From contig JBAWZF010000017.1 in the NCBI GenBank assembly GCA_037143175.1, positions 1 to 58,994 of the forward strand: DNA of 58,994 nucleotides, in the 5' to 3' direction. The position numbers and the translations under genes were made by a program. Of this stretch, positions 1-58,994 are shown one piece after another. Under the pieces are notes generated by a model. It was not told the DNA's origin, ran no database searches, and saw nothing but the letters and a program-made list of their open reading frames with translations. The stretch's first letter is position 1; every line of letters starts with the position of its first letter. This DNA comes from a bacterium. GTDB lineage: Bacteria > Verrucomicrobiota > Kiritimatiellia > CAIKKV01 > CAITUY01.

Positions 1-125
1 TAATCGTCAAAACCCCCGTTGAAACCCGCCAGAGATTGAAGATGAAGGATTCCTTTATTACGACCATTTTGGAAGATGGTAAGGTATTATATGACAAAGC
101 CCGACATTTCAGAGTGGGTCGCTAA
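1..125 (+). CDS. C-terminal end of a nucleotidyltransferase (MNT) antitoxin-like protein, partial
   Basis: An open frame enters from the left edge (first complete codon at base 3) and stops with TAA at 123-125. Its last 40 residues end in a stretch resembling the usual end of minimal nucleotidyltransferases (ILEDGKVLYDKA). The catalytic GSxxx motif would lie outside the window, so the family call rests on this tail and on the overlapping HEPN gene, which is the standard partner. MNT proteins act as antitoxins by AMP-modifying the HEPN partner. The 35-base overlap with the next gene suggests translational coupling. Confidence 0.6.
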   Translation, partial: IVKTPVETRQRLKMKDSFITTILEDGKVLYDKARHFRVGR

Positions 126-477
126 GGCGGAAGGCGATTTCACCACAGCCCTGCGGGAAAATAGGGCACGTAAAGCCCCTAACTACGATGCCGCCTGTTT
201 TCATGCCCAGCAATGTGTTGAGAAATATCTGAAGGCCCTTCTTCAAAAACGTCAGGTTCCATTCGCAAAGACGCACGATTTGGGCATCCTGCTAGATGCA
301 TGTGTGGCACACTCCCCGCTTTTGGAAGGGTGGCGTGATCAATTTGAGATGCTCTCGCAATATGCTGTTCTGTTCCGCTATCCTGGCGAATCTGCGGAAC
401 GGGATGATGCAATAAAAGCTGTATCCGCAATGAAATCCTTTCGGGCTGAAATGCGGGGCGTTTTAGGTTTGGACTGA
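91..477 (+). CDS. HEPN domain protein (toxin of a MNT/HEPN pair)
   Basis: A protein of about 128 residues with the HEPN pattern: an N-terminal helix with WVAKAEGDF, then CFHAQQCVEKYLKALL and a later helical part with TAALLFRYP-like spacing (YAVLFRYPGE). HEPN proteins paired with MNT proteins are ribonucleases or related toxins kept inactive by the nucleotidyltransferase; a few act in other roles. I prefer the ATG at 91 over the ATG at 76, because GGTAAGG lies 6 bases before it and family members usually begin at this point. It overlaps the MNT end. The RxxxxH catalytic motif of active HEPN RNases is not obvious here, so RNase activity is not assured. Confidence 0.8.
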   Translation: MTKPDISEWVAKAEGDFTTALRENRARKAPNYDAACFHAQQCVEKYLKALLQKRQVPFAKTHDLGILLDACVAHSPLLEGWRDQFEMLSQYAVLFRYPGESAERDDAIKAVSAMKSFRAEMRGVLGLD

Positions 478-539
478 TGGTCACCTCAATCCTCTCCCTT
501 TGAAGCTCAATGCTGGTCTATCTGCCGGGCAGGAGACCG

Positions 540-839
540 TCATGCGTGTGCTGCGCCAGCGTGCAATTCCAACCCTAGGGCACCCATCACTTTGAGAATC
601 GTATCGAAGCCGGGGCTACGGTCACCAGATAATGCTTTATACAAGCTTTCGCGTGAAAGGCCGGTATCCCGGGCCACCTGTGTCATACCCTTGGCACGCG
701 CAATGTCGCCGAGTGCTTTGGCAATAAATGCCGCATCGCCATTGGCCTCTTCCAGGCTGGCTTCAAGATAAGCGGCCATTTCTTCGGGAGTCCGGAGGTG
801 TTCGGCCACGTCATAGCGGCTGGTTTTTGTTTTACTCAT
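540..839 (-). CDS. Antitoxin of a RelE/Gp49-type pair (HigA/HI1420-like, helix-turn-helix)
   Basis: This 99-residue protein matches the addiction-module antidote family typified by HI1420: an N-terminal segment (AEHLRTPEEMAAYLEASLEE), then a Cro/C1-type helix-turn-helix (GMTQVARDTGLSRESLYKAL) and SPGFDTILKVMGALGL. Antitoxins of this family bind the toxin and the shared promoter. It lies 8 bases downstream of the toxin gene, the toxin-first order typical of HigBA-like pairs. A decayed second copy of the same gene lies at 5880-6085, in front of the long comEC copy. Confidence 0.88.
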   Translation of the reverse strand: MSKTKTSRYDVAEHLRTPEEMAAYLEASLEEANGDAAFIAKALGDIARAKGMTQVARDTGLSRESLYKALSGDRSPGFDTILKVMGALGLELHAGAAHA

Positions 840-847
840 ATTCTCTC

Positions 848-1144
848 CTACAGGTTCCGTGCGAGATGTAGTGCGGTCTTAATAACAGAGGTTTGAGTTC
901 GTTTGTCACCACCGGCCAGAAGAATAAACAAATTCTGGCCCTGTCGAATAAAGTACACTCTATACCCTGGGGCGTAATGGACCCGTAATTCTGAAACTCC
1001 TTCGCCAACTGGTTTGACATCACCAGCGTTTCCAGTAGCAAGCCACTCGATTCTTATCTGAACGCGAGCTCTACCTCGAATGTCGCGCAGGTCGTCCAGC
1101 CAACGGGTGAAGACTTCTGTTTTCCGTATTTCGACTCTGTTCAT
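848..1144 (-). CDS. RelE/Gp49-family toxin (HI1419/HigB-like)
   Basis: A 98-residue protein with the Gp49/HI1419 layout: an N-terminal TEVFTRWLDDLRD segment, GDVKPVGEGVSELRVHY, then GYRVYFIRQG and LLAGGDKRTQ near the C-terminus. These are conserved across the family, whose members are ribosome-dependent mRNA interferases. An upstream ATG would give an N-terminal extension of 41 residues unlike the family, so I start at 1144 (ATG, MNRVEIRK). It precedes its antitoxin by 8 bases. In the second copy of this region (6097-6130) most of the toxin is gone. Confidence 0.87.
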   Translation of the reverse strand: MNRVEIRKTEVFTRWLDDLRDIRGRARVQIRIEWLATGNAGDVKPVGEGVSELRVHYAPGYRVYFIRQGQNLFILLAGGDKRTQTSVIKTALHLARNL

Positions 1145-1282
1145 AATAGTAGCCTTGGGGATACACTTCGTCAACTCTGGTATTTCAACTGCACATAACC
1201 AAAAGAGGTTTTGACAGAGCAAAACCCTCCATTGAAAAAATGGAAGGCGCCGCTCTGTCGGCGCCACAGGTCGCGAAGCGGA

Positions 1283-2095
1283 TCATTCCTCTCCTTCAGT
1301 AAGTTGGATTGGTTTTTCCTTGGTATAAACCCAGATGGCGAAGCGGGTGATGATTAAAACTCCGTAAAACACCAGAGCGGCCCAAAGAGGCACGGGCGGG
1401 GCTTTCATGAATCCATGCGGGATGGCGGCAAACCATCTGGCGGATTCGGTCATCAGGACGATCAAGGCCAGATTGGCATGATTGAATAGGTCGGCAAAGA
1501 ACAGCGTACAGGATCCTAGCGTGAGCGACAGTACGCCGGTGATGATGACTGAGCGAAGAGAGTGGAACAACAAGCAGGTTGGCGGGGAGGCCGATGGGGG
1601 AGAAGTTGCCAAAGAAGAGGATGGTGAGCGGCATGGTCACCAGCCAGGCGGCGAGTGAGACGGACAGTAACTCGCTGAAGCCGTGCCACAAGGAGCGGAG
1701 CCATTCCTGCCATCTGGGATCGGGTTCGAGTTTTAGGGGATCATGAGCAAAACAGCTGCGAAGCAGTCCTGAGAAAACCGGGCAGAATAACACCAACCCT
1801 AGAACGGCGATGTAAGAGAGCATGAAGCCAATGTTGATCAGGTCACCGGGTGAGATGGCCAGAATCACAATGGCAGAGGCCGCCAGGGTAGTGAAAATGT
1901 CAGGCTTGCGTCCAAGCAAAGGGCCCATCCAGAAGATAATCCCCATGATGCAGGCCCTGACGGCACTGGGCTGCATTCCGGTCATGGCGGTATAGAGGAT
2001 CAGGAGAGGCCCCAGAAAGAGCACCCAGCGGGTCCGAGGCAGACCACAGGCGGAGAGGATGAAGACCAAAGTGCCTAAAATGATGACCACGTGGA
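1283..2095 (-). pseudogene. comEC 3' fragment, truncated and frameshifted paralogue
   Basis: This stretch corresponds to roughly the last 275 codons of the longer comEC-like gene at 6225-7883, at high protein identity (for example TRWVLFLGPLLILYTAMTG in both). Alignment by eye shows an extra base near 1553-1560, after the LLVVPLSSL codons, which shifts the frame; the tail (VLSLTLGSC onward) continues in another frame. The 5' part is missing: similarity ends near 2095, where the long copy reads into the conserved ISGSH region. It is probably not functional as a DNA-uptake channel. It is important as a control, because it lacks the 69-bp palindrome present in the long copy. Confidence 0.88.
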
Positions 2096-2194
2096 TGCTT
2101 ATTATAAGCTCTATAACACATGGAATGTGAATAGCGGTATTATAAACATTGGGTGCAATGAAGGTGGGGATAGGTTGGGGTGGGAATGAATAAA

Positions 2195-2268
2195 GATGAC
2201 TGCGCGGTCATTTATGAGAGTGGCAAAAGTTTGGGTAATGGCTAAATGCAAACTCAGTTTGGATTATG
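2195..2268. repeat. Direct repeat, copy 1 (left border of S8/PEP-CTERM cassette)
   Basis: GATGACTGCGCGGTCATTT followed, after about 31 extra bases, by GCAAACTCAGTTTGGATTAT. The same two blocks, fused without the spacer, recur at 5838-5877. The second block contains the small palindrome CAAACT-C-AGTTTG. Confidence 0.75.
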
Positions 2269-2486
2269 GGGCGTGGATGAGATAGGGGTAAATTTAAGGA
2301 GGGGTTGTTTCTCCGGTTGGATTCAAACTGCGGTTTAAGCTCCGGCAGGCATCAGTGAATATGGGAGATGAATGATAAGACAATCCAAAAGCACGAAGCG
2401 TCAACTCTCAATTACAAGGAAATGGATATGGTTCTTCATCAACTATGGGACGATGGGTATCAATAATTAATTCTGCAAAAATGAGT

Positions 2487-2529
2487 ATCAGGGATTCCCT
2501 GATTGAGAAATCAGGTTTTAGCTGATTTC
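2487..2529 (+). promoter_or_regulatory. Two adjacent hairpins upstream of the S8 protease
   Basis: The first is a perfect palindrome, ATCAGGGA-T-TCCCTGAT (2487-2503). The second has perfect 8-base arms, GAAATCAG and CTGATTTC (2507-2514 and 2522-2529), with a 7-base loop. They lie 66-108 bases before the ATG of the protease gene. They could be an operator or a leader structure, or a weak terminator. The function is unknown. Confidence 0.5.
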
Positions 2530-2594
2530 CAAGCCAGAATTATAGCTGTATCTTGAAACGCTTTTGTCGAGTCAACCACAAGAGATAGGCTAAT

Positions 2595-4967
2595 ATGAAA
2601 AGTAGTAACAGAATTTGGAAGTGGGTTAGTTTGATATTCGTGGCCTTCAACTCAAGTTTTCTTTATGCGGAGACCGTAACCCCCGCGAGCTATACTGATC
2701 CGGTAAATACACTTTGGATCAAGATGCACGATGCGGGCATGATTAACGATGTGGAACTTCAATCGGCGCTAACGACTGGTCGCTTGCCTGGTGGTAGCAC
2801 GGTTCAAAATTCTCCTATACCAAAAGAAAACCAGTCGTCGCTGACGAAGCTTTGTGATCAGAAAGTCATCACAGCTCAGGAATTAGCGTACCTTCTTTTT
2901 AAAGGCCAGATTCCTGAAATGACGGCCGATGAAACTAAAGCGTTTCAAGATTTGGCAAAAGTTTATCAACCGGATCGTAAGAAACGTCTGACCTACTTTA
3001 TCCGTCGATCGCATGAGAAAGTGGGATTAATCCGTCTAAATAAGCGATCTACTATAGAATGTAAAAAGGATCATGACGAAGCGGTTGCCCGTGCCACAAA
3101 AGAGGGGTTGGAAATTCGCGGAAAATCAAAAGACGGCCGAGTATATGAATTACACCGCTATGATCATGATATGCCTTTATATAACATTACGTTCAATAGG
3201 ATATCAGCGCAAACTATCGCCACAGATAAGGCACGTCCGGGTGGAAGTAGCCCTTTTGAACTGACCGGCACCAATGTAATTGTTGCAATGTGGGATGGTG
3301 GATTGGTATTGACAACGCATCAAGAGTTCGACTCCGCCAGAGTTGCCGATATGGATAATGGCATTATTATTGACCATTCGACAATGGTTGCAGGAACTAT
3401 GTCGGCAAAGGGAGTCGACACCAACGCTCAGGGAATGGCTTATTCCGCCAAGGTTTATTCATTTGACTGGAATTTCATTATTCCAGAAATGAGCGGATTG
3501 GTCGTAAGTAATCCCAATGTTCAAATTTCCAATCATTCTTATGGTTTTGTGGCTGGGTGGGACAATGCGAATTGGTTCTATTATGTTCCTCGGTGGTGGG
3601 GAGACTCCCGGTTGAGTGAGGAAGAAGACAATCACTTTGGTTGGTATAATGCAGATTCCAAACAGATGGATGATTTCTGCTATACAGCCCCTTATCATCT
3701 ACCGGTTTTTGCTGCCGGAAATGACAGGGCAGAAGTTCATCAAGGTGGTTTATTGGGAATGCTGTATCCGACGCATGGTGTTTGTGATTATTCGAATGGG
3801 TACTGGCATAATTCTAGTACGGAGCGTCCGCCAGATGGTGGAACTAATGGATATGATTGCCTCACTTCCAGAGGTGTTCCTAAGAATATTATAACGGTTG
3901 GCGCGGTTGTGGACATTCCTGGAGGTGAGACGAATTCAAGCCAAGTTAGTCTTGATTGGTACAGCGGTATAGGACCGACAGATGACGGACGTATTAAGCC
4001 GGATTTGGTGGCTAACGGTCAAGCATTGCACACAACCTCGGCGGTGACTAATGATAGCTACGCCGATCCAAGCGGTACGAGTTTTTCATCTCCATCAGTG
4101 GCAGGTTCGTTAGCGCTTCTACAGGAATTGCATGAGCGTTTTTACGGAACAAACGCTCCTATGCTGGCCTCGACATTAAAGGGTCTGGCATTGCACACTG
4201 CGGATGATGCCGGGAATGTAGGGCCTGATTACCATAATGGGTGGGGGCTAATGAACACCGAGCGGGCGGCTTGGGTCATTACGAATAATGCCACATGGGA
4301 TTCAATGCCGCACATCAAGGAAGTGAGTTTGGTTGATGGCTCCATGATTCAGTTTGGAACATTAGCTCAGACGGGCACCCCACTCGTAGTGACTATTTGT
4401 TGGACTGATCCAGCGGGGCCTGAACAACCATGGGCGCTAGATCCAACAAACCTGACTCTTGTTAACGATTTGGATTTGCGGGTGATTTCTCCTGATGGGA
4501 CAATTACTAATTTCCCATGGTTACTTGACCCGCTTCAACCCAGTTTAATCGCGACGAATGGTGATAATTTCCGGGATAATGTTGAGCAGGTTTTAATTAA
4601 CGAGCCGACCAATGGATGTTATACTGTCACAGTGATGCACAAAGGTAGTTTGAGCAATGGCGTGCAAGATGTCTCGATTATTGTCACGGGAAATACGCCG
4701 ACGAATGCACCAGATTTTGCTATTACAACCATGGGGGCGCTTGGTGATAGTGAGAATCTTTCAGAAACGAATGGCTGGATTCAGTTGTCATGGCCTGGTG
4801 TTGTTGGTGCGTTGTACCAGATGGAGTCCTGCACAAATCTGATGGAAAGCGGGAGTTGGACAAATCATGATAGCATTGTCAGTGCCAATCTTGAATCGAT
4901 GCAGTACACGGATACGAACGCATCACTTGATGTTGTGCGCTTCTACAGAGCCAAACGATTAAAATAA
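2595..4967 (+). CDS. Secreted S8 (subtilisin-like) serine protease
   Basis: A 790-residue exported protease. It has a signal peptide (about 1-25, ending FLYAE), a pro-region with two similar helical segments (about 36-66 and 81-109), a subtilase domain with D234 (VAMWDGG), H261 (HSTMVAGT) and S496 (SGTSFSSPSVAG), and a C-terminal jelly-roll of the KP-43 kind with VNDLDLRVISPDG and DNVEQVLINEP (about 570-710). The end (YQMESCTNL...W..., then RFYRAKRLK) is the beta-sandwich tail common in verrucomicrobial exported proteins. The usual HGTHVAGT around the active His reads HSTMVAGT. It is followed after 3 bases by a PEP-CTERM gene, so the two are probably co-transcribed. The pair is bracketed by direct repeats. 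Confidence 0.9.
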   Translation: MKSSNRIWKWVSLIFVAFNSSFLYAETVTPASYTDPVNTLWIKMHDAGMINDVELQSALTTGRLPGGSTVQNSPIPKENQSSLTKLCDQKVITAQELAYLLFKGQIPEMTADETKAFQDLAKVYQPDRKKRLTYFIRRSHEKVGLIRLNKRSTIECKKDHDEAVARATKEGLEIRGKSKDGRVYELHRYDHDMPLYNITFNRISAQTIATDKARPGGSSPFELTGTNVIVAMWDGGLVLTTHQEFDSARVADMDNGIIIDHSTMVAGTMSAKGVDTNAQGMAYSAKVYSFDWNFIIPEMSGLVVSNPNVQISNHSYGFVAGWDNANWFYYVPRWWGDSRLSEEEDNHFGWYNADSKQMDDFCYTAPYHLPVFAAGNDRAEVHQGGLLGMLYPTHGVCDYSNGYWHNSSTERPPDGGTNGYDCLTSRGVPKNIITVGAVVDIPGGETNSSQVSLDWYSGIGPTDDGRIKPDLVANGQALHTTSAVTNDSYADPSGTSFSSPSVAGSLALLQELHERFYGTNAPMLASTLKGLALHTADDAGNVGPDYHNGWGLMNTERAAWVITNNATWDSMPHIKEVSLVDGSMIQFGTLAQTGTPLVVTICWTDPAGPEQPWALDPTNLTLVNDLDLRVISPDGTITNFPWLLDPLQPSLIATNGDNFRDNVEQVLINEPTNGCYTVTVMHKGSLSNGVQDVSIIVTGNTPTNAPDFAITTMGALGDSENLSETNGWIQLSWPGVVGALYQMESCTNLMESGSWTNHDSIVSANLESMQYTDTNASLDVVRFYRAKRLK

Positions 4968-4970
4968 TCC

Positions 4971-5618
4971 GTGAAAATTTTTGTAATAATAGTTTTTTTA
5001 TTCCTGGTTTCGACCGGACGAATCATGGCCGACTCGGCCATTGTCTGGTCGGGGCAACAGGATATAAAAATGGGGCCAGGTGCTACTCCTGATTGGTTGC
5101 CGTCATTAGCGTGGTTACTTCTGGATATGAATGGTGACGGCAGCATGGATCTCCGCTTTGATTACGTGATGGATTTCACGGTTCAGTCTCAGAGTGGAAG
5201 TGCTGTTGCAGTCATACCCCAGCCCCCGTATTCAATATTAGATGCCGCTCCTGTTGATGCTGGCTCGATAATCGCATCAGGTAGCACATGGGGATCAGGC
5301 GCTTATCCTCTTGTGGATTGGGAGTCTATTCCTGGTGTGGGATTGATGGGTGCAGGTAGTTGGGCGTTTGTCTCAAATGGCTATATGGGTGTGAGTTTTA
5401 CTGCGGCTGACGGTATTCATTATGGTTGGGTGCAAGTATCTTCTTATAACACAATGGGTGCTCATATTAATAGCTGGGCTTATGAGAGTCAGCCGGGTGT
5501 TGGTATTGCGGCGGGTGTAGTTCCAGAGCCCTCCACGATTTCATTATTCATAATTGGAGGGTTGTCCGTTATTATTTCCGTTTGGCGACGCATGATATTG
5601 GCACGCCGTGATTCCTGA
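4971..5618 (+). CDS. PEP-CTERM sorting-domain exported protein
   Basis: A 215-residue protein starting with GTG at 4971, 3 bases after the protease stop. It has a signal peptide (about 1-20, FLFLVSTGRIMA), a beta-rich body with a calcium-like loop (LDMNGDGSMDLRFDY), and a C-terminal PEP-CTERM signal: VPEPST at 184-189, a hydrophobic helix, and the basic tail WRRMILARR. The PEP-CTERM/exosortase system recognises such tails and places proteins outside the cell in exopolysaccharide-producing Gram-negative bacteria. No exosortase gene lies in this window. The ligand or function of the body domain is unknown. A decayed copy of its central segment lies just downstream at 5657-5709. Confidence 0.85.
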   Translation: MKIFVIIVFLFLVSTGRIMADSAIVWSGQQDIKMGPGATPDWLPSLAWLLLDMNGDGSMDLRFDYVMDFTVQSQSGSAVAVIPQPPYSILDAAPVDAGSIIASGSTWGSGAYPLVDWESIPGVGLMGAGSWAFVSNGYMGVSFTAADGIHYGWVQVSSYNTMGAHINSWAYESQPGVGIAAGVVPEPSTISLFIIGGLSVIISVWRRMILARRDS

Positions 5619-5656
5619 CAACAGGTACTGGAAGCATTTCAGTGGTACTGGGTAAA

Positions 5657-5709
5657 TGATACTTGGGCGTGAGTTTTACAGCGAGGCACGGGGTGAATTA
5701 TGGGGGGGC
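5657..5709 (+). pseudogene. Relic of the PEP-CTERM protein central segment
   Basis: The stretch around GGCGTGAGTTTTACAGCG and the following GGTGAATTATGG resembles bases 5388-5440 in the intact gene (GGTGTGAGTTTTACTGCG, then ATTCATTATGG). About 70 percent of bases match by eye over some 50 bases. It suggests that a second copy of the gene once stood here. Confidence 0.5.
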
Positions 5710-5837
5710 TAGAGATGACCGCACCCACATACGTTCTCAATTTCCCAGCTCCGCCTTCACCCATTACACAGCGCCAACCCGAACTTTTCTGTGATCGTTC
5801 ACGAAGAAGCACCAGTCCTCGGATACAATGAATGCGT

Positions 5838-5877
5838 GATGACTATACGGTCATTTGCAAACTGAGTTTGGATTTTG
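5838..5877. repeat. Direct repeat, copy 2 (right border of S8/PEP-CTERM cassette)
   Basis: GATGACTATACGGTCATTT runs directly into GCAAACTGAGTTTGGATTTT. It matches copy 1 at 2195-2268 apart from an internal segment of about 31 bases missing here. Confidence 0.75.
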
Positions 5878-5879
5878 CC

Positions 5880-6130
5880 CCAATGACTTATACAGGCACT
5901 CGCGTCAGGCCGGTATCTCTCGCCACATAGGGCATGCCTTTTTCACAGGCAATATCACTAAGTGCTTACGCGATAAAGGCGGCATCCCCATTGGTTTTTT
6001 CAGGCTGGCTTCAAGGTAGGCGGCCATTTCCTAGGGAGTGCGCAGGTATTTGACTATGTCATAGCAGCTGGTTTGGTCTACACATATTGTCTCTTACAGG
6101 TTCCGGGTAACGGGTGAAACCCTTTGTTTT
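5880..6130 (-). pseudogene. Decayed second HigA-like antitoxin and scar of a deleted toxin gene
   Basis: On the minus strand, bases 5880-6085 follow the antitoxin gene at about 630-839 closely, including the start codon context (CAT at 6083-6085, then the CTCTTACAGGTTCCG leader). They carry in-frame stops and length changes. The following bases join CAGGTTCCG (equal to 851-859) directly to AACGGGTGAA (equal to about 1102-1111). Hence about 240 bases of toxin gene were deleted in this copy. Neither protein can be made. Confidence 0.85.
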
Positions 6131-6224
6131 CTGCCTATACACTGAAAAGGTTTTGATGGAACAAACCCCTTCATCAAAAGAATGGAGGGCGCCGCTCTGT
6201 CGGCGCCAAAAATTTCGAGACAGA

Positions 6225-7883
6225 TCATTCCTCCCCGTCAGAAAACGGTATGGGTTTCTCCTTGGCATAAACCCAGATCGCGAAGCGGGTAATAATCAAA
6301 AATCCGTAAAATACCAGTGCCGCCCAAAGCGGGACAGGTGGGGCCTTCATGTATCCATGCGGAATGGCGGCAAACCACCTGGCCGATTCGGTCATCAGGA
6401 CAATCAAGGCCAGATTAGCGTGATTGAAAAGATCGGCAAAGAACAAGGCACAGGATCCCAGCGTGAGCGATAGCACGCCTGTAATGATGACCAGTGATGA
6501 GAGTGGGACGACGAGCAGGTTGGCGGGGAGGCCGATGGGGGAGAAGTTGCCGAAGAAAAGGAGGGTGAGTGGCATGGTCACCAGCCAGGCTGCCAGGGAG
6601 ACGGAAAATAACTCGCTGAAGCCGCGCGATAATGATCGAAGGAACATCTCCCATTTGGGATGCGGCTCGCCGACAAGCGGCGGCCCTACAGTAGAAGGGC
6701 GTCCGCTTGCGGATCGCCTCTCGACCGTGTGGGGTTCAAGTTTTAGCGGATCTGGAGCAAAAACATTTTTGAGTAAGCCTGAAAATACCGGACAAAACAG
6801 AACCAGCCCAAGCACAGCAATGTAGGAAAGGATGAATCCGATATTGATCAGGTCGTCAGGGGAAATGGCTAAAATGATGATGGCGGATGCGGCGAGCGTG
6901 GTGAAGATGTCCGGCTTTCGACCGAGTAACGGCGCCATCCAGAAGATAATCCCCATGATGCAGGCGCGTATGGCGCTGGGTTGAAGTCCGGTCATGGCTG
7001 TGTAGAGGATCAGGAGCGGCCCTAGAAAAAGCACCCAGCGGGTCCTTGGCAGTCCACAGGCGGCCAGCATGAAAATAATGGCTCCGCCCAGGATCACAAC
7101 ATGAGAGCCACTGATTGCGAACACATGAAGAGTACCTGTGTTCGCGAAGGCTTGATAAAGATCGCGCGGGATTTGGCTATAATAACCTAGCAAGATGGAG
7201 TTCAGAATACATACTTGCTCGGGGCGGTTGGTAATGCCTTGGGCCAGAAGTTTGCCTGCCCACACCCGGCCTTGAAGGCATTTCTTGATCAGGGGGTTTC
7301 CTTGCTCGTGTCCAAGCAGTTTTGCCTTTTGGGCTGACCCTGAGAAAAACAGACCGCCGGGTTTGCCTGTAAATAGACCCTGTTTGAAAACAGCCTGATT
7401 CAGATATCCCGAAAAGGTCCAGCGCTCGCCATAGGCGGGAATGCGCTCCCCGGATTCCGCGGAAAGGCGAACACGAACTTTCCCCGTGACATCCAGCCAG
7501 TCATTGGTCCGGCCGGTTCGTACCCTTTCGGCAGTTATGGGGAATTTCCATGATAACTTTCCATTTTTAGTGGTTGTGCAAACGGGCTCATCGGCAACAA
7601 TACCAGTCAAGCTTCCTCCTGCCGGTAGTTGTATGACGGCGGGGATGTTGGGGGAGGATCCAGTTATGTTGGCCGAAGCATTCGCCCAGCCGAGACAAAG
7701 CACTGTTGCCAGAGTGAGTGGTGTGGCGGGAAGTTTTGGAAGCAACGCCAGAATCAGGCCGGTGGTGGCGATCGACAAGAGTATGCCCTGGGAGATGGGG
7801 AAAGCCAGTCCGAGCCCTGTTCCGATAATAAAGAAAATGGCGATGCCAGTTAAGGGCCTGGGCGGAAGAGGAATAATAAGCAT
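6225..7883 (-). CDS. comEC: ComEC/Rec2 competence-domain membrane protein
   Basis: A 552-residue multi-spanning membrane protein with an N-terminal DUF4131-like part (about 1-190) and a Competence domain carrying the family signature HVFAISGSHVVIL (about 255-267). ComEC forms the inner-membrane channel for incoming single-stranded DNA in transformation. Full-length ComEC is typically 700-800 residues and ends in a metallo-beta-lactamase domain; that domain is absent here and is not encoded next door. Residues around 386-408 are encoded by a 69-bp in-frame palindromic insertion that the paralogous fragment at 1283-2095 lacks. The insert falls in a loop between predicted membrane segments, so the protein may still work. 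The gene stands alone; thiD follows about 70 bases upstream on the same strand. Confidence 0.87.
   Translation of the reverse strand: MLIIPLPPRPLTGIAIFFIIGTGLGLAFPISQGILLSIATTGLILALLPKLPATPLTLATVLCLGWANASANITGSSPNIPAVIQLPAGGSLTGIVADEPVCTTTKNGKLSWKFPITAERVRTGRTNDWLDVTGKVRVRLSAESGERIPAYGERWTFSGYLNQAVFKQGLFTGKPGGLFFSGSAQKAKLLGHEQGNPLIKKCLQGRVWAGKLLAQGITNRPEQVCILNSILLGYYSQIPRDLYQAFANTGTLHVFAISGSHVVILGGAIIFMLAACGLPRTRWVLFLGPLLILYTAMTGLQPSAIRACIMGIIFWMAPLLGRKPDIFTTLAASAIIILAISPDDLINIGFILSYIAVLGLVLFCPVFSGLLKNVFAPDPLKLEPHTVERRSASGRPSTVGPPLVGEPHPKWEMFLRSLSRGFSELFSVSLAAWLVTMPLTLLFFGNFSPIGLPANLLVVPLSSLVIITGVLSLTLGSCALFFADLFNHANLALIVLMTESARWFAAIPHGYMKAPPVPLWAALVFYGFLIITRFAIWVYAKEKPIPFSDGEE
6662..6730. 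repeat. 69-bp REP-like palindrome inserted in frame in comEC
   Basis: The two halves (GGCTCGCCGACAAGCGGCGG and CCGCTTGCGGATCGCC) form imperfect inverted arms around the centre CTACAGTAGAAG. The comEC fragment at 1283-2095 continues directly across this point, and the two proteins differ by exactly 23 residues, so the insertion size is deduced from the comparison. It encodes an Arg/Ser/Pro-rich stretch without stops. Confidence 0.85.
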
Positions 7884-7950
7884 TCTCCTGTAATGAAAAA
7901 TTCAAAACGGGAGAAGTGTGAAACGATCCGTCAGGTAAATCAATGCTAAA

Positions 7951-8748
7951 TTAGATTTCGTTTAGCATGAAATTAAGCGGGTAATGCTTGCCGGTGGGGC
8001 GGGCATGCTTGAGCGCTTCGGTAACAAAACTTTTGGCGATGGCTACCGCCTCATGGAGATCTTCACCTTTTGCCAGGGAGGCTGTCAGGGCGGCGGAGAA
8101 AGTGCATCCAGTCCCGTGAGTCGTCCCGCGCAGTCGAACACGGGGGGCCGTGAAGAGGGTCAGTTCATTTTCCACGCAGAGCACATCCACAACTTTACCG
8201 CTGGCAAGATGTCCGCCTTTGGCCAGACAAGCCGTGCCGAAACGCTTGGAGATGATGAGGGCGGCCTTCTGGAGGGCTTTAAGGGAGGTGATCTTGCAGC
8301 TGGCTAAAATTTCAGCCTCATTTAAATTGGGTGTGATGACTGTGGCGAGCGGTAAAATTTCTCGGAACAGTGCCTCCATGGCATCCAGTTTAAGGAGGCG
8401 CGTCCCTGACGTGGAGACCATTACGGGATCCACAACAAGCGGGCCGCAGTTCACCCTTTTTAGAGTTTTCGCAACAGCATGAATAACATCTGCTGAGAAC
8501 AACATTCCCGTTTTAGTGGCGGCCACCGGAAATCCACTGGTGACAGCCTTGATCTGGGCTGTAATGAGTTTTGACGACACGGCCTCGATGCCTGTTACCG
8601 CATCAGGATTCTGGGCGGTAATGCAGGTGATGGCAGAGGTGCCGAAAACGCCCAGGGCGCAAAATGTCTTAAGATCTGCCTGAATACCCGCCCCACCGCC
8701 GCTGTCAGAGCCGGCGATGGTGAGAGTGACAGGGATGCGGGTGTTCAC
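7951..8748 (-). CDS. thiD: Hydroxymethylpyrimidine/phosphomethylpyrimidine kinase
   Basis: A 265-residue protein of the ribokinase superfamily. It phosphorylates HMP and HMP-phosphate to HMP-diphosphate in thiamine synthesis. The N-terminus TIAGSDSGGGAGIQADLKTF is the ThiD substrate-binding signature; the C-terminal GTTHGTGCTFSAAL contains the catalytic Asp-less GTGC anion hole typical of ThiD. The length is normal. The start is GTG at 8748, overlapping the argG stop by four bases (GTGA), so it is the last gene of the arginine operon. No other thiamine gene is near, and its presence in an arginine operon is unusual. Confidence 0.93.
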   Translation of the reverse strand: MNTRIPVTLTIAGSDSGGGAGIQADLKTFCALGVFGTSAITCITAQNPDAVTGIEAVSSKLITAQIKAVTSGFPVAATKTGMLFSADVIHAVAKTLKRVNCGPLVVDPVMVSTSGTRLLKLDAMEALFREILPLATVITPNLNEAEILASCKITSLKALQKAALIISKRFGTACLAKGGHLASGKVVDVLCVENELTLFTAPRVRLRGTTHGTGCTFSAALTASLAKGEDLHEAVAIAKSFVTEALKHARPTGKHYPLNFMLNEI

Positions 8749-9977
8749 GCTTTGATCTGCCCTGCCTTGGCCAGCGAAAGAGCTTCAACGCTCTGGATTT
8801 CTGCAAACCCCTGAGAGCTGACCGGATTCAGGCCGGCGCTGGCTTCCATGGAGGAATCTGCCTCGTTGTAAAGCGAACCAGCACAGCCAGTCATGCTCAT
8901 GAAGAACAGATTGCCCTTGTAAAGTCCGAGCGTGACATTACCTGTTGCCGGGGCGGTCATCACCTCGATGGCGGCCATGGCGGCACGGGTGACAGGGTCG
9001 AAATACCGACCGTCGTAAATCTGATCTGCCACCAGTTTTGAAAGCTGCTGGAATAGCAAGGTGGAACGACGATCCATGACCGCCTGATAAAGCTGGCGGA
9101 CGGCGGTACCGAGAAGTTCCATGCCTGGAGCCTCGTAGACACCACGGCTCTTGGTGCCGATGATACGGTTCTCGAGGGCATTTTTCATACCGATACCATT
9201 GCGGCCACCAATGCGGTTGGCTTCAACCATGGCTTCGAGCGGGGATACCTTGCGTCCGTTAATAGCGACGCAGCGGCCACATTCGAAGGTCATGGTGACA
9301 TCTTCGACAGCATCGGGCGCCTTTTGGGGCCAAACCCCCATGGTGGTTTCAACAATGGTGCAGGGCGTTTCAATGCTTTCCAGATCTTCGGCTTCATGGG
9401 AGAGACCGGCAAGATTAGCATCCGTGGAGTAGCGTTTCTTTCCCCCCATAGTGGCTTCAATCCCGAACTTGGCAAGGTAGTCGGCCATCTGGGTACGACC
9501 TGCGAACTCTTTCAGGAGGGCAGGATCGCGCCAAGGGGCATAGACCTTCATGTCAGGGGCCAACACGTTCGTATAACGCTCAAAGCGCATCTGATCATTG
9601 CCGCGGCCAGTGGCGCCATGGGTCAGAACCGTGCAGCCATGTTGTTTCATGGCGGGGATCAACCCGCGCACAGTGACGGCGCGGGCGATGCCGGTCGAGT
9701 TCCAGTAGCCGCCATCGTACATGGCTTGAGCTTTGATCACATCGAAACAGGCCTCCGCCATCTCCTTTTTCAAGTCGACAATGAAGGTTTGGGCTCCGCA
9801 AGGATCCATCTTCTTGCGGATATCGGTGATATCAACCTCATCAGGCTGGCCTAGATCTGCAGTGAAACAGGTGACATTGACGCCCATCTCCACCATTTTC
9901 TTGGTGATCGTACGGCTATCCAAGCCCCCGGATACACAGACGCCAACTTTTTTACCTTTAAGCGCAGTGATGACCAT
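8745..9977 (-). CDS. argG: Argininosuccinate synthase
   Basis: A 410-residue enzyme that joins citrulline and aspartate using ATP, the penultimate step of arginine synthesis. The N-terminal PP-loop is VCVSGGLDSRTITKKM; GATGRGNDQMRFE and YSTDANLAGLSHEAEDLE are family motifs. An in-frame ATG upstream would add 29 residues, but the ATG at 9977 has AAGGAG spaced 7 bases before it and starts right at the family N-terminus. It sits between argD (10 bases) and thiD (4-base overlap). argH, which should take its product, is not in this window. Confidence 0.95.
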   Translation of the reverse strand: MVITALKGKKVGVCVSGGLDSRTITKKMVEMGVNVTCFTADLGQPDEVDITDIRKKMDPCGAQTFIVDLKKEMAEACFDVIKAQAMYDGGYWNSTGIARAVTVRGLIPAMKQHGCTVLTHGATGRGNDQMRFERYTNVLAPDMKVYAPWRDPALLKEFAGRTQMADYLAKFGIEATMGGKKRYSTDANLAGLSHEAEDLESIETPCTIVETTMGVWPQKAPDAVEDVTMTFECGRCVAINGRKVSPLEAMVEANRIGGRNGIGMKNALENRIIGTKSRGVYEAPGMELLGTAVRQLYQAVMDRRSTLLFQQLSKLVADQIYDGRYFDPVTRAAMAAIEVMTAPATGNVTLGLYKGNLFFMSMTGCAGSLYNEADSSMEASAGLNPVSSQGFAEIQSVEALSLAKAGQIKA

Positions 9978-9987
9978 GATCCGCTCC

Positions 9988-11205
9988 TTATTCGTCGTCT
10001 GAGGCCCGCTCCACGCCGTGCATATCTGCAAGGGCGTCATCAATGATATCCAATGCCTCTTCAATGTCGCTGCTCTTAATGTTCAGCGGGGGAAGGAAGC
10101 GAACCACCGTTTCATGTGTAGGGATGGCCAGCAAGCCCATCTCGCGCAGGGATTGGCAGAGTGCCTTGGCCGGTTGATCCAGAACCAGACCAACCATCAG
10201 TCCGAAACTGCGAACTTCCGTGACGTGTTCGTAGGCCGTGACAAATTCCTGCAGGCCATCAGCGAAGAGCTTGCCCATTTCGGCGGCATGTTTGACAAGT
10301 TTTTCCTCTTCGATCACGCCCAAGGTGGCGAGGGCGGCGGTGCAGGCCAGGGGCGAACCCCCGAAGGTGCTCGCATGTTTGCCGGGCTGGAAGACATCCG
10401 CCAACTTGGCATTCGTAACAATACCGCCAACTGGATAACCGCTGCCCAGTGATTTCGCCAGGGAGAAGGCGTCCGGCAACACACCGGAGGCTTGGAAAGC
10501 GAACCAGTTTCCGGTACGCCCGAGTCCGCATTGAACTTCGTCAAAGAACAACAGAATTTGCTTCTCGTCGCACAGGGTGCGAAGTTCCTTGAGGAACTCA
10601 TGTGTGGCACCCACCACGCCGCCTTCGCCCTGGACGGCTTCGACGAGAATGGCTGCTGTGCGGCCGCTGATGACCTTTTTGACGGAGTCGAGATTGTTCA
10701 ATTCAGCATAGAGGAAGCCATCGGGAATGGGTTCAAATCCATCCTGATACTTGGTTTGACCGGTAGCGGCCAGGGTGGCCAGTGTGCGGCCATGGAACGA
10801 ATTATTCATGGAGATGATCTCGTACTTGCCTTCATCGCTGCCCCACAGGCGGGCGAGTTTAATGAGGGCCTCATTGGCCTCGGCACCCGAGTTGCAGAAG
10901 AAGCACTTGCCGTCGAGCCCGGATACGGATACGAGCTTTTCGGCCAACGTGCCATGAAACTCGTTATTATACAAATTTGAGACATGGATCAGCTTGGCGG
11001 CCTGATTCTGAATGGCTTGCACGACCTTGGGGTGGCAATGGCCGACATTCTGGCAGGCGATGCCGCCAACAAAATCCATGTATACTTTGCCGTCATTGTC
11101 CCACACGCGGGAGCCCTTGCCCTTGACGAGTACGAGACTGGGGGTGGTATAGGTGGGTATTACGTATTTCTGGTATTTGGTTATGATGTCTGTGCTTGTT
11201 GTCAT
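9988..11205 (-). CDS. argD: Acetylornithine aminotransferase (class III PLP)
   Basis: A 405-residue PLP enzyme that converts N-acetylglutamate semialdehyde to N-acetylornithine. Family landmarks are CFFCNSGAEANEALIKLAR (PLP phosphate contact), NNSFHGRTLATLAATGQ, LLFFDEVQCGLGRTG with the PLP-contacting Asp, and FSLAKSLGSGYPVGG carrying the Schiff-base Lys. The start ATG at 11205 overlaps the argB stop by four bases. Related class III transaminases (GABA, ornithine) look alike, but the operon settles the assignment. Confidence 0.95.
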   Translation of the reverse strand: MTTSTDIITKYQKYVIPTYTTPSLVLVKGKGSRVWDNDGKVYMDFVGGIACQNVGHCHPKVVQAIQNQAAKLIHVSNLYNNEFHGTLAEKLVSVSGLDGKCFFCNSGAEANEALIKLARLWGSDEGKYEIISMNNSFHGRTLATLAATGQTKYQDGFEPIPDGFLYAELNNLDSVKKVISGRTAAILVEAVQGEGGVVGATHEFLKELRTLCDEKQILLFFDEVQCGLGRTGNWFAFQASGVLPDAFSLAKSLGSGYPVGGIVTNAKLADVFQPGKHASTFGGSPLACTAALATLGVIEEEKLVKHAAEMGKLFADGLQEFVTAYEHVTEVRSFGLMVGLVLDQPAKALCQSLREMGLLAIPTHETVVRFLPPLNIKSSDIEEALDIIDDALADMHGVERASDDE

Positions 11206-12074
11206 TCTATGATCTCCGTTCCTACTCCTTGTTCCGTAAAAATCTCCAGCAGCAGCGAATGCGGCAGCCGGCCGTCAATAATATGAATCTTCCTCACTCC
11301 CGCCGCCAACGCCTCCATGCAACTTTTGATTTTTGGCAGCATGCCGCCATCAATCACCTTGCTGGCGATCAACTCTTCCACTTCCTTAATGTGAAGGGTT
11401 GAAAGCAATGTGGAGTCATCCGTACGATCTTTCAGCAGACCCGGCACATCCGAAAGGAAGGCCAGTTTCCGTGCTCGCAGTTCTCTGGCAACCGCTGCGG
11501 CCGCATCGTCTGCATTTAAATTGTAAAGTTTACCATCAGGCCCGTTGCCGAGTGGGGTGATGACCGGGATAATCTCGTTACGCAGGCATTCCAGAATGGG
11601 GGCCGCATGCACGTGCTTGATTTCCCCCACATAGCCCCAGTCCAGAACTTCCCCGGTGGTCGGGTCGGTGACCGTTCGCTTTTCAACCTCGAAAATAGTA
11701 TTGCCGTCAATGCGCTTGGCCTTGGCGCCTTTGGCGTTAAGGATCTCTAGCAATGAAGCGTTGACCTTATCCCGAATGGTGGTCTCGACAACTTTGATGG
11801 TGGCTTCATCTGTAACTCGTAGACCACGGACAAACTGAGGCTGAAGCCCCGCATCGGTCATCGCCTTGGAGATGGCTTTCCCTCCGCCGTGCACCAGAAC
11901 GGGCTTCATGCCGACGCATTCCATGAAGGTGACGTCAGCAAGGATATTCTCCACATTTCGACGTTCTTCCATGGCACTGCCGCCGAATTTGACGACAATG
12001 ATCGCATTCCGGAAGTCCTGGATATACGGGAGGGCTTCTATCAGCACATCAGCTTTGGCGATCGCTCGTTGCAT
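11202..12074 (-). CDS. argB: N-acetylglutamate kinase
   Basis: A 290-residue amino acid kinase that phosphorylates N-acetylglutamate, often the arginine-feedback-controlled step. The motifs VVKFGGSAM near residue 28 and VLVHGGGKAIS near 60 are the ATP and substrate glycine loops; NLNADDAAAAVA is also typical. The N-terminal helix before the kinase fold (about 1-25) is the feature of arginine-sensitive hexameric forms, so feedback control is likely but inferred. It overlaps argJ upstream and argD downstream, each by an ATGA. Confidence 0.95.
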   Translation of the reverse strand: MQRAIAKADVLIEALPYIQDFRNAIIVVKFGGSAMEERRNVENILADVTFMECVGMKPVLVHGGGKAISKAMTDAGLQPQFVRGLRVTDEATIKVVETTIRDKVNASLLEILNAKGAKAKRIDGNTIFEVEKRTVTDPTTGEVLDWGYVGEIKHVHAAPILECLRNEIIPVITPLGNGPDGKLYNLNADDAAAAVARELRARKLAFLSDVPGLLKDRTDDSTLLSTLHIKEVEELIASKVIDGGMLPKIKSCMEALAAGVRKIHIIDGRLPHSLLLEIFTEQGVGTEIIE

Positions 12075-13294
12075 CAGGTCATATACTCCGCGTTGATGGC
12101 GACGTAATCCTTGCTGAGGTCGCAGGTGTAAACCGTATGGCTGGCCTTCCCGGACTGCAGATCAACCGTTACCGTGAATTCCTTTTTTGCATAGACCTGT
12201 TCAAGATCCTTGAGTGATGCCCCGTCGGCGGCTTTTCCACCTTGAACAGCGCAGACGTCGTCAAAGGTGATGTTGACGCGGCCTTCCTCGATACGGGCGC
12301 CGGAATAGCCGATGGCGCACATCAGCCGGCCCCAATTGGGATCGCCCCCATTCCAGGCAGTTTTCACGAGAGCGGATTTGGCAATGGCCCGGGCGGCGAC
12401 AAGGGCGTCATGTCGGGTGGCGGCACCCGTGACGGTGACGGTGACAAACTTAGTTGCGCCTTCACCATCTTTCACGATCTTGATGGCCAATTCGTGGCAG
12501 ACAGTCTCGACGGCGTGGCAGAATTTTTTCCAGTCAGCATGCTTCTTCTGGAGTAACTCTGTGCCTGCAACGCCATTTGCCAGCATCAGAACGGTGTCAT
12601 TGGTGCTTTCGTCCCCATCAACGATAATGCGGTTAAAGCTGAGATCCACGGCATGTCGCAAACAGTCCTGCAGGGCACGCTGATCGACAGCGGCATCCGT
12701 AGTGATGAACGCGAGCATGGTGGCCATGTTCGGGGCGATCATGCCCGAGCCCTTTGTAATGCCGGCGATAGTAACGGGTTTTCCGCCAATGGTCAGTGTG
12801 ACAGCCACTTCTTTCTTCACCAGGTCGGTGGTGAGAATGGCTTCCGCCACGGCGGCGCCGCCGGTGGGGGAAAGCGCTTTGGCCAAAGCGGGTAGGGCGC
12901 TTTCTATCTTATTCATGGGCAACGGGATGCCGATGGTGCCGGTGGAGCATACAAAGACCAGGTTTTTGCCAATATTAAGGGTGGCGGCGGTCAACTCGGC
13001 CATACGTTCGGCATCCTGAAAGCCTTGTTCGCCGGTGCAGGCATTGGCGCATCCGGCATTGATGATAATCGCTTGAGCCTGGCCCCAGATGAGATTGCGT
13101 TCACAGAGCTTTACCGGGGGAGCCTTGACGCGATTGCTGGTGAATGTGCCTGCCACGGTGGCCGATACATCGGATACAAGCAGGGATAAATCATCCCGCT
13201 TCCGGCTTTCCTTGATGCCTGCCCGGATGGTTGCCGCCTTAAATCCCAACGGTGTGGTTACGCCACCCTCGATAAATCTCTGGTCTGTTTTCAT
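12074..13294 (-). CDS. argJ: Bifunctional ornithine acetyltransferase / N-acetylglutamate synthase
   Basis: A 406-residue protein of the ArgJ family, which recycles the acetyl group from acetylornithine to glutamate. It self-cleaves at a conserved Thr; here the motif KGSGMIAPNMATMLAF provides it (T in ATML). I choose the ATG at 13294 (MKTDQRFIEGGVT), preceded by CGGAGT about 8 bases before it, over an ATG 10 residues upstream. It is the first gene of the leftward arginine operon. argC, usually its neighbour, is missing from this operon. Confidence 0.95.
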   Translation of the reverse strand: MKTDQRFIEGGVTTPLGFKAATIRAGIKESRKRDDLSLLVSDVSATVAGTFTSNRVKAPPVKLCERNLIWGQAQAIIINAGCANACTGEQGFQDAERMAELTAATLNIGKNLVFVCSTGTIGIPLPMNKIESALPALAKALSPTGGAAVAEAILTTDLVKKEVAVTLTIGGKPVTIAGITKGSGMIAPNMATMLAFITTDAAVDQRALQDCLRHAVDLSFNRIIVDGDESTNDTVLMLANGVAGTELLQKKHADWKKFCHAVETVCHELAIKIVKDGEGATKFVTVTVTGAATRHDALVAARAIAKSALVKTAWNGGDPNWGRLMCAIGYSGARIEEGRVNITFDDVCAVQGGKAADGASLKDLEQVYAKKEFTVTVDLQSGKASHTVYTCDLSKDYVAINAEYMT

Positions 13295-13543
13295 TCGTGT
13301 TACTCCGCCAAAAAAGCGGGTCACTATCGGAAATCTGGCGATGAAAGTCGAATAGAAAAGAAGAGGGGGTGTGCGGGAGAGGTTAGGGGTTAGTCGTTAC
13401 AGGGTATTAGTTAATAAAATATTAATATAAAATAATATAATAAATCATGGAGTTATCCGTTATACGATTTAAGAGGGTGCATTTTAAACCGGGAGCAGAG
13501 GTTGCGTTTCGGGGGCATTCTTATCTAACTGGAGAAAAAACAA
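13295..13543. other. Divergent intergenic region with an AT-rich tract
   Basis: This region separates argJ (leftward) from the unknown gene at 13544 (rightward). Bases 13400-13447 are almost purely A/T and contain a TATAAT-like box facing right, but without a clear partner at -35. Both promoters presumably lie here. I could not identify an ArgR-type box with confidence. Confidence 0.4.
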
Positions 13544-14143
13544 ATGAGCACAGACACAGCGAACCGGGGGAATGGAGCAACGAAGGCACGGGAACAGAAA
13601 CTTGCATTTTATCACCCTAATGCGGCAGGGAATGGGGTGGCCCTGCAACTCGAGCCGCGGGTGAATCGGAGGGAATCGGATCGGTATAACTGTTTTTTCT
13701 TTGAGATGGCAGCTCAGAAAACGATTTCTGAACGTGATGGAGACAAGCGAGTGATGCCCACCTTTGATTGGGCCAATAAATTAACGGTGAAGCTGGATTT
13801 TGCCGATATCTGTGAGATGTTGATGGTTCTGGAGGGACGGCAGGAGCGGGCGGGCGGGCAGAAAAACGGCATCTACCATGATAGTGATAAGGCGAATACA
13901 ATCATCACCTTCAGTAAAATTCCAGAAAAGGGCGGCTATTCCTTTGGGTTATCGCGCAAGGATAAGGAATCCGGCCAGCTGACCCGCTTGAATATCGGGC
14001 TTAGTGAGGCGGAAGCGCTTGGACTGAAGACCCTTGTTCAAACCGGCCTCTTCTTCATCACCTTCCACACGCATCTGTTTCCGGGAAGGGAAAGACAGGA
14101 TTTAGGTGCGATTCAGGATTCAGCATGTGAACCCGGGAAATAA
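13544..14143 (+). CDS. Hypothetical protein, possible small nucleic-acid-binding fold
   Basis: A 199-residue soluble protein with no signal peptide or membrane segment. The core (about 20-175) looks like beta-strands separated by charged loops: LAFYHPNAAGNGVALQLEP, a stretch ending NCFFFEMAAQK, FDWANKLTVKLDFADICEML, then TIITFSKIPEKGGYSFGLSR and LFFITFHTHLF. This strand-rich layout reminds me of Whirly/PurA-like single-strand binders, but that is a guess with no motif to prove it. GGAG lies 10 bases before the ATG. The last residues (after about 185) are encoded by a simple repeat-like stretch (GATTCAGGATTCAG), so the original C-terminus may have changed. Confidence 0.7.
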   Translation: MSTDTANRGNGATKAREQKLAFYHPNAAGNGVALQLEPRVNRRESDRYNCFFFEMAAQKTISERDGDKRVMPTFDWANKLTVKLDFADICEMLMVLEGRQERAGGQKNGIYHDSDKANTIITFSKIPEKGGYSFGLSRKDKESGQLTRLNIGLSEAEALGLKTLVQTGLFFITFHTHLFPGRERQDLGAIQDSACEPGK

Positions 14144-14175
14144 AAAGGAGGAGAATAAAGAAAGGGTATTCCTGC

Positions 14176-14197
14176 AGTATTCTGAATTCAGAATACT
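14176..14197. repeat. Perfect 22-bp palindrome (C-type repeat)
   Basis: The arms are AGTATTCTGAA and TTCAGAATACT, directly abutting, between a gene end and the tRNA-Cys gene. Related GAATTC/GGATTC units occur at 14106-14122, 45630-45645 and 48590-48612. Confidence 0.7.
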
Positions 14198-14216
14198 GAC
14201 TACTAAATTGGAGAAA

Positions 14217-14290
14217 TGGAGGCGCGGATCGGATTCGAACCGATGTGAGAGGTTTTGCAGACCCCTGCCTGGCCACTTGGCTACCGCGCC
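14217..14290 (-). tRNA. tRNA-Cys (anticodon GCA)
   Basis: A 74-base cloverleaf. The acceptor stem is GGCGCGG/CCGCGCC with U73 as discriminator (expected for tRNA-Cys) and an encoded CCA. The D-stem is GCC/GGC; the anticodon stem GGGGT/ACCTC holds the loop CTGCAAA with anticodon GCA; the T arm is ATCGG-TTCGAAT-CCGAT. All helices pair, apart from a G-U in the anticodon stem. Confidence 0.95.
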
Positions 14291-14309
14291 CTATAAAGGG
14301 AGGAAAATT

Positions 14310-14342
14310 TTGTGCCGCCGCAAATTTCATGCGGCGGCACAA
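14310..14342 (-). terminator. Rho-independent terminator of the small basic protein gene
   Basis: The 12-base perfect arms TTGTGCCGCCGC and GCGGCGGCACAA enclose a 9-base loop. On the minus strand the hairpin is followed by AAAATTTT. It lies just downstream of the stop at 14358. Confidence 0.75.
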
Positions 14343-14357
14343 AGAATCACATTCGTC

Positions 14358-14468
14358 TTATTTCTTCGCTTTGGCTTTAGGGGCCGCTGCTTTAACAGCG
14401 TCCTCTTTATTGCGAATTTGACGAATACGACGTTTACGTTTTGCTCTTGCTCTAAGTTGTTGTCCCAT
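14358..14468 (-). CDS. 36-residue Lys/Arg-rich protein
   Basis: This short gene reads MGQQLRARAKRKRRIRQI, then RNKEDAVKAAAPKAKAKK and TAA. Sixteen of its 36 residues are Lys or Arg. The ATG at 14466-14468 is clear and a strong terminator follows. Its composition and size are those of a ribosome- or nucleic-acid-associated peptide. I recall similar tiny proteins in Verrucomicrobia-like genomes, but without a search this is memory, not proof. It ends upstream of tRNA-Cys on the same strand, separated by the terminator. It is easy to miss in automatic annotation. Confidence 0.75.
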   Translation of the reverse strand: MGQQLRARAKRKRRIRQIRNKEDAVKAAAPKAKAKK

Positions 14469-14537
14469 AATGGGTGGGCTGAATATCAAACCCATGGCCC
14501 TCCTGTCAATGAATGATTGATGAAAAAGTGTTATTGG

Positions 14538-14604
14538 TTGTCAGTTATCAGTTAGTAAGGGAGAAATTCCTAAGAACAAATAACGATTAACCGATAACCC
14601 TTCA
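14538..14604. repeat. A-type simple repeat (TTATTGGTTGT / ACCGATAACC)
   Basis: It contains TTATTGGTTGTCAGTTATC and, inverted, GATTAACCGATAACCC. The same vocabulary occurs at 28868-28892, 30882-30914, 35927-35977, 42796-42824 and 55440-55524. Confidence 0.7.
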
Positions 14605-14669
14605 AAGCTCGACAGAGGGGGAGGGGAATAAGTACATTGCCACCCGTTTACTTGGAGACATAGAGACGA

Positions 14670-15605
14670 ATGCAGACAACTGTGATAGCGATAGCCAATC
14701 AAAAAGGTGGGGTGGGTAAGACGACTACAGCCGTCAATCTAGCCGCCTGTCTTGCGGAAAAACGCAAGGAGGTCCTGTTGGTGGACTTGGATCCCCAGGC
14801 CAATGCCACAAGCGGGTTGGGTTTACCCAAGGAGCCTGGTGCAAGTCTCTATGGCGCCCTGGTTGGTTCGGTTCAGGCTATGGATCTGATTCAGCCGACC
14901 TGTGTCAATCATCTCAGTGTGATCCCTTCCGAAATTGATCTGGCCGGGGCAGAGGTGGAAATTGCCCGCGGTGATCACTATCTCCATCGTTTGAGGGATG
15001 TCCTTGCGGGTGTGATCGCTTCCGGGCGCTTTGACTTCATCATCCTGGATTGTTCTCCGTCACTGGGTATTTTGACCATGAATGTGCTGGCCGCTGCTCA
15101 CTCCGTAATCATTCCGCTTCAAGCCGAGTATTATGCCCTCGAAGGGTTGAGCGTTATGACGCGTCTGATTCAGCAGTTGAATGACAATGCCGTGAATCCC
15201 GGGCTCCAATTGGAGGGGATTGTCATGACCATGTATGATGGCCGGACAAATTTATCCCAGCAGGTGGTGCAGGAAGTGGTACGACATTTTGGTGATAAAG
15301 TGTATGAGACGCTCATTCCTCGCAATGTGCGCCTGAGCGAAGCCCCGAGTTTTGGCAAGCCGATCATTACCTACAATCCCCTTTGCACAGGTGCCGTAGC
15401 TTATCGTCAATTGGCGCGTGAATTTCTCGCCCGGCGCAAAGATGGGGCTGCCGAGGATGAGGCGGATGGTGGGGTTGGCTTCAAGTTGAAGTCCCCCTTC
15501 GACAAACCGCTCCAGATAGAGGCGCCTGCTTTCGTCAGTGTGGTGCCGCCAGCTCCAGAAGCAACGGCCATGATGGCAGAGGAGACGAGTTATGCCTCCC
15601 TCTAA
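14670..15605 (+). CDS. parA: ParA/Soj-family chromosome partition ATPase
   Basis: A 311-residue deviant Walker-A ATPase: KGGVGKTT at about 12-19, the Walker A' LVDLDPQANAT at about 37-47, and FIILDCSPSLG at about 125-135. ParA proteins bind non-specific DNA as ATP dimers and are released by ParB-stimulated hydrolysis, which creates gradients that move or position chromosomes. Family members end near residue 255; here about 50 extra residues follow, acidic then Pro/Ala-rich, without a known motif. The next gene starts 14 bases before its end. It is likely the housekeeping Soj, but the odd partner makes a special role possible. Confidence 0.93.
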   Translation: MQTTVIAIANQKGGVGKTTTAVNLAACLAEKRKEVLLVDLDPQANATSGLGLPKEPGASLYGALVGSVQAMDLIQPTCVNHLSVIPSEIDLAGAEVEIARGDHYLHRLRDVLAGVIASGRFDFIILDCSPSLGILTMNVLAAAHSVIIPLQAEYYALEGLSVMTRLIQQLNDNAVNPGLQLEGIVMTMYDGRTNLSQQVVQEVVRHFGDKVYETLIPRNVRLSEAPSFGKPIITYNPLCTGAVAYRQLAREFLARRKDGAAEDEADGGVGFKLKSPFDKPLQIEAPAFVSVVPPAPEATAMMAEETSYASL

Positions 15606-16677
15606 AAGTGGATCATTAGGGCGTGGACTGGGTGAACTAATTGGCGGGATTCCTGCGACCATTGCCTCAGCGGCTACGATTTCCAGTACTGGCTTTGTCC
15701 GGCTTTCACCGGATCTGATCGGGCTTCCTCCTGAACGTGAAGCGCAGGCCCAGGAAGTTTCGGCTGAGTTGGTGGAGTCGATCCGGACGCATGGGATACT
15801 ACAGCCGATTCTGGTCCGTCGGTGTATTCAGGGATATGAAGTTGTGGTCGGGGCACGCCGCTTGGTGGCGGCCCGATTGGCAGGCCTGAAGGAACTTCCT
15901 GCCGTGATTGTTCAGGTGACCGTCGAGGAGGCGCAGGAGCTTTCAAAGGTTGAAAACTCCTGCCGTGAAAATGTGAGACAGGTGCTTCCGGTGGTGGAGC
16001 CCGTTGTACCGATGGAGGTTGTTGAGGAGCAGCGAAACTGGGATCCGATGCGAGTTGTCATGTTTGGCGTGGTGGGGATCCTGTTATTGATGCTGGGTGC
16101 GGGTATGGGGCTTGGGATCGGACGGAGCGCGAGCGCCGAACTCTCAGTCGATAATCCCCGCGCCGCGGCCTCCCTTGTGTCAGAGCCCATTGATACTTCA
16201 GTCGCTGTGACTGAAGAACCACTGGCAGTGCCAAAGCCTCCTGAGCTGGATGTCTCTGAATTCAAGGCGCTGGAAAGTGAGGGGGTATCGTTAGTTATGG
16301 AAAGCAATGGTATGGCGCAAGTTACCTTTGACGTGCCGCTCTTTAGTTCCCGTGCTGCACTGGCGGATGCGGGAGGTGCATTGTTGAAAAAACTGGGTGC
16401 CATTTTCATAAATCGGGGCGCAGAATGGGTTGTGGTGGTGACGGGTCACACAGATGCCATACCGTTGCGTGGGAGTGGACTTTACAGGGATAACCAGGAA
16501 CTGGGACTGGCCAGAGCGACAGAAGTGGTGCGCTATCTGATTCGTGAGGCTCATGTTCCTGCCGCGATGCTACATGCCGTCACTGCCGGAGAAGACAATC
16601 CTCCGTTTCCGGGGGATGACGCTGATTCCCGGCGCAAGAATCGTACGGTCACATTGCAGGTCAGCATACATCAATAA
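15592..16677 (+). CDS. ParB-like N-domain / transmembrane / OmpA-MotB fusion protein
   Basis: A 361-residue protein with an unusual domain order. Residues 1-15 (GSLGRGLGELI) are the usual ParB N-terminal end that stimulates ParA. Residues 36-127 are a ParB/Srx CTP-binding domain: IRTHGILQPILVR, then GARRLVAARLAG, and ENSCRENVRQ in place of the ENIQR-type motif. No helix-turn-helix or dimer domain follows. Instead there is a membrane helix at 155-177 (VVMFGVVGILLLMLGAGMGL), a linker, and at 240-360 an OmpA/MotB domain with TGHTDAIP, LGLARATEVVRYLI and RRKNRTVTL. The C-terminal half would be periplasmic and bind peptidoglycan; the ParB part would be cytoplasmic. GAGGAG lies before the ATG, inside parA. 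A recent truncation and fusion is the alternative. Confidence 0.85.
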   Translation: MPPSKSGSLGRGLGELIGGIPATIASAATISSTGFVRLSPDLIGLPPEREAQAQEVSAELVESIRTHGILQPILVRRCIQGYEVVVGARRLVAARLAGLKELPAVIVQVTVEEAQELSKVENSCRENVRQVLPVVEPVVPMEVVEEQRNWDPMRVVMFGVVGILLLMLGAGMGLGIGRSASAELSVDNPRAAASLVSEPIDTSVAVTEEPLAVPKPPELDVSEFKALESEGVSLVMESNGMAQVTFDVPLFSSRAALADAGGALLKKLGAIFINRGAEWVVVVTGHTDAIPLRGSGLYRDNQELGLARATEVVRYLIREAHVPAAMLHAVTAGEDNPPFPGDDADSRRKNRTVTLQVSIHQ

Positions 16678-16680
16678 AGA

Positions 16681-18885
16681 ATGCAGAAGTTAGGATTCAG
16701 CACTGAAAAGTGGGGGCAAAAGGCGGGACTTGCGCCTGCGTTTTTCCGTCAGGGAATCATAAAAAGCCTGGCTTTGTGTGTAGTGTGCTTGGCTCTTTTC
16801 GGAATGCGCGCTTCCTTTGCCGCTGCCCCGGTTACCCCTCTTTGGGCTGCCTTGGGATCCTCGGTTCCTGTTATGGCGAAAGTTCAAGTTATTGATGGGA
16901 ACGATGCAGGTCTGTCCTTGCTTGTTACGATCCCGGGATTCAGTGCGGGTACTCATGAAGACGCCAACGGACGTTTCACTACACTGCACCTTCCTGGCAG
17001 CGGTGTGCTCCAGGATATCGGGAAGCCTGCTCTGCCTGTCATCCGCCGTTTAATCATGGTACCTGAGAACAGTCAGATATCCTGTACCTTTACGGGCACC
17101 CCGGTGAGACAATCCCTCTCGGCTCTCGGCATGCCACTGCTGGTCATGCCTCTCCAGCCGCCTATTCCGAAAATTCCGGGTGCTGTTGAAACTGCGGGTT
17201 TTGTGCAAGATGCCGCCATTTACACTTCCCTTGAGGCCTATCCTGCTTCGCCAGTAGCCGTAACTGAAGCTGGCATCCTTTTCGGATACCGGCTGTTTAC
17301 CCTTGAGGTATGTCCTTTATCTGTAACGCCCTCAACAGGAGATATTTCCATTTACACAAACCTTGTTGTTGCCATCACGTTCGGCACTACCCAAGCCCAG
17401 AATACTGTCAAAGTCCTGACTGTCAGAGAGCGGGGACTTTTGGTAGAAACCGTTCTGAATCCTCCGCCACCAAGCGAAACCATTACTGCCACCCAGAAAC
17501 GACTCCTTATAATTGCGCCCAATAATTTTACAAATGGTCTTAATCCCTTTATATCCCACAAGACCAGTCGGGGGTGGCTGGTAGATTGTTTCGCCACGAA
17601 CAGTACCGGAGCCACCAGCGCCAAGATCCAGGCTTTTATTAAAAACCGCTACACCAATTCTGTCACCCGTCCCGATGCTCTTCTCCTTGTGGGAGATGTT
17701 GCACAGATTCCCTGTTTTGCAGGTAAGACTATTGATACGCCGGATACGGACCTCTATTACGGGTGTATGGATGGCGTTAGCGACTGGCAGCCGGAATTTC
17801 CGGTAGGACGGTTCAGTGTATCTGCAACCAACCAGCTCGATGCGGTTCTTGCAAAATCGATTGCCCATGAACAGTCGCGGCTCGAGCCCTGGATCAAGCG
17901 TGTCTCTTTCATGGCCAGTGAGGACAATTACATTGTTTCTGAGGGAACCCATAACGAGGTTATCGCCGCTCCATTGACCCGTTTAGGGTATGCCTGTGAA
18001 AAATTGTATTGTTACACCTCTAATGCCACGCCGGCACAGGTTCGGAAGGCGTTCAACAAAGGTTGTGTATTGGGTATTTATTCCGGGCATGGGGATACCA
18101 CCTACTGGGCGGATGGGCCTCGCTTTTATCAGAGTGATATCAATCGCCTAACCAATGCTCCATATTTCCCTATCGTTTGTAGTTTTGCCTGCCTCACGGG
18201 ACAGTTCAGTATCGATGAATGCTTTGCGGAAACTTGGCTGCGAGCACCCGCAAAAGGCGCTGTGGCCATACTATCATCCAGTGTAACCAGCTATTGGAAT
18301 GAGGATGATATTCTTGAGAAAAGCATGATCGAAGCCCTGTTTGATGAGAATCAACCGTTGCTGGGCATTGCGGTCTGGCGAGCCAGGCAACTCTTTCTGG
18401 GCGTGTATGGATCTTCTACCACAACCACGCGGCGCTACTTTGAACAGTATAATCTCCTGGGGGATCCTGCCTTGGAAATGGTGGGGCTCCCCGTACTCAC
18501 CAATGGCATTCCGGTGGCGTGGTTTACCTCACAGGGAATTAACAATGCCAACTACGCCCTGGAGCTTCAAGAGGATCGGGATGGTGATGGGATGACGGCT
18601 CTGCAGGAATATCTTGCGGGTACCAATCCCGGGGATTCGAATTCGTCACTACGCTTGGTCGCCGGAGAAGTCGCGAGTGGCAAAATTGGACTTCGATGGC
18701 TGAGCGACCAATCTCTTTTCAATCCCATGCCGTCTTATCAGATCTTGTGGAGAACCAACCTATCCGTGGGAACATGGATGCCCCGGACAAACCTTTACCT
18801 CCGGACCCCGCCTACCAACGAAGTCCAGCTTGCCATCCCTCCAAACACTCCGCAGCTTTTCTATCGCATTTCGATATCAAACTGA
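16681..18885 (+). CDS. Exported C25 (gingipain-like) cysteine peptidase
   Basis: A 734-residue protein. It has a long signal sequence (about 1-48, hydrophobic core SLALCVVCLALFGM), a propeptide-like N-terminal domain (about 60-270), and a peptidase C25 domain (about 275-600) with the caspase-like dyad H470 (YSGHGDTTYW) and C504 (SFACLTGQF). The 34-residue spacing matches the family. DRDGDGMTALQEYLAGTNP at about 639-657 is a thrombospondin-type calcium repeat, followed by a beta-sandwich. C25 enzymes cleave after Arg or Lys; specificity cannot be read here. No type-IX sorting domain is visible. It starts 3 bases after the ParB-OmpA gene, which suggests co-transcription. A natural substrate could be the surface protein encoded next. 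Confidence 0.88.
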   Translation: MQKLGFSTEKWGQKAGLAPAFFRQGIIKSLALCVVCLALFGMRASFAAAPVTPLWAALGSSVPVMAKVQVIDGNDAGLSLLVTIPGFSAGTHEDANGRFTTLHLPGSGVLQDIGKPALPVIRRLIMVPENSQISCTFTGTPVRQSLSALGMPLLVMPLQPPIPKIPGAVETAGFVQDAAIYTSLEAYPASPVAVTEAGILFGYRLFTLEVCPLSVTPSTGDISIYTNLVVAITFGTTQAQNTVKVLTVRERGLLVETVLNPPPPSETITATQKRLLIIAPNNFTNGLNPFISHKTSRGWLVDCFATNSTGATSAKIQAFIKNRYTNSVTRPDALLLVGDVAQIPCFAGKTIDTPDTDLYYGCMDGVSDWQPEFPVGRFSVSATNQLDAVLAKSIAHEQSRLEPWIKRVSFMASEDNYIVSEGTHNEVIAAPLTRLGYACEKLYCYTSNATPAQVRKAFNKGCVLGIYSGHGDTTYWADGPRFYQSDINRLTNAPYFPIVCSFACLTGQFSIDECFAETWLRAPAKGAVAILSSSVTSYWNEDDILEKSMIEALFDENQPLLGIAVWRARQLFLGVYGSSTTTTRRYFEQYNLLGDPALEMVGLPVLTNGIPVAWFTSQGINNANYALELQEDRDGDGMTALQEYLAGTNPGDSNSSLRLVAGEVASGKIGLRWLSDQSLFNPMPSYQILWRTNLSVGTWMPRTNLYLRTPPTNEVQLAIPPNTPQLFYRISISN

Positions 18886-18954
18886 TTCTTGCTCTCAGTT
18901 TGCTTTCAAATGGGTGATCTATTCCTAAAAATAAAGATAATTTGCGTATTGAGC

Positions 18955-18985
18955 TTGACCTGCTTGCAATTTTGTCCGATATAAA
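18955..18985 (+). promoter_or_regulatory. Candidate sigma-70 promoter before the inverse autotransporter gene
   Basis: TTGACC (18955-18960) and TATAAA (18980-18985) are separated by 19 bases, slightly longer than ideal. The gene starts 95 bases further on, after AGGAGG. Confidence 0.35.
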
Positions 18986-19080
18986 CAACATCTGTCCTAA
19001 GTATATTATTGGCGAGATTAGTGAACTAATAAAGTCTAGTTTCGGGAGTAGTTGTCAACAAGCAAGCAGGAGGCCGAACC

Positions 19081-22000
19081 ATGAATGCAGAGCGAATCGG
19101 AATCGGGTGTTGGATGGTGATGTTGTTGGTGTTAGGTTTGGCCGGCGATGGTCTGGCACAGCAGGCTCAACCCGTAGCTGCCAAGCCTGCCGTTGAAAAG
19201 GTGGCCCCCATGGAGGCCGAATGGAGCAATCCGCTACCTCCCGGACGGCTCAGCATGGGGCTACACTTCGGCGACCAGCAGGCCGAAAGTTTTGGTGACA
19301 TCTTGGTCCCGGTTATCCAGTTCAAGTCAGGGCTCCTGTTTGTTAATCCGCGCGGCAGTTGGAACGATAGTGACGGTCAGGAGTTTAATTTGGGGTTAGG
19401 ATACCGTCATCTATTCCCGGCGCAGGACATGATTGCGGGTGCAAACCTGTTTTATGACCTTCGGAACACCTCCCTGGATAACACCTTTAATCAGTTTGGT
19501 GGCGGGTTGGAATTCCTGAGCACCTGGTTTGATGCTCGCGTCAATGCCTACTTGCCGGAGAATGGAAAGAAGACGGCGAATAAATACACGGTTGCCGCAG
19601 GGACAACGCAGGAGCAGGGAAGTTACTGGTATGCGCCAACTGGACAGGAACATTTGATCACGCAGTACGGCTACGACGTCACCACTACGTACGATGTAAA
19701 GACGATGCAGCACTACCAGATCGTTGAACAGGCGATGGAGGGCTATGACTTTGAACTGGGCGCCTTGTTGCCGATCCCGGTCGTCAGGAACTATGCGGAC
19801 ATCAAAGTTTTTGGTGGATATTATGATTACAATGCGCACTACGGTGACGATATTTCCGGAGTCAAGGGGCGTATCGAGATCAAGCCACTCCCCTCACTCT
19901 ATCTGGATGCCGCCTGGTTTGAGGATAAGGCATTACTTGGATCCAGGTATTCCGTAGGCGCCCGTGTCTCGGTTCCGTTCGACTTGGCCAACCTGAGCCG
20001 CGGCAAGAATCCGTTTGCCGGCGCGATGGACGGGTTCAAACCCGGCTCCGGAAAACCAGACTTTGCTTCCCGCATGACGGAAATGGTGGTACGCGATCTT
20101 CATGTTCGCACAGATATGTCCGAGCCTGAGGAAGTGGTGTCGGATCGCAGGGTTCTGGAAAAGAAACTCACGGGTACCAGTCGTAAGGACTATAATCTGG
20201 TTTTGGCTTCCGGTGTGACGTTTGTGGACGACGATAACCGAAGTGGCGTGGAAAACGGCTCGTGGGAAAATCCCTATCGTCAAATCAATACGGGTGTTCA
20301 AAGTGCCATTGGCACGATGGTTTATGTGCGGGATGCAGCCCAGCAGTACTATGAGAATGTGGTGCTGCGGGACGGCCTAACGTTGTGGGGCAGTGGCGCC
20401 CCGATCTACGGGCAGGGAAACCGGTTCATGGGTGGAATCTATCCGGTAGTGAACGGTCTGGGCCGGGGGCCGGCGATCACGCTGGCCAATGGGGTAACAG
20501 TCGCTGGCTTTGAGATCACCCAGCAGATTCCCCCCTATCCTCCCCAGTTCAAAAATCCGTATGCGGGTATGGCTGGCATCTACGGCGAAAATGTGACCGA
20601 TGTCCACATTCTGCAGAACTACATTCATGGAGCTGAGGGTGGCATTCAGATCAATGCGTATTCCTTGCCTTCCTTCTCAGCCACGATCTCGGATAACCGG
20701 ATTGAAGATATCTCCTCCCCCGACCGTAAGGGAGCATATGTCGGCGGCGGGATAAATATCAGTCTGAATAGTATTCCCGATGTGGAACTGACTCTTGCCA
20801 ATAACCATGTCACGCGGTGTGACGGCAATGGTGTTGAAATTTATGCGACTGGCGATGATGGCGGGGTATTCATCTCCCGTATCTCCGGCGACTATTCAGG
20901 GAATGGGGCCAGCGGGATACGATTGATGGCGAGTGATTTTGATGCGGCGGTGGCGATGTTTGTGGATACGGCTGCAAACAATAACAGGGGATACGGCATT
21001 GATGTCGGGCTCTACGATAATAATATGTCTGCTGCGCTGTTTGCCTCCCACACTGACTTGGATCGGATTGACCAACTTGTGCAAACGGTTGCGGGTGGGT
21101 TGGAGCTTGGGGGCTTGGGCGACATGCTGGGCGGGTTGAGTGTGGGCGATTTACTGGGTGTGAAATCTCTCTATCGCAACAGCGGTTCGATGCAGGCCAA
21201 TGGTAATGGCGCTAGCGGGATTAGTGTGGGGCAGCAATCTTCAGGTGTCAATCTGGCGGCGCTTATAGGCGTGCAGGCTGATGGCAATGGTACCCGGGAT
21301 GTGAAAGATGTCGGCGGGAGCGGTATTGATGTTTACCAATCGGGCGATCTGGACAATGCGGACCTCTCGATTGCGGCCCTGATTCGTTGTCAGGCTAATG
21401 ACAATCAGGGTGCGGGTATGATGATTAGTTCTGCAGCTGATAGTCTGGCGTTGAATGTCTTCATGGATGTGACCGCCAATGACAACAGTTATTATGGCAT
21501 CAGCTCGCGCGTCTATAGTGAGGACGGTTGGGCGGGTACAGTGGTTCTTGCCACGGACCCTCTGATAAGCCTCGTTGAAACGATTTCCGCCAACACGTTA
21601 CTCTCCGGCTTGGTAAGCCCCATGGATATGAGCTTCATGCCGGCTTATGGGCAGGTGCAGGCGAACCGAAATGGTGGCGATGGAATTTGGGTAGATGCCA
21701 GTGGGCATGATGGGGCATTTGGAGTGGTGTTGGATGCGCAGGCCAACGGTAACGGATATTATGACCTGTTCAAGACGTCAAGGATGGGCGCGGGGATTCA
21801 GCTCGATGTATCCAGTGAAAACGGTCCGGCAATCGGAGTGGTTGGATCCACCGAGGCGCTTATGGCCCTGGTGGGATCCGTACTTGAGTCGGAAGACATT
21901 CCGATAGATCTATCAAAGGTCAAGACACTTGGCCCCTTGCAAGCCAACGATAACGCATTCAATGGTGTCGATGTTAACGCACACAGCGAATTTGGCGATG

Positions 22001-23313
22001 CCATCGTGGGTATCCTTGGTGTGGAGGCTTTGCGTAATGGGTTCCGGGCCGATAAATTCATTAGTGGGGATGGAGTTTACATCAATGCCGTCTCATCATC
22101 GGACGGTGGGGATGCCATGGCCGGGTTGGCTTGGATCAATGCTTCAGACAATGCGGGAACCGGTATTCGTGCCAGTGTGACGGCTAATTCCATCGGCGGT
22201 GAAGCCATGCTGGGCGGCATAAACATTATAGCCAATGACAACGGTTATAATGGTTTGGATCTTAATGTGCATAGCCAGGCCCCAGACTCCTCCTACTTGG
22301 TTCTGGCGGGAGTTCAGGCCAGCCAAAATATGTTCGGGTCTGGTATTGATGCCCATGTGACTGGCGAAGGCGTCACGATGGCTGCCCTGACAGATATTCA
22401 TGCGAATGGAAATGGGGCCAATGGCATCGCAGTGGAAGCCGACAGTTTTAATGGAAGTAGCCATGTCTGGATTTCGGAAACAGCGGTTAAGGATATGAGC
22501 GACGATGGTGGCGGGTGGGATTTACTCGGCTTGGATATAATTTCTCTGCTACCGGCTGGCGGTATTGATGCCAGCGATAATGGCGAAAACGGGATATACA
22601 TCAGCGCTAGCAGTTCCGATGATGTGCATGTGAACGTAAAAGATGTCACCGCCTCCGGTAACGAGGGGCATGGCGTTTTGGCGGAATTGAATGCCGGACA
22701 CGATGTAGATGCCAAGTTTGCCCAGATTACCGCTAACCGCAACAGCAATGGGTTGCGCGTTGAGGCGGCAAGCAGTGGGGTCGGCTATAATGTTAACCTG
22801 AAAGTGAATCGGCTGGAGGCGTCTGATAATCATAACAATGGTATCAACGCAATCCTGACTTCGGGTGGTAAGGTGGACGCCACCTTCAAGAAGAATACGG
22901 CGAACATTAATGGAGAGAACGGGATCCGGCTTGAGGCCACAAGTAATAGCGGGAATATTGATTCCGAGTTCACGGAAAATGAAACGACTGGAAATGAGGC
23001 TGACGGGTTGCATATCAATGCGGCTGCCAGCCAGCAATTGAAATTGTTCGGTGAATGGAACGTGGCAATGGATAATGGAGATGATGGGATAGATGTGAAA
23101 ACCAGCGCAGCTAGCGGGGCGAGTAATCGAAAGTATGATTTCGGTGGTGGCGTGTTGGGCAGCACAGGCAATAACACCATGGCTGGCAGCGGCGACTATG
23201 ACCTGGAGAGAAGCGGGGCTGGCACACTCAAAGCCGAGAATAACTATTGGGGCGGCAGTTCGCCGGACTATTCCGGGAACGTCGACGCCGATCCGTACAC
23301 GCTGGTTCCGTGA
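19081..23313 (+). CDS. Inverse autotransporter with a long beta-helix passenger
   Basis: A 1410-residue surface protein. It has a signal peptide (about 1-26, LLVLGLAGDGLAQ) and an intimin/invasin-type beta-barrel at about 45-320 with the family signature LGLGYRHLF and GANLFYDLR. Then VTFVDDDNRSGVENGSWENP at about 382-401 opens a right-handed beta-helix that runs to the end. It has at least 12 degenerate repeats of roughly 55-70 residues built around ANGNGANGI or ANDNGYNGL. The end is NYWGGSSPDYSGNVDADPY, the usual pectate-lyase-like finish. The barrel should insert in the outer membrane with the helix exposed, for adhesion or polysaccharide binding. AGGAGG lies before the ATG; a terminator follows the stop. 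Confidence 0.88.
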   Translation: MNAERIGIGCWMVMLLVLGLAGDGLAQQAQPVAAKPAVEKVAPMEAEWSNPLPPGRLSMGLHFGDQQAESFGDILVPVIQFKSGLLFVNPRGSWNDSDGQEFNLGLGYRHLFPAQDMIAGANLFYDLRNTSLDNTFNQFGGGLEFLSTWFDARVNAYLPENGKKTANKYTVAAGTTQEQGSYWYAPTGQEHLITQYGYDVTTTYDVKTMQHYQIVEQAMEGYDFELGALLPIPVVRNYADIKVFGGYYDYNAHYGDDISGVKGRIEIKPLPSLYLDAAWFEDKALLGSRYSVGARVSVPFDLANLSRGKNPFAGAMDGFKPGSGKPDFASRMTEMVVRDLHVRTDMSEPEEVVSDRRVLEKKLTGTSRKDYNLVLASGVTFVDDDNRSGVENGSWENPYRQINTGVQSAIGTMVYVRDAAQQYYENVVLRDGLTLWGSGAPIYGQGNRFMGGIYPVVNGLGRGPAITLANGVTVAGFEITQQIPPYPPQFKNPYAGMAGIYGENVTDVHILQNYIHGAEGGIQINAYSLPSFSATISDNRIEDISSPDRKGAYVGGGINISLNSIPDVELTLANNHVTRCDGNGVEIYATGDDGGVFISRISGDYSGNGASGIRLMASDFDAAVAMFVDTAANNNRGYGIDVGLYDNNMSAALFASHTDLDRIDQLVQTVAGGLELGGLGDMLGGLSVGDLLGVKSLYRNSGSMQANGNGASGISVGQQSSGVNLAALIGVQADGNGTRDVKDVGGSGIDVYQSGDLDNADLSIAALIRCQANDNQGAGMMISSAADSLALNVFMDVTANDNSYYGISSRVYSEDGWAGTVVLATDPLISLVETISANTLLSGLVSPMDMSFMPAYGQVQANRNGGDGIWVDASGHDGAFGVVLDAQANGNGYYDLFKTSRMGAGIQLDVSSENGPAIGVVGSTEALMALVGSVLESEDIPIDLSKVKTLGPLQANDNAFNGVDVNAHSEFGDAIVGILGVEALRNGFRADKFISGDGVYINAVSSSDGGDAMAGLAWINASDNAGTGIRASVTANSIGGEAMLGGINIIANDNGYNGLDLNVHSQAPDSSYLVLAGVQASQNMFGSGIDAHVTGEGVTMAALTDIHANGNGANGIAVEADSFNGSSHVWISETAVKDMSDDGGGWDLLGLDIISLLPAGGIDASDNGENGIYISASSSDDVHVNVKDVTASGNEGHGVLAELNAGHDVDAKFAQITANRNSNGLRVEAASSGVGYNVNLKVNRLEASDNHNNGINAILTSGGKVDATFKKNTANINGENGIRLEATSNSGNIDSEFTENETTGNEADGLHINAAASQQLKLFGEWNVAMDNGDDGIDVKTSAASGASNRKYDFGGGVLGSTGNNTMAGSGDYDLERSGAGTLKAENNYWGGSSPDYSGNVDADPYTLVP

Positions 23314-23340
23314 GGGTGTGAGCGAGATTGAAAGATAAAT

Positions 23341-23370
23341 AAGGGGATCCATCTTACTGTGGATCCCCTT
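23341..23370 (+). terminator. Hairpin terminator after the inverse autotransporter gene
   Basis: The 11-base perfect arms AAGGGGATCCA and TGGATCCCCTT have an 8-base loop, followed by TC and an AT-rich tract. The following T run is short, so termination may be partial. Confidence 0.6.
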
Positions 23371-23389
23371 TCAATTAGGACGTGTGTAT

Positions 23390-24055
23390 ATGATGAAGCG
23401 AACGTTAATCAGTCTGGTTGTGATGGTTTGTCTTGTACCCCTGTCCCTCCGGGCAGGTCTATTCGGGTGGCTGGGGAAGAAAGACGGCATCGAAACTCCT
23501 GAAGCGGTATCCACCAATACAGTCAAACGGCTCCATCTCACGCTTGCGGATAAGGCCGCAGAGAAAGAATTACTCCAGTTGACTGCCGCGAAACGGATTG
23601 TGTTTCAGGAGCGGAAGGTGCTGATGCTCTTAATTGATGAAAAACAGGAAGATCTTGAAAATCTGGATGCAGAATTGACGAAAACATTCGGGATCAGGAG
23701 AGACCGTAACTACCGCTATGATGCCAAAGCCATGACGATTTATGAGGAAACCAGAAAGGCAGGTATGGTCACTAACGCCACCGGCACGGTTTCTGAACCG
23801 ACGTTGATTAAGCAGTTGGTGTCAGAGTCGGAATCTCGAAAATTCGCTTCCCTGGCAGCCGCCAAACAAATCACCGGGGAGGATCTGATGGTGCTGGCAC
23901 GACTGGCTCGTGAAAAAGAGGTTGCTTCTGAGCGTGTTGAGAATGTGATGAAGGAGAAATTCTCCATGTCCCGTGATCGGAATTACTGGTATGAAAACGC
24001 GACCATGCGACTCTATGAGCTTGTCGGTCCGTCACCCAAAGGTGTGGTTCAATAA
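23390..24055 (+). CDS. Small secreted protein with a duplicated domain
   Basis: A 221-residue protein with a signal peptide (about 1-22, LVVMVCLVPLSLRAG). Its body contains two copies of a unit of about 85 residues, each rich in charged helices and ending in the same pattern: RRDRNYRYDAKAMTIYE in the first and SRDRNYWYENATMRLYE in the second. The duplication is the only diagnostic feature; I do not recognise the family. ATG occurs at 23390 and 23393; AGGA lies 9-12 bases before. It follows the inverse autotransporter gene after a hairpin, and the convergent regulator gene ends 12 bases downstream. Confidence 0.75.
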   Translation: MMKRTLISLVVMVCLVPLSLRAGLFGWLGKKDGIETPEAVSTNTVKRLHLTLADKAAEKELLQLTAAKRIVFQERKVLMLLIDEKQEDLENLDAELTKTFGIRRDRNYRYDAKAMTIYEETRKAGMVTNATGTVSEPTLIKQLVSESESRKFASLAAAKQITGEDLMVLARLAREKEVASERVENVMKEKFSMSRDRNYWYENATMRLYELVGPSPKGVVQ

Positions 24056-24066
24056 GCGTGAACCCG

Positions 24067-24741
24067 TTACATTAATTTTTTCTTCCGGGTCAGACTTTCC
24101 GTGTATAAGGCGGCAAGTTTGGAGCGGCGCGAGACGTATAATTTTCCCATGATCGAACTGACCCGGTTCCGGATGGTTTTCTCGGCCAAATGAATTTTGC
24201 GTCCTATTTCGCCGTTGGTCAGACCCTCTGCCACCAGTCGGGAAATCTCCTTTTCACCTGGTGAGAGATAGTCCATCTCAGGTTCATTCACCTTGAGATT
24301 TTGCTTTGAATGGATGGCCGTTAAACGCTTGAGAATGGATTCATCCCAGGTTTTGTGGCCGTTAGCCACTTGGCGAATGGCGTTGAGTAAAGTGGGGATG
24401 GTGCAGGATTTCATGAGATATCCATGCGCCTGCCCTTGAATCGCTTCCAGAATAAAATCATCCTCTGTATAACCCGTCAGAACAAGGCACTTGATATGGG
24501 GTGCGGTGGCCTTGAGGTGCCGCAGCATATCCAGTCCATTATCATGCTCGAGACAAATATCCAGGAGCACAATGGTGGGTTTCTCCTTCTCAATCATGGC
24601 CAGACTTTCTTCGCGACCTGCAGCATCGCCGACAACATGAATGTCGGATTCAGCATTTAAGATGTGGGCCAGGGTTTCCCTGAGCAGGGTATGGTCGTCA
24701 ACAAGGGCTACTCGAATCGGGGAGGTGTGTTTTTTGGTCAT
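24067..24741 (-). CDS. NarL/LuxR-type response regulator
   Basis: A 224-residue two-component regulator. The receiver (about 8-125) has VALVDDHTLLRE, the phospho-acceptor Asp in IVLLDICLE, the switch Thr in LVLTGYT and the conserved Lys in GYLMKSC. The LuxR-type helix-turn-helix (about 160-215) has LSPGEKEISRLVAEGLTN and IHLAEKTIRNRVSSIM. All phosphorylation residues are present. It lies 10 bases downstream of a histidine kinase gene, its likely partner. Target genes are not known; the surface-protein genes ending just downstream are convergent. Confidence 0.93.
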   Translation of the reverse strand: MTKKHTSPIRVALVDDHTLLRETLAHILNAESDIHVVGDAAGREESLAMIEKEKPTIVLLDICLEHDNGLDMLRHLKATAPHIKCLVLTGYTEDDFILEAIQGQAHGYLMKSCTIPTLLNAIRQVANGHKTWDESILKRLTAIHSKQNLKVNEPEMDYLSPGEKEISRLVAEGLTNGEIGRKIHLAEKTIRNRVSSIMGKLYVSRRSKLAALYTESLTRKKKLM

Positions 24742-24751
24742 AGGGGCTCGT

Positions 24752-25528
24752 TTATGGGGAAGTGCTGATTTCTAAAAGGGGAAATTCTGCAATAAATTCA
24801 GTGCCTGAGAGGTGTTGAATGGCCGAGAAGGTTCCGGCGAGTTCTTTTGTCAGCGCGAAAATAATGGCCATACCGGTCGTTGGGGGATCGTGAAGTGTGA
24901 ATCCGGCAGGGAGCCCGGCGCCATCATCAAGGATGCTGATTCGGAGGCGATCTGGGTGGGGACGATGGAGTGACAAGCGGATCGTACCCTGGCGATTTTT
25001 GGGGAAGGCATGTTTGATGCAGTTGGTGACGAGTTCATGTACTAACAATCCGTACGTGATGGCCGTACATGATTTTGTGACGGGGCTATCGTTGGAGATT
25101 TCCGTAAAATACACGAGATCCGGGCGAAGGGTGGAAATCAAGTCGCTGGCCAGTTCGGAAAGAAACGGATAGAGCAGGGTGCGGTTGTGGGGTTCTGCCA
25201 GATGGAGGCGTGCATGAAGTTTTGAAAGCGTCCGTATTCGATTTTCGCTGTCGAATAAATGAGCTTTAGTATCAGGATGCATGCTGCGAGCGGCTTGCAA
25301 ATGGAGCAATGCTGCCGTGAGGCCCATTTGGTTGGCCACGCGATGATGAACTTCGCGAATAAGAAGATCTTTTTGGCGCAACTGTAACTCGTGAGCCCTT
25401 GAATCTTCAAGGGAAGCTCGTTCTCTGTTACGGCGTTTCTGGACGAGAACACCTAAGGCACCTGTAAGCAGAAGGCTCAAGCCAACATGCAACGCAGTAT
25501 TAACATGCTCCGCAGTGCGGGTCATCAT
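24752..25528 (-). CDS. Histidine kinase (HisKA_2/HWE-like) with one membrane helix
   Basis: A 258-residue kinase. One membrane helix (about 12-30, LHVGLSLLLTGALGVLV) is followed by a coiled linker, a HisKA_2 phosphoacceptor segment (LLIREVHHRVANQMGL, His at 61-62), and an HATPase domain with LLVHELVTNCIKHAF (N box), ILDDGAGLP (G1) and GMAIIFALTKELAG. It lacks a periplasmic or PAS-type sensor, so it may sense through the membrane helix or with a partner. It is the first gene of a two-gene operon with the regulator and is divergent from the second regulator at 25741. Confidence 0.9.
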   Translation of the reverse strand: MMTRTAEHVNTALHVGLSLLLTGALGVLVQKRRNRERASLEDSRAHELQLRQKDLLIREVHHRVANQMGLTAALLHLQAARSMHPDTKAHLFDSENRIRTLSKLHARLHLAEPHNRTLLYPFLSELASDLISTLRPDLVYFTEISNDSPVTKSCTAITYGLLVHELVTNCIKHAFPKNRQGTIRLSLHRPHPDRLRISILDDGAGLPAGFTLHDPPTTGMAIIFALTKELAGTFSAIQHLSGTEFIAEFPLLEISTSP

Positions 25529-25618
25529 AATAACTTTCCCTGTAAAATTTGCGGCCCCAGGTTCAGTTATTAGGTGCGCCGTGAATATTTAATTATCATG
25601 AATTCTCGAAATCGAACA

Positions 25619-25632
25619 GGGACATATGTCCC
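25619..25632. promoter_or_regulatory. 14-bp palindrome between divergent regulator genes
   Basis: GGGACATATGTCCC is perfectly symmetrical and lies 91 bases before the kinase gene and 109 before the second regulator gene. The size and position suit an operator for a LuxR-type dimer, but no data link the two. Confidence 0.45.
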
Positions 25633-25740
25633 TAAAATAAAAGTATTTATGCCCCTGCTTAAATGTTCATAATTAGGATACAAAAGAGCCTTTTGAAAGA
25701 CTAATGGAGGTACGGCCGTTGTGCCGGCGCAGGAGGTATA

Positions 25741-26424
25741 ATGAGAAAAAAGGAAGATAATTCAGGGAACGGTAAAATCAAGGTGTTCATTGCCGACAGC
25801 TATCCAGTGTTTCGGCAAGGCTTGGCGTCTCATTTTGCAATTACGCCAGACCTGGTGGCAGTAGGGCAGTCTGGCACAGGGGAAGAGATGATGGCGGAAA
25901 TTGCATTGAGCCAGGCGAATGTTCTGTGTCTGGATGCGGGCTTGTCAGGATTGGCAGGGTTTATGTTGCTTAAGCGACTAAAGGAGACCTGCCCGGATCT
26001 TTCTGTTTTGCTAATGGCGTCGTCTCAGGAAATTAGATGGTTATTAAAGGGCATTCAGGCGGGGGCCTCGGGAGTGGTAGCGCGGACGGCTTCATTAAAA
26101 GAGTTCGAATTGGCGATCAGGCGTGTATATGCCGGGCAGCCCTATATGCCTGAGCCGTTCGCTGAGCAATTGGTGGTACATTTTCAGCGAAATGAGTGTG
26201 AGCCATTGGATGAGAGACTTTCGCCCCGTGAATTTGAGGTCATGCAATGGTTGGTCAAGGGTTTGAAACTATCAGAAATAGCCGAAACCCTTGAGGTCAG
26301 CCATCAGACCGTCACAACCCATCGTCGCCATATTCTGGAAAAAACCGGTCTCCGTAACACTGCCGAAATCATCCGCTATGGCATTTTGAACGGAGTGGGG
26401 GAGCCGAAGGTCAGTGAGCAGTGA
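25741..26424 (+). CDS. NarL/LuxR-type regulator with a degenerate receiver
   Basis: A 227-residue protein with a receiver-like domain (about 13-130) and a LuxR-type helix-turn-helix (about 160-220: LSPREFEVMQWLVKGLKLSE, VSHQTVTTHRRHIL). D65 (LCLDAGLSG) matches the phospho-acceptor, but the acidic pair is reduced (IADSYPVF: Ala at 18, Asp at 19) and the conserved Lys is Arg115 (GVVART). The receiver may therefore not be controlled by ordinary phosphorylation. AGGAGG lies 6 bases before the ATG. The last residues (VSEQ) come from repeat sequence. It is divergent from a complete kinase/regulator pair. Confidence 0.88.
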   Translation: MRKKEDNSGNGKIKVFIADSYPVFRQGLASHFAITPDLVAVGQSGTGEEMMAEIALSQANVLCLDAGLSGLAGFMLLKRLKETCPDLSVLLMASSQEIRWLLKGIQAGASGVVARTASLKEFELAIRRVYAGQPYMPEPFAEQLVVHFQRNECEPLDERLSPREFEVMQWLVKGLKLSEIAETLEVSHQTVTTHRRHILEKTGLRNTAEIIRYGILNGVGEPKVSEQ

Positions 26425-26505
26425 GCAGTTGACAGTGAACAGAAAGAGAATCTTCACTGCCCGCTGCCTACTGCCTCCTGCCTACTGCCTACTGTCCGCT
26501 CTCTC
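26408..26505. repeat. B-type simple repeat, inverted halves
   Basis: The left half is built of GTCAGTGAGCAGTGAGCAG-like units and the right half of the complementary ACTGCCTACTGCCTCCTGCC units. Together they form a large imperfect hairpin. The left half supplies the last codons and the stop of the preceding regulator. The same vocabulary occurs at 38609-38652. Confidence 0.75.
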
Positions 26506-26582
26506 TTTCCTATTGCCCTACTACGCCAGAGATGGCACCATTACGATTCATTTAGATGATCTTAACAAAACAGGAGATAAAC

Positions 26583-27326
26583 ATGGATAATGTTACAGGG
26601 ATGGACGCTCAGAAGAAATCACCAATGCAGGGGATTATTGATACAGCCAAGCAGGTCATAATGAATCCTGCTGAGTTTTATCGCGGTATGTCCAAAGTGG
26701 GTGGATTTGGGGATCCCTTGATTTTTGCGGTTGTTATAGGGGTGGTGACGGGGCTTGTCCAGGCGGTATTGGGTATGTTGCATTTTGGCACTGGTGCGGC
26801 AGGCTTCATGGCACTGGGCGCCATTATTATCGTCCCCATTATGGTGGCAATCTTTGGTTTTGTCGGCGCAGCCATTGTCTGGGTGATCTGGAAATTAATG
26901 GGATCCAATGAATCCTATGAAACCGCTTATCGGTGTGGAGCTTACGCCTCGGCAATCTCTCCGATTACGGCGGTGGCAAGTCTGATTCCTGTTGTGGGAA
27001 GTCTTGTTGGCTTAGGCTGGATGACTTACCTGCTGGTGATGGCCAGCGTGGAAGTTCATAAGATCCCGGCTAAGAAAGCTTGGCTGGTGTTCGGGATCAT
27101 TGCGGCCGTGTTTGCGTTGATGACACTTGGTGCCCAGGCGGGTGCGCGTAAGGCTCAGCGTAGTATGGCTGATTTTCAGAAGGAAATGGGTGTATCAACT
27201 GACAAGGATATGACCCCTGAGCAGGCCGGTAAAGCGGCTGGTAATGCTGCCGCCGCATTTATGAAAGCAATGCAGGAGCAAGCCGCAAAGCAGGCCGCTC
27301 AAGAGCAGAAGGCTAAAGAGGAGTAA
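26583..27326 (+). CDS. Yip1-domain membrane protein
   Basis: A 247-residue protein with a soluble N-terminus (about 1-40, IDTAKQVIMNPAEFYRGMSK, a typical Yip1 opening), about five hydrophobic segments (about 45-70, 80-110, 135-160, 170-195) and a charged, Gln/Ala/Lys-rich C-terminal tail (KAMQEQAAKQAAQEQKAKEE) that is likely a coiled coil. Bacterial Yip1-family proteins are integral membrane proteins of unknown function. I choose the ATG at 26583 because AGGAG lies before it. It is followed by a strong terminator, so it is probably a single-gene unit. Confidence 0.8.
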   Translation: MDNVTGMDAQKKSPMQGIIDTAKQVIMNPAEFYRGMSKVGGFGDPLIFAVVIGVVTGLVQAVLGMLHFGTGAAGFMALGAIIIVPIMVAIFGFVGAAIVWVIWKLMGSNESYETAYRCGAYASAISPITAVASLIPVVGSLVGLGWMTYLLVMASVEVHKIPAKKAWLVFGIIAAVFALMTLGAQAGARKAQRSMADFQKEMGVSTDKDMTPEQAGKAAGNAAAAFMKAMQEQAAKQAAQEQKAKEE

Positions 27327-27400
27327 TTGCTTCTCATTTACGCAAGCTAATACCCCTCCCCTGCATCCTTTCCCACAAGGTGAAAGGGAATACGATATGT

Positions 27401-27441
27401 CTCCTTCCCTCATCCCTTCAAGGGAGAAGGAAGGAGTTTTT
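27401..27441 (+). terminator. Rho-independent terminator after the Yip1-like gene
   Basis: The outer arms CTCCTTCC (27401-27408) and GGAAGGAG (27429-27436) and the inner pairing CCCTT/AAGGG give a long stem, followed by TTTTT. A second hairpin (CCTTTC/GAAAGG) precedes it. Confidence 0.75.
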
Positions 27442-27482
27442 CATGCAAAGTTAATCAGGAGAAATAAAATCAAAACAACGCA

Positions 27483-27510
27483 TTGACTTATCGTGATATT
27501 AGCATATATT
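27483..27510 (+). promoter_or_regulatory. Sigma-70-like promoter of the efflux operon
   Basis: TTGACT (27483-27488), a 16-base spacer and TATATT (27505-27510) stand about 30 bases before GAGGAGG and the tolC-like start at 27543. Confidence 0.55.
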
Positions 27511-27542
27511 GATTTATATTTTAACAGAGGAGGGCGTCCGAG

Positions 27543-28859
27543 ATGAAGGCGAAGCGAATAATTGTGTTGATCGGTATACTGGTGTGTGCGGCTGCAAAGC
27601 AGAATGCCGCGGAACTTGTGCCCGAGATCACGCTGGAGCGTTGCATCCAAACAGCGTTAGCGGCCAGTCCGGATGTCCAGTCGGCGAATGCCCGAGTCTC
27701 GGCTGCTATGGCTGCTGTCAATGAGGCTTCTTCGGCGTATTTTCCGCAAGTGGGATTATCAGGTAATTGGACAAGAACCGATAATCCTCCGCAGGCATTC
27801 TTCATGTCATTAAATCAGCGCCGTGCTTCACTCCAGAAAGATTTTAACAACCCTGAGGACACTGAAAATGTCCGCGGGAGCGTGGTCGCACAGTGGCGTC
27901 TTTTTGATAGCGGACGCCGTGAGGCGGATCGGCGGGCTGCCAAACAGGGATCCAGGGCCTCGGAATATATGCTGGAGTCGGTCCAGAATAACCTCGTGTA
28001 TCAGATTACCCGGGCATATTACGGGGTTTTGCAGATACGCTCCTTTGTTGATGTACAGGAGGAGGCCGTAAAAACTTTGAATGAAAATCTCCGGGTAGCG
28101 ACGGCAAGAAATAACGCTGGTAGTGCCATGAAGACAGATGTGCTGAATTTGCAGGTACAACTATCGCAGGCGCGTGAAGAGTTGATCCGGGCGAAAAATG
28201 GCTTAAAACTTGGTTTGGCGGCATTAAACAACGCGATCGGACAGACTCTGGTTGGTCCAGCTGATGTGGCAGGTTTGAAAGGGCGCGAAGTCCCCGTTGC
28301 ATCGACCAATGACTCGAGTGGTGGGGTTGAAGCAAGGCCTGAATTGCGGGCCATGGAGTCCAGGATCCGGGCGGTGGAGGCGATGGTTGCCCGTGCCCAA
28401 CGTGAATATCTGCCCGTGGTAAATGGGTTTGGATCTGTAGACTGGGACAGCGAGACCCTGAGTGGATTTGAGCAAAGCTACCTCGTAGGGGCGGCAGTCG
28501 AACTTAACATTTTTGATGGGCAGCGGAATCGCGCGGGAGTGGCGCGTGCGAAGGCTGCAGCAGCAGAAGTCCGGGCCGAAGCTGAAAAGTTGCGTCAGGC
28601 ATTGGATCTGGACCTGACGCAGGCACGACTGAATGAACAGGAAGCCCATGAGCGGCTTGACGTTGCCGCTACAAGTCTGACCAGTGCCGAGGAGGCGTTG
28701 CGAATTACACAGGAGCGGTACCAGCAGGGAGGGTCTGTCATCACCGAACTGCTGACCGCCCAGATCGGTTTAACATCCACCCGGACCCGACAAGTGGCGG
28801 CGCAATATGACTGTCTGATAGCCAGGGCGAATGTTGAGCGGGCAATGGGGCGGAAATAA
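27543..28859 (+). CDS. TolC-family outer-membrane efflux protein
   Basis: A 438-residue protein with a signal peptide (about 1-22, IIVLIGILVCAAA) and the duplicated helical-hairpin organisation of the OEP family. The first half includes TLERCIQTALAASPDVQSAN and YFPQVGLSGNWT; the second has EARPELRAMESRIRAVEAMV and YLPVVNGFGSVDWD; the end is ITQERYQQGGSVITELLTAQ. Trimers form an outer-membrane barrel with a periplasmic helical tunnel. It is the first gene of the operon with adaptor and RND genes. GAGGAGG lies before the ATG; the preceding region carries a promoter. Confidence 0.92.
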   Translation: MKAKRIIVLIGILVCAAAKQNAAELVPEITLERCIQTALAASPDVQSANARVSAAMAAVNEASSAYFPQVGLSGNWTRTDNPPQAFFMSLNQRRASLQKDFNNPEDTENVRGSVVAQWRLFDSGRREADRRAAKQGSRASEYMLESVQNNLVYQITRAYYGVLQIRSFVDVQEEAVKTLNENLRVATARNNAGSAMKTDVLNLQVQLSQAREELIRAKNGLKLGLAALNNAIGQTLVGPADVAGLKGREVPVASTNDSSGGVEARPELRAMESRIRAVEAMVARAQREYLPVVNGFGSVDWDSETLSGFEQSYLVGAAVELNIFDGQRNRAGVARAKAAAAEVRAEAEKLRQALDLDLTQARLNEQEAHERLDVAATSLTSAEEALRITQERYQQGGSVITELLTAQIGLTSTRTRQVAAQYDCLIARANVERAMGRK

Positions 28860-28867
28860 GGTTCTTT

Positions 28868-28892
28868 GTTAATAGTTATAAGTTATTGGGAG
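28868..28892. repeat. A-type simple repeat inside the efflux operon
   Basis: GTTAATAGTTATAAGTTATTGGG between the tolC-like gene and the adaptor gene. It is a short member of the family also seen at 14538-14604. Confidence 0.5.
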
Positions 28893-28901
28893 AGGCGAAA
28901 A

Positions 28902-29963
28902 ATGAACAAACTGACAAACGAACGAGTCATTCAAGTGATCAAGGTGGCATGGCGACCGGTGGCGGGTTTGCTTGGATTAGTGGCGCTGGTAGTGTGGTCG
29001 GGCGGCTTATTGGAATCTAAAGTTGGCCCAGGCAAGGAAGAATATCAGCCTGGAATAGCTGTGCCGGCGGGCGTAAAGACTATGCCGGTCAAAAACGTGA
29101 AGAGTCCTTCCTTGGTCGAGGTGATTGGAACAGCAGTTTCGGAGCAGATGATCAGCTTGAGTGCCCGGATTCCGGCACCGATTGAGACGATGCGGGTTTC
29201 AGCGGGGTCTGCAGTGACGAATGGCCAGATTTTGGCCACCCTTGATGACCGTGATATCCGGGAGCAGATGGGTGCGGTGGAGGCGCAGTTCAAGCAGGCG
29301 GAATCGGAATATAACCGGGCTAACAAATTGTTTGAAAAGGGTGCTACAACGGATCAAGCCCGCGTTGCCGCATTGTCTGCTTTCGAAACCGCCCAAGCCC
29401 GTCTTCAGCAGATTCGCGTCATGCTCAGCTATACCGTTATTGTTTCGCCCATTGACGGAGTGGTGACGGATCGCCGGATGGAGCCCGGGGATCTTGTTGC
29501 GCCGGGGCAGGTGTTATTGACGGTATATAATCCCCTTCAAATGCAGCTCAATGTGGCGGTGCCCGGGCGATTATTGAAGAAATTCCCCCTTAATCAAGTG
29601 GTCGACGTGCGGTTAGATGGAGTGGAGCCTATTGTTCAAGGGATCGTGAAGGCCATTGTGAGTGAGGTCGATCCCCAGAGTCGTACCCAAATGGCGAAAG
29701 TTCGTTTGGCTCAAAAAGGGATAACCATATTGCCGGGGAGTTATGGTCGGATTCAGGTGGCGGACGAGTTACATGATTCGGTATGGATACCGTCTGCCGC
29801 GATGTATCGTGTCGGACAGCAGGAACTCGTCCAGGTAGTGATAGAGGGCCGGGCGATTCGTCGTGTGGTGCGGTCCGGTGGAACGCAGGGTGCGCAGGTC
29901 GAGATTTTGTCCGGCTTGGCTGATGGAGAGGTCATTTTGCTTGAGCCGGTTAAGGAGGGCTAA
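28902..29963 (+). CDS. RND efflux periplasmic adaptor (membrane fusion protein)
   Basis: A 353-residue protein: an N-terminal membrane anchor (about 17-40), a half-lipoyl domain (ISLSARIPAPIETMRVSAGS; SAVTNGQILATLDDRDI), a helical hairpin (about 115-170), the second half-lipoyl (YTVIVSPIDGVVTDRRMEPG), a beta-barrel and a membrane-proximal domain ending VILLEPVKEG. It links the RND pump to TolC. There is no lipobox Cys. The start at 28902 has GGGAGAGG before it; upstream in-frame ATG codons are unlikely. The RND gene starts 3 bases after it. Confidence 0.92.
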   Translation: MNKLTNERVIQVIKVAWRPVAGLLGLVALVVWSGGLLESKVGPGKEEYQPGIAVPAGVKTMPVKNVKSPSLVEVIGTAVSEQMISLSARIPAPIETMRVSAGSAVTNGQILATLDDRDIREQMGAVEAQFKQAESEYNRANKLFEKGATTDQARVAALSAFETAQARLQQIRVMLSYTVIVSPIDGVVTDRRMEPGDLVAPGQVLLTVYNPLQMQLNVAVPGRLLKKFPLNQVVDVRLDGVEPIVQGIVKAIVSEVDPQSRTQMAKVRLAQKGITILPGSYGRIQVADELHDSVWIPSAAMYRVGQQELVQVVIEGRAIRRVVRSGGTQGAQVEILSGLADGEVILLEPVKEG

Positions 29964-29966
29964 ACC

Positions 29967-32900
29967 ATGGACGAGAAACTTTCATTTATGGGTCGGGTGG
30001 TGGACAACTTCCTGAGGGGTAACCTTGCCGTATTGCTCATGATTATCAGTCTGGTGGCCGGGGCGGTAGCGCTGATCGTTACGCCTCGTGAGGAAGATCC
30101 CCAGATTGTCGTACCGCTGGCAGATGTCATGGTTTCCTATCCAGGGGGAACCGCTGAAGAGGTGGAGCGTCTGGTGTCATCACGTCTGGAGAGAATGCTC
30201 TATCAGATTGATGGCGTGGAATATGTGTACTCCATGTCGCGGCCAGGGATGGCGGTTGTTACCGTCCGGTTTTTTGTAGGTCAGGATCGGGAGGCCAGCC
30301 TGATCAAGCTGTATAACAAAATCTTCCAGAACATCGATAAGACGACACCGGGAATTGCAGGTTGGGTTGTCAAGCCGGTGGAGATTGATGATGTGCCGAT
30401 TGTCAATGTGGCACTGTATAGTGCGCGCTACGATGAGCATGAACTGTATCGGGTGGCTGAGGAAGCGGCCAGTCGCTTGCAGCATATTGAAAATAGCGCG
30501 CGAGTGACGATCCATGGCGGACAGAAACGCCAAATTCAGGTAAGTTTGGATCCTGAGCGGTTAGCCGCCTATCATCTCTCGCTTATGGAGATTGCCGGGG
30601 CCTTGAAAGTGGCCAATGTTCAGACAGGGACTGGCGCGTTTCAGAAGGCTGACCGTGAAGTGCTGGTCGAGACAGGGCCTTTTTTAAGCAGTGCGGCCGA
30701 GGTGCGTAACCTGATGGTGGGAATGCATGCCGATCGCCCTGTTTATCTGCGTGATGTGGCTCAGGTTACCGATGGCCCGGAAGAGGCAGTAACTTACTCT
30801 CGTATTGGCTTTGGCGCAGGTGCAAAGAGACCGCAGACTGCAGACCACAGATCACAAACCTTGGAATCCGGGGCCTCCTCATTCAACAACCAACAACTAA
30901 TAACCAACAACCTGCTCTCAAGTTACCCGGCGGTGACGATTGCGGTGGCCAAGAAAAAAGGGAGCAATGCGGTTTGGGTGGCGGCAGATGTTGAGAAGCT
31001 GCTCGAAGCCATGCGGGGAGAAATTATTCCGGATGAAGTCAATTTCCGCATAACCCGAAATACGGGGGAGACGGCGAATGAGAAGGTGAGCAATCTTCTT
31101 GAAAGCCTGGTCATCGCTGTCATCACCGTGATCGGGCTGATTACGTTGGTGATGAACTGGCGGGTGGGGCTAATTGTGGTGATTGCTGTGCCGATCACCT
31201 ATGCGCTGACCCTGGTGGTTAACTATATGGCCGGTTATACGATCAATCGCGTGACGCTGTTTGCGCTGATCCTGGCCTTGGGGCTATTGGTGGATGATCC
31301 GATTGTTGGCGTGGAGAATATTTACCGGCATCTGGCTATGCGCAAACTTCCACGGCTTCAGGCCATCTCGATGGCCATGAATGAAGTGATGCCGCCGGTG
31401 GTGTTGGCAACCCTGGCTGTGATCGTGGCGTTTCTGCCGATGTTTTTTATAACCGGCATGATGGGGCCTTATATGCGGCCGATGGCTCTGAATGTGCCAC
31501 TTGCCATGCTGAGCTCACTGATTGTGGCGGTCGCCATTACGCCCTGGCTTTCGAACAAGATTCTGAAAGTGGAAGGGCATGAGCACGACACTGGGGATGT
31601 GCGCGCGACCCTGACCTACAGGTTGTACTCGAAGGTGATGCTGCCGTTGGTTCAGTCCCGCTCGAAGACGTGGGTGCTGGTGGGAATCACGGCTTTTCTA
31701 TTTGCTGGCTCACTCGTACTGGCGCTGACGGGGCTGGTGCCCCTGAAGATGCTGCCATTCGATAATAAGAATGAATTTCAGATCATGGTGGATATGCCTG
31801 AGTCGGCCACCTTGGAGCGAACCGATGCGGTGGTGAGGGAGGTTGAGGATCTGCTTCGTACGGTCACTGAGGTTACGGATTTCACCTCGACCGTCGGAGC
31901 GGCGTCACCCATGGATTTTAATGGGTTGGTACGGCACTACTATCTGCGGCAGGGGGCCAATGTGGCGGATATTCGCGTCAGTTTGCTTCCCCGCAAGAAG
32001 CGGGAGATGGATAGTCATGCGCTGGTATTGCGACTCCGGAATGATATCGCGGCATTGTCCACCCGGACGGGGGCTAATCTCAAGCTGGTGGAACTTCCGC
32101 CCGGTCCGCCGGTGTTGTCCACCTTGGTGGCCGAGGTGTATGGGCGACCGAATCAGACGTATGATGAGTTGATTGCGGCGGGCAAACTGGTGGGAGTTCA
32201 GATGCGAAAAGAACCCGGTGTTGTGGATGTGGATGATTCCGTTGAGGCGACCCAGGATAAATTCTTCTTCCGGGTGGACCGCGACAAGGCGGCTCGGAAT
32301 GGGATCGCCACGGAGGATATTGTGCAAAGTTTACAGATGGCTCTGAGTGGAATGCCGGTGGGTATGCTGCATGTGCCAAGCGAGCAGAATGAATTGTCAA
32401 TTGTATTGAAACTGCCGCGTGAAAAACGTTCGGATCTATCGCGGTTGGCGGCCCTGACCATCAAGGGGCGCGGGGGAATAGGAGTACAATTGGGCGAACT
32501 CGGAGCCTTTGAAACGCGCACAGCTGACAAAACCATTTTTCACAAAAATCAGGAGCGGGTAGTGTTTGTAACCGGAGAAATGGCCGGGCGGGGTCCCGCT
32601 TACGCGGTGCTCGCTTTGGAGTCATGGTTTAAAAAGAATCCGCTGCCCGCGGGCATCAGGGTCGATTGGGCTGGGGAAGGCGAATGGAAGATCACGGTGG
32701 ATGTGTTCCGAGATCTCGGCCTTGCCTTTGCCGCGGCGCTGATCGGGATTTATGTGTTGCTGGCCTATCAGACGGGCTCTTATGTGTTGCCGGGCATTAT
32801 CATGCTATCCATTCCTTTAACGATGATTGGGATCATGCCCGGTTTCTGGCTGTTGAATGCATTGGGAAATAAGCCGGTGGGAGGTTTTGATAACCCGGTG

Positions 32901-33242
32901 TTCTTTACTGCCACAGCCATGATCGGGATGATTGCGTTGGCGGGTATTGTGGTGCGTAATGGGATTATCCTGGTGGACTTTATCAAGACGGCGGTGGAAC
33001 GGGGTGACCCAGTCAAGGATGCCATTCTGGAGTCCGGCGCGGTGCGATTCCGGCCCATAGCCCTGACGGCTGCCGCGGCGTTGCTGGGTGCCTGGCCGAT
33101 TACATTAGATCCGATTTTCAGCGGCTTGGCCTGGTCGTTGATATTCGGATTATTTGTGTCAACGGTATTTACGCTGATTGTGATTCCACTGGTCTATTTC
33201 TGGCTGGTGGGAGAGAAAAAGGCAGGAGGAGAATTAACATGA
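29967..33242 (+). CDS. RND (AcrB/MMPL-type) efflux pump with a repeat-derived insert
   Basis: A 1091-residue inner-membrane transporter with 12 membrane helices. Helix 1 lies at about 15-37; ALILALGLLVDDPIVGVENIYRHL carries the paired Asp of the proton relay in helix 4; PLTMIGIMPGF and GMIALAGIVVRNGIILVDF are typical of helices 8-11. The usual N-terminus is followed by periplasmic porter domains. Residues about 286-318 (AKRPQTADHRSQTLESGASS and more) form an insertion encoded by simple repeats between the porter subdomain and the conserved AVTIAVAKKKGSNAVWVA. The substrate is not predictable. The stop overlaps the next start by ATGA. Confidence 0.93.
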   Translation: MDEKLSFMGRVVDNFLRGNLAVLLMIISLVAGAVALIVTPREEDPQIVVPLADVMVSYPGGTAEEVERLVSSRLERMLYQIDGVEYVYSMSRPGMAVVTVRFFVGQDREASLIKLYNKIFQNIDKTTPGIAGWVVKPVEIDDVPIVNVALYSARYDEHELYRVAEEAASRLQHIENSARVTIHGGQKRQIQVSLDPERLAAYHLSLMEIAGALKVANVQTGTGAFQKADREVLVETGPFLSSAAEVRNLMVGMHADRPVYLRDVAQVTDGPEEAVTYSRIGFGAGAKRPQTADHRSQTLESGASSFNNQQLITNNLLSSYPAVTIAVAKKKGSNAVWVAADVEKLLEAMRGEIIPDEVNFRITRNTGETANEKVSNLLESLVIAVITVIGLITLVMNWRVGLIVVIAVPITYALTLVVNYMAGYTINRVTLFALILALGLLVDDPIVGVENIYRHLAMRKLPRLQAISMAMNEVMPPVVLATLAVIVAFLPMFFITGMMGPYMRPMALNVPLAMLSSLIVAVAITPWLSNKILKVEGHEHDTGDVRATLTYRLYSKVMLPLVQSRSKTWVLVGITAFLFAGSLVLALTGLVPLKMLPFDNKNEFQIMVDMPESATLERTDAVVREVEDLLRTVTEVTDFTSTVGAASPMDFNGLVRHYYLRQGANVADIRVSLLPRKKREMDSHALVLRLRNDIAALSTRTGANLKLVELPPGPPVLSTLVAEVYGRPNQTYDELIAAGKLVGVQMRKEPGVVDVDDSVEATQDKFFFRVDRDKAARNGIATEDIVQSLQMALSGMPVGMLHVPSEQNELSIVLKLPREKRSDLSRLAALTIKGRGGIGVQLGELGAFETRTADKTIFHKNQERVVFVTGEMAGRGPAYAVLALESWFKKNPLPAGIRVDWAGEGEWKITVDVFRDLGLAFAAALIGIYVLLAYQTGSYVLPGIIMLSIPLTMIGIMPGFWLLNALGNKPVGGFDNPVFFTATAMIGMIALAGIVVRNGIILVDFIKTAVERGDPVKDAILESGAVRFRPIALTAAAALLGAWPITLDPIFSGLAWSLIFGLFVSTVFTLIVIPLVYFWLVGEKKAGGELT
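30823..30921. repeat. Simple repeats inserted in frame in the RND gene
   Basis: A D-type unit (GCAGACTGCAGACCACAGAT) is followed by an A-type unit (CAACAACCAACAACTAATAA, then CCAACAACC). The limits are estimated from the family alignment I remember; the coding frame stays open. Confidence 0.65.
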
Positions 33243-33436
33243 CAACAGAACGAATTGTGAGAATGGTAGCTGGCTTATTTGTGATGGGGAGCCTGGCGCT
33301 GGGATACTGGGTACATCCCGGCTGGTACTGCTTCACGGCCTTTGTGGGCTTTAATCTGTTCCAGTCCTCTTTCACGGGGTTTTGCCCCCTGGAACTGATA
33401 CTCAAGAAGTGCGGAGTGCCCTCGGCGGCCAAGTAA
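33239..33436 (+). CDS. DUF2892 (YgaP-like) small membrane protein
   Basis: A 65-residue protein with two hydrophobic helices (about 8-23 and 30-42) and the motif FNLFQSSFTGFCPLELILKKCG, diagnostic of DUF2892. Its two Cys residues near the C-terminus are conserved. It often follows RND genes or rhodanese genes; the function is unknown. It overlaps the RND stop by four bases, so it is the last gene of the efflux operon. Confidence 0.88.
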   Translation: MTTERIVRMVAGLFVMGSLALGYWVHPGWYCFTAFVGFNLFQSSFTGFCPLELILKKCGVPSAAK

Positions 33437-33491
33437 ATTTGGCAGTAATAATTGGTAGAGAGTCAGTTCGAAATACAACTTACTTCTATTG

Positions 33492-34418
33492 TCATTTTGA
33501 CAGCATAGAAGAGGAGACAAGGCCGGCGGCTTCGCTCGCTGGACAATGGATTTTGAGGCTCATCGTATTGCCGTTACGTGTGATATTGCTGAGCTCTGCC
33601 AGTTTTGCCAGGGGGCTATCGGTGTCAGCGAAGCCTGCGGAGACCATCAGTCCGTTCAGGATCTGTTGAATCTGGATGGCGGTTTCAGGTGAGTCGGCAT
33701 TCAGGAGGATGGCCCCGTCCACAATTCCGGAATTCTCGGAAAGCTGCATGTTGGCACTTTCCGTATTTCGCAAGATCATGGCCTGGGTTGGGGTGGTGCC
33801 CGAGTAACCTTTGGTAACAGCCGTGAAGAAACTTCCCGGTTGAACGGCAGGAAAAGGCAGGGAAGTCGTTTTGCTGGCGGCTAGATTCGGCTTTTCGCCA
33901 TCCAGAACCCAAGCGGAATTCAACAGGGAGAATTCATCGGAAGCCAGGATCAGTTGACGTGAATTATAAAAGCTGGCCCAGAGAGGCTTGCCACTTGTCT
34001 TGTCCGCCCAGGTTTGAACCGTTAGGCGCCCATTCTTTTTGGTGCTGTATTTCGGGTAAGTGCTGAACTGTTGGGTAATTTGTTTTGAATTGAGAGAACC
34101 GCTGATCAAGGCGACGCCCCGGTTTCCTGTGACCTCATTTCCGAAAAGTGTCAGGGAGGCGATGTCTTTTAAGGGGTCAACGCCCAAAAGATTTTGGTAG
34201 TGATTGAGCATGTTTTTGAATCGCTGTGAGTCTCCTTTTCCAGCGGAAAGGATGCGGCAGGTTTGCGATGAGGCAAACTGGTTCATGTCCAGATGCATCA
34301 CCCATTTGGAGTCGGCAGGAACCTGAGATTTGGAAATGGGGGCGGCGTAGAGCATTCCCGGACAGGATAAGAGGAGCACTGTGGCGAGCCGCTTCAAATA
34401 AGATGTTTTGTATGTCAT
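33492..34418 (-). CDS. Exported protein of unknown function
   Basis: A 308-residue protein with a signal peptide (about 1-25, LATVLLLSCPGMLYAAP). The body has alternating strands and helices (VPADSKWVMHLDMNQF, DIASLTLFG, GVALISGSL, QLILASDEFSLLNSAW) like a repeated alpha/beta unit common to large uncharacterised exported proteins in PVC bacteria. No catalytic motif was seen. The start overlaps the end of the DUF116 gene by four bases (ATGA), so the two form an operon running leftward. The stop lies in a short space after the convergent efflux operon. Confidence 0.75.
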   Translation of the reverse strand: MTYKTSYLKRLATVLLLSCPGMLYAAPISKSQVPADSKWVMHLDMNQFASSQTCRILSAGKGDSQRFKNMLNHYQNLLGVDPLKDIASLTLFGNEVTGNRGVALISGSLNSKQITQQFSTYPKYSTKKNGRLTVQTWADKTSGKPLWASFYNSRQLILASDEFSLLNSAWVLDGEKPNLAASKTTSLPFPAVQPGSFFTAVTKGYSGTTPTQAMILRNTESANMQLSENSGIVDGAILLNADSPETAIQIQQILNGLMVSAGFADTDSPLAKLAELSNITRNGNTMSLKIHCPASEAAGLVSSSMLSK

Positions 34419-34876
34419 GTTCGTGTCCTTGTCAGACTTTCTATGGCCTTTATTACTTCATTAGGATCAGCAAGAGTGTTTTTGCAGGGGCCTTCGGGTG
34501 TCACATTCACTACCCCTAACACGGGTTTGGGGAAGGCGGCAAAGATGCCCTGCACCAGTTCTTTCTCACAGGCCACCGCGACCACGGCCTTGATTCCCGG
34601 TTGCCGGGTATGCGCCAATGCCTGACGGCCCCCGCCCACCAGGCAGGCTACCACCCCGAAATCATCACGGATGCCGGTCAGTGCGCCCACACTGCAGCCC
34701 CCGCAGCGCTTGCATTCATCAAGACTGTTAACAACATTTTGGGGACATGATTGTCTGTGGAGACAGTGCGGCAAGAGCAGCAGGATTTCTTCAGGTGACA
34801 CCTTAATCCGGCGCCAGCGCACCAGTCGGTTGTTCCCCTTGATTATCAATTTATTCACAATGGCTTCCAGCTTCAT
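34415..34876 (-). CDS. DUF116 family protein with a Cys cluster
   Basis: A 153-residue protein. LLLLPHCLHRQSCPQNV is followed by the Cys-rich ECKRCGGCSVGAL, then a Rossmann-like half (VVACLVGGGRQ, AVVAVACEKELVQGI) and NVTPEGPCKNTLAD, the conserved end of DUF116 proteins. The five or more Cys suggest a metal or Fe-S centre; this is inference. The start at 34876 (MKLEAIVNKL) is preferred to an upstream ATG. It diverges from ispH, an Fe-S enzyme gene, with 63 bases between the two starts. Confidence 0.82.
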   Translation of the reverse strand: MKLEAIVNKLIIKGNNRLVRWRRIKVSPEEILLLLPHCLHRQSCPQNVVNSLDECKRCGGCSVGALTGIRDDFGVVACLVGGGRQALAHTRQPGIKAVVAVACEKELVQGIFAAFPKPVLGVVNVTPEGPCKNTLADPNEVIKAIESLTRTRT

Positions 34877-34939
34877 TTCTGATCGGGAATAGTATACTAA
34901 TTTGTTTTGAATGACTATCGGCAAGGGGAGAGCAACTTA

Positions 34940-35899
34940 ATGACAGATTGTGTAAGGGGTAAAACGGGTGAAAAGGTTCTTGTTCTCATTACTCCTCATG
35001 GGTTTTGTGCCGGGGTGGAGCGTGCCGTTGAACTGGCAGAGGGAATGCTGCGAACGTATCCCTCTCCAATCTACTGTTTGAAACAGATTGTTCACAATCG
35101 CCAGATCATTGATGACCTTACCGCCAAGGGTATGGTTTTTGTTCAGGAGATACATGATGTCCCTCAGGGGGCGACGATTCTGTTCAGCGCCCATGGGGTT
35201 CCGCCCGAAACACGGGTAGTGGCTAAAGCTATGAATCTACGCGTGGTGGATGCCACCTGTCCCTTTGTGTCCAAGGTTCACCATGAGGTAAAGCAATATG
35301 CCGCCAAGGGATATACCGTCCTGCTGATTGGTCATCATCGTCATGATGAAATTATTGGGGTCGCCGGAGAGGCTCCCGATCATGTTGTCGTGATCGCCTC
35401 AGAAGACGAAGCCAGGGTCGTAACCGTTCCCAATTCTGAAAAGGTGGCGGTGCTCACTCAAACTACCTTGAGTCTGGATGAAGTGGCGCAGGTCATGACG
35501 ATTTTGCGTGACCGATTCCCTGCGTTGAAAACGCCGCCGGAAAGCGATATTTGCTACGCTACTAGGAATAGGCAGCAGGCGGTCCGGCTTTTTGCCAAGC
35601 AGGCTGATGCCATCATTGTGCTGGGTGCAGAGAACAGCTCCAATTCGAACCGGTTGGTTGAAGTTTCTCGCGCGGAGGGGTGTTATGCCGCGCTGGTAAG
35701 TTCAATCAAAATGTTGGACGATATTCCTCTCGAGAAAGTCAGCAAATTAGGTATTACGGCGGGTGCCTCCACGCCTGACTATTTTGTGCAGCAGGTTATT
35801 TCGCACATGAAAGAGAAGGGGTTCAATACCGTTGGGGAGCAGGTTCTCATCGAAGAGAATATTCACTTTCCCGTGCCGAAGGAATTTAGGAAATCGTGA
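34940..35899 (+). CDS. ispH: 4-hydroxy-3-methylbut-2-enyl diphosphate reductase
   Basis: A 319-residue Fe-S enzyme of the non-mevalonate isoprenoid pathway, which converts HMBPP to IPP and DMAPP. Three cluster Cys are visible in HGFCAGVERAVELAE, DATCPFVSKVHHEV and ICYATRNRQQAV. HHRHDEIIGVAGEA holds the substrate His, and ENSSNSNRLVEV is the typical substrate-phosphate loop. I take the ATG at 34940 with GGGGAGAG 10 bases before; an earlier ATG at 34907 is possible. It diverges from the DUF116 gene. Confidence 0.95.
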   Translation: MTDCVRGKTGEKVLVLITPHGFCAGVERAVELAEGMLRTYPSPIYCLKQIVHNRQIIDDLTAKGMVFVQEIHDVPQGATILFSAHGVPPETRVVAKAMNLRVVDATCPFVSKVHHEVKQYAAKGYTVLLIGHHRHDEIIGVAGEAPDHVVVIASEDEARVVTVPNSEKVAVLTQTTLSLDEVAQVMTILRDRFPALKTPPESDICYATRNRQQAVRLFAKQADAIIVLGAENSSNSNRLVEVSRAEGCYAALVSSIKMLDDIPLEKVSKLGITAGASTPDYFVQQVISHMKEKGFNTVGEQVLIEENIHFPVPKEFRKS

Positions 35900-35926
35900 G
35901 CTCTCAAGATCGATGGAGGAAAGTTA

Positions 35927-35977
35927 TGGGTTATTTGTTATTCGGAAACCCAATAACCATTCACCAATAACGGATAC
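35927..35977. repeat. A-type simple repeat with inverted halves
   Basis: GGTTATTTGTTATTCGG and ACCCAATAACCATTCACC followed by AATAACGG. It lies between the convergent ispH and 35988 genes. Confidence 0.65.
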
Positions 35978-35987
35978 CGCTGAAATT

Positions 35988-36875
35988 TCATTGCTCCATT
36001 GCGGGGAGAACGCCCTCATTGACGAGTTCCTCATCCGTTTCGGGGGTGAGCGGAATGGGGAGTGGGGTTTGTCCCGAGCGAATCAATTCTTTCTGATATT
36101 CCTGGAGGAGCGAATTGACTTCGTCGGGTGACAATTCTGAATTATCTGCATTATTGAGTAAGCGAAGTAGCGCTTGGGCGGTATCGCTAATGGGGGCTGC
36201 TTTACCGGTTGCGTCAGTTTTTTGGCGACCAGCCCGCACCGAAGCAACGGACGTGGCATCAGCGGTTTTGGATTCCTTGGCATGCAGAGCCTCAATCGCC
36301 TGGATCTGCTGCAATTCCTTGCGCAGTCGGGCTTCACGGCGGGCGGCATAAGATGAGCGTCCTGCTTTGGCGCGAGTCGCTACTGTCCGGGGTGTTGCGG
36401 AAGGGGGGACGACTTGTGGGGATTGAGGCGGTTGATCAGTCCCTACGACTTCGAAGGAATTTGATCCGCCAGACATGGAGACCCAGTAATCCTCGGGATC
36501 CCGCCGCAACCGGGCCCGTTCTTTGACATAGTCGGCTTCAACAACTTCGACGCCCTCAACGCTGTCACCCACCCCCAGCATGATGCTCTGTTTTGTTTTT
36601 AAATCCACCAGGCCAACGCGGAGCACCCCGTTATAATCCCGGGTTACGGCGGCCATCCGGTATTTCGCTGTAAAGGATTTATCAGGGGAGAGCTTGAGAA
36701 TATCAACCGGGGGTGGCAGGGATTCAGTACCAAAGGGCTTGCGCTCCAAAATGACGACATAGGGGTCAAAGCTTGGCTGGGGTACTGGAGAAGAGGTTGG
36801 CTCGGCCCCGGCACAGAGGCAAGATGCCGCCCAGATCCATAGGCAGCGATGCCGAACTGTATAACCGCTTGTCAT
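35988..36875 (-). CDS. Exported protein with weak resemblance to GspC, unknown function
   Basis: A 295-residue protein. It has a signal peptide-like start (RCLWIWAASCLCAGAEP), a beta-rich segment (about 30-130) with YVVILERKPFGTES and MLGVGDSVEGVEVVEAD, and FEVVGTD. The pattern (protein partner of outer-membrane machinery, short conserved beta domain, then linker) recalls the homology region of the type II secretion component GspC, but similarity is faint. The rest (about 150-240) is Ala/Arg/Lys-rich with a probable coiled coil (RREARLRKELQQIQAIEAL). The C-terminus is acidic. The start at 36875 has GGAGG upstream; a longer start would overlap gpsA. It may share a transcript with gpsA. Confidence 0.7.
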   Translation of the reverse strand: MTSGYTVRHRCLWIWAASCLCAGAEPTSSPVPQPSFDPYVVILERKPFGTESLPPPVDILKLSPDKSFTAKYRMAAVTRDYNGVLRVGLVDLKTKQSIMLGVGDSVEGVEVVEADYVKERARLRRDPEDYWVSMSGGSNSFEVVGTDQPPQSPQVVPPSATPRTVATRAKAGRSSYAARREARLRKELQQIQAIEALHAKESKTADATSVASVRAGRQKTDATGKAAPISDTAQALLRLLNNADNSELSPDEVNSLLQEYQKELIRSGQTPLPIPLTPETDEELVNEGVLPAMEQ

Positions 36876-36937
36876 GGCCTCTATTATCCTCCAGAAACGC
36901 GGGGAAGCAAGAAGAGAGTCGCTCTCTTCCCTCATCC

Positions 36938-37933
36938 TCACTCCGGTTTTGGATCGCGGCCCAACAGGGATTCGACCGCCGCCTGTGGGGTTTTTCCTTC
37001 ATGAACCATGGCGTGCACTTCCCGGGCAATGGGGGCCGGGACAGAAAGGCGTTGAGCGAGCGAGCAGGCGGAGGACGAGTTTTCCACGCCTTCGGCAACT
37101 TGTTTCATGCCAGACAGAATATCGGTAATCTTCTCGCCTCGGCCCATCCGCTCTCCGACCGAGTAATTACGGCTCAGGCGGCTGGTACAGGTTAGCACCA
37201 GATCGCCCATTCCGCTGAGTCCGGCAAACGTATTTGCCTGAGCTCCTAGGGCGACGCCAATACGGGTGATTTCGGCCAGACCGCGGGTGACAAGTGCCGC
37301 GCGGGCGTTATGACCAAGCCCCAGCCCATCACAAACTCCGACGCCGACGGCAATGACGTTTTTCAGCGTCCCACCTAATTCCACGCCGATGACATCAGAA
37401 GAGGTATAAACCCTGAATTTCTGGCTATTGAAAACAGTCTGGAGGGATTCCGACAAGGCCGGTTCGCGACTGGCAATGACAACGGCGGTTGGTGAGCCAG
37501 CGGCCACTTCGGAGGCAAAGCTGGGGCCTGACAATGCGGCTACCGGGCCGGCCTGAAGAATGCCTTCGGCCACTTCGGTCATTCTTCGGTTATCCTTCCC
37601 ATCAAGGCCTTTGGCAACGCTGATTACACGGGCGGTGGAAGGGATGAGTCCGGTGAATGATGTTAGCACGGTACGGAAATATTTTGTGGGCATGGCCAGC
37701 ACCACCACGGAAGCTCCGTCAACCGCTTGAGAGCGGTCTGCGGTCAATTTCAGATCCGCAGGTAGACGGACGCCTGGCAGGTAATCCTTATTCTCGCCGC
37801 TGGTGCGTACGCGGTCGATGTATTCCGGGAATGGGCCCCAGATGCAAACCGAATGGCCGCTTCGCAATAACGAAAGACCTAAAGCGGTTCCCCACCCCCC
37901 GTCTCCGATAATGGCAATCTGTTCTTTGCTCAT
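36938..37933 (-). CDS. gpsA: Glycerol-3-phosphate dehydrogenase (NAD(P)+)
   Basis: A 331-residue enzyme that makes sn-glycerol-3-phosphate for phospholipids. The N-terminus IAIIGDGGWGTALGLSL is the GxGxxG nucleotide-binding loop; LSGPSFASEVAAGSPTA is the family signature; VGVCDGLGLGHNARAALVTR and GLSGMGDLVLTCTSRLSRN complete the substrate side. The length is typical. It overlaps the plsY stop by four bases; the two supply and use G3P. Confidence 0.95.
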   Translation of the reverse strand: MSKEQIAIIGDGGWGTALGLSLLRSGHSVCIWGPFPEYIDRVRTSGENKDYLPGVRLPADLKLTADRSQAVDGASVVVLAMPTKYFRTVLTSFTGLIPSTARVISVAKGLDGKDNRRMTEVAEGILQAGPVAALSGPSFASEVAAGSPTAVVIASREPALSESLQTVFNSQKFRVYTSSDVIGVELGGTLKNVIAVGVGVCDGLGLGHNARAALVTRGLAEITRIGVALGAQANTFAGLSGMGDLVLTCTSRLSRNYSVGERMGRGEKITDILSGMKQVAEGVENSSSACSLAQRLSVPAPIAREVHAMVHEGKTPQAAVESLLGRDPKPE

Positions 37934-38583
37934 GATTTCTTTTTCTTAAACTCAAAACGGTTCTCAGTTCCGTTCAGTAGTCTCTGGATATTGCCCTTAT
38001 GTCGCCAGATAATCAATGCGCCAAGAGCGGTTAAGGCGCACGGGAGTGCCACCCCTTCCGTCCGGTAAAGCCCCCAACCGGCCGCTGGCACCGCCAAGGC
38101 GGCGACAATGGAGGCCAATGACATATAACGGAAGGCTACGAGCGTGATGAGCCAGCAAAGGACGCCGATTCCTGTGGCGGCAGGGGCAATGCCGATCAGT
38201 GCCCCCGCGCTGGTGGCGACCCCTTTGCCGCCTTTAAATTTAAGATAAACCGGCCAAGTGTGACCCGCGATCGCCATTCCGCCAAACAGGAGCGGAAGCC
38301 AGGAAGGAAGCGGCGACTGCGCGCAATGAGCAGCTTGCCAGGGAAACCATAAGGCGGGGATAGCTCCCTTTAGGGCATCCAAAACAAATGTCAGGATTCC
38401 GAGGGATTTGCTTACTGACCGGTAAACATTGGTGGCCCCAATGTTTCCGCTTCCGACCTTGCGAATATCAATTCCCCTGGCCTTTGCGATCAGGAACCCA
38501 TTCGGAATCGCCCCTAGCAGATAGGCCAGCACCCCGAACGCCGCTATAACGATCGCAACATTGCAGTTACATGCATCATTCAT
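37930..38583 (-). CDS. plsY: Glycerol-3-phosphate acyltransferase
   Basis: A 217-residue membrane enzyme that transfers an acyl group from acyl-phosphate to G3P. The three PlsY motifs are visible: VGSGNIGATNVYRS, FKGGKGVATSAGAL and a third near WRHKGNIQRLL. It has about five membrane helices. I choose the ATG at 38583 (MNDACNC), preceded by GGAGAG. It lies between yidC (repeat region between) and gpsA (4-base overlap). Confidence 0.94.
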   Translation of the reverse strand: MNDACNCNVAIVIAAFGVLAYLLGAIPNGFLIAKARGIDIRKVGSGNIGATNVYRSVSKSLGILTFVLDALKGAIPALWFPWQAAHCAQSPLPSWLPLLFGGMAIAGHTWPVYLKFKGGKGVATSAGALIGIAPAATGIGVLCWLITLVAFRYMSLASIVAALAVPAAGWGLYRTEGVALPCALTALGALIIWRHKGNIQRLLNGTENRFEFKKKKS

Positions 38584-38608
38584 CGTGATTGAACTCTCCT
38601 GAATTTCC

Positions 38609-38652
38609 AACTGCCCGCTGCCAGCTGTCTACTGTTTACTGCCTACTGTCTT
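38609..38652. repeat. B-type simple repeat overlapping the end of yidC
   Basis: On the + strand it reads ACTGCCCGCTGCCAGCTGTC, then TACTGTTTACTGCCTACTG. On the coding strand it supplies the last codons of yidC and its TAG stop. Confidence 0.75.
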
Positions 38653-40470
38653 TTTTGCCCGATGCTGCCACATCAACTGGATAATCATCATCACCTGATT
38701 GGCGGTCCAATAAAGAACCAATCCCGAAGGCATGGAGTAGAGGAACATCAACATCATGATGGGCATCATCCACATCATCATTTTCTGCTGCATCGGGTCG
38801 CCGGCGGCAGGGGTCAATTTTTGTTGCCAGATTTGTGTCACCGTCATCAGTAAGGGCAGTAGGTTGATCGCGAAGGGAATCCCGCTGATCATCAGGTTTT
38901 CTGCCGTACTGAGATCCTGAACCCAAAGGAAATGTGCAAAGCGTAATTCGACGGCACTGCGGAGAACGCTGAACAATGCGAAAAATACCGGGATTTGAAC
39001 CAGCATCGGCAGGCAGCCGCCCAGAGGGTTGACCTTGTGTGTCTTGTATAAGGCCATGGTCTCAGCATGGAGCGTTTGGGGCTTATCCTTATATTTTACC
39101 TGCAACTCCTTGATTTGCGGCTGGAGCTCCTGAAGCCGCTTCATGCTTTCTGTTCCCTTGTGAGTAAGCGGCCAGAAGATAATTCGCACAATCAGGGTGA
39201 GGAGAATGATGGCCACGCCATAGTTCGGGATAAGCCAGTAGAGTTTATTCAGACTCCAGAGCAGGACTTCGCAGAACCAGCGGAACATGCCGAACTCCAT
39301 GACATTCTTCTTGTGCAGGCCCATAGGAGAAATCGAGGAGATCTCTTTGGGTCCGACATAATAACTGTATCCCCGGTTAAAACTTTCGCCGCCGGCGAGA
39401 GGCCTCCCCGCAAAATGCACGGCGGATGAAACCTGGCATGGTATGGCCGCGCCTTCCCAAGTGCTCGGATTGTCGGGAGTCTCAAATTTTCCTTTCTCAC
39501 GTTCCACAATCAGATCACAGCCAATAGAGCCCTCTTTGGGGTGGAGGATTTGAACAAAGAATTTATTTTTCACCGCCACCCAGGTCATATCGCTGGTGAT
39601 GTGCTCACGAATGGAGAGGGGTAGCATTTTGGACATGGCAGGACGACCCACGCAACCCTTGCCCCGACGTGGAGCTTCCTCAAAGTAGTCCACCAGCGTC
39701 AGCTCATCGGAAAACCAGGCCTTGCTAGACCAATGGCGAACGTTGTCCCCCGGGGTGGAGTAAAGGGTGTCAATTCCCAGGAAATTCATACCTGTCATTT
39801 TGGTTTCGCCGGGTAACATGCCCATACCGCCCATGGACAGGCTGTGCGCGGGAAGGCTGAGCGCTTCGCGACTGGCGTTTGCAAACTCATCCGTCACCTT
39901 GACCTCATAACGGGCCCCGAGTTGGATGAATCGAGTCAGTCGCATTCCGGCGGGCGTGGTGGCCTCCAGGCGTGCGGCTGAGCCATTGGAAAGCACGGTG
40001 ACTGTAAAGTCACAGGTTTCGTCCAGACCAGTAAGCCCGTGGTAGGTCAGGGCGGGTGTCTTTTCGAAATCCAGGATAACTGGCGATTTGTTGTCTTTGC
40101 TGATCGCAAAGGCCGGTAATTCGACGTTTTTGACACAAGCTCCGTAGGAAGAGAGGGTCATCCGGATCAACCCGTTTGTCAGCTCAACAAACGTTTCGGG
40201 TTCGCGGGGTGTGGATATCCCCTGTCGAATCTCCGCTTCGACGAGTGCGGGGGGGGTTGAAGGCGTGACTTCGGTAGCGTTGCCAGTTATGGCTGGGGCG
40301 GCTATAGGGGTGGACACGCCATTAACTGACTGCGTGGATCCTGAAACAGGGGCAGTGATTAATTTTGTGGGCGGGGCGGGGAATAGCTTTTGATAAACCG
40401 GCCCCCAAGCCAGCATCAATATAAAGAGCCCCACCAAAATCAATGTATCTTTAGTTAAAAACTTTTTCAT
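38629..40470 (-). CDS. yidC: Membrane protein insertase YidC
   Basis: A 613-residue insertase of the inner membrane. It has an N-terminal helix (about 9-27), a large periplasmic beta-sandwich (about 95-370) and the conserved C-terminal five-helix core: NYGVAIILLTLIVRIIFWPLT, then KELQVKYKDKPQTLHAETM, MLVQIPVFFALFSVLRSA and SMPSGLVLYWTANQVMMI. These are normal for Gram-negative YidC. It follows yidD with a four-base overlap. Its last seven residues (KTVGSKQ) and the stop are encoded by repeat sequence, so the natural tail has been replaced. Confidence 0.95.
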   Translation of the reverse strand: MKKFLTKDTLILVGLFILMLAWGPVYQKLFPAPPTKLITAPVSGSTQSVNGVSTPIAAPAITGNATEVTPSTPPALVEAEIRQGISTPREPETFVELTNGLIRMTLSSYGACVKNVELPAFAISKDNKSPVILDFEKTPALTYHGLTGLDETCDFTVTVLSNGSAARLEATTPAGMRLTRFIQLGARYEVKVTDEFANASREALSLPAHSLSMGGMGMLPGETKMTGMNFLGIDTLYSTPGDNVRHWSSKAWFSDELTLVDYFEEAPRRGKGCVGRPAMSKMLPLSIREHITSDMTWVAVKNKFFVQILHPKEGSIGCDLIVEREKGKFETPDNPSTWEGAAIPCQVSSAVHFAGRPLAGGESFNRGYSYYVGPKEISSISPMGLHKKNVMEFGMFRWFCEVLLWSLNKLYWLIPNYGVAIILLTLIVRIIFWPLTHKGTESMKRLQELQPQIKELQVKYKDKPQTLHAETMALYKTHKVNPLGGCLPMLVQIPVFFALFSVLRSAVELRFAHFLWVQDLSTAENLMISGIPFAINLLPLLMTVTQIWQQKLTPAAGDPMQQKMMMWMMPIMMLMFLYSMPSGLVLYWTANQVMMIIQLMWQHRAKKTVGSKQ

Positions 40471-40706
40471 ATCGATTTACCTCTAGTGTCAGAGCCTGGT
40501 ACCGGATCTAAGCCGCCCGGATGCCATGGATGACATTTTAATACCCGTTTAAGTCCCAATCCAAACCCGCGCCACGCGCCATGTGTCCGGATTGCTTCGA
40601 TTCCGTATTCCGAGCAGGAAGGATGGAATCGGCACTGTCCCCCCAGCACCGCAGCCAGCGTATGCTGATAGACGCGGATCAGGATAATAAACAGCTTCCC
40701 GATCAT
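40467..40706 (-). CDS. yidD: Membrane protein insertion efficiency factor
   Basis: A 79-residue protein, LIRVYQHTLAAVLGGQCRFH followed by PSCSEYGIEAIRTHG and the end CHPWHPGGLDPV. These are the conserved YidD Cys and WHPGGxDPV motifs. Members are membrane-associated through an N-terminal amphipathic helix and help YidC. I choose the ATG at 40706 (MIGKLFI). It lies between rnpA and yidC with four-base overlaps. Confidence 0.94.
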   Translation of the reverse strand: MIGKLFIILIRVYQHTLAAVLGGQCRFHPSCSEYGIEAIRTHGAWRGFGLGLKRVLKCHPWHPGGLDPVPGSDTRGKSI

Positions 40707-41098
40707 GTCAATATTCCCGCCCGTTTTGCCAGCCACATCAAGTCGATGTTAATGTCTTCCCATTTCGCGGTGAGGATATTCCGGCGTGCCACCAGCACCA
40801 CATCCACATTGCCATGGAAGCGATGCCGGTTGAGGCGCCAGGCTTCGCGTAATCGACGGCGTGCGCGGTTGCGCTGCACGGCTTTTCCAACGGCGCGGCT
40901 GCTGGAGACCACGCCCAGACGCAACGAAGCATCGGGCGCTTTGTGGAGCCATAACACCATGGTGCGTGCCGCCCAGGATTTCCCTTGAGCGTAAGTCTCC
41001 TGAAAATCCGCGTTGGATCTCAAGCGTTGATGCCGCCTCAAGCGCCGATCCGGTTCCTGCGGAACCGGGCCTTGAGCTATATCTGCTGGTAGCACCAT
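40703..41098 (-). CDS. rnpA: Ribonuclease P protein component
   Basis: A 131-residue basic protein that assists the catalytic RNA in tRNA 5' maturation. RLRRHQRLRSNADFQETYAQ matches the N-terminal strand and VGKAVQRNRARRRLREAWRL is the RNR signature motif. The start at 41098 (MVLPADIAQG) gives normal length; upstream starts would add residues unlike the family. It sits between rpmH and yidD in the classic order. Confidence 0.92.
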   Translation of the reverse strand: MVLPADIAQGPVPQEPDRRLRRHQRLRSNADFQETYAQGKSWAARTMVLWLHKAPDASLRLGVVSSSRAVGKAVQRNRARRRLREAWRLNRHRFHGNVDVVLVARRNILTAKWEDINIDLMWLAKRAGILT

Positions 41099-41199
41099 AA
41101 ATAACCAGCCATTTCCAAGCGACATGCGCTCATGCGCACAAACAGCAAAGAAGAAATGAACGCCGGCTCTGCCCACTCAGGCAAAGCGCCGCCCGCCAA

Positions 41200-41226
41200 A
41201 CAAAAAGGAAAAATCCTTTTCGTCAA
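41200..41226 (-). terminator. Weak hairpin between rpmH and rnpA
   Basis: On the minus strand AAAAGGA and TCCTTTT pair around a TTTT loop, followed by TGTTT. It may cause partial termination or RNA processing, since rpmH is usually needed in excess over rnpA. Confidence 0.4.
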
Positions 41227-41270
41227 CGGACGACGGCGTTCATCTTCATTGCTGCTTTTAAGCGAAAAGC

Positions 41271-41405
41271 TTACACGGAAAGCTTGACGCGGCCCTTTTG
41301 GCGGCGGCGCGCCAAAACTTTACGGCCATCCGCCGTTTTCATCCGTTTCCGGAATCCGCATTTACGTATACGTTTCTTTTTGGATGGATGATATGTCATC
41401 TTCAT
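41271..41405 (-). CDS. rpmH: Ribosomal protein bL34
   Basis: A 44-residue basic protein: [20 protein letters not shown], then [18 protein letters not shown] and VKLSV. It has every conserved position of bL34 (SKKKRxRxxGFRxRM and GRxVLxRRRxKGR). GAGAGGGA lies before the ATG at 41405. It begins the conserved rpmH-rnpA-yidD-yidC group. dnaA, often near it, is absent on the other side, where pyrC-aroK diverges. Confidence 0.95.
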
Positions 41406-41487
41406 CTGTTGTCCCTCTCTGCAAAAGGCGCACAAAGTACCATTTATACCTTTTCTGTCAAGCCAGAGGTATTGTATACGTGAAGTT

Positions 41488-43335
41488 ATGAGTACATTTT
41501 TCTTTATTAAGGGGGCCCGGATCCTCGATCCGGCGACCCGAACCGAGGAGGTTCGCGACCTGTTTATCCGGAATGGTGTCATGGCTCCAGTCCCCGCCAG
41601 CCTGCCTCCAGATACGATAATGGTTGAGGCAAAAGGGCTTGTGGCGGTGCCCGGTTTCATCGATCTTCATGTGCATCTGCGTGAGCCCGGACACGAGGCT
41701 GCGGAAACGGTGGCCACCGGCTGCCAGGCTGCGGCCCGGGGAGGTTTCACCGCCATCGTCGTGATGCCCAATACCAATCCGGCGCTTGATACACCTGAAC
41801 AGGTGGCGGCGCTGGTAAAGCGGGCGGCTGCCGCGAATCTCATCCATGTGTTACCTGCTCCCTGCATTACTCTCCGGCGGGCTGGTGATGAAGTGGCCGA
41901 TCTTGCGGCTTTGGGAAAAGCCGGGGCGGTGGCTTTTACCGATGATGGCTGTACCGTATCAAATAATGACGTGATGGAGTTGGCCATGCGGGAAGCTACC
42001 AGGCTGAAAATCCCTGTTATGGATCATGCACTGGATCCGAAATTGGCCGGACGGGGCGTGATGCACGAGGGGATCCACTCTCGGGCCCTCGGGTTGGAGG
42101 GAATTCCTTCCGAGGCCGAAACCGTGATCGTCGAGCGTGACATCCGGCTTTCCCGTACGACTGGATGTGCTATGCATATTCAGCATGTCTCCGCAGCGGG
42201 GTCGGTGGACCTTATCCGGGCTGCCCGGAAGGACGGACTTCCGGTATCCGGTGAGCTGACCCCTCACCATCTGGCGCTGACCGATGCCTCTGTGGAGGCG
42301 GCGAAGCCGGAGTGCTATAAAATGAACCCTCCCGTGCGCAGTGAGGCCGATCGCGCTGCATTAATTGAAGGTTTGCTCGATAGCACTCTCTCGTGCTTTG
42401 CCACCGATCACGCGCCTCATACCGTTGAAACCAAGGCAAAAGGATTTCGGACGGCACCATTTGGGGTGGTCGGCCTCGAAACTGCGGTGGGCGTTACCTA
42501 TACACTGTTGGTAAAGAAAGGGTTGATGACCGAGCTTGATTGGGTGGCCCGCTGGACAACAGAGCCTGCGCGTATTATCGGGCGGCGTATTCCGTCCTTA
42601 GCTCATGGCGAACCTGCGGATTTGGTGCTTTTAGATCTTGAAAACGAATGGGTGGTTAATACTCAAGACTTTGCTTCCAAATCGCGCAATACCCCATTTG
42701 ACGGATGGCCGCTGATCGGCCGCGCCATCAAAACATTCTGTGATGGCCGGCTGATCTGGTCCGCCCCAGTCGCCAGTCCCTCTGTCTTGCTCTCTGATAA
42801 CCAACAACCAACAACCAATAACCCTAAAACAAACATTGTTCTCATGGGTTTCATGGGGACAGGCAAGAGTACTGTGGGGCGAGCCCTGGCCCGGCGGCTT
42901 GGGCTGCAGTTTCTGGACATGGACACGCTTCTCGAAGAGCGGGCAGGGAAACCCATCGCGCGCATTTTCGCAGAGGACGGGGAGCCGCATTTCCGTTCGA
43001 TGGAGCGAACTTTGTCGCAGGAACTCTCGCAGCGGAGTGGTCTGGTGATTGCCTGTGGTGGGGGCGTGGTGCTTAATCCTGACAATATTCGGGATTATGG
43101 CCGGTCGGGCCTGGTGGTATGCCTCACCGCCACACCCGAGGTCATTTTCAAGCGTACCGCGAAAGATCGCAACCGGCCCTTATTGGAGGAGAAGGACAGG
43201 ATGAAGCGCATTTTGGAACTTTTAGAGAAGCGCAAGAAAATGTATGCATCCATCCCCTGTCAAGTAGACACGACGATTCTGACAGGAGAACAGGTTGCCG
43301 GAGCCATTATGGAGAAATATTCAGGAGGCTTATAA
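41488..43335 (+). CDS. pyrC: Dihydroorotase fused to shikimate kinase
   Basis: A 615-residue fusion of two complete enzymes. Residues about 1-430 are a class I dihydroorotase with the Zn motif [30 protein letters not shown] and [18 protein letters not shown]. Residues about 449-615 are a shikimate kinase (aroK) with the P-loop [41 protein letters not shown] and [11 protein letters not shown]. The linker (about 431-448, [16 protein letters not shown]) is encoded by an A-type repeat with no stop. No start codon or ribosome site is seen at the natural kinase N-terminus, so a single protein is likely. The steps belong to pyrimidine and aromatic synthesis, which are not linked. It diverges from rpmH and overlaps the convergent HAD gene by 6 bases. 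Confidence 0.9.
42796..42824. repeat. A-type simple repeat forming the pyrC-aroK linker
   Basis: GATAACCAACAACCAACAAC followed by CAATAACCC: tandem AACCAAC units like those in the RND gene at 30882-30914. It is in frame and encodes [10 protein letters not shown]. Confidence 0.85.
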
Positions 43336-44109
43336 TAGTGTCTGCAGGTCTTTCAGCACATGGGTCGGGCGGTAGGCGAAATGCTTCAAGTCTGCCTCTG
43401 TACTCACTCCCGTCAAAACCAGAATGGTCTCAATTTCCGATTCGACGCCGGCTATGATGTCGGTGTCCATTCGATCTCCGATGATCACCGATTCTTCCCG
43501 GCGGCATCCGAGCTTTTTGAGAGCGTTACGCATGATTAGCGGATTAGGCTTACCCACATAGTAAGCCTTGCTTCCGGTAGCGAGTTCAATGGGCGCCATC
43601 AAGGCGCCAGTGGCCGGAACCAGTCCTCCTTCAACGGGGCCCGTCAGGTCCGGGTTGGTGCCGATGAGCTTGGCGCCCTTGAGCACCAATTTGACGGCCC
43701 GGCAAATACGTTCGTAGGTATAGTCATGGGATTCCCCAACGACTACATAGTCCGGGTTGATGTCATTATTGGTCAAGCCTGCGTCATACAAGGCGTTGGT
43801 TAATCCGCTTTCGCCGATGACATAGACGCTGCCGTTGGGATGTTGGCTGGCAAGAAAGGCGGCGGTGGCGAGAGCGCTGGTATAGAAATGCTCTTCGCCC
43901 ACGGATAGTCCGAGCCGTTTCAATTTATGACAAAGCTCGCGAGGGGAGCGCTCGCTGCTATTGGTGAGAAACAGGAACTTTTTTTGCTCAGATTGGAGCC
44001 AGTTCACAAATTCAGTGACTCCGGGTAAAAGTTGGTTCCCATGATAGATCACGCCATCCATGTCGCAAATAAACCCTGTTTTCGTGTGAATGTGTTCAAG
44101 CGATTTCAT
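43330..44109 (-). CDS. HAD-family phosphatase (NagD/4-nitrophenylphosphatase type)
   Basis: A 259-residue HAD hydrolase: FICDMDGVIYHGNQLLPG holds the DxD nucleophile pair, FLFLTNSS the second motif, YYVGKPNPLIMRNALKKLG the Lys, and VIIGDRMDTDIIAGVESEIE the metal-binding Asp. The C2B cap lies between (about 70-190). Such enzymes dephosphorylate sugar or nucleotide phosphates (UMP, glycerol-phosphate, phosphoglycolate); the substrate cannot be fixed here. It converges on the pyrC-aroK gene with a 6-base overlap of ends. Confidence 0.9.
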   Translation of the reverse strand: MKSLEHIHTKTGFICDMDGVIYHGNQLLPGVTEFVNWLQSEQKKFLFLTNSSERSPRELCHKLKRLGLSVGEEHFYTSALATAAFLASQHPNGSVYVIGESGLTNALYDAGLTNNDINPDYVVVGESHDYTYERICRAVKLVLKGAKLIGTNPDLTGPVEGGLVPATGALMAPIELATGSKAYYVGKPNPLIMRNALKKLGCRREESVIIGDRMDTDIIAGVESEIETILVLTGVSTEADLKHFAYRPTHVLKDLQTLL

Positions 44110-44219
44110 GAAGTCACTTTAGCAGTAAAGGCATCTGCCTGGCAATCACTGCCCTAAATCGTTGGCTTGATGGTGTCAACGAGGGGTGCTATTTTCAGGA
44201 ACTGGGATGAATTGATGTT

Positions 44220-45332
44220 ATGACCGGACATATTCCATTTAGTGAAAGAAACACACCGTGGCGCGGGGGCTTAGACCTCGTTACGGGGTGTTACCCTCCT
44301 TTTCTGTTTGGCGGATCGGTCGGACGGTGGCTTCCGGTCTTTCATTTCCATGAAGCGACTGTTGCCGGACTGGAGCCTTATTTAGTGTACCTGGTCGACA
44401 ATGGGTATCGTACGGTGACCTCGGAGGCGATTGCGGCCTATGTCCGTAAAGGGATTCATCCAGGGCCTAAATCCGTGGCACTTTGCTTCGACGATGCATG
44501 GGCAAGTTTCTGGACAGTGGCCGTTCCGCTTTTGCGGAAGCATGGACTTCAGGCCATTACGTATGTCAGTCCTGCGCGCATGCCGGAGCTGGCTTCCCTG
44601 CGGCCCACCATAGAAAGCCCGGAAGGGGCTCAGGCTGATATTGAATCCTCTGTAACGCCCTTCACCTCCTGGAATGAGCTTCGCGTTTTGCAGGGATCGG
44701 GCGTTGTGGATATTCAAGCCCATACTCTGGGCCATACCATGATCTTCTCTGACTCCGTTATTGGAGGGTTTGTTACGCCCGGTTTCTTGCGGCATCCCCA
44801 TCTCTATCCGCTGGCCGATACGGGCGACGGAGAGCGATACCTTACTCCTGCCGATCTGGGGGCTCCGCTCTACACCCAGCGTTCACGCTATTCAGATGCG
44901 TTCCGCTACGATAACCCCGCGGCCTTTGCGGCTTGTGTGCAAAGGGTTCGTGAGAACGGTGGAGCGGACTTCTTTACGCGGCCTGACTGGGAGAATTGTT
45001 TGCGGAAATTGGCGGAATCGTTCCCGGGGCGACAGGAAACCGTGGCGCAGCGCGATGCCGCTATTTTCGATGATCTGTCGATGGCCCGCCAGCAACTGAA
45101 CACCCAATTGAAGACCGATAGCGTCCGTCATATGTGTTTCCCCTGGGCCATTGCGAGTAAGCCCGGGGAAATTGCCGCCGAAAAGGCCGGCTATGTAACC
45201 GCCTTCGGTGATCGGCTGTTCGGGAGACGCTCAGTCCGTCCCGGCGATCCGCCCTACCGCTTAATGCGGTTAAAACACCAGCACATCTACTGTCTGCCCG
45301 GGCGCGGGCGACGAACCATCTTCACGAAATAA
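44220..45332 (+). CDS. Polysaccharide deacetylase-family protein
   Basis: A 370-residue protein with a NodB-type barrel: FHFHEATVAGLEPYLVYLVD, the catalytic-base motif SVALCFDDAWASFWTVAVPL (FDD), LLRKHGLQAITYV and VVDIQAHTLGHTM (metal-binding His). The late PWAIASKPGEIAAEKAGYV fits the family. There is no signal peptide. Related enzymes remove acetyl or formyl groups from sugars in polysaccharide building. It begins the surface-polysaccharide group, separated from the next gene by a repeat-rich gap. ATG follows GATGTT with no strong ribosome site. Confidence 0.85.
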   Translation: MTGHIPFSERNTPWRGGLDLVTGCYPPFLFGGSVGRWLPVFHFHEATVAGLEPYLVYLVDNGYRTVTSEAIAAYVRKGIHPGPKSVALCFDDAWASFWTVAVPLLRKHGLQAITYVSPARMPELASLRPTIESPEGAQADIESSVTPFTSWNELRVLQGSGVVDIQAHTLGHTMIFSDSVIGGFVTPGFLRHPHLYPLADTGDGERYLTPADLGAPLYTQRSRYSDAFRYDNPAAFAACVQRVRENGGADFFTRPDWENCLRKLAESFPGRQETVAQRDAAIFDDLSMARQQLNTQLKTDSVRHMCFPWAIASKPGEIAAEKAGYVTAFGDRLFGRRSVRPGDPPYRLMRLKHQHIYCLPGRGRRTIFTK

Positions 45333-45396
45333 TCCCATTATGCAGAGCCGTCCCGGCTCTGAAAGTGGGAATGGGAATCGGAATAGGGTGACCGGC

Positions 45397-45492
45397 ATGA
45401 GGCAGGTGGAAGGGTTCTCCGGGGTGCAAGTCCTGGCCTTTACGGTGCTCAGCAACCACTGGCACATTCTGCTGTTTGGTGTAATCCATTGA
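45397..45492 (+). pseudogene. Relic of a REP-associated (Y1/IS200-like) tyrosine transposase
   Basis: A frame of 31 codons reads VEGFSGVQVLAFTVLSNHWH, then ILLFGVIH and a stop. This matches the region around the metal-binding HUH motif (here HWH) in RAYT/IS200 transposases, commonly CGVEVLTFCVMSNHFHLLV. Only this fragment is left, without the catalytic Tyr. It is evidence that such an element was once here. Confidence 0.7.
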
Positions 45493-45677
45493 GGTTTTGA
45501 GCGAGAGACGGAGGCTGCAGTGGGCCTGTTTGTTTGGCGAGCGCTCAAGAAGGTGTCCTGATTGAATCACATGATGAAAGAGAGAAGGAAAAATCATGCC
45601 TTGCAGTCAGTTAGCCTGTCACTCTGTTAATACCGGATTCTGAATACCCCCAGTCGAACTTGGGATCCCTTTGTCAC

Positions 45678-45760
45678 GACGGCTCGGCAGGGACGCCTCG
45701 CCCTACCCGGAGACATCGAGGATCTATATAGATTTCCAGGTAGGGCAAAACCGCCGCTAT
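45678..45760. repeat. REP-like element next to the transposase relic
   Basis: ACGGCTCGGCAGGGACGCCTCGCCCTACC holds an imperfect GC-rich inverted repeat, GGCTCGGC and GCCTCGCC. A further GGTAGGGC lies 30-40 bases later and pairs with GCCCTACC. Style and GC content agree with the elements in comEC and the GT-C-like gene. Confidence 0.55.
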
Positions 45761-45827
45761 TTTCTATTGCTCCCTGCAATCTAGGGTCATACTATCAGCC
45801 CCATTATTAACACTGAATTTCAGGGAT

Positions 45828-47090
45828 ATGCCTATTTTGAGTACTGACTGCAGAATATCTATTTCGGAAGCCTTTCAGCCTAGGGTTTGTCTGTTTACCG
45901 ATTCCTATTTCCCGGTAGTGGGCGGGGGGGAAGCGCACGCCCGGTTGTTGTGTGGTGAATTCCAGCTGCTCGGGGTTCCGGTGTTTGTTCTGACTGGCCA
46001 TAAAGTGGCCTCCTCCCCTGCCTTTGAAACGGTGGATGGCGTTGCGGTTCATCGGGCTCCCCCTGCCGGTTATCCGCGGATGGGGAAATATCTCATGTTG
46101 TGGTCGAGTTTCTGGCGCCTGATCCGGATGCGGCGGGAGTATGATGTGATTTATGTGTGCGGCATCAGAACCTTGGGGCTGATTGCTGTGCTGGCGGCGC
46201 GCTTGCTGGGTAAAGGGTGCATACTGAGAGCGGAATCCCGCGGCGAAGTGTCGGGCGGGTTCATCTGGGAAAAGACCGACGGCAGGGTGAATCACTTGCT
46301 AAAGCTTATGTTTATTGGTCCTGTCATACTTCGGAATATGGCCCTCAAAAAAGCCGACGCCTTTCTGAGTATCGCCGGTGTGATCCGTGAGGAGTATGAG
46401 TCCTGTCGTGTATCTGCCCATAAAATTGTTTCAATTCCCAATGGGATTGATGTTGTGCGGTTCAGCCCGGTGTCACCCGAGGCCAGGAGTGTGCTCCGGC
46501 GGAATCTGGGTTTGCCGGACGGGCGACTGTTTGCCTACACCGGCAAGTTGAATCGAGGCAAGGGGTTGGAGTTTCTGACGCGGGTCTGGAAGGATTGGGC
46601 GCCGCAGCACCCGGATTGTAAGCTCCTGTTGATCGGATCCGGCGCCATGCAGTTTCTGTCCTGTGAAGAAGAGTTACGCCACTTTGTGGCGAAGCATGCA
46701 ATGGAGTCTGCTGTGATATTTGCCGGGAGTGTGAGTAACGTTCAGGAGTATCTCCAGGTCTCCGATTTCTTTGTTTTTCCGTCTGAGAGCGAAGCCCTGC
46801 CACTGGCCTTGCTCGAGGCCCTGGCGACCGGGCTTCCCACGGTGGCCTCTGATATTGGCGGATGCCGCGATATCATCACGGATGGCCGCAATGGACGGTT
46901 GGCCCCCCCGAATAACGAAGCCGCCTGGGTAGCCGGTTTGCAGGCGTTGGTTAATGAGCCTGCTTTGGCTGCCGAATGGGGCCGGGCGGGGCGCGAGACA
47001 GTGGTGAAGACCTTCAGCATCGCCCATATAGCCGAGGAACACGTGAAGTTGTTTCGTGCCATTTGCGGGAAGGCGGCCGCGGGTGAGTGA
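45828..47090 (+). CDS. Glycosyltransferase family 4
   Basis: A 420-residue GT-B fold transferase. The N-terminal half has VCLFTDSYFPVVGGGEAHARLL, which binds the acceptor; the C-terminal half has FAYTGKLNRGKGLEFLTRVW, LLIGSG, VIFAGSVSNVQEYLQVSDFF and the EX7E motif SESEALPLALLEALATGLP. It transfers a sugar from a nucleotide donor to a lipid- or polysaccharide-linked acceptor in the cytoplasm. It is followed by a flippase gene with an overlap. The start ATG is poorly supported by a ribosome site. The next genes make a membrane export step likely. Confidence 0.92.
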   Translation: MPILSTDCRISISEAFQPRVCLFTDSYFPVVGGGEAHARLLCGEFQLLGVPVFVLTGHKVASSPAFETVDGVAVHRAPPAGYPRMGKYLMLWSSFWRLIRMRREYDVIYVCGIRTLGLIAVLAARLLGKGCILRAESRGEVSGGFIWEKTDGRVNHLLKLMFIGPVILRNMALKKADAFLSIAGVIREEYESCRVSAHKIVSIPNGIDVVRFSPVSPEARSVLRRNLGLPDGRLFAYTGKLNRGKGLEFLTRVWKDWAPQHPDCKLLLIGSGAMQFLSCEEELRHFVAKHAMESAVIFAGSVSNVQEYLQVSDFFVFPSESEALPLALLEALATGLPTVASDIGGCRDIITDGRNGRLAPPNNEAAWVAGLQALVNEPALAAEWGRAGRETVVKTFSIAHIAEEHVKLFRAICGKAAAGE

Positions 47091-48621
47091 GGCGGAAGAA
47101 CTTCATAACCCGCCCTCCACGGGGCGGTTGCTCAAGTTCACTGGCTGGAATCTTTTTGGCCTCTGTGCGCCCATGGCCGTCGCTTTCTTCGCCTTGCCGC
47201 CATTGCGTGGCCGGATGGGTGAGGATATCTACGGCGCGTTCATGTTTCTTCTGACGGTTATCAATTACCTGTCTATACTTGATCTGGGACTGGGACGTGC
47301 AGTGACCCAATCGATGTCTGCCCGAATTGCGAGCCGGAAAATTGAGGAGCTCCCGGCGATCTTCTGGACGGCCATGGGCATGATGCTGGCGTTTGCGCTG
47401 GTTGGCATGGCGATCTTCTTTCCGTTGATCCCTTCCATTGTGTGTAAGTGGAGTCGTATTCCCCCGGGGTTACAAACGGATGCGGCCTATACGCTTTTTG
47501 CGGCCGGGCTGGGTACGCCGTTTCTGGTGCTGGCGGCCTGTCTGGTGGGAGTGCTTGAGGCGCATCAGAAGTTCAAGCTGATTAATATCATACGACTGCC
47601 GATGCAGACCTACACGTTTCTGGGGCCCCTGGCTGTCGCGCTGGTGTCGCACAGTTTGCTGGCGCCGGTGGTGGCATTGCTGGCGGGCAAAGCGGTGGAA
47701 TGCGCCATTTATTTTGCGGCCTGCTTGTGGGATGTGCCTGTTTTGCGGCGCGGCGTTTGCTTCCAACGGCGGCTCGTGCGGCAACTCTTTGTGCTCGGGG
47801 GCTGGATGTCGGTATCCAGCATTGCGATGCTGGTGTTGAATCAGATCAACAGCGCGCTGATGTTTGCTCTGCTACCGGTAGCCATGGTCGGGTTCTATGC
47901 CACGATTGCCGAAATGGTGATCCGGTTATTGATTTTCCCGCGCGCCTGGGTTTCGGTGTTATTCCCATCCTTCTCCGCCCAGCATGCGCTTGAGACTGGT
48001 GCCGTTGCCAGCCTTTATGCCAAGGGGGTAAAGAGTTTGCTGATCTTTTCGTTCCCTGTAATTCTGGTGCTGTTTGCCTTTGCTGGAGAGGCCTTGACCT
48101 TGTGGCAGGATGCGGCTTTTTCCGCTGAGAGTGCCGGGGTCATGCGCTGGCTGACGGCTGGAATCTTTGTCTACAGCCTTTCGTTTGTGCCGTTTTCCCT
48201 GCTTCAGGGAGTGGGGAGACCAGATGTCAGCGCCAAGTTGCATCTTGTTGAAATCCCGCTCACGATTGGGTTGGCGTGGGTTCTGATGAAGCATTTCGGA
48301 ATGCAGGGCGCGGGAGTGGCGTGGTTCATTCGCTGCGTATTCGAAACCGGTGCCATGGCGCTTCTCGCAAACAGGTATGCGCCTGGCTCGGGGCGCGCCA
48401 TCCGTCGCGCCGCCAGCGTTACGGGCGTGGCTCTGCTGTGCATGGTGGTGATGGCTATGACTCCGTCGATTTGGGTCCGGCTGGCCATTTACCCGGCTGA
48501 AATCGGGGTGTTTCTGTTATTAAGCTGGCATTGGCTTCTCACGGCTGAGGAGCGATTGGCCATGGCGGCCATGGCGAGGAAAGTGAAGGATTCAGGATTC
48601 AGAAGTCAGAAGGCAGAATGA
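47083..48621 (+). CDS. Oligosaccharide flippase (Wzx/MATE-like)
   Basis: A membrane protein of about 512 residues with 12-14 hydrophobic segments and the usual start FTGWNLFGLCAPMAVAFFAL followed by YGAFMFLLTVINYLSILDLG and GRAVTQSMS. Members move lipid-linked oligosaccharides across the inner membrane. The start is uncertain: GTG at 47083 overlaps the GT4 stop, and an upstream GTG at 47056 would add 9 residues. The final residues (KDSGFRSQKAE) are encoded by simple repeat units (AGGATTCAGGATTCAGAAG), so the natural C-terminus was altered. It overlaps the next start by ATGA. Confidence 0.87.
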   Translation: MSEAEELHNPPSTGRLLKFTGWNLFGLCAPMAVAFFALPPLRGRMGEDIYGAFMFLLTVINYLSILDLGLGRAVTQSMSARIASRKIEELPAIFWTAMGMMLAFALVGMAIFFPLIPSIVCKWSRIPPGLQTDAAYTLFAAGLGTPFLVLAACLVGVLEAHQKFKLINIIRLPMQTYTFLGPLAVALVSHSLLAPVVALLAGKAVECAIYFAACLWDVPVLRRGVCFQRRLVRQLFVLGGWMSVSSIAMLVLNQINSALMFALLPVAMVGFYATIAEMVIRLLIFPRAWVSVLFPSFSAQHALETGAVASLYAKGVKSLLIFSFPVILVLFAFAGEALTLWQDAAFSAESAGVMRWLTAGIFVYSLSFVPFSLLQGVGRPDVSAKLHLVEIPLTIGLAWVLMKHFGMQGAGVAWFIRCVFETGAMALLANRYAPGSGRAIRRAASVTGVALLCMVVMAMTPSIWVRLAIYPAEIGVFLLLSWHWLLTAEERLAMAAMARKVKDSGFRSQKAE

Positions 48622-51236
48622 AGCCACACCGATTTATACTGATTTCGATGCTGGTCTCCATGGCGGTGTATTTCGCTGTGACCTGGCCGCTGGGCGCGGA
48701 ATTCCATGCAGGGATTCCCTCCTCCAACCGTCCTGAGATGGGCGGTGCGCGTTACATGATCCCCGGCGATCATCTACAGTTCCTCTATCAGCTTTGGATG
48801 CTGGCAGATTCCTTTACTGGCGGAACTCCGCTTTTCTATCACGTTTATGAGTTCAATCAGGGGAATGATCAGGCGCTTTACAATCCGGGTAGTTATTATT
48901 TCCCGTTCGGACTTTTGTATTCTGCTGGGTATGCGCTGGGGGGGCGCGTGGTGGGGTGGAACTTCATGCTTTGTGTGACCGTCTGGCTCATCTATCTATC
49001 AACGTGGCTTTTGTTGATGCGGTTTACCCGATCCCTTTTGACGGCGGCTGTGGCGGCCTTGCCGTCCATTCTTCTGCCTTATTTTTACGTTTCGTTACTG
49101 GGGGGGAGTCCTACAGGGATGGGGATGCTTTGGGTTCCTCTGATTTTCCTGGGTGTTGATGTAGCCATTCGGAACCGCAGAGTATGGGGTGGAGTCCTGG
49201 CCGGGATTTTGCTGTTTATCTGTTCCTGGGTAGATCTGCATGTCTTCTTTTTTGTCTTTCTGGCAACACCGGTTTGGGGCCTGATGAGTTTGGCGTTTAG
49301 TCGGTCGGGTGTCCTCCCCAATGTGGGAGGGGCGCTCCGCGCCGCGATAGTCTCTGGGGTAGGCGATGAAGAGTCGCCGCGACGGAGCGCGCCTCCCACA
49401 TTGAAGCCGTTGGGTTGGGCCGCCTTGCCGATTCTTATCGGCATGGTTGGGGCGTATCTGCAAACCAGCATCATCAAGGCATCACTGGATGATACGTTGC
49501 AATCCAAGGGGCGTACGATCAGTGAATCGCTTGGCTATGCCCTGCAGGCAAATGGGTGGTTTAATACGACGCTGGATAATCGGGACAACATTATTTATAT
49601 CGGCATTTTTGCCGGTGCGATTCTGTTGTTGGGCTGGGTGTTGCTGGCGATTGATTTCTGGCGTTCCGGGTTCCGCGATAAATCCAGGTTTTGGCTACTG
49701 ACATTAGTGCTAGTGGCTGTTACCGGAATTGCCATACTTGCGCTGGGCCCCAATACTCCGTTTGATCCACAGCATCGTTTGTGGCAGGCCTTGCGCACGT
49801 TCATTCCGCCTTACAAGATGATCCGGCAGCCAGCCAAGATTTTTTGTATTCTCACGCCCTTTCTGGGAATTGCGCTCGCGATGTCTGTCGATCGATTGAA
49901 TGGTGTGGTTCAGAAGCGGGCTTGGAGGTTTTTCCTTGCGGCGGTTATTGTGACTGGCTTGCTTATGGATTATGGACGCCGGTTGGATCCCTCCATCTGT
50001 CTGCTCGATTATGAGCAGGGCGGTTACCGGGCGGTGGCCGAGGATGCGGCGAAATGTGGTCGAGAGAATCGGGCCATGGCGATTCCGCTTTGGCCTGGGG
50101 ATTCGCACTGGAACTCCATTACTGAATATTACGCCACCCTGTACCGTACGAAGATGCTCAACGGTTACTCGCCCTCTGTGTCACGTCAGTATTTCACCAA
50201 TGTATTTCTCAGGCTTGAAGCCATCAACATGGGTGTGATCAATGATGAGATTCTGGATGGGCTTCTGGCCATGAAGGTAGGTTATTTGATTCTGCATGAA
50301 GATGCGTTCCCGCAAAAAGTCAGTCCTTTCCCGGTCTCGCAAACGCTCCGTGAACTGCGACGACATCCTCGTCTCCAGTTTCTGGCAAAGGACAAGGCCG
50401 TATGGGCATTCAAAATTCTCGCCCACGGTGAGGCGGGCATCAGACATGCGTCGCCTGCTGAGGTGCCTTTGCTGGGTGGATGGCAATGGGATGCTTGTGA
50501 TGTGGCGGGGGGGGCGGCTGTAGTCGTGAATGAGGAAACCAATATATTCATGAGACTGTCTGCTCCAGATGGGCGGATTACACTTGATCCGCGTACGCTG
50601 TATTCGTTGGCAGGACTTCGCTACGTGGTTTCAGTCCGGGGGAATGGAACCCTTGCCGGATCATACGGAAGCGGGGTGACTGGTGATGCCTTTTCCGTGG
50701 CGGTAACCTCTACGGGTGAGTGGACCTGGGCAGAAATCCCCGTGCCAGTACTGCCACCCGGCCAACAGACCTTTCTGGCGCCGACATTTACAAATATGGC
50801 GGGGAGTCTGGATGTCAGTATGATCACGCTTGTTGGGGGAGAATGGAAGTGGTTGAAACCGGGAGAGAGCATGACGATTCCCGCGCAGGCCTGTTTCCAT
50901 CTAGCCTATTCTGATCCTGGCGGTGGGGGGGTTTGTCTTGATCAGGAGCGGGTGCAGGCGGGGGTTGCCTTTTACGCGCCCATTGTTCCTGTTCTGCCGG
51001 GACATTATAGCATATCTTTGGAGTATGAGGTTGCCGCCGAGGCAGGAACGGTGGTGGGGACATGGACGGTCATGAGATCAGATGGGCAGGGGCGGGTTTC
51101 GAGTTCGGTGACGGCGGGAACCGCCGTCACCTTGGATTATTGCCTGGATGTTCCGCGGCCCTTGCGTTTTGAATTTGATTACAATCGGAAAGCGGGAATG
51201 AGCATTCAGGCCATTACGTTAACGAGAATGGAATAG
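48618..51236 (+). CDS. GT-C/YfhO-like polytopic membrane protein with palindrome insert
   Basis: An 872-residue membrane protein. It has about 10-12 hydrophobic helices in the first 470 residues, an early periplasmic loop with GDHLQFLYQLWML (the acidic start typical of GT-C enzymes that use polyprenyl-phosphate sugars), and a long soluble C-terminal beta-rich part (about 520-872). I do not recognise a specific family; YfhO-like and mannosyltransferase-like proteins are the closest matches. Residues about 235-262 (NVGGALRAAIVSGVGDEESP and following) come from a palindromic element inserted in frame between helices. Its place after GT4 and flippase genes suggests a role in surface glycans. Confidence 0.72.
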   Translation: MKPHRFILISMLVSMAVYFAVTWPLGAEFHAGIPSSNRPEMGGARYMIPGDHLQFLYQLWMLADSFTGGTPLFYHVYEFNQGNDQALYNPGSYYFPFGLLYSAGYALGGRVVGWNFMLCVTVWLIYLSTWLLLMRFTRSLLTAAVAALPSILLPYFYVSLLGGSPTGMGMLWVPLIFLGVDVAIRNRRVWGGVLAGILLFICSWVDLHVFFFVFLATPVWGLMSLAFSRSGVLPNVGGALRAAIVSGVGDEESPRRSAPPTLKPLGWAALPILIGMVGAYLQTSIIKASLDDTLQSKGRTISESLGYALQANGWFNTTLDNRDNIIYIGIFAGAILLLGWVLLAIDFWRSGFRDKSRFWLLTLVLVAVTGIAILALGPNTPFDPQHRLWQALRTFIPPYKMIRQPAKIFCILTPFLGIALAMSVDRLNGVVQKRAWRFFLAAVIVTGLLMDYGRRLDPSICLLDYEQGGYRAVAEDAAKCGRENRAMAIPLWPGDSHWNSITEYYATLYRTKMLNGYSPSVSRQYFTNVFLRLEAINMGVINDEILDGLLAMKVGYLILHEDAFPQKVSPFPVSQTLRELRRHPRLQFLAKDKAVWAFKILAHGEAGIRHASPAEVPLLGGWQWDACDVAGGAAVVVNEETNIFMRLSAPDGRITLDPRTLYSLAGLRYVVSVRGNGTLAGSYGSGVTGDAFSVAVTSTGEWTWAEIPVPVLPPGQQTFLAPTFTNMAGSLDVSMITLVGGEWKWLKPGESMTIPAQACFHLAYSDPGGGGVCLDQERVQAGVAFYAPIVPVLPGHYSISLEYEVAAEAGTVVGTWTVMRSDGQGRVSSSVTAGTAVTLDYCLDVPRPLRFEFDYNRKAGMSIQAITLTRME
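49319..49403. repeat. Palindromic element inserted in frame in the GT-C-like gene
   Basis: The arms CAATGTGGGAGGGGCGCTCC (49319-49338) and GGAGCGCGCCTCCCACATTG (49384-49403) match by pairing with one mismatch. Pairing continues inward with a small bulge (GCGCCGCGAT and TCGCCGCGAC). The loop is about 25 bases. The whole element is about 85 bases, so with flanks it keeps the frame. Confidence 0.8.
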
Positions 51237-51243
51237 GTGAAAT

Positions 51244-52323
51244 ATGATCACAACGGAAGCTAAGCGGCTATCTTTACTGCTGTTTTATGCATATGTTTTG
51301 GCGCTGGCATTCTTTGCATTTCAAATTTTGCGGCCCTTTCTGACGCCCCTGGCATGGGCGGGCATACTGGCTCTTTGTTTGTGGCCGTTACGTAATAAGT
51401 TCGTGGTGCGTATGGGCAAAAATCGGGCTGCATTCGCCGTAACCCTGATGGCCATAATTCTGATTATGGTGCCTGCATTGTGGCTTGGCTATTCCCTTGT
51501 CACGCAGGCCTCGCAGGTGGTGATGGATACGCATGCGGCCCTGATGCGGGTGGAAAATGTGGAAAAGATCAGGTTGCTTTGGGCGCGGGTGAGTGCTCAG
51601 GCACCCCTTCCTCCGATGGAGGAATTGCGGACTCGAATTACAGATGGGGCTGGTGCCTTGACGTCTGTGCTTGCGGGCCAGGCGGCTGGAATAGTTCAGA
51701 ATGTGGCCACGATGCTGTTTAAGACCGGCATCACATTTTTGGCACTATTTTTCTTTTTGCGGGACGGTGATCTGGCTTCAGCCTTTATTCGCAACTTTCT
51801 CCCTTTCAGCACTGAGCAACAGTCACGTTTGATAAAGCAGACGCGGGACTTGATCTATTCCGGGCTTACGGCCACTTTGTTGATTGCCTTTGCGCAAGGT
51901 TGTTTGGGCGCGCTCATATTTGCGATCCTTGGGCTTAAAGCTGCGATATTTTGGGGAGTGTGTATGGCCTTTTGCGCCATGATTCCTGTGGTTGGAACCT
52001 CCCTGATTTGGGGGCCGGCGGTGATCCTGCTTATGATTGAAGGGGAGTGGGTGCAGAGCGTGATCCTTCTCGTTTGCGGGATTGGTGTGATCGGAATGAT
52101 GGATAATATTCTCAGGCCGATATTATTGCATGGGAAAGTGGCCATGAATGGGCTGCTGTTGTTTTTGAGTATTTTGGGCGGGATTGTAGCCTTTGGATTT
52201 ATTGGATTGATCTTGGGGCCGGTCGTTATGGCGGCGGCGGTGAGTTTGATGGGAATGTTGAAATTGGAACGTGGCAGTGAGTCCGAACGTGAGGAGGAGT
52301 TGATCGATGGAAATGACAATTGA
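51244..52323 (+). CDS. AI-2E-family (PerM/YhhT) membrane protein
   Basis: A 359-residue polytopic protein with about eight hydrophobic segments: ILRPFLTPLAWAGILALCLWPL near the N-terminus, LFLALFFFLRDGDLASAFIR in the middle, and LILMPVVGTS-like AMIPVVGTSLIWGPA, DNILRPILLHGKVAMNGLLL and GFIGLILGPVVMAA at the end. These fit the AI-2E transporter/PerM superfamily. Substrates vary (AI-2 export, Na+/H+ exchange, envelope roles), so the function is open. The C-terminus is acidic. It overlaps the next start by 17 bases. Confidence 0.9.
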   Translation: MITTEAKRLSLLLFYAYVLALAFFAFQILRPFLTPLAWAGILALCLWPLRNKFVVRMGKNRAAFAVTLMAIILIMVPALWLGYSLVTQASQVVMDTHAALMRVENVEKIRLLWARVSAQAPLPPMEELRTRITDGAGALTSVLAGQAAGIVQNVATMLFKTGITFLALFFFLRDGDLASAFIRNFLPFSTEQQSRLIKQTRDLIYSGLTATLLIAFAQGCLGALIFAILGLKAAIFWGVCMAFCAMIPVVGTSLIWGPAVILLMIEGEWVQSVILLVCGIGVIGMMDNILRPILLHGKVAMNGLLLFLSILGGIVAFGFIGLILGPVVMAAAVSLMGMLKLERGSESEREEELIDGNDN

Positions 52324-53575
52324 TTCATTGGGTGAGGCGCGAATTCCGTCGCCTTTGCAGAGGACGGTAAACGAGAAGATCCGGATTCCATATCGCATTT
52401 TGCAACAGCCCGGGGCGCCTGTACCGGAGGAAATCACCTTTGAAATAGCTGGTCCCCGGGAGCGACTGTTTTTTCATAAAAGCGAGGTCAAGGCCGGTAT
52501 TGTCACCTGCGGGGGATTATGTCCCGGCCTCAACAATGTGATTCGTTCTATATATTACGAATTGAGTCATGCCTATGGAGTGCAGGAAATTTACGGGTTC
52601 CTCTATGGATATCAGGGATTGGATCCGGTACGCGGAGGCGAGCCGATGCGGCTGACAGCGGAGTTTGTGGATCCGATTCATCGCCGGGGTGGTACCGTGC
52701 TGGGGACTTCCCGTGGACCCGTTGATCCTGCCATTGCCATTGAGAATCTGATGAAGCGTGGAATCAATATGTTGTTTTGTGTCGGTGGGGATGGCACGCA
52801 ACGGGGGGCAAACGCGTTGCATCATGAGGCGGAGCGGCGCGGCTATCCACTGGCGGTGGTGGGTATTCCGAAGACTATTGATAATGATGTCGGCTATGTG
52901 GCCCGGACCTTCGGGTATTTGACGGCCGTTGAGGAGGTTCGCGAGATTCTTGACTGTGCTCATCAGGAGGCGCGCAGTGTGTTTAATGGCATCAGTCTGG
53001 TCAAGGTGATGGGGCGGAATGCCGGATTCATTGCTGCGGGTGCTACGATTGCCAGCCAGGATGTGAATTTTACTTTGATCCCGGAAGTTCCCTTTGCCTT
53101 AGCGGGGCCGGGAGGATTTCTGGATGCGGTTAAAACGCGTATTCTTAGGCGTTCACATGCGGTGATTGTGGTAGCCGAAGGGGCTGGACAGGATCTGCTC
53201 TCCCGAAATGGGAGCGGCAAAGATGCCTCCGGTAATGTGAAGTTGGGTGATATTGGAGTCTTCCTCAAGGATCAGATTGAAACCTATTTCAAAAAAGAAG
53301 GCGTGCCACTGGTATTCCGGTATTTCGATCCCAGCTACGTGATCCGGAGCCAGCCAGCGAATCCAGAGGATTCGATTCTTTGTGATCTCTATGCGCGTAA
53401 CGCGGTTCATGCAGCGATGTCCGGAAAGACCGGCCTCGTGATTGGTTATCTGCATGATACGTTCATACATGTGCCGGTTGAGGCGAGTGTTGCGGAGAAA
53501 AAATGTTTGGATCCTGCTAGCGGGTGGTGGCATGCAGTGCTTGCGGCCACGGGGCAGCCCGCCCGTTTTGTATAA
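52307..53575 (+). CDS. 6-phosphofructokinase (group III, ATP-type)
   Basis: A 422-residue PFK that phosphorylates fructose-6-phosphate. VGGDGTQRGANAL has Gly after GGD, the mark of ATP rather than PPi use. IPKTIDNDV carries Lys where ATP-dependent bacterial PfkA has Gly. This hybrid combination is known from the long group III PFKs of trypanosomatids and plants. VKVMGRNAGFIAAGATI and VAEGAG are substrate-side motifs. The N-terminal extension of about 60 residues also fits group III. GAGGAGG lies before the start inside the AI-2E-family gene. A strong terminator follows. Confidence 0.92.
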   Translation: MEMTIDSLGEARIPSPLQRTVNEKIRIPYRILQQPGAPVPEEITFEIAGPRERLFFHKSEVKAGIVTCGGLCPGLNNVIRSIYYELSHAYGVQEIYGFLYGYQGLDPVRGGEPMRLTAEFVDPIHRRGGTVLGTSRGPVDPAIAIENLMKRGINMLFCVGGDGTQRGANALHHEAERRGYPLAVVGIPKTIDNDVGYVARTFGYLTAVEEVREILDCAHQEARSVFNGISLVKVMGRNAGFIAAGATIASQDVNFTLIPEVPFALAGPGGFLDAVKTRILRRSHAVIVVAEGAGQDLLSRNGSGKDASGNVKLGDIGVFLKDQIETYFKKEGVPLVFRYFDPSYVIRSQPANPEDSILCDLYARNAVHAAMSGKTGLVIGYLHDTFIHVPVEASVAEKKCLDPASGWWHAVLAATGQPARFV

Positions 53576-53596
53576 AATCGAGTTTCGGGGGTATCA

Positions 53597-53627
53597 GCAA
53601 AACCCTGATGCCGAATCAGGGTTTTGC
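53597..53627 (+). terminator. Hairpin terminator after phosphofructokinase
   Basis: Perfect 13-base arms GCAAAACCCTGAT and ATCAGGGTTTTGC around the loop GCCGA. The internal TTTT sits in the 3' arm; no long T run follows, so it could also act as an mRNA-stabilising end. Confidence 0.7.
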
Positions 53628-53885
53628 CAATTGCGGGGATATTGAAGTTATGTAACTATCTTCTCAGTCAACGGGAGAAGTGGTGAGTATCTTCAATGAT
53701 GCCGGACCCCCCTCTGGCAGATGTCTCGCAGCTGTTCCTCCGCAAGCAATAGCCTGAGCATCCCGCCACTTCCTCGTTGACTTTTTTTGTATCCAGGCTA
53801 CTCCTTCTAATTCCCTGATTTCTTTCTATCGGCAAACCGCCTAAAGTTGGTGTTTTATGTCATCCATCATCATAGGAAGTTACCA
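53628..53885. other. Gene-free stretch before the ECF genes
   Basis: About 258 bases. Bases 53641-53698 contain an imperfect inverted repeat: ATTGAAG and CTTCAAT at the ends, CTTCTC and GAGAAG nearer the centre. The rest (53700-53800) has mixed composition and no gene I can name. I checked it for SRP RNA and for a cobalamin riboswitch and saw neither. Confidence 0.5.
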
Positions 53886-54692
53886 GTGGAATTAAAGCGT
53901 TATACGGAAATCGCCCGGATGGACGAATTAGGGCGAATGGATTCACCTGTACATCGGCTTGATGCCCGCGCCCAGCTTTTAACTACCTTGCTGTTTATTC
54001 TGGTGGTGATGTCCTATTCCCGGTACGAGGTTGCTGCCCTGATACCGCTGTTGCTCTATCCTGTTATTCTGGTGGTGATGAGTAACCTTTCTGGCAAGTC
54101 GATACTCAGAAAGATGGCTGTCGCCGCTCCGTTTGCGCTGTTTGTGGGAATATTCAATCCCTGGCTGGATCACCATATTGAAGGGATGGTTGGCACATAC
54201 CCTTTGACGGGGGGCTGGTTATCCTTTGCTTCCATAATGCTCCGGTTTACCCTGACGGTGAGTGCCGCCATTATTTTGCTCGCGTGTACCGGAGTACATC
54301 GCCTGTGTGCAGCGGGCGCGCGGATGGGGATGCCGCAGGTGTTTGGGGTACAAGTATTGTTCCTGTATAGATATTTCTTTGTTATTGGTGATGAGGGAGG
54401 TCGGATGGCGAGAGGCGTGGAGATGCGTTCTGCTGATTCACGGTCACTGGGGTTGAGGATGTATGGGATTTTAGTGGGGCAGCTATTATTACGGGCAATG
54501 GATCGGGCCCAGCGGATCTATCGGGCCATGGCTGCCCGAGGTTTTGAAGGTGAAATTTGCGTCTTGCAGCAGGCGCGATGGGGTTGGCAGGAAACGGGTT
54601 TTGTCCTGGGATGGCTGGCATTCTTTCTGAGTGCAAGAGCCTGGAATTTACCGGTGTTGTTGGGATATTGGATCACGGGAGGAGCAGGATGA
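53886..54692 (+). CDS. cbiQ: ECF transporter transmembrane (T) component, CbiQ-like
   Basis: A 268-residue membrane protein with about five helices. It contains HRLDARAQLLTTLLFILVVM, the conserved VQVLFLYRYFFVIGDEGGRM segment of CbiQ-like proteins, and the coupling helix region RAMDRAQRIYRAMAARGF (the A-R-G motif that contacts the ATPase). The GTG at 53886 has AGGA 7 bases before it and is preferred to a TTG at 53847. It overlaps the ATPase gene by ATGA. No CbiM, CbiN or S component is visible in the window, so the substrate is not fixed. Confidence 0.88.
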   Translation: MELKRYTEIARMDELGRMDSPVHRLDARAQLLTTLLFILVVMSYSRYEVAALIPLLLYPVILVVMSNLSGKSILRKMAVAAPFALFVGIFNPWLDHHIEGMVGTYPLTGGWLSFASIMLRFTLTVSAAIILLACTGVHRLCAAGARMGMPQVFGVQVLFLYRYFFVIGDEGGRMARGVEMRSADSRSLGLRMYGILVGQLLLRAMDRAQRIYRAMAARGFEGEICVLQQARWGWQETGFVLGWLAFFLSARAWNLPVLLGYWITGGAG

Positions 54693-55432
54693 GTCGCAAT
54701 TCGGTGGAAATCAAGGATGTGGTGTTCACCTATCCCGACGGAACAGCGGCGCTCAAAGGGGTTTCCTTCACTATTGCACAAGGCGAATGTGTGGCCGTCA
54801 TTGGGGGCAATGGTGCGGGGAAATCCACCCTTTTACAGCATCTGAATGGCTATCTGAGACCCACATCCGGAGAGGTTCGGGTGGGCGATGTGACTCTGAC
54901 TCGGGAGACGGCAAAGATCATTCGTCGATCTGTTGGAATGGTATTTCAGGATCCCGATGATCAGTTATTCATGCCGACAGTATTTGAGGATGTTGCGTTT
55001 GGCCCACTCAACATGGGTCTATCTCCAGAGGAATCCGGAAATCGCGCCATGGATGCGTTGGAGCGGGTCGGGATGGGGCATCTGCGGGAACGGCCCCCTT
55101 ACAAATTGTCGGCGGGTGAGAAGCGGGGCGTGGCGATTGCCACGGCGCTGGCCTGTTTGCCAGATGTGTTGGTTATGGACGAGCCGTCTTCGAATCTCGA
55201 CTCCCGAGGGAGGCGACGCCTGATGGAATTACTGAGCACTTTTGAGCATACAAGGCTGATTGCAACCCACGATTTGGAGATGGTTGTGGCGATTTGTCCA
55301 CGTGTGATCGTGCTGAGTGAGGGCAAGGTGGTTGTGGCGGGGCCTACAATCGAAATCCTGGGGGATGAGTCCCTGATGCTCAGGCATGGGCTTGAAAAGC
55401 CCCATAGCCTGAAGCATCGTCACCCGCATTGA
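54689..55432 (+). CDS. cbiO: ECF transporter ATP-binding (A) component, CbiO-like
   Basis: A 247-residue ABC ATPase: VIGGNGAGKSTLLQHLNGYL (Walker A), VGMVFQDPDDQLFMPTVFEDVAFG (Q-loop, typical CbiO/EcfA), KLSAGEKRGVAIATAL (signature, with Ala-Gly-Glu in place of GGQ) and VLVMDEPSSNLD (Walker B). THDLEMV holds the switch His. The end is His-rich (KPHSLKHRHPH), which in such ATPases fits nickel or cobalt uptake. The start ATG at 54689 overlaps the cbiQ stop. Only one A gene is seen, so the ATPase may be a homodimer. Confidence 0.92.
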   Translation: MSRNSVEIKDVVFTYPDGTAALKGVSFTIAQGECVAVIGGNGAGKSTLLQHLNGYLRPTSGEVRVGDVTLTRETAKIIRRSVGMVFQDPDDQLFMPTVFEDVAFGPLNMGLSPEESGNRAMDALERVGMGHLRERPPYKLSAGEKRGVAIATALACLPDVLVMDEPSSNLDSRGRRRLMELLSTFEHTRLIATHDLEMVVAICPRVIVLSEGKVVVAGPTIEILGDESLMLRHGLEKPHSLKHRHPH

Positions 55433-55439
55433 GAAGAAA

Positions 55440-55524
55440 AGTTATTTATTAATCAGTTAAAGGTTATGGGTAAAGGTATAAATGATCCTGCAACCCATAA
55501 CCAATAACGACTAACCGATAACCG
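55440..55524. repeat. A-type simple repeat with inverted halves
   Basis: GTTATTTATTAATCAGTTAA and GGTTATGGGT on the left; ACCCATAACCAATAACGACT and AACCGATAACCGG on the right. It fills the space between the convergent cbiO and CsgG-like genes and may form a hairpin for termination in both directions. Confidence 0.7.
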
Positions 55525-55526
55525 GT

Positions 55527-56456
55527 TTACTCCTCGGGCTGTACGGACATTTTCGCCTCAATCTTGTCGCCCCCTTCGGTCGCTTCACAGATCGAGATCT
55601 TTTCTTTTACGGTTTTAGCCTTGATCATGCCCACTTTGGTGACGGAACTGTCCAGAACTTCGCCGCTATCGGGATCGGTGGTTACTTCAAGTTTACCAAC
55701 GATGAATTTTTGGTCAGCCGATACTCCCTCGCGGGAACCACGGTTAATGATGATCTTACCATTATTGGCAGAAACCACTGAGCCTTCCCAGGGGATTGTT
55801 TCAAGTTGTTTAATAAGAAATGTAACAGCCTGGCCAACGGCATCCTCGCAAGCTTTGCCTACATTATCCTTTTTGAAGCCATCAAATCCCCCTCCTAAAC
55901 CGCCTAATGCAGATCCGGAATACCCGATTCCCAGTCCCTTGCGGCCCGCTTTACCAACCACTTTGGTAGAGGCTTTCACTTGGCCAGTCTGCGAATCCAC
56001 GACGTAAATTGTGACGTTGATTTCAGCGGTATCCGCGGAACCACCCAACCGGATCCCTTTAAAACTTAGACCACCGTCCCCGCCGGAAGTGGAGCTCTGG
56101 ACATGGGTGATGTCCCCTTTGACAAGTAATTGGGCCGGGGTCATTTGGCCGGTTTTCGGGGCTTTTTTCCCACCAGCCATGCGCCCGGATGCCGCCAGAT
56201 CCTGTTCCTGTAAGGCTTCGCCACGCATATCCTTCTCGCCCAGCACAATAAATCTGCCTGAACCCTGAAGGGCATCCGTCATGACCGCACCCCAGGCATC
56301 CCCGATATCCCACTGGCCGGACCAGCCTGCTTTATTGTCAAATTTACTCACGGTAATGGAGTAACGCAAGCCCCCCTTGGCGTCATCGCCGGCGAAAGCG
56401 CAACTTGATATTGCAACGGCCAGAATGGATGTCCACGCAAAGATTGATCGCTTCAT
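55527..56456 (-). CDS. CsgG/HfaB-like exported protein
   Basis: A 309-residue protein with a signal peptide (about 1-22, ILAVAISSCAFAG). The body carries features of the CsgG family: ITVSKFDNKAGWSGQWDIGD near the N-terminus, VMTDALQGSGRFIVLGEKDM, LLVKGDITHVQ, and EINVTIYVVDSQTGQVKAST. Cys20 follows in ISSCAFAG, but this does not clearly match a lipobox. The C-terminal part (about 225-309) reads EGSVVSANNGKIIINRGSRE, a small beta domain. CsgG forms the outer-membrane pore for curli subunits; no curli subunit gene lies nearby, so pore function is uncertain. It is a single-gene unit. Confidence 0.8.
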   Translation of the reverse strand: MKRSIFAWTSILAVAISSCAFAGDDAKGGLRYSITVSKFDNKAGWSGQWDIGDAWGAVMTDALQGSGRFIVLGEKDMRGEALQEQDLAASGRMAGGKKAPKTGQMTPAQLLVKGDITHVQSSTSGGDGGLSFKGIRLGGSADTAEINVTIYVVDSQTGQVKASTKVVGKAGRKGLGIGYSGSALGGLGGGFDGFKKDNVGKACEDAVGQAVTFLIKQLETIPWEGSVVSANNGKIIINRGSREGVSADQKFIVGKLEVTTDPDSGEVLDSSVTKVGMIKAKTVKEKISICEATEGGDKIEAKMSVQPEE

Positions 56457-56534
56457 TATATTATCTCCTTGGTTGTATAGAACATTGATAGGTCATGTAG
56501 CTTTGTAAAACATAATAGGGGAATATGTGCTGTG

Positions 56535-58877
56535 TCAAGAGGCTATAGGCTTGGGATGTAAGGCCACCTGAAGATCTTCTACTATCGGGGAAGTGGAGAC
56601 GTTTTTATTGAGACCGAGCCGTTCCGTAACGGCTTTGATACTTCCCATTTCCATGACTTCATCAGCCAGTTGGCAAGTTTCTGTAAAGCAGAGGTTGTTG
56701 ATGAAGGCTTGCACTTTCGGAATCCGCCGTGGATCCATGCTGAAGGTTCTGAGACCTAGCCCGATTAAGATGGGCAGGACATTTTGATCAGTAGCCATAT
56801 CTCCGCATAGTGAGACCGGTTTGCCGTGGGCAAGGGCCCCATTGATGACACGCATGATGGATCGAAGCACGGCAGGGTGATGAGAGACATAAAGATCCGC
56901 AATGCGCTCGTTCGTGCGATCCACGGCGAGGGTGTATTGGATCAGATCATTGCTGCCAATGCAGAGGAAGTCAGCTTCCCTGGCAAGATCGCTGGCAAGC
57001 TCAACTGCCGCAGGGAGTTCAATCATAACCCCAAGTCGCGGGTTATCGTTACAGGGAATGTGTTCAGCTTTTAAAAGCTGCATACATTCTTCCGTAATGT
57101 CGCGGGCATTCCGGAAATCGTCAAGCGAGGCAATCAGCGGAAACATGATATTTAAAGACCGGTCGGCGCCGGCGTGAAGCATGGCGCGCAACTGTTGCAT
57201 GAACATGTCCTTGTTTCTTAGGGAAAAACGGATGGCGCGCAGACCCAGCGCCGGGTTGGCTTCTACGTTTCCGGAATAGTAGGTCAGTAATTTGTCGCCC
57301 CCGACATCGAGGGTACGGAGGATGACCTCCTGCTCTGGCATGGATTCAATGATTCGCTGATAGACCCTGTATTGTTCTTCTTCCGTGGGAACGTCATTCC
57401 GGATAATAAACGGGAATTCGCTCCGGTAGAGGCCAATACCTTCCGCCTTCATACGCTGGGCTGTGGGAAGTTCACTCAGTAAATTGATGTTGGCCATCAG
57501 GCGGATGCGGCGACCGTCTTTCGTCGAAGTTGTGGCATGCGTGGGTAATTCCAGCGAGGTATCCTTGCGGCTTTCCAATAAGGCATGATAATGGGCGAGG
57601 ATATCCATCGAAGGGTTGATCATGATATTACCCTGATCCGCGTCTAGGATAATCGTGGTGTCGGCTCCGCGCTCGGATTCCGCCAGGGGGGGCTCTTTAA
57701 GAATCACCATGGGGATTCGCAGAGTACGAGCCAGGACGGAAACGTGCGTGGTGACTCCGCCACCAATCAGGATGATTCCTTCGGCGCGCTGCGCGGAGAG
57801 CTTCAGTAGATCGGAGGGCAGTAAATTTACAGCCAGTGCAATTTTGCCACGATAATCCACAGGGTCGGATGTGCGCATTCGTAGATTGGACATCAGGCGT
57901 ATACTGACATCCCTGACATCATGAACTTTTTCCTGGAGCGAGAGACTGGTGCTTTTTTCAAAGAGTCTCAGGTAATTTTCGACCACTTCCCGAATGGCCT
58001 GTTCAGGGGCTGTCCCTTTACGAATATTCTTCAGCATGACGCCCGAAAACTCTTCATCTTTCAGGATCAGGATGTGAGCATCGAAAATCAAGGATGCGAT
58101 GTCCGCCATGCGCTCACTGAGTTGACGTTGTAATTGGGCCAGCTGCTCCTCTGTTTGGCGGATTGCCCGGAGAAAATCTTCCTCGGTAAAAGGGCCTGAG
58201 GATTCGTTTGGAGCAGGTTCCCATTCGTGATCGATACCGGATAATTTAAGGGCGTGCCCGATGGCAATACCTTCGCAAGCGGAGACACCTCGCACAAAAC
58301 GCGGGGTGCCAGCCAGGATTCGCGGTGTTTCCGGACTGGGCTTTACGCCTTTATTCTGATCATGAAGACTCATGAGCATCTTGGCGTTTTCGATGGTGCT
58401 GGCGAGCTGGGCGGCAATGGCCCGGAAGGCCTTGACGTCATTGTCCGTGAAGTAATTAGGCTGCGGATCCTGAACAACGAGCACGCCGACTTTCCGGTTT
58501 CCATGGAGAATGGGAACCGCCAGAAAAGCTTGGTATTGATCCTCGTGAAGATTGGGGATGTATTTATAGTTAGGATTCTGTGCGACCCGGCCTTCCCGGA
58601 TGGCGCGTAATTCCTTCATGGCCATGCCGGTGATTCCCTCGCCTAATTTAACGCGAAGTTTGCCAACAAACTCGGGATTGAGCCCCTGGTTGGCCGTGAG
58701 GATGAGTTCCTGGCTGTCTTCATCATAAAGATAAACGGAACAGGCCGCCGCTTTCATGTGGTAAGCGACAAGGCTGACGACTTTTTGCAAAAAGCCCGTT
58801 AGACCGGCCTGACTTTCGAACAGACTGGTTAATTCCCCGACGTTGCAAATTAATTCAACTGTATCTTTTTGTGCCAT
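56535..58877 (-). CDS. ptsP: GAF-domain phosphoenolpyruvate-protein phosphotransferase (PtsP)
   Basis: A 780-residue enzyme. It has an N-terminal GAF sensor (about 15-165, with AVPILHGNRKVGVLVVQDP), then an EI N-terminal domain from about 195 (FVRGVSACEGIAIGHAL), the phospho-His swivelling segment GGGVTTHVSVLARTLRIPMV with the active His at 378, and a PEP-binding TIM barrel with GLYRSEFPFI, ILRTLDVGGDK, GLRAIRFSL and LCIGSNDLIQYTLAVDR. This is the EI-Ntr of the nitrogen PTS, which phosphorylates an NPr/HPr partner. The N-terminal GAF may bind glutamine or 2-oxoglutarate. No npr, ptsH or ptsN gene is in the window. A Cys near residue 702 (SLCGDMATD) matches the catalytic acid. Confidence 0.94.
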   Translation of the reverse strand: MAQKDTVELICNVGELTSLFESQAGLTGFLQKVVSLVAYHMKAAACSVYLYDEDSQELILTANQGLNPEFVGKLRVKLGEGITGMAMKELRAIREGRVAQNPNYKYIPNLHEDQYQAFLAVPILHGNRKVGVLVVQDPQPNYFTDNDVKAFRAIAAQLASTIENAKMLMSLHDQNKGVKPSPETPRILAGTPRFVRGVSACEGIAIGHALKLSGIDHEWEPAPNESSGPFTEEDFLRAIRQTEEQLAQLQRQLSERMADIASLIFDAHILILKDEEFSGVMLKNIRKGTAPEQAIREVVENYLRLFEKSTSLSLQEKVHDVRDVSIRLMSNLRMRTSDPVDYRGKIALAVNLLPSDLLKLSAQRAEGIILIGGGVTTHVSVLARTLRIPMVILKEPPLAESERGADTTIILDADQGNIMINPSMDILAHYHALLESRKDTSLELPTHATTSTKDGRRIRLMANINLLSELPTAQRMKAEGIGLYRSEFPFIIRNDVPTEEEQYRVYQRIIESMPEQEVILRTLDVGGDKLLTYYSGNVEANPALGLRAIRFSLRNKDMFMQQLRAMLHAGADRSLNIMFPLIASLDDFRNARDITEECMQLLKAEHIPCNDNPRLGVMIELPAAVELASDLAREADFLCIGSNDLIQYTLAVDRTNERIADLYVSHHPAVLRSIMRVINGALAHGKPVSLCGDMATDQNVLPILIGLGLRTFSMDPRRIPKVQAFINNLCFTETCQLADEVMEMGSIKAVTERLGLNKNVSTSPIVEDLQVALHPKPIAS

Positions 58878-58994
58878 AACCTAACCTCTAAAGGGACATT
58901 AATCCGAGTTCTTGTTGGTGTCAAGAAGGGCTGGGTCATTTCTGCGATTCAGACACTGGGGAGGGGCCGACCGGGTTCTGCCCCCTCGGCCCAG

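Follow-up and report, generated by a model that had tools for sequence, protein, structure and literature searches.

A probable GTAG-type REP dimer inserted in frame in comEC of an uncultivated Kiritimatiellia bacterium

The comEC gene of an uncultivated bacterium of the Kiritimatiellia, presumably from a lake, contains an in-frame insertion that very probably consists of two different GTAG-type REP units joined tail to tail. Such a heterodimer is a miniature mobile element of the non-autonomous kind, and it would have entered the gene after the split from relatives of the same genus. The gene lies in the window, by which we mean the whole stretch of 58,994 nucleotides that was analyzed (contig JBAWZF010000017.1). 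The insertion occupies positions 6662 to 6730 on the minus strand, and its 69 bp encode 23 amino acids, HTVERRSASGRPSTVGPPLVGEP, between EP and HPKW. The window genome is a fragmented draft, and the insertion is read from its assembly. Gene content hints at a position close to the PVC bacteria.

The insertion site and the other comEC copies

The host gene is a full-length comEC (6225 to 7883, minus strand), recognized from its open reading frame and translation, from Pfam and NCBIfam matches, and from the gene order argG-thiD-comEC, which the window genome has in common with the same-genus genomes G003 and G005. Its product has 552 amino acids, with the Competence domain (PF03772) at residues 230 to 535 according to Pfam and NCBIfam; a protein search found ComEC in 55 of 58 related genomes. 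Two partial copies occur in the same genome. One, at 1283 to 2105 of the window (minus strand), is 5'-truncated and frameshifted and was identified from the list of open reading frames, DNA alignment and protein search; the other, on contig C69 at 837 to 1643, is open for 268 amino acids. Neither has the insert. In the DNA alignment of the three copies both partial copies have a single 69-bp gap at 6662–6730, and the coordinates and the count of 23 extra residues given by an earlier, sequence-only reading of the window are right. The empty sites read GAACCC/GATCCC in the fragment and GAACCC/GATCCA in the C69 copy, and the filled site reads GAACCC-[69 bp]-GCATCCC; one flanking base differs, and the precise edges of the insertion are ambiguous to that extent.

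The sequence-only reading had taken the shorter fragment as its insert-free control. The gap is clean there, but taken alone the fragment is a weak control, as it is truncated at its 5' end, frameshifted, and separated from the full gene by a dS of about 1.5, a value that also rules it out as a recent duplicate. Compared with the full gene, the partial copies have a dS of about 1.4–1.5 and a dN of 0.11–0.16; they are old homologues, and they serve here as secondary controls. More weight lies on the orthologues and the C69 copy than on the fragment. Because they share the argG-thiD-comEC gene order, the comEC genes of G003 and G005 are orthologues of the window gene, and their insert-free sites read GAACCCGATCCA and GAGCCGGATCCT, respectively. 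Among the ComEC proteins of relatives, 29 were aligned, one of which (L069) stops short of the site; none of the 28 that span it, representing many families, contains the 23 residues. Because none of the 28 relatives, the syntenic orthologues among them, and neither of the two other copies has these residues, the 69-bp stretch is a derived insertion, in frame and into a coding gene, as had been proposed, and not as a loss in the fragment. The sequence-only reading had named conservation of the residues in distant comEC orthologues as the sign of a loss from the fragment, and no such conservation is seen. For an ancestral presence of the residues, followed by loss from both the fragment and the relatives, we found no support, and we assign this history next to no probability: the alignment of orthologues refutes it, and what was inserted is a dispersed repeat.

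A target-site duplication was considered as well. The flanks read EPH...EPH and differ at third positions alone (GAACCCCAC / GAGCCGCAT), but we treat this as coincidence because GAGCC is part of the REP (the same end occurs in L122) and because the relatives have EPDP.

Several other genes lie near the comEC copies. A block made up of an antitoxin (HI1420 type), a toxin of the RelE/ParE family and a 3' fragment of comEC is present twice (window 540–2105; contig C69 104–1643, L075). Both comEC fragments start near ComEC residue 255 and have upstream DNA in common (TGTTTATAATACCGCTATTCA...TTATAATAAG), and the block looks as if it had been copied as a cassette. A decayed antitoxin lies past the end of the full comEC, at about 5880–6100. 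At 1–477 the start of the window resembles the end of a nucleotidyltransferase and is followed by a HEPN-domain gene (PF05168); in G005 an MNT-like nucleotidyltransferase is found past comEC. The nucleotidyltransferase and HEPN genes are likely a second toxin-antitoxin pair. Also in the window, a subtilase-family protease (2595–4967) adjoins a small secreted protein (4971–5618) with a C-terminal VVPEPSTISLFIIGGL...RR segment that resembles a PEP-CTERM sorting signal.

Two REP units and a dispersed repeat family

The palindrome proper is the core of the insert, the 55 nt at 6664–6718, in which two GTAG-tagged REP hairpins lie tail to tail with their tags facing each other. Unit A (GTAGGGCCGCCGCTTGTCGGCGAGCC; 6664–6689, minus strand) has the tag GTAG, and the tag of unit B (GTAGAAGGGCGTCCGCTTGCGGATCGCC; 6691–6718, plus strand) can be read as GTAG plus 3 nt or, at 6694, as a degenerate GAAG; in both units the stem is 8 bp long and a single base bulges out on its 3' side. 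A covariance model, built from an alignment that includes both units, matches unit A with 36.6 bits (E 2e-6) and unit B, at 6694–6718, with 32.1 bits (E 2e-5). These were the sole significant matches in the window, and the next best had an E of about 1. The window scan used model R1, in which the foot pairs are shifted by one column, and the genome searches used a rebuilt model, R2. The Rfam search returned nothing above threshold.

As single-stranded DNA the 55-nt core folds better than shuffled sequences (z about -3), and units A and B each fold as a hairpin (z about -2.6). The RNA folding check suggested by the sequence-only reading also came out in favor of structure, with a z of -2.4 against shuffles for the insert in an 89-nt context. 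The description of the insert as an imperfect palindrome holds for the core; about 14 of the 69 bp (6662–6663 and 6719–6730) lie outside it and match no repeat found. The 12 bp at 6719–6730, assigned to the insertion by the empty-site alignment, belong to neither REP unit and by inspection have no match in the flanks of other REP copies.

Before the model was built, a plain pattern search located the core of unit A at four other places in this genome: in head-to-head dimers at C3:14804, C3:32503 and C49:6719, and in a single unit at C8:6952. Control counts for the core pattern were near zero. There are 9 units of the family in this genome, 20 in G003, 18 in G050 and 10 in G047, and the family was found in 9 of 58 genomes, including others of the class. 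At 9–20 units per genome, counted in fragmented drafts under strict scan filters, this family is less abundant than REPs usually are; more than 100 per genome is described as usual, not as universal (PMC2817692). The same-genus genome G003 contains exact type-B bodies (the body of unit B is identical to its unit GTAGGGCGTCCGCTTGCGGATCGCC) and dimers in both arrangements, head-to-head and tail-to-tail, the latter with 24 nt between the partners. Like unit A, almost every other copy has the GTAG tag. In an alignment of 11 distinct units, 97.7% of the stem cells are paired. Covariation in the stem is 0.214, compared to 0.062 for shuffled alignments, is reached by 0 of 500 shuffles and drops when the partners are slid, in a small set in which six of the eight stem pairs are invariant. 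Judged by these comparisons, both units appear to be GTAG-type REPs: they combine a hairpin, the GTAG tag, dispersal with compensatory stems, and dimers of opposite orientation, both head-to-head and tail-to-tail.

The head-to-head dimers end in GTAGGG...CCCTAC and in this resemble short inverted-repeat elements, so that one could take the element not for a REP but for a miniature, MITE-like form of some classical DDE insertion sequence whose terminal inverted repeats are GTAGGG. We consider this very improbable, given that each unit is itself a hairpin that occurs singly and in both dimer orientations, that by inspection no target-site duplication surrounds the head-to-head dimers, and that the units in comEC are arranged tail-to-tail. 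A somewhat less remote, though still unlikely, alternative is that recombination or template switching copied a REP-containing stretch into comEC, and that no discrete element was transposed. Such copying would account for the roughly 14 non-REP bp that came along and for the end on the side of unit B, which is off the REP boundary; against it, several genomes have REP dimers repeatedly as discrete units whose flanks are unrelated. Insertion of a REP dimer as a discrete element remains the reading that we favor.

Repeats of other kinds were seen in passing. Two copies of the palindrome GCAAACTNAGTTTGG lie in the window (2248–2262 and 5857–5871), where 0.01 would be expected by chance, and each is close to a second palindrome, ATGACNNNNNGTCAT, noticed by eye. 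A long GC-rich palindrome (TTTGGAGTGCGGCGGCTTGACGCCGC...) at 3059–3170 of L004, with an inverted copy at 9–87, seems to represent a further family of repeats in this genome.

Mobilization and other copies inside genes

The REP dimer may have moved as single-stranded hairpin DNA, and the enzyme that moved it would be an HUH/Y1 (RAYT-type) transposase whose gene lies at another place in this genome or in that of a relative. In E. coli, the GTAG tag is essential in the REP substrates of TnpA-REP, and irregularity of the stem matters (PMC8266576). Since the units described here have GTAG and an irregular stem, as TnpA-REP substrates do, a TnpA-REP-like enzyme is the best candidate for the mover. 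Four Y1_Tnp genes are present in this genome; the model nearest to them is REP_Tyr_transpos, and all four fall below its curated cut-off. The fetched flanks of 34 Y1_Tnp loci from nine genomes contained no REPs of the comEC-insert family, and because no RAYT gene was flanked by the same REP, we do not class the element as part of a REPtron. Two RAYT-like genes of this genome are flanked by inverted terminal repeats with the core GGGTCAGCCCTTA (L004 807–839 and 1906–1938; L007 806–824 and 1909–1927), which are unrelated to the GTAG repeats; inverted-repeat-bounded transposases resembling these two have been described as TIR-associated (PMC3733652).

The comEC event is not unique. A GH2 glycosidase gene of G003 carries a head-to-head dimer in frame, and at exactly that place about 40 residues are missing from a homologue in G003 itself (C353). 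The family probably also lies in frame in two genes of G029. In one of them, which encodes an E2 acyltransferase, a unit falls in the linker that joins the lipoyl domain to the E3-binding domain and reads VGPPLTGEP compared to VGPPLVGEP in comEC; since this linker is variable, also in a paralogue without the unit, the E2 case is at most consistent with insertion. In the other, a unit is located between two sulfatase-modifying-enzyme domains of a sulfatase-modifying-enzyme-like protein. Further candidates were set aside. The REP-spanning open frames in L123, L119, L174, L181 and L109 and an N-terminal extension in L105 were judged unreliable, as the evidence for them goes no further than open-frame overlap, and in L124 the REP is upstream of an SDR domain, probably ahead of the real start. 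One might extrapolate from comEC, GH2, E2 and the sulfatase-modifying-enzyme-like gene to a class-wide REP lineage without a linked transposase that repeatedly enters genes, is kept as in-frame loops or linkers, and forms a recurrent source of new protein loops; we put this forward as a speculative and rather doubtful generalization.

Consequences for ComEC and relation to known REPs

The reading frame stays open across the insert, whose length is a multiple of three and which has no stops in four of its six frames. The 23 residues are hydrophilic and lie inside the Competence domain, between the hydrophobic segments 343–376 and 424–445, at a site that is variable in sequence among homologues. 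From its sequence, the host comEC looks like a working gene. Structures of ComEC have been solved (PDB 30bt, 9vc6). Relative to the orthologues its dN is low, with dS near saturation, and the low dN mostly reflects the period preceding the insertion. The insert may persist through the combination of a length divisible by three, four stop-free frames and a peptide tolerated as a loop, and the function of ComEC would be unchanged or altered just slightly. Retention for a function of its own, as an RNA hairpin that tunes comEC expression or as a peptide that alters ComEC, is compatible with a REP origin. The stable fold is in line with this idea, and RNA roles have been suggested for REPs near gene ends (PMC3733652), but the insert is found in this genome alone, in a variable loop, and shows no sign of conservation, and we think it quite unlikely that function explains its presence.

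The principle of GTAG REPs inside genes is already published, and the comEC insert is a new documented example. Di Nocera, De Gregorio and Rocco (2013) described 24 GTAG families with head-to-head and tail-to-tail dimers and heterodimers; in-gene GTAG REPs are commonest in Opitutus terrae, over half of them being dimers or groups that encode 20–30 residues, and the tail-to-tail partners of GTAG-19 in that species are 1–2 bp apart (PMC3733652). By description, the comEC insert is like these in its tag, in the kind of dimer, in the spacing and in the length of the peptide that it encodes. It differs from the O. terrae type in its host gene, in its occurrence in an uncultivated, presumably lake-dwelling bacterium and in the low copy number of its family. 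With the REP/BIME sequences of E. coli and their TnpA-REP (RAYT) it shares the GTAG tag, an irregular, imperfect stem and alternating unit orientation (PMC8266576). Unlike those, the comEC family has a different stem and a loop of 4–5 nt, and no linked RAYT gene was found. The REPs of E. coli are chiefly extragenic.

The sequence-only reading had likened the insert to Rickettsia palindromic elements (RPE). Both are in-frame palindromes in coding genes that add a peptide in a tolerated region, and the analogy is apt as far as the effect goes, namely that a palindrome is translated and the peptide sits in an exposed loop; it does not extend to the family, which is that of a GTAG REP dimer, and the REP nature and the other copies had been missed. 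The highest number of intragenic CGTC repeats has been attributed to R. conorii, including RPE-4 and RPE-6 (PMC3733652). As these in-gene elements are counted as CGTC-type and the comEC element is GTAG, the two are set apart by tag class.

Together, the syntenic orthologues and the insert-free copies provide a clean before-and-after pair for the insertion of a REP inside a gene. The case adds an uncultivated lineage, and among genes the competence gene comEC, to the known range of GTAG-REP dimers inside genes. It would allow a direct test of how a membrane channel copes with a loop that mobile DNA encodes.
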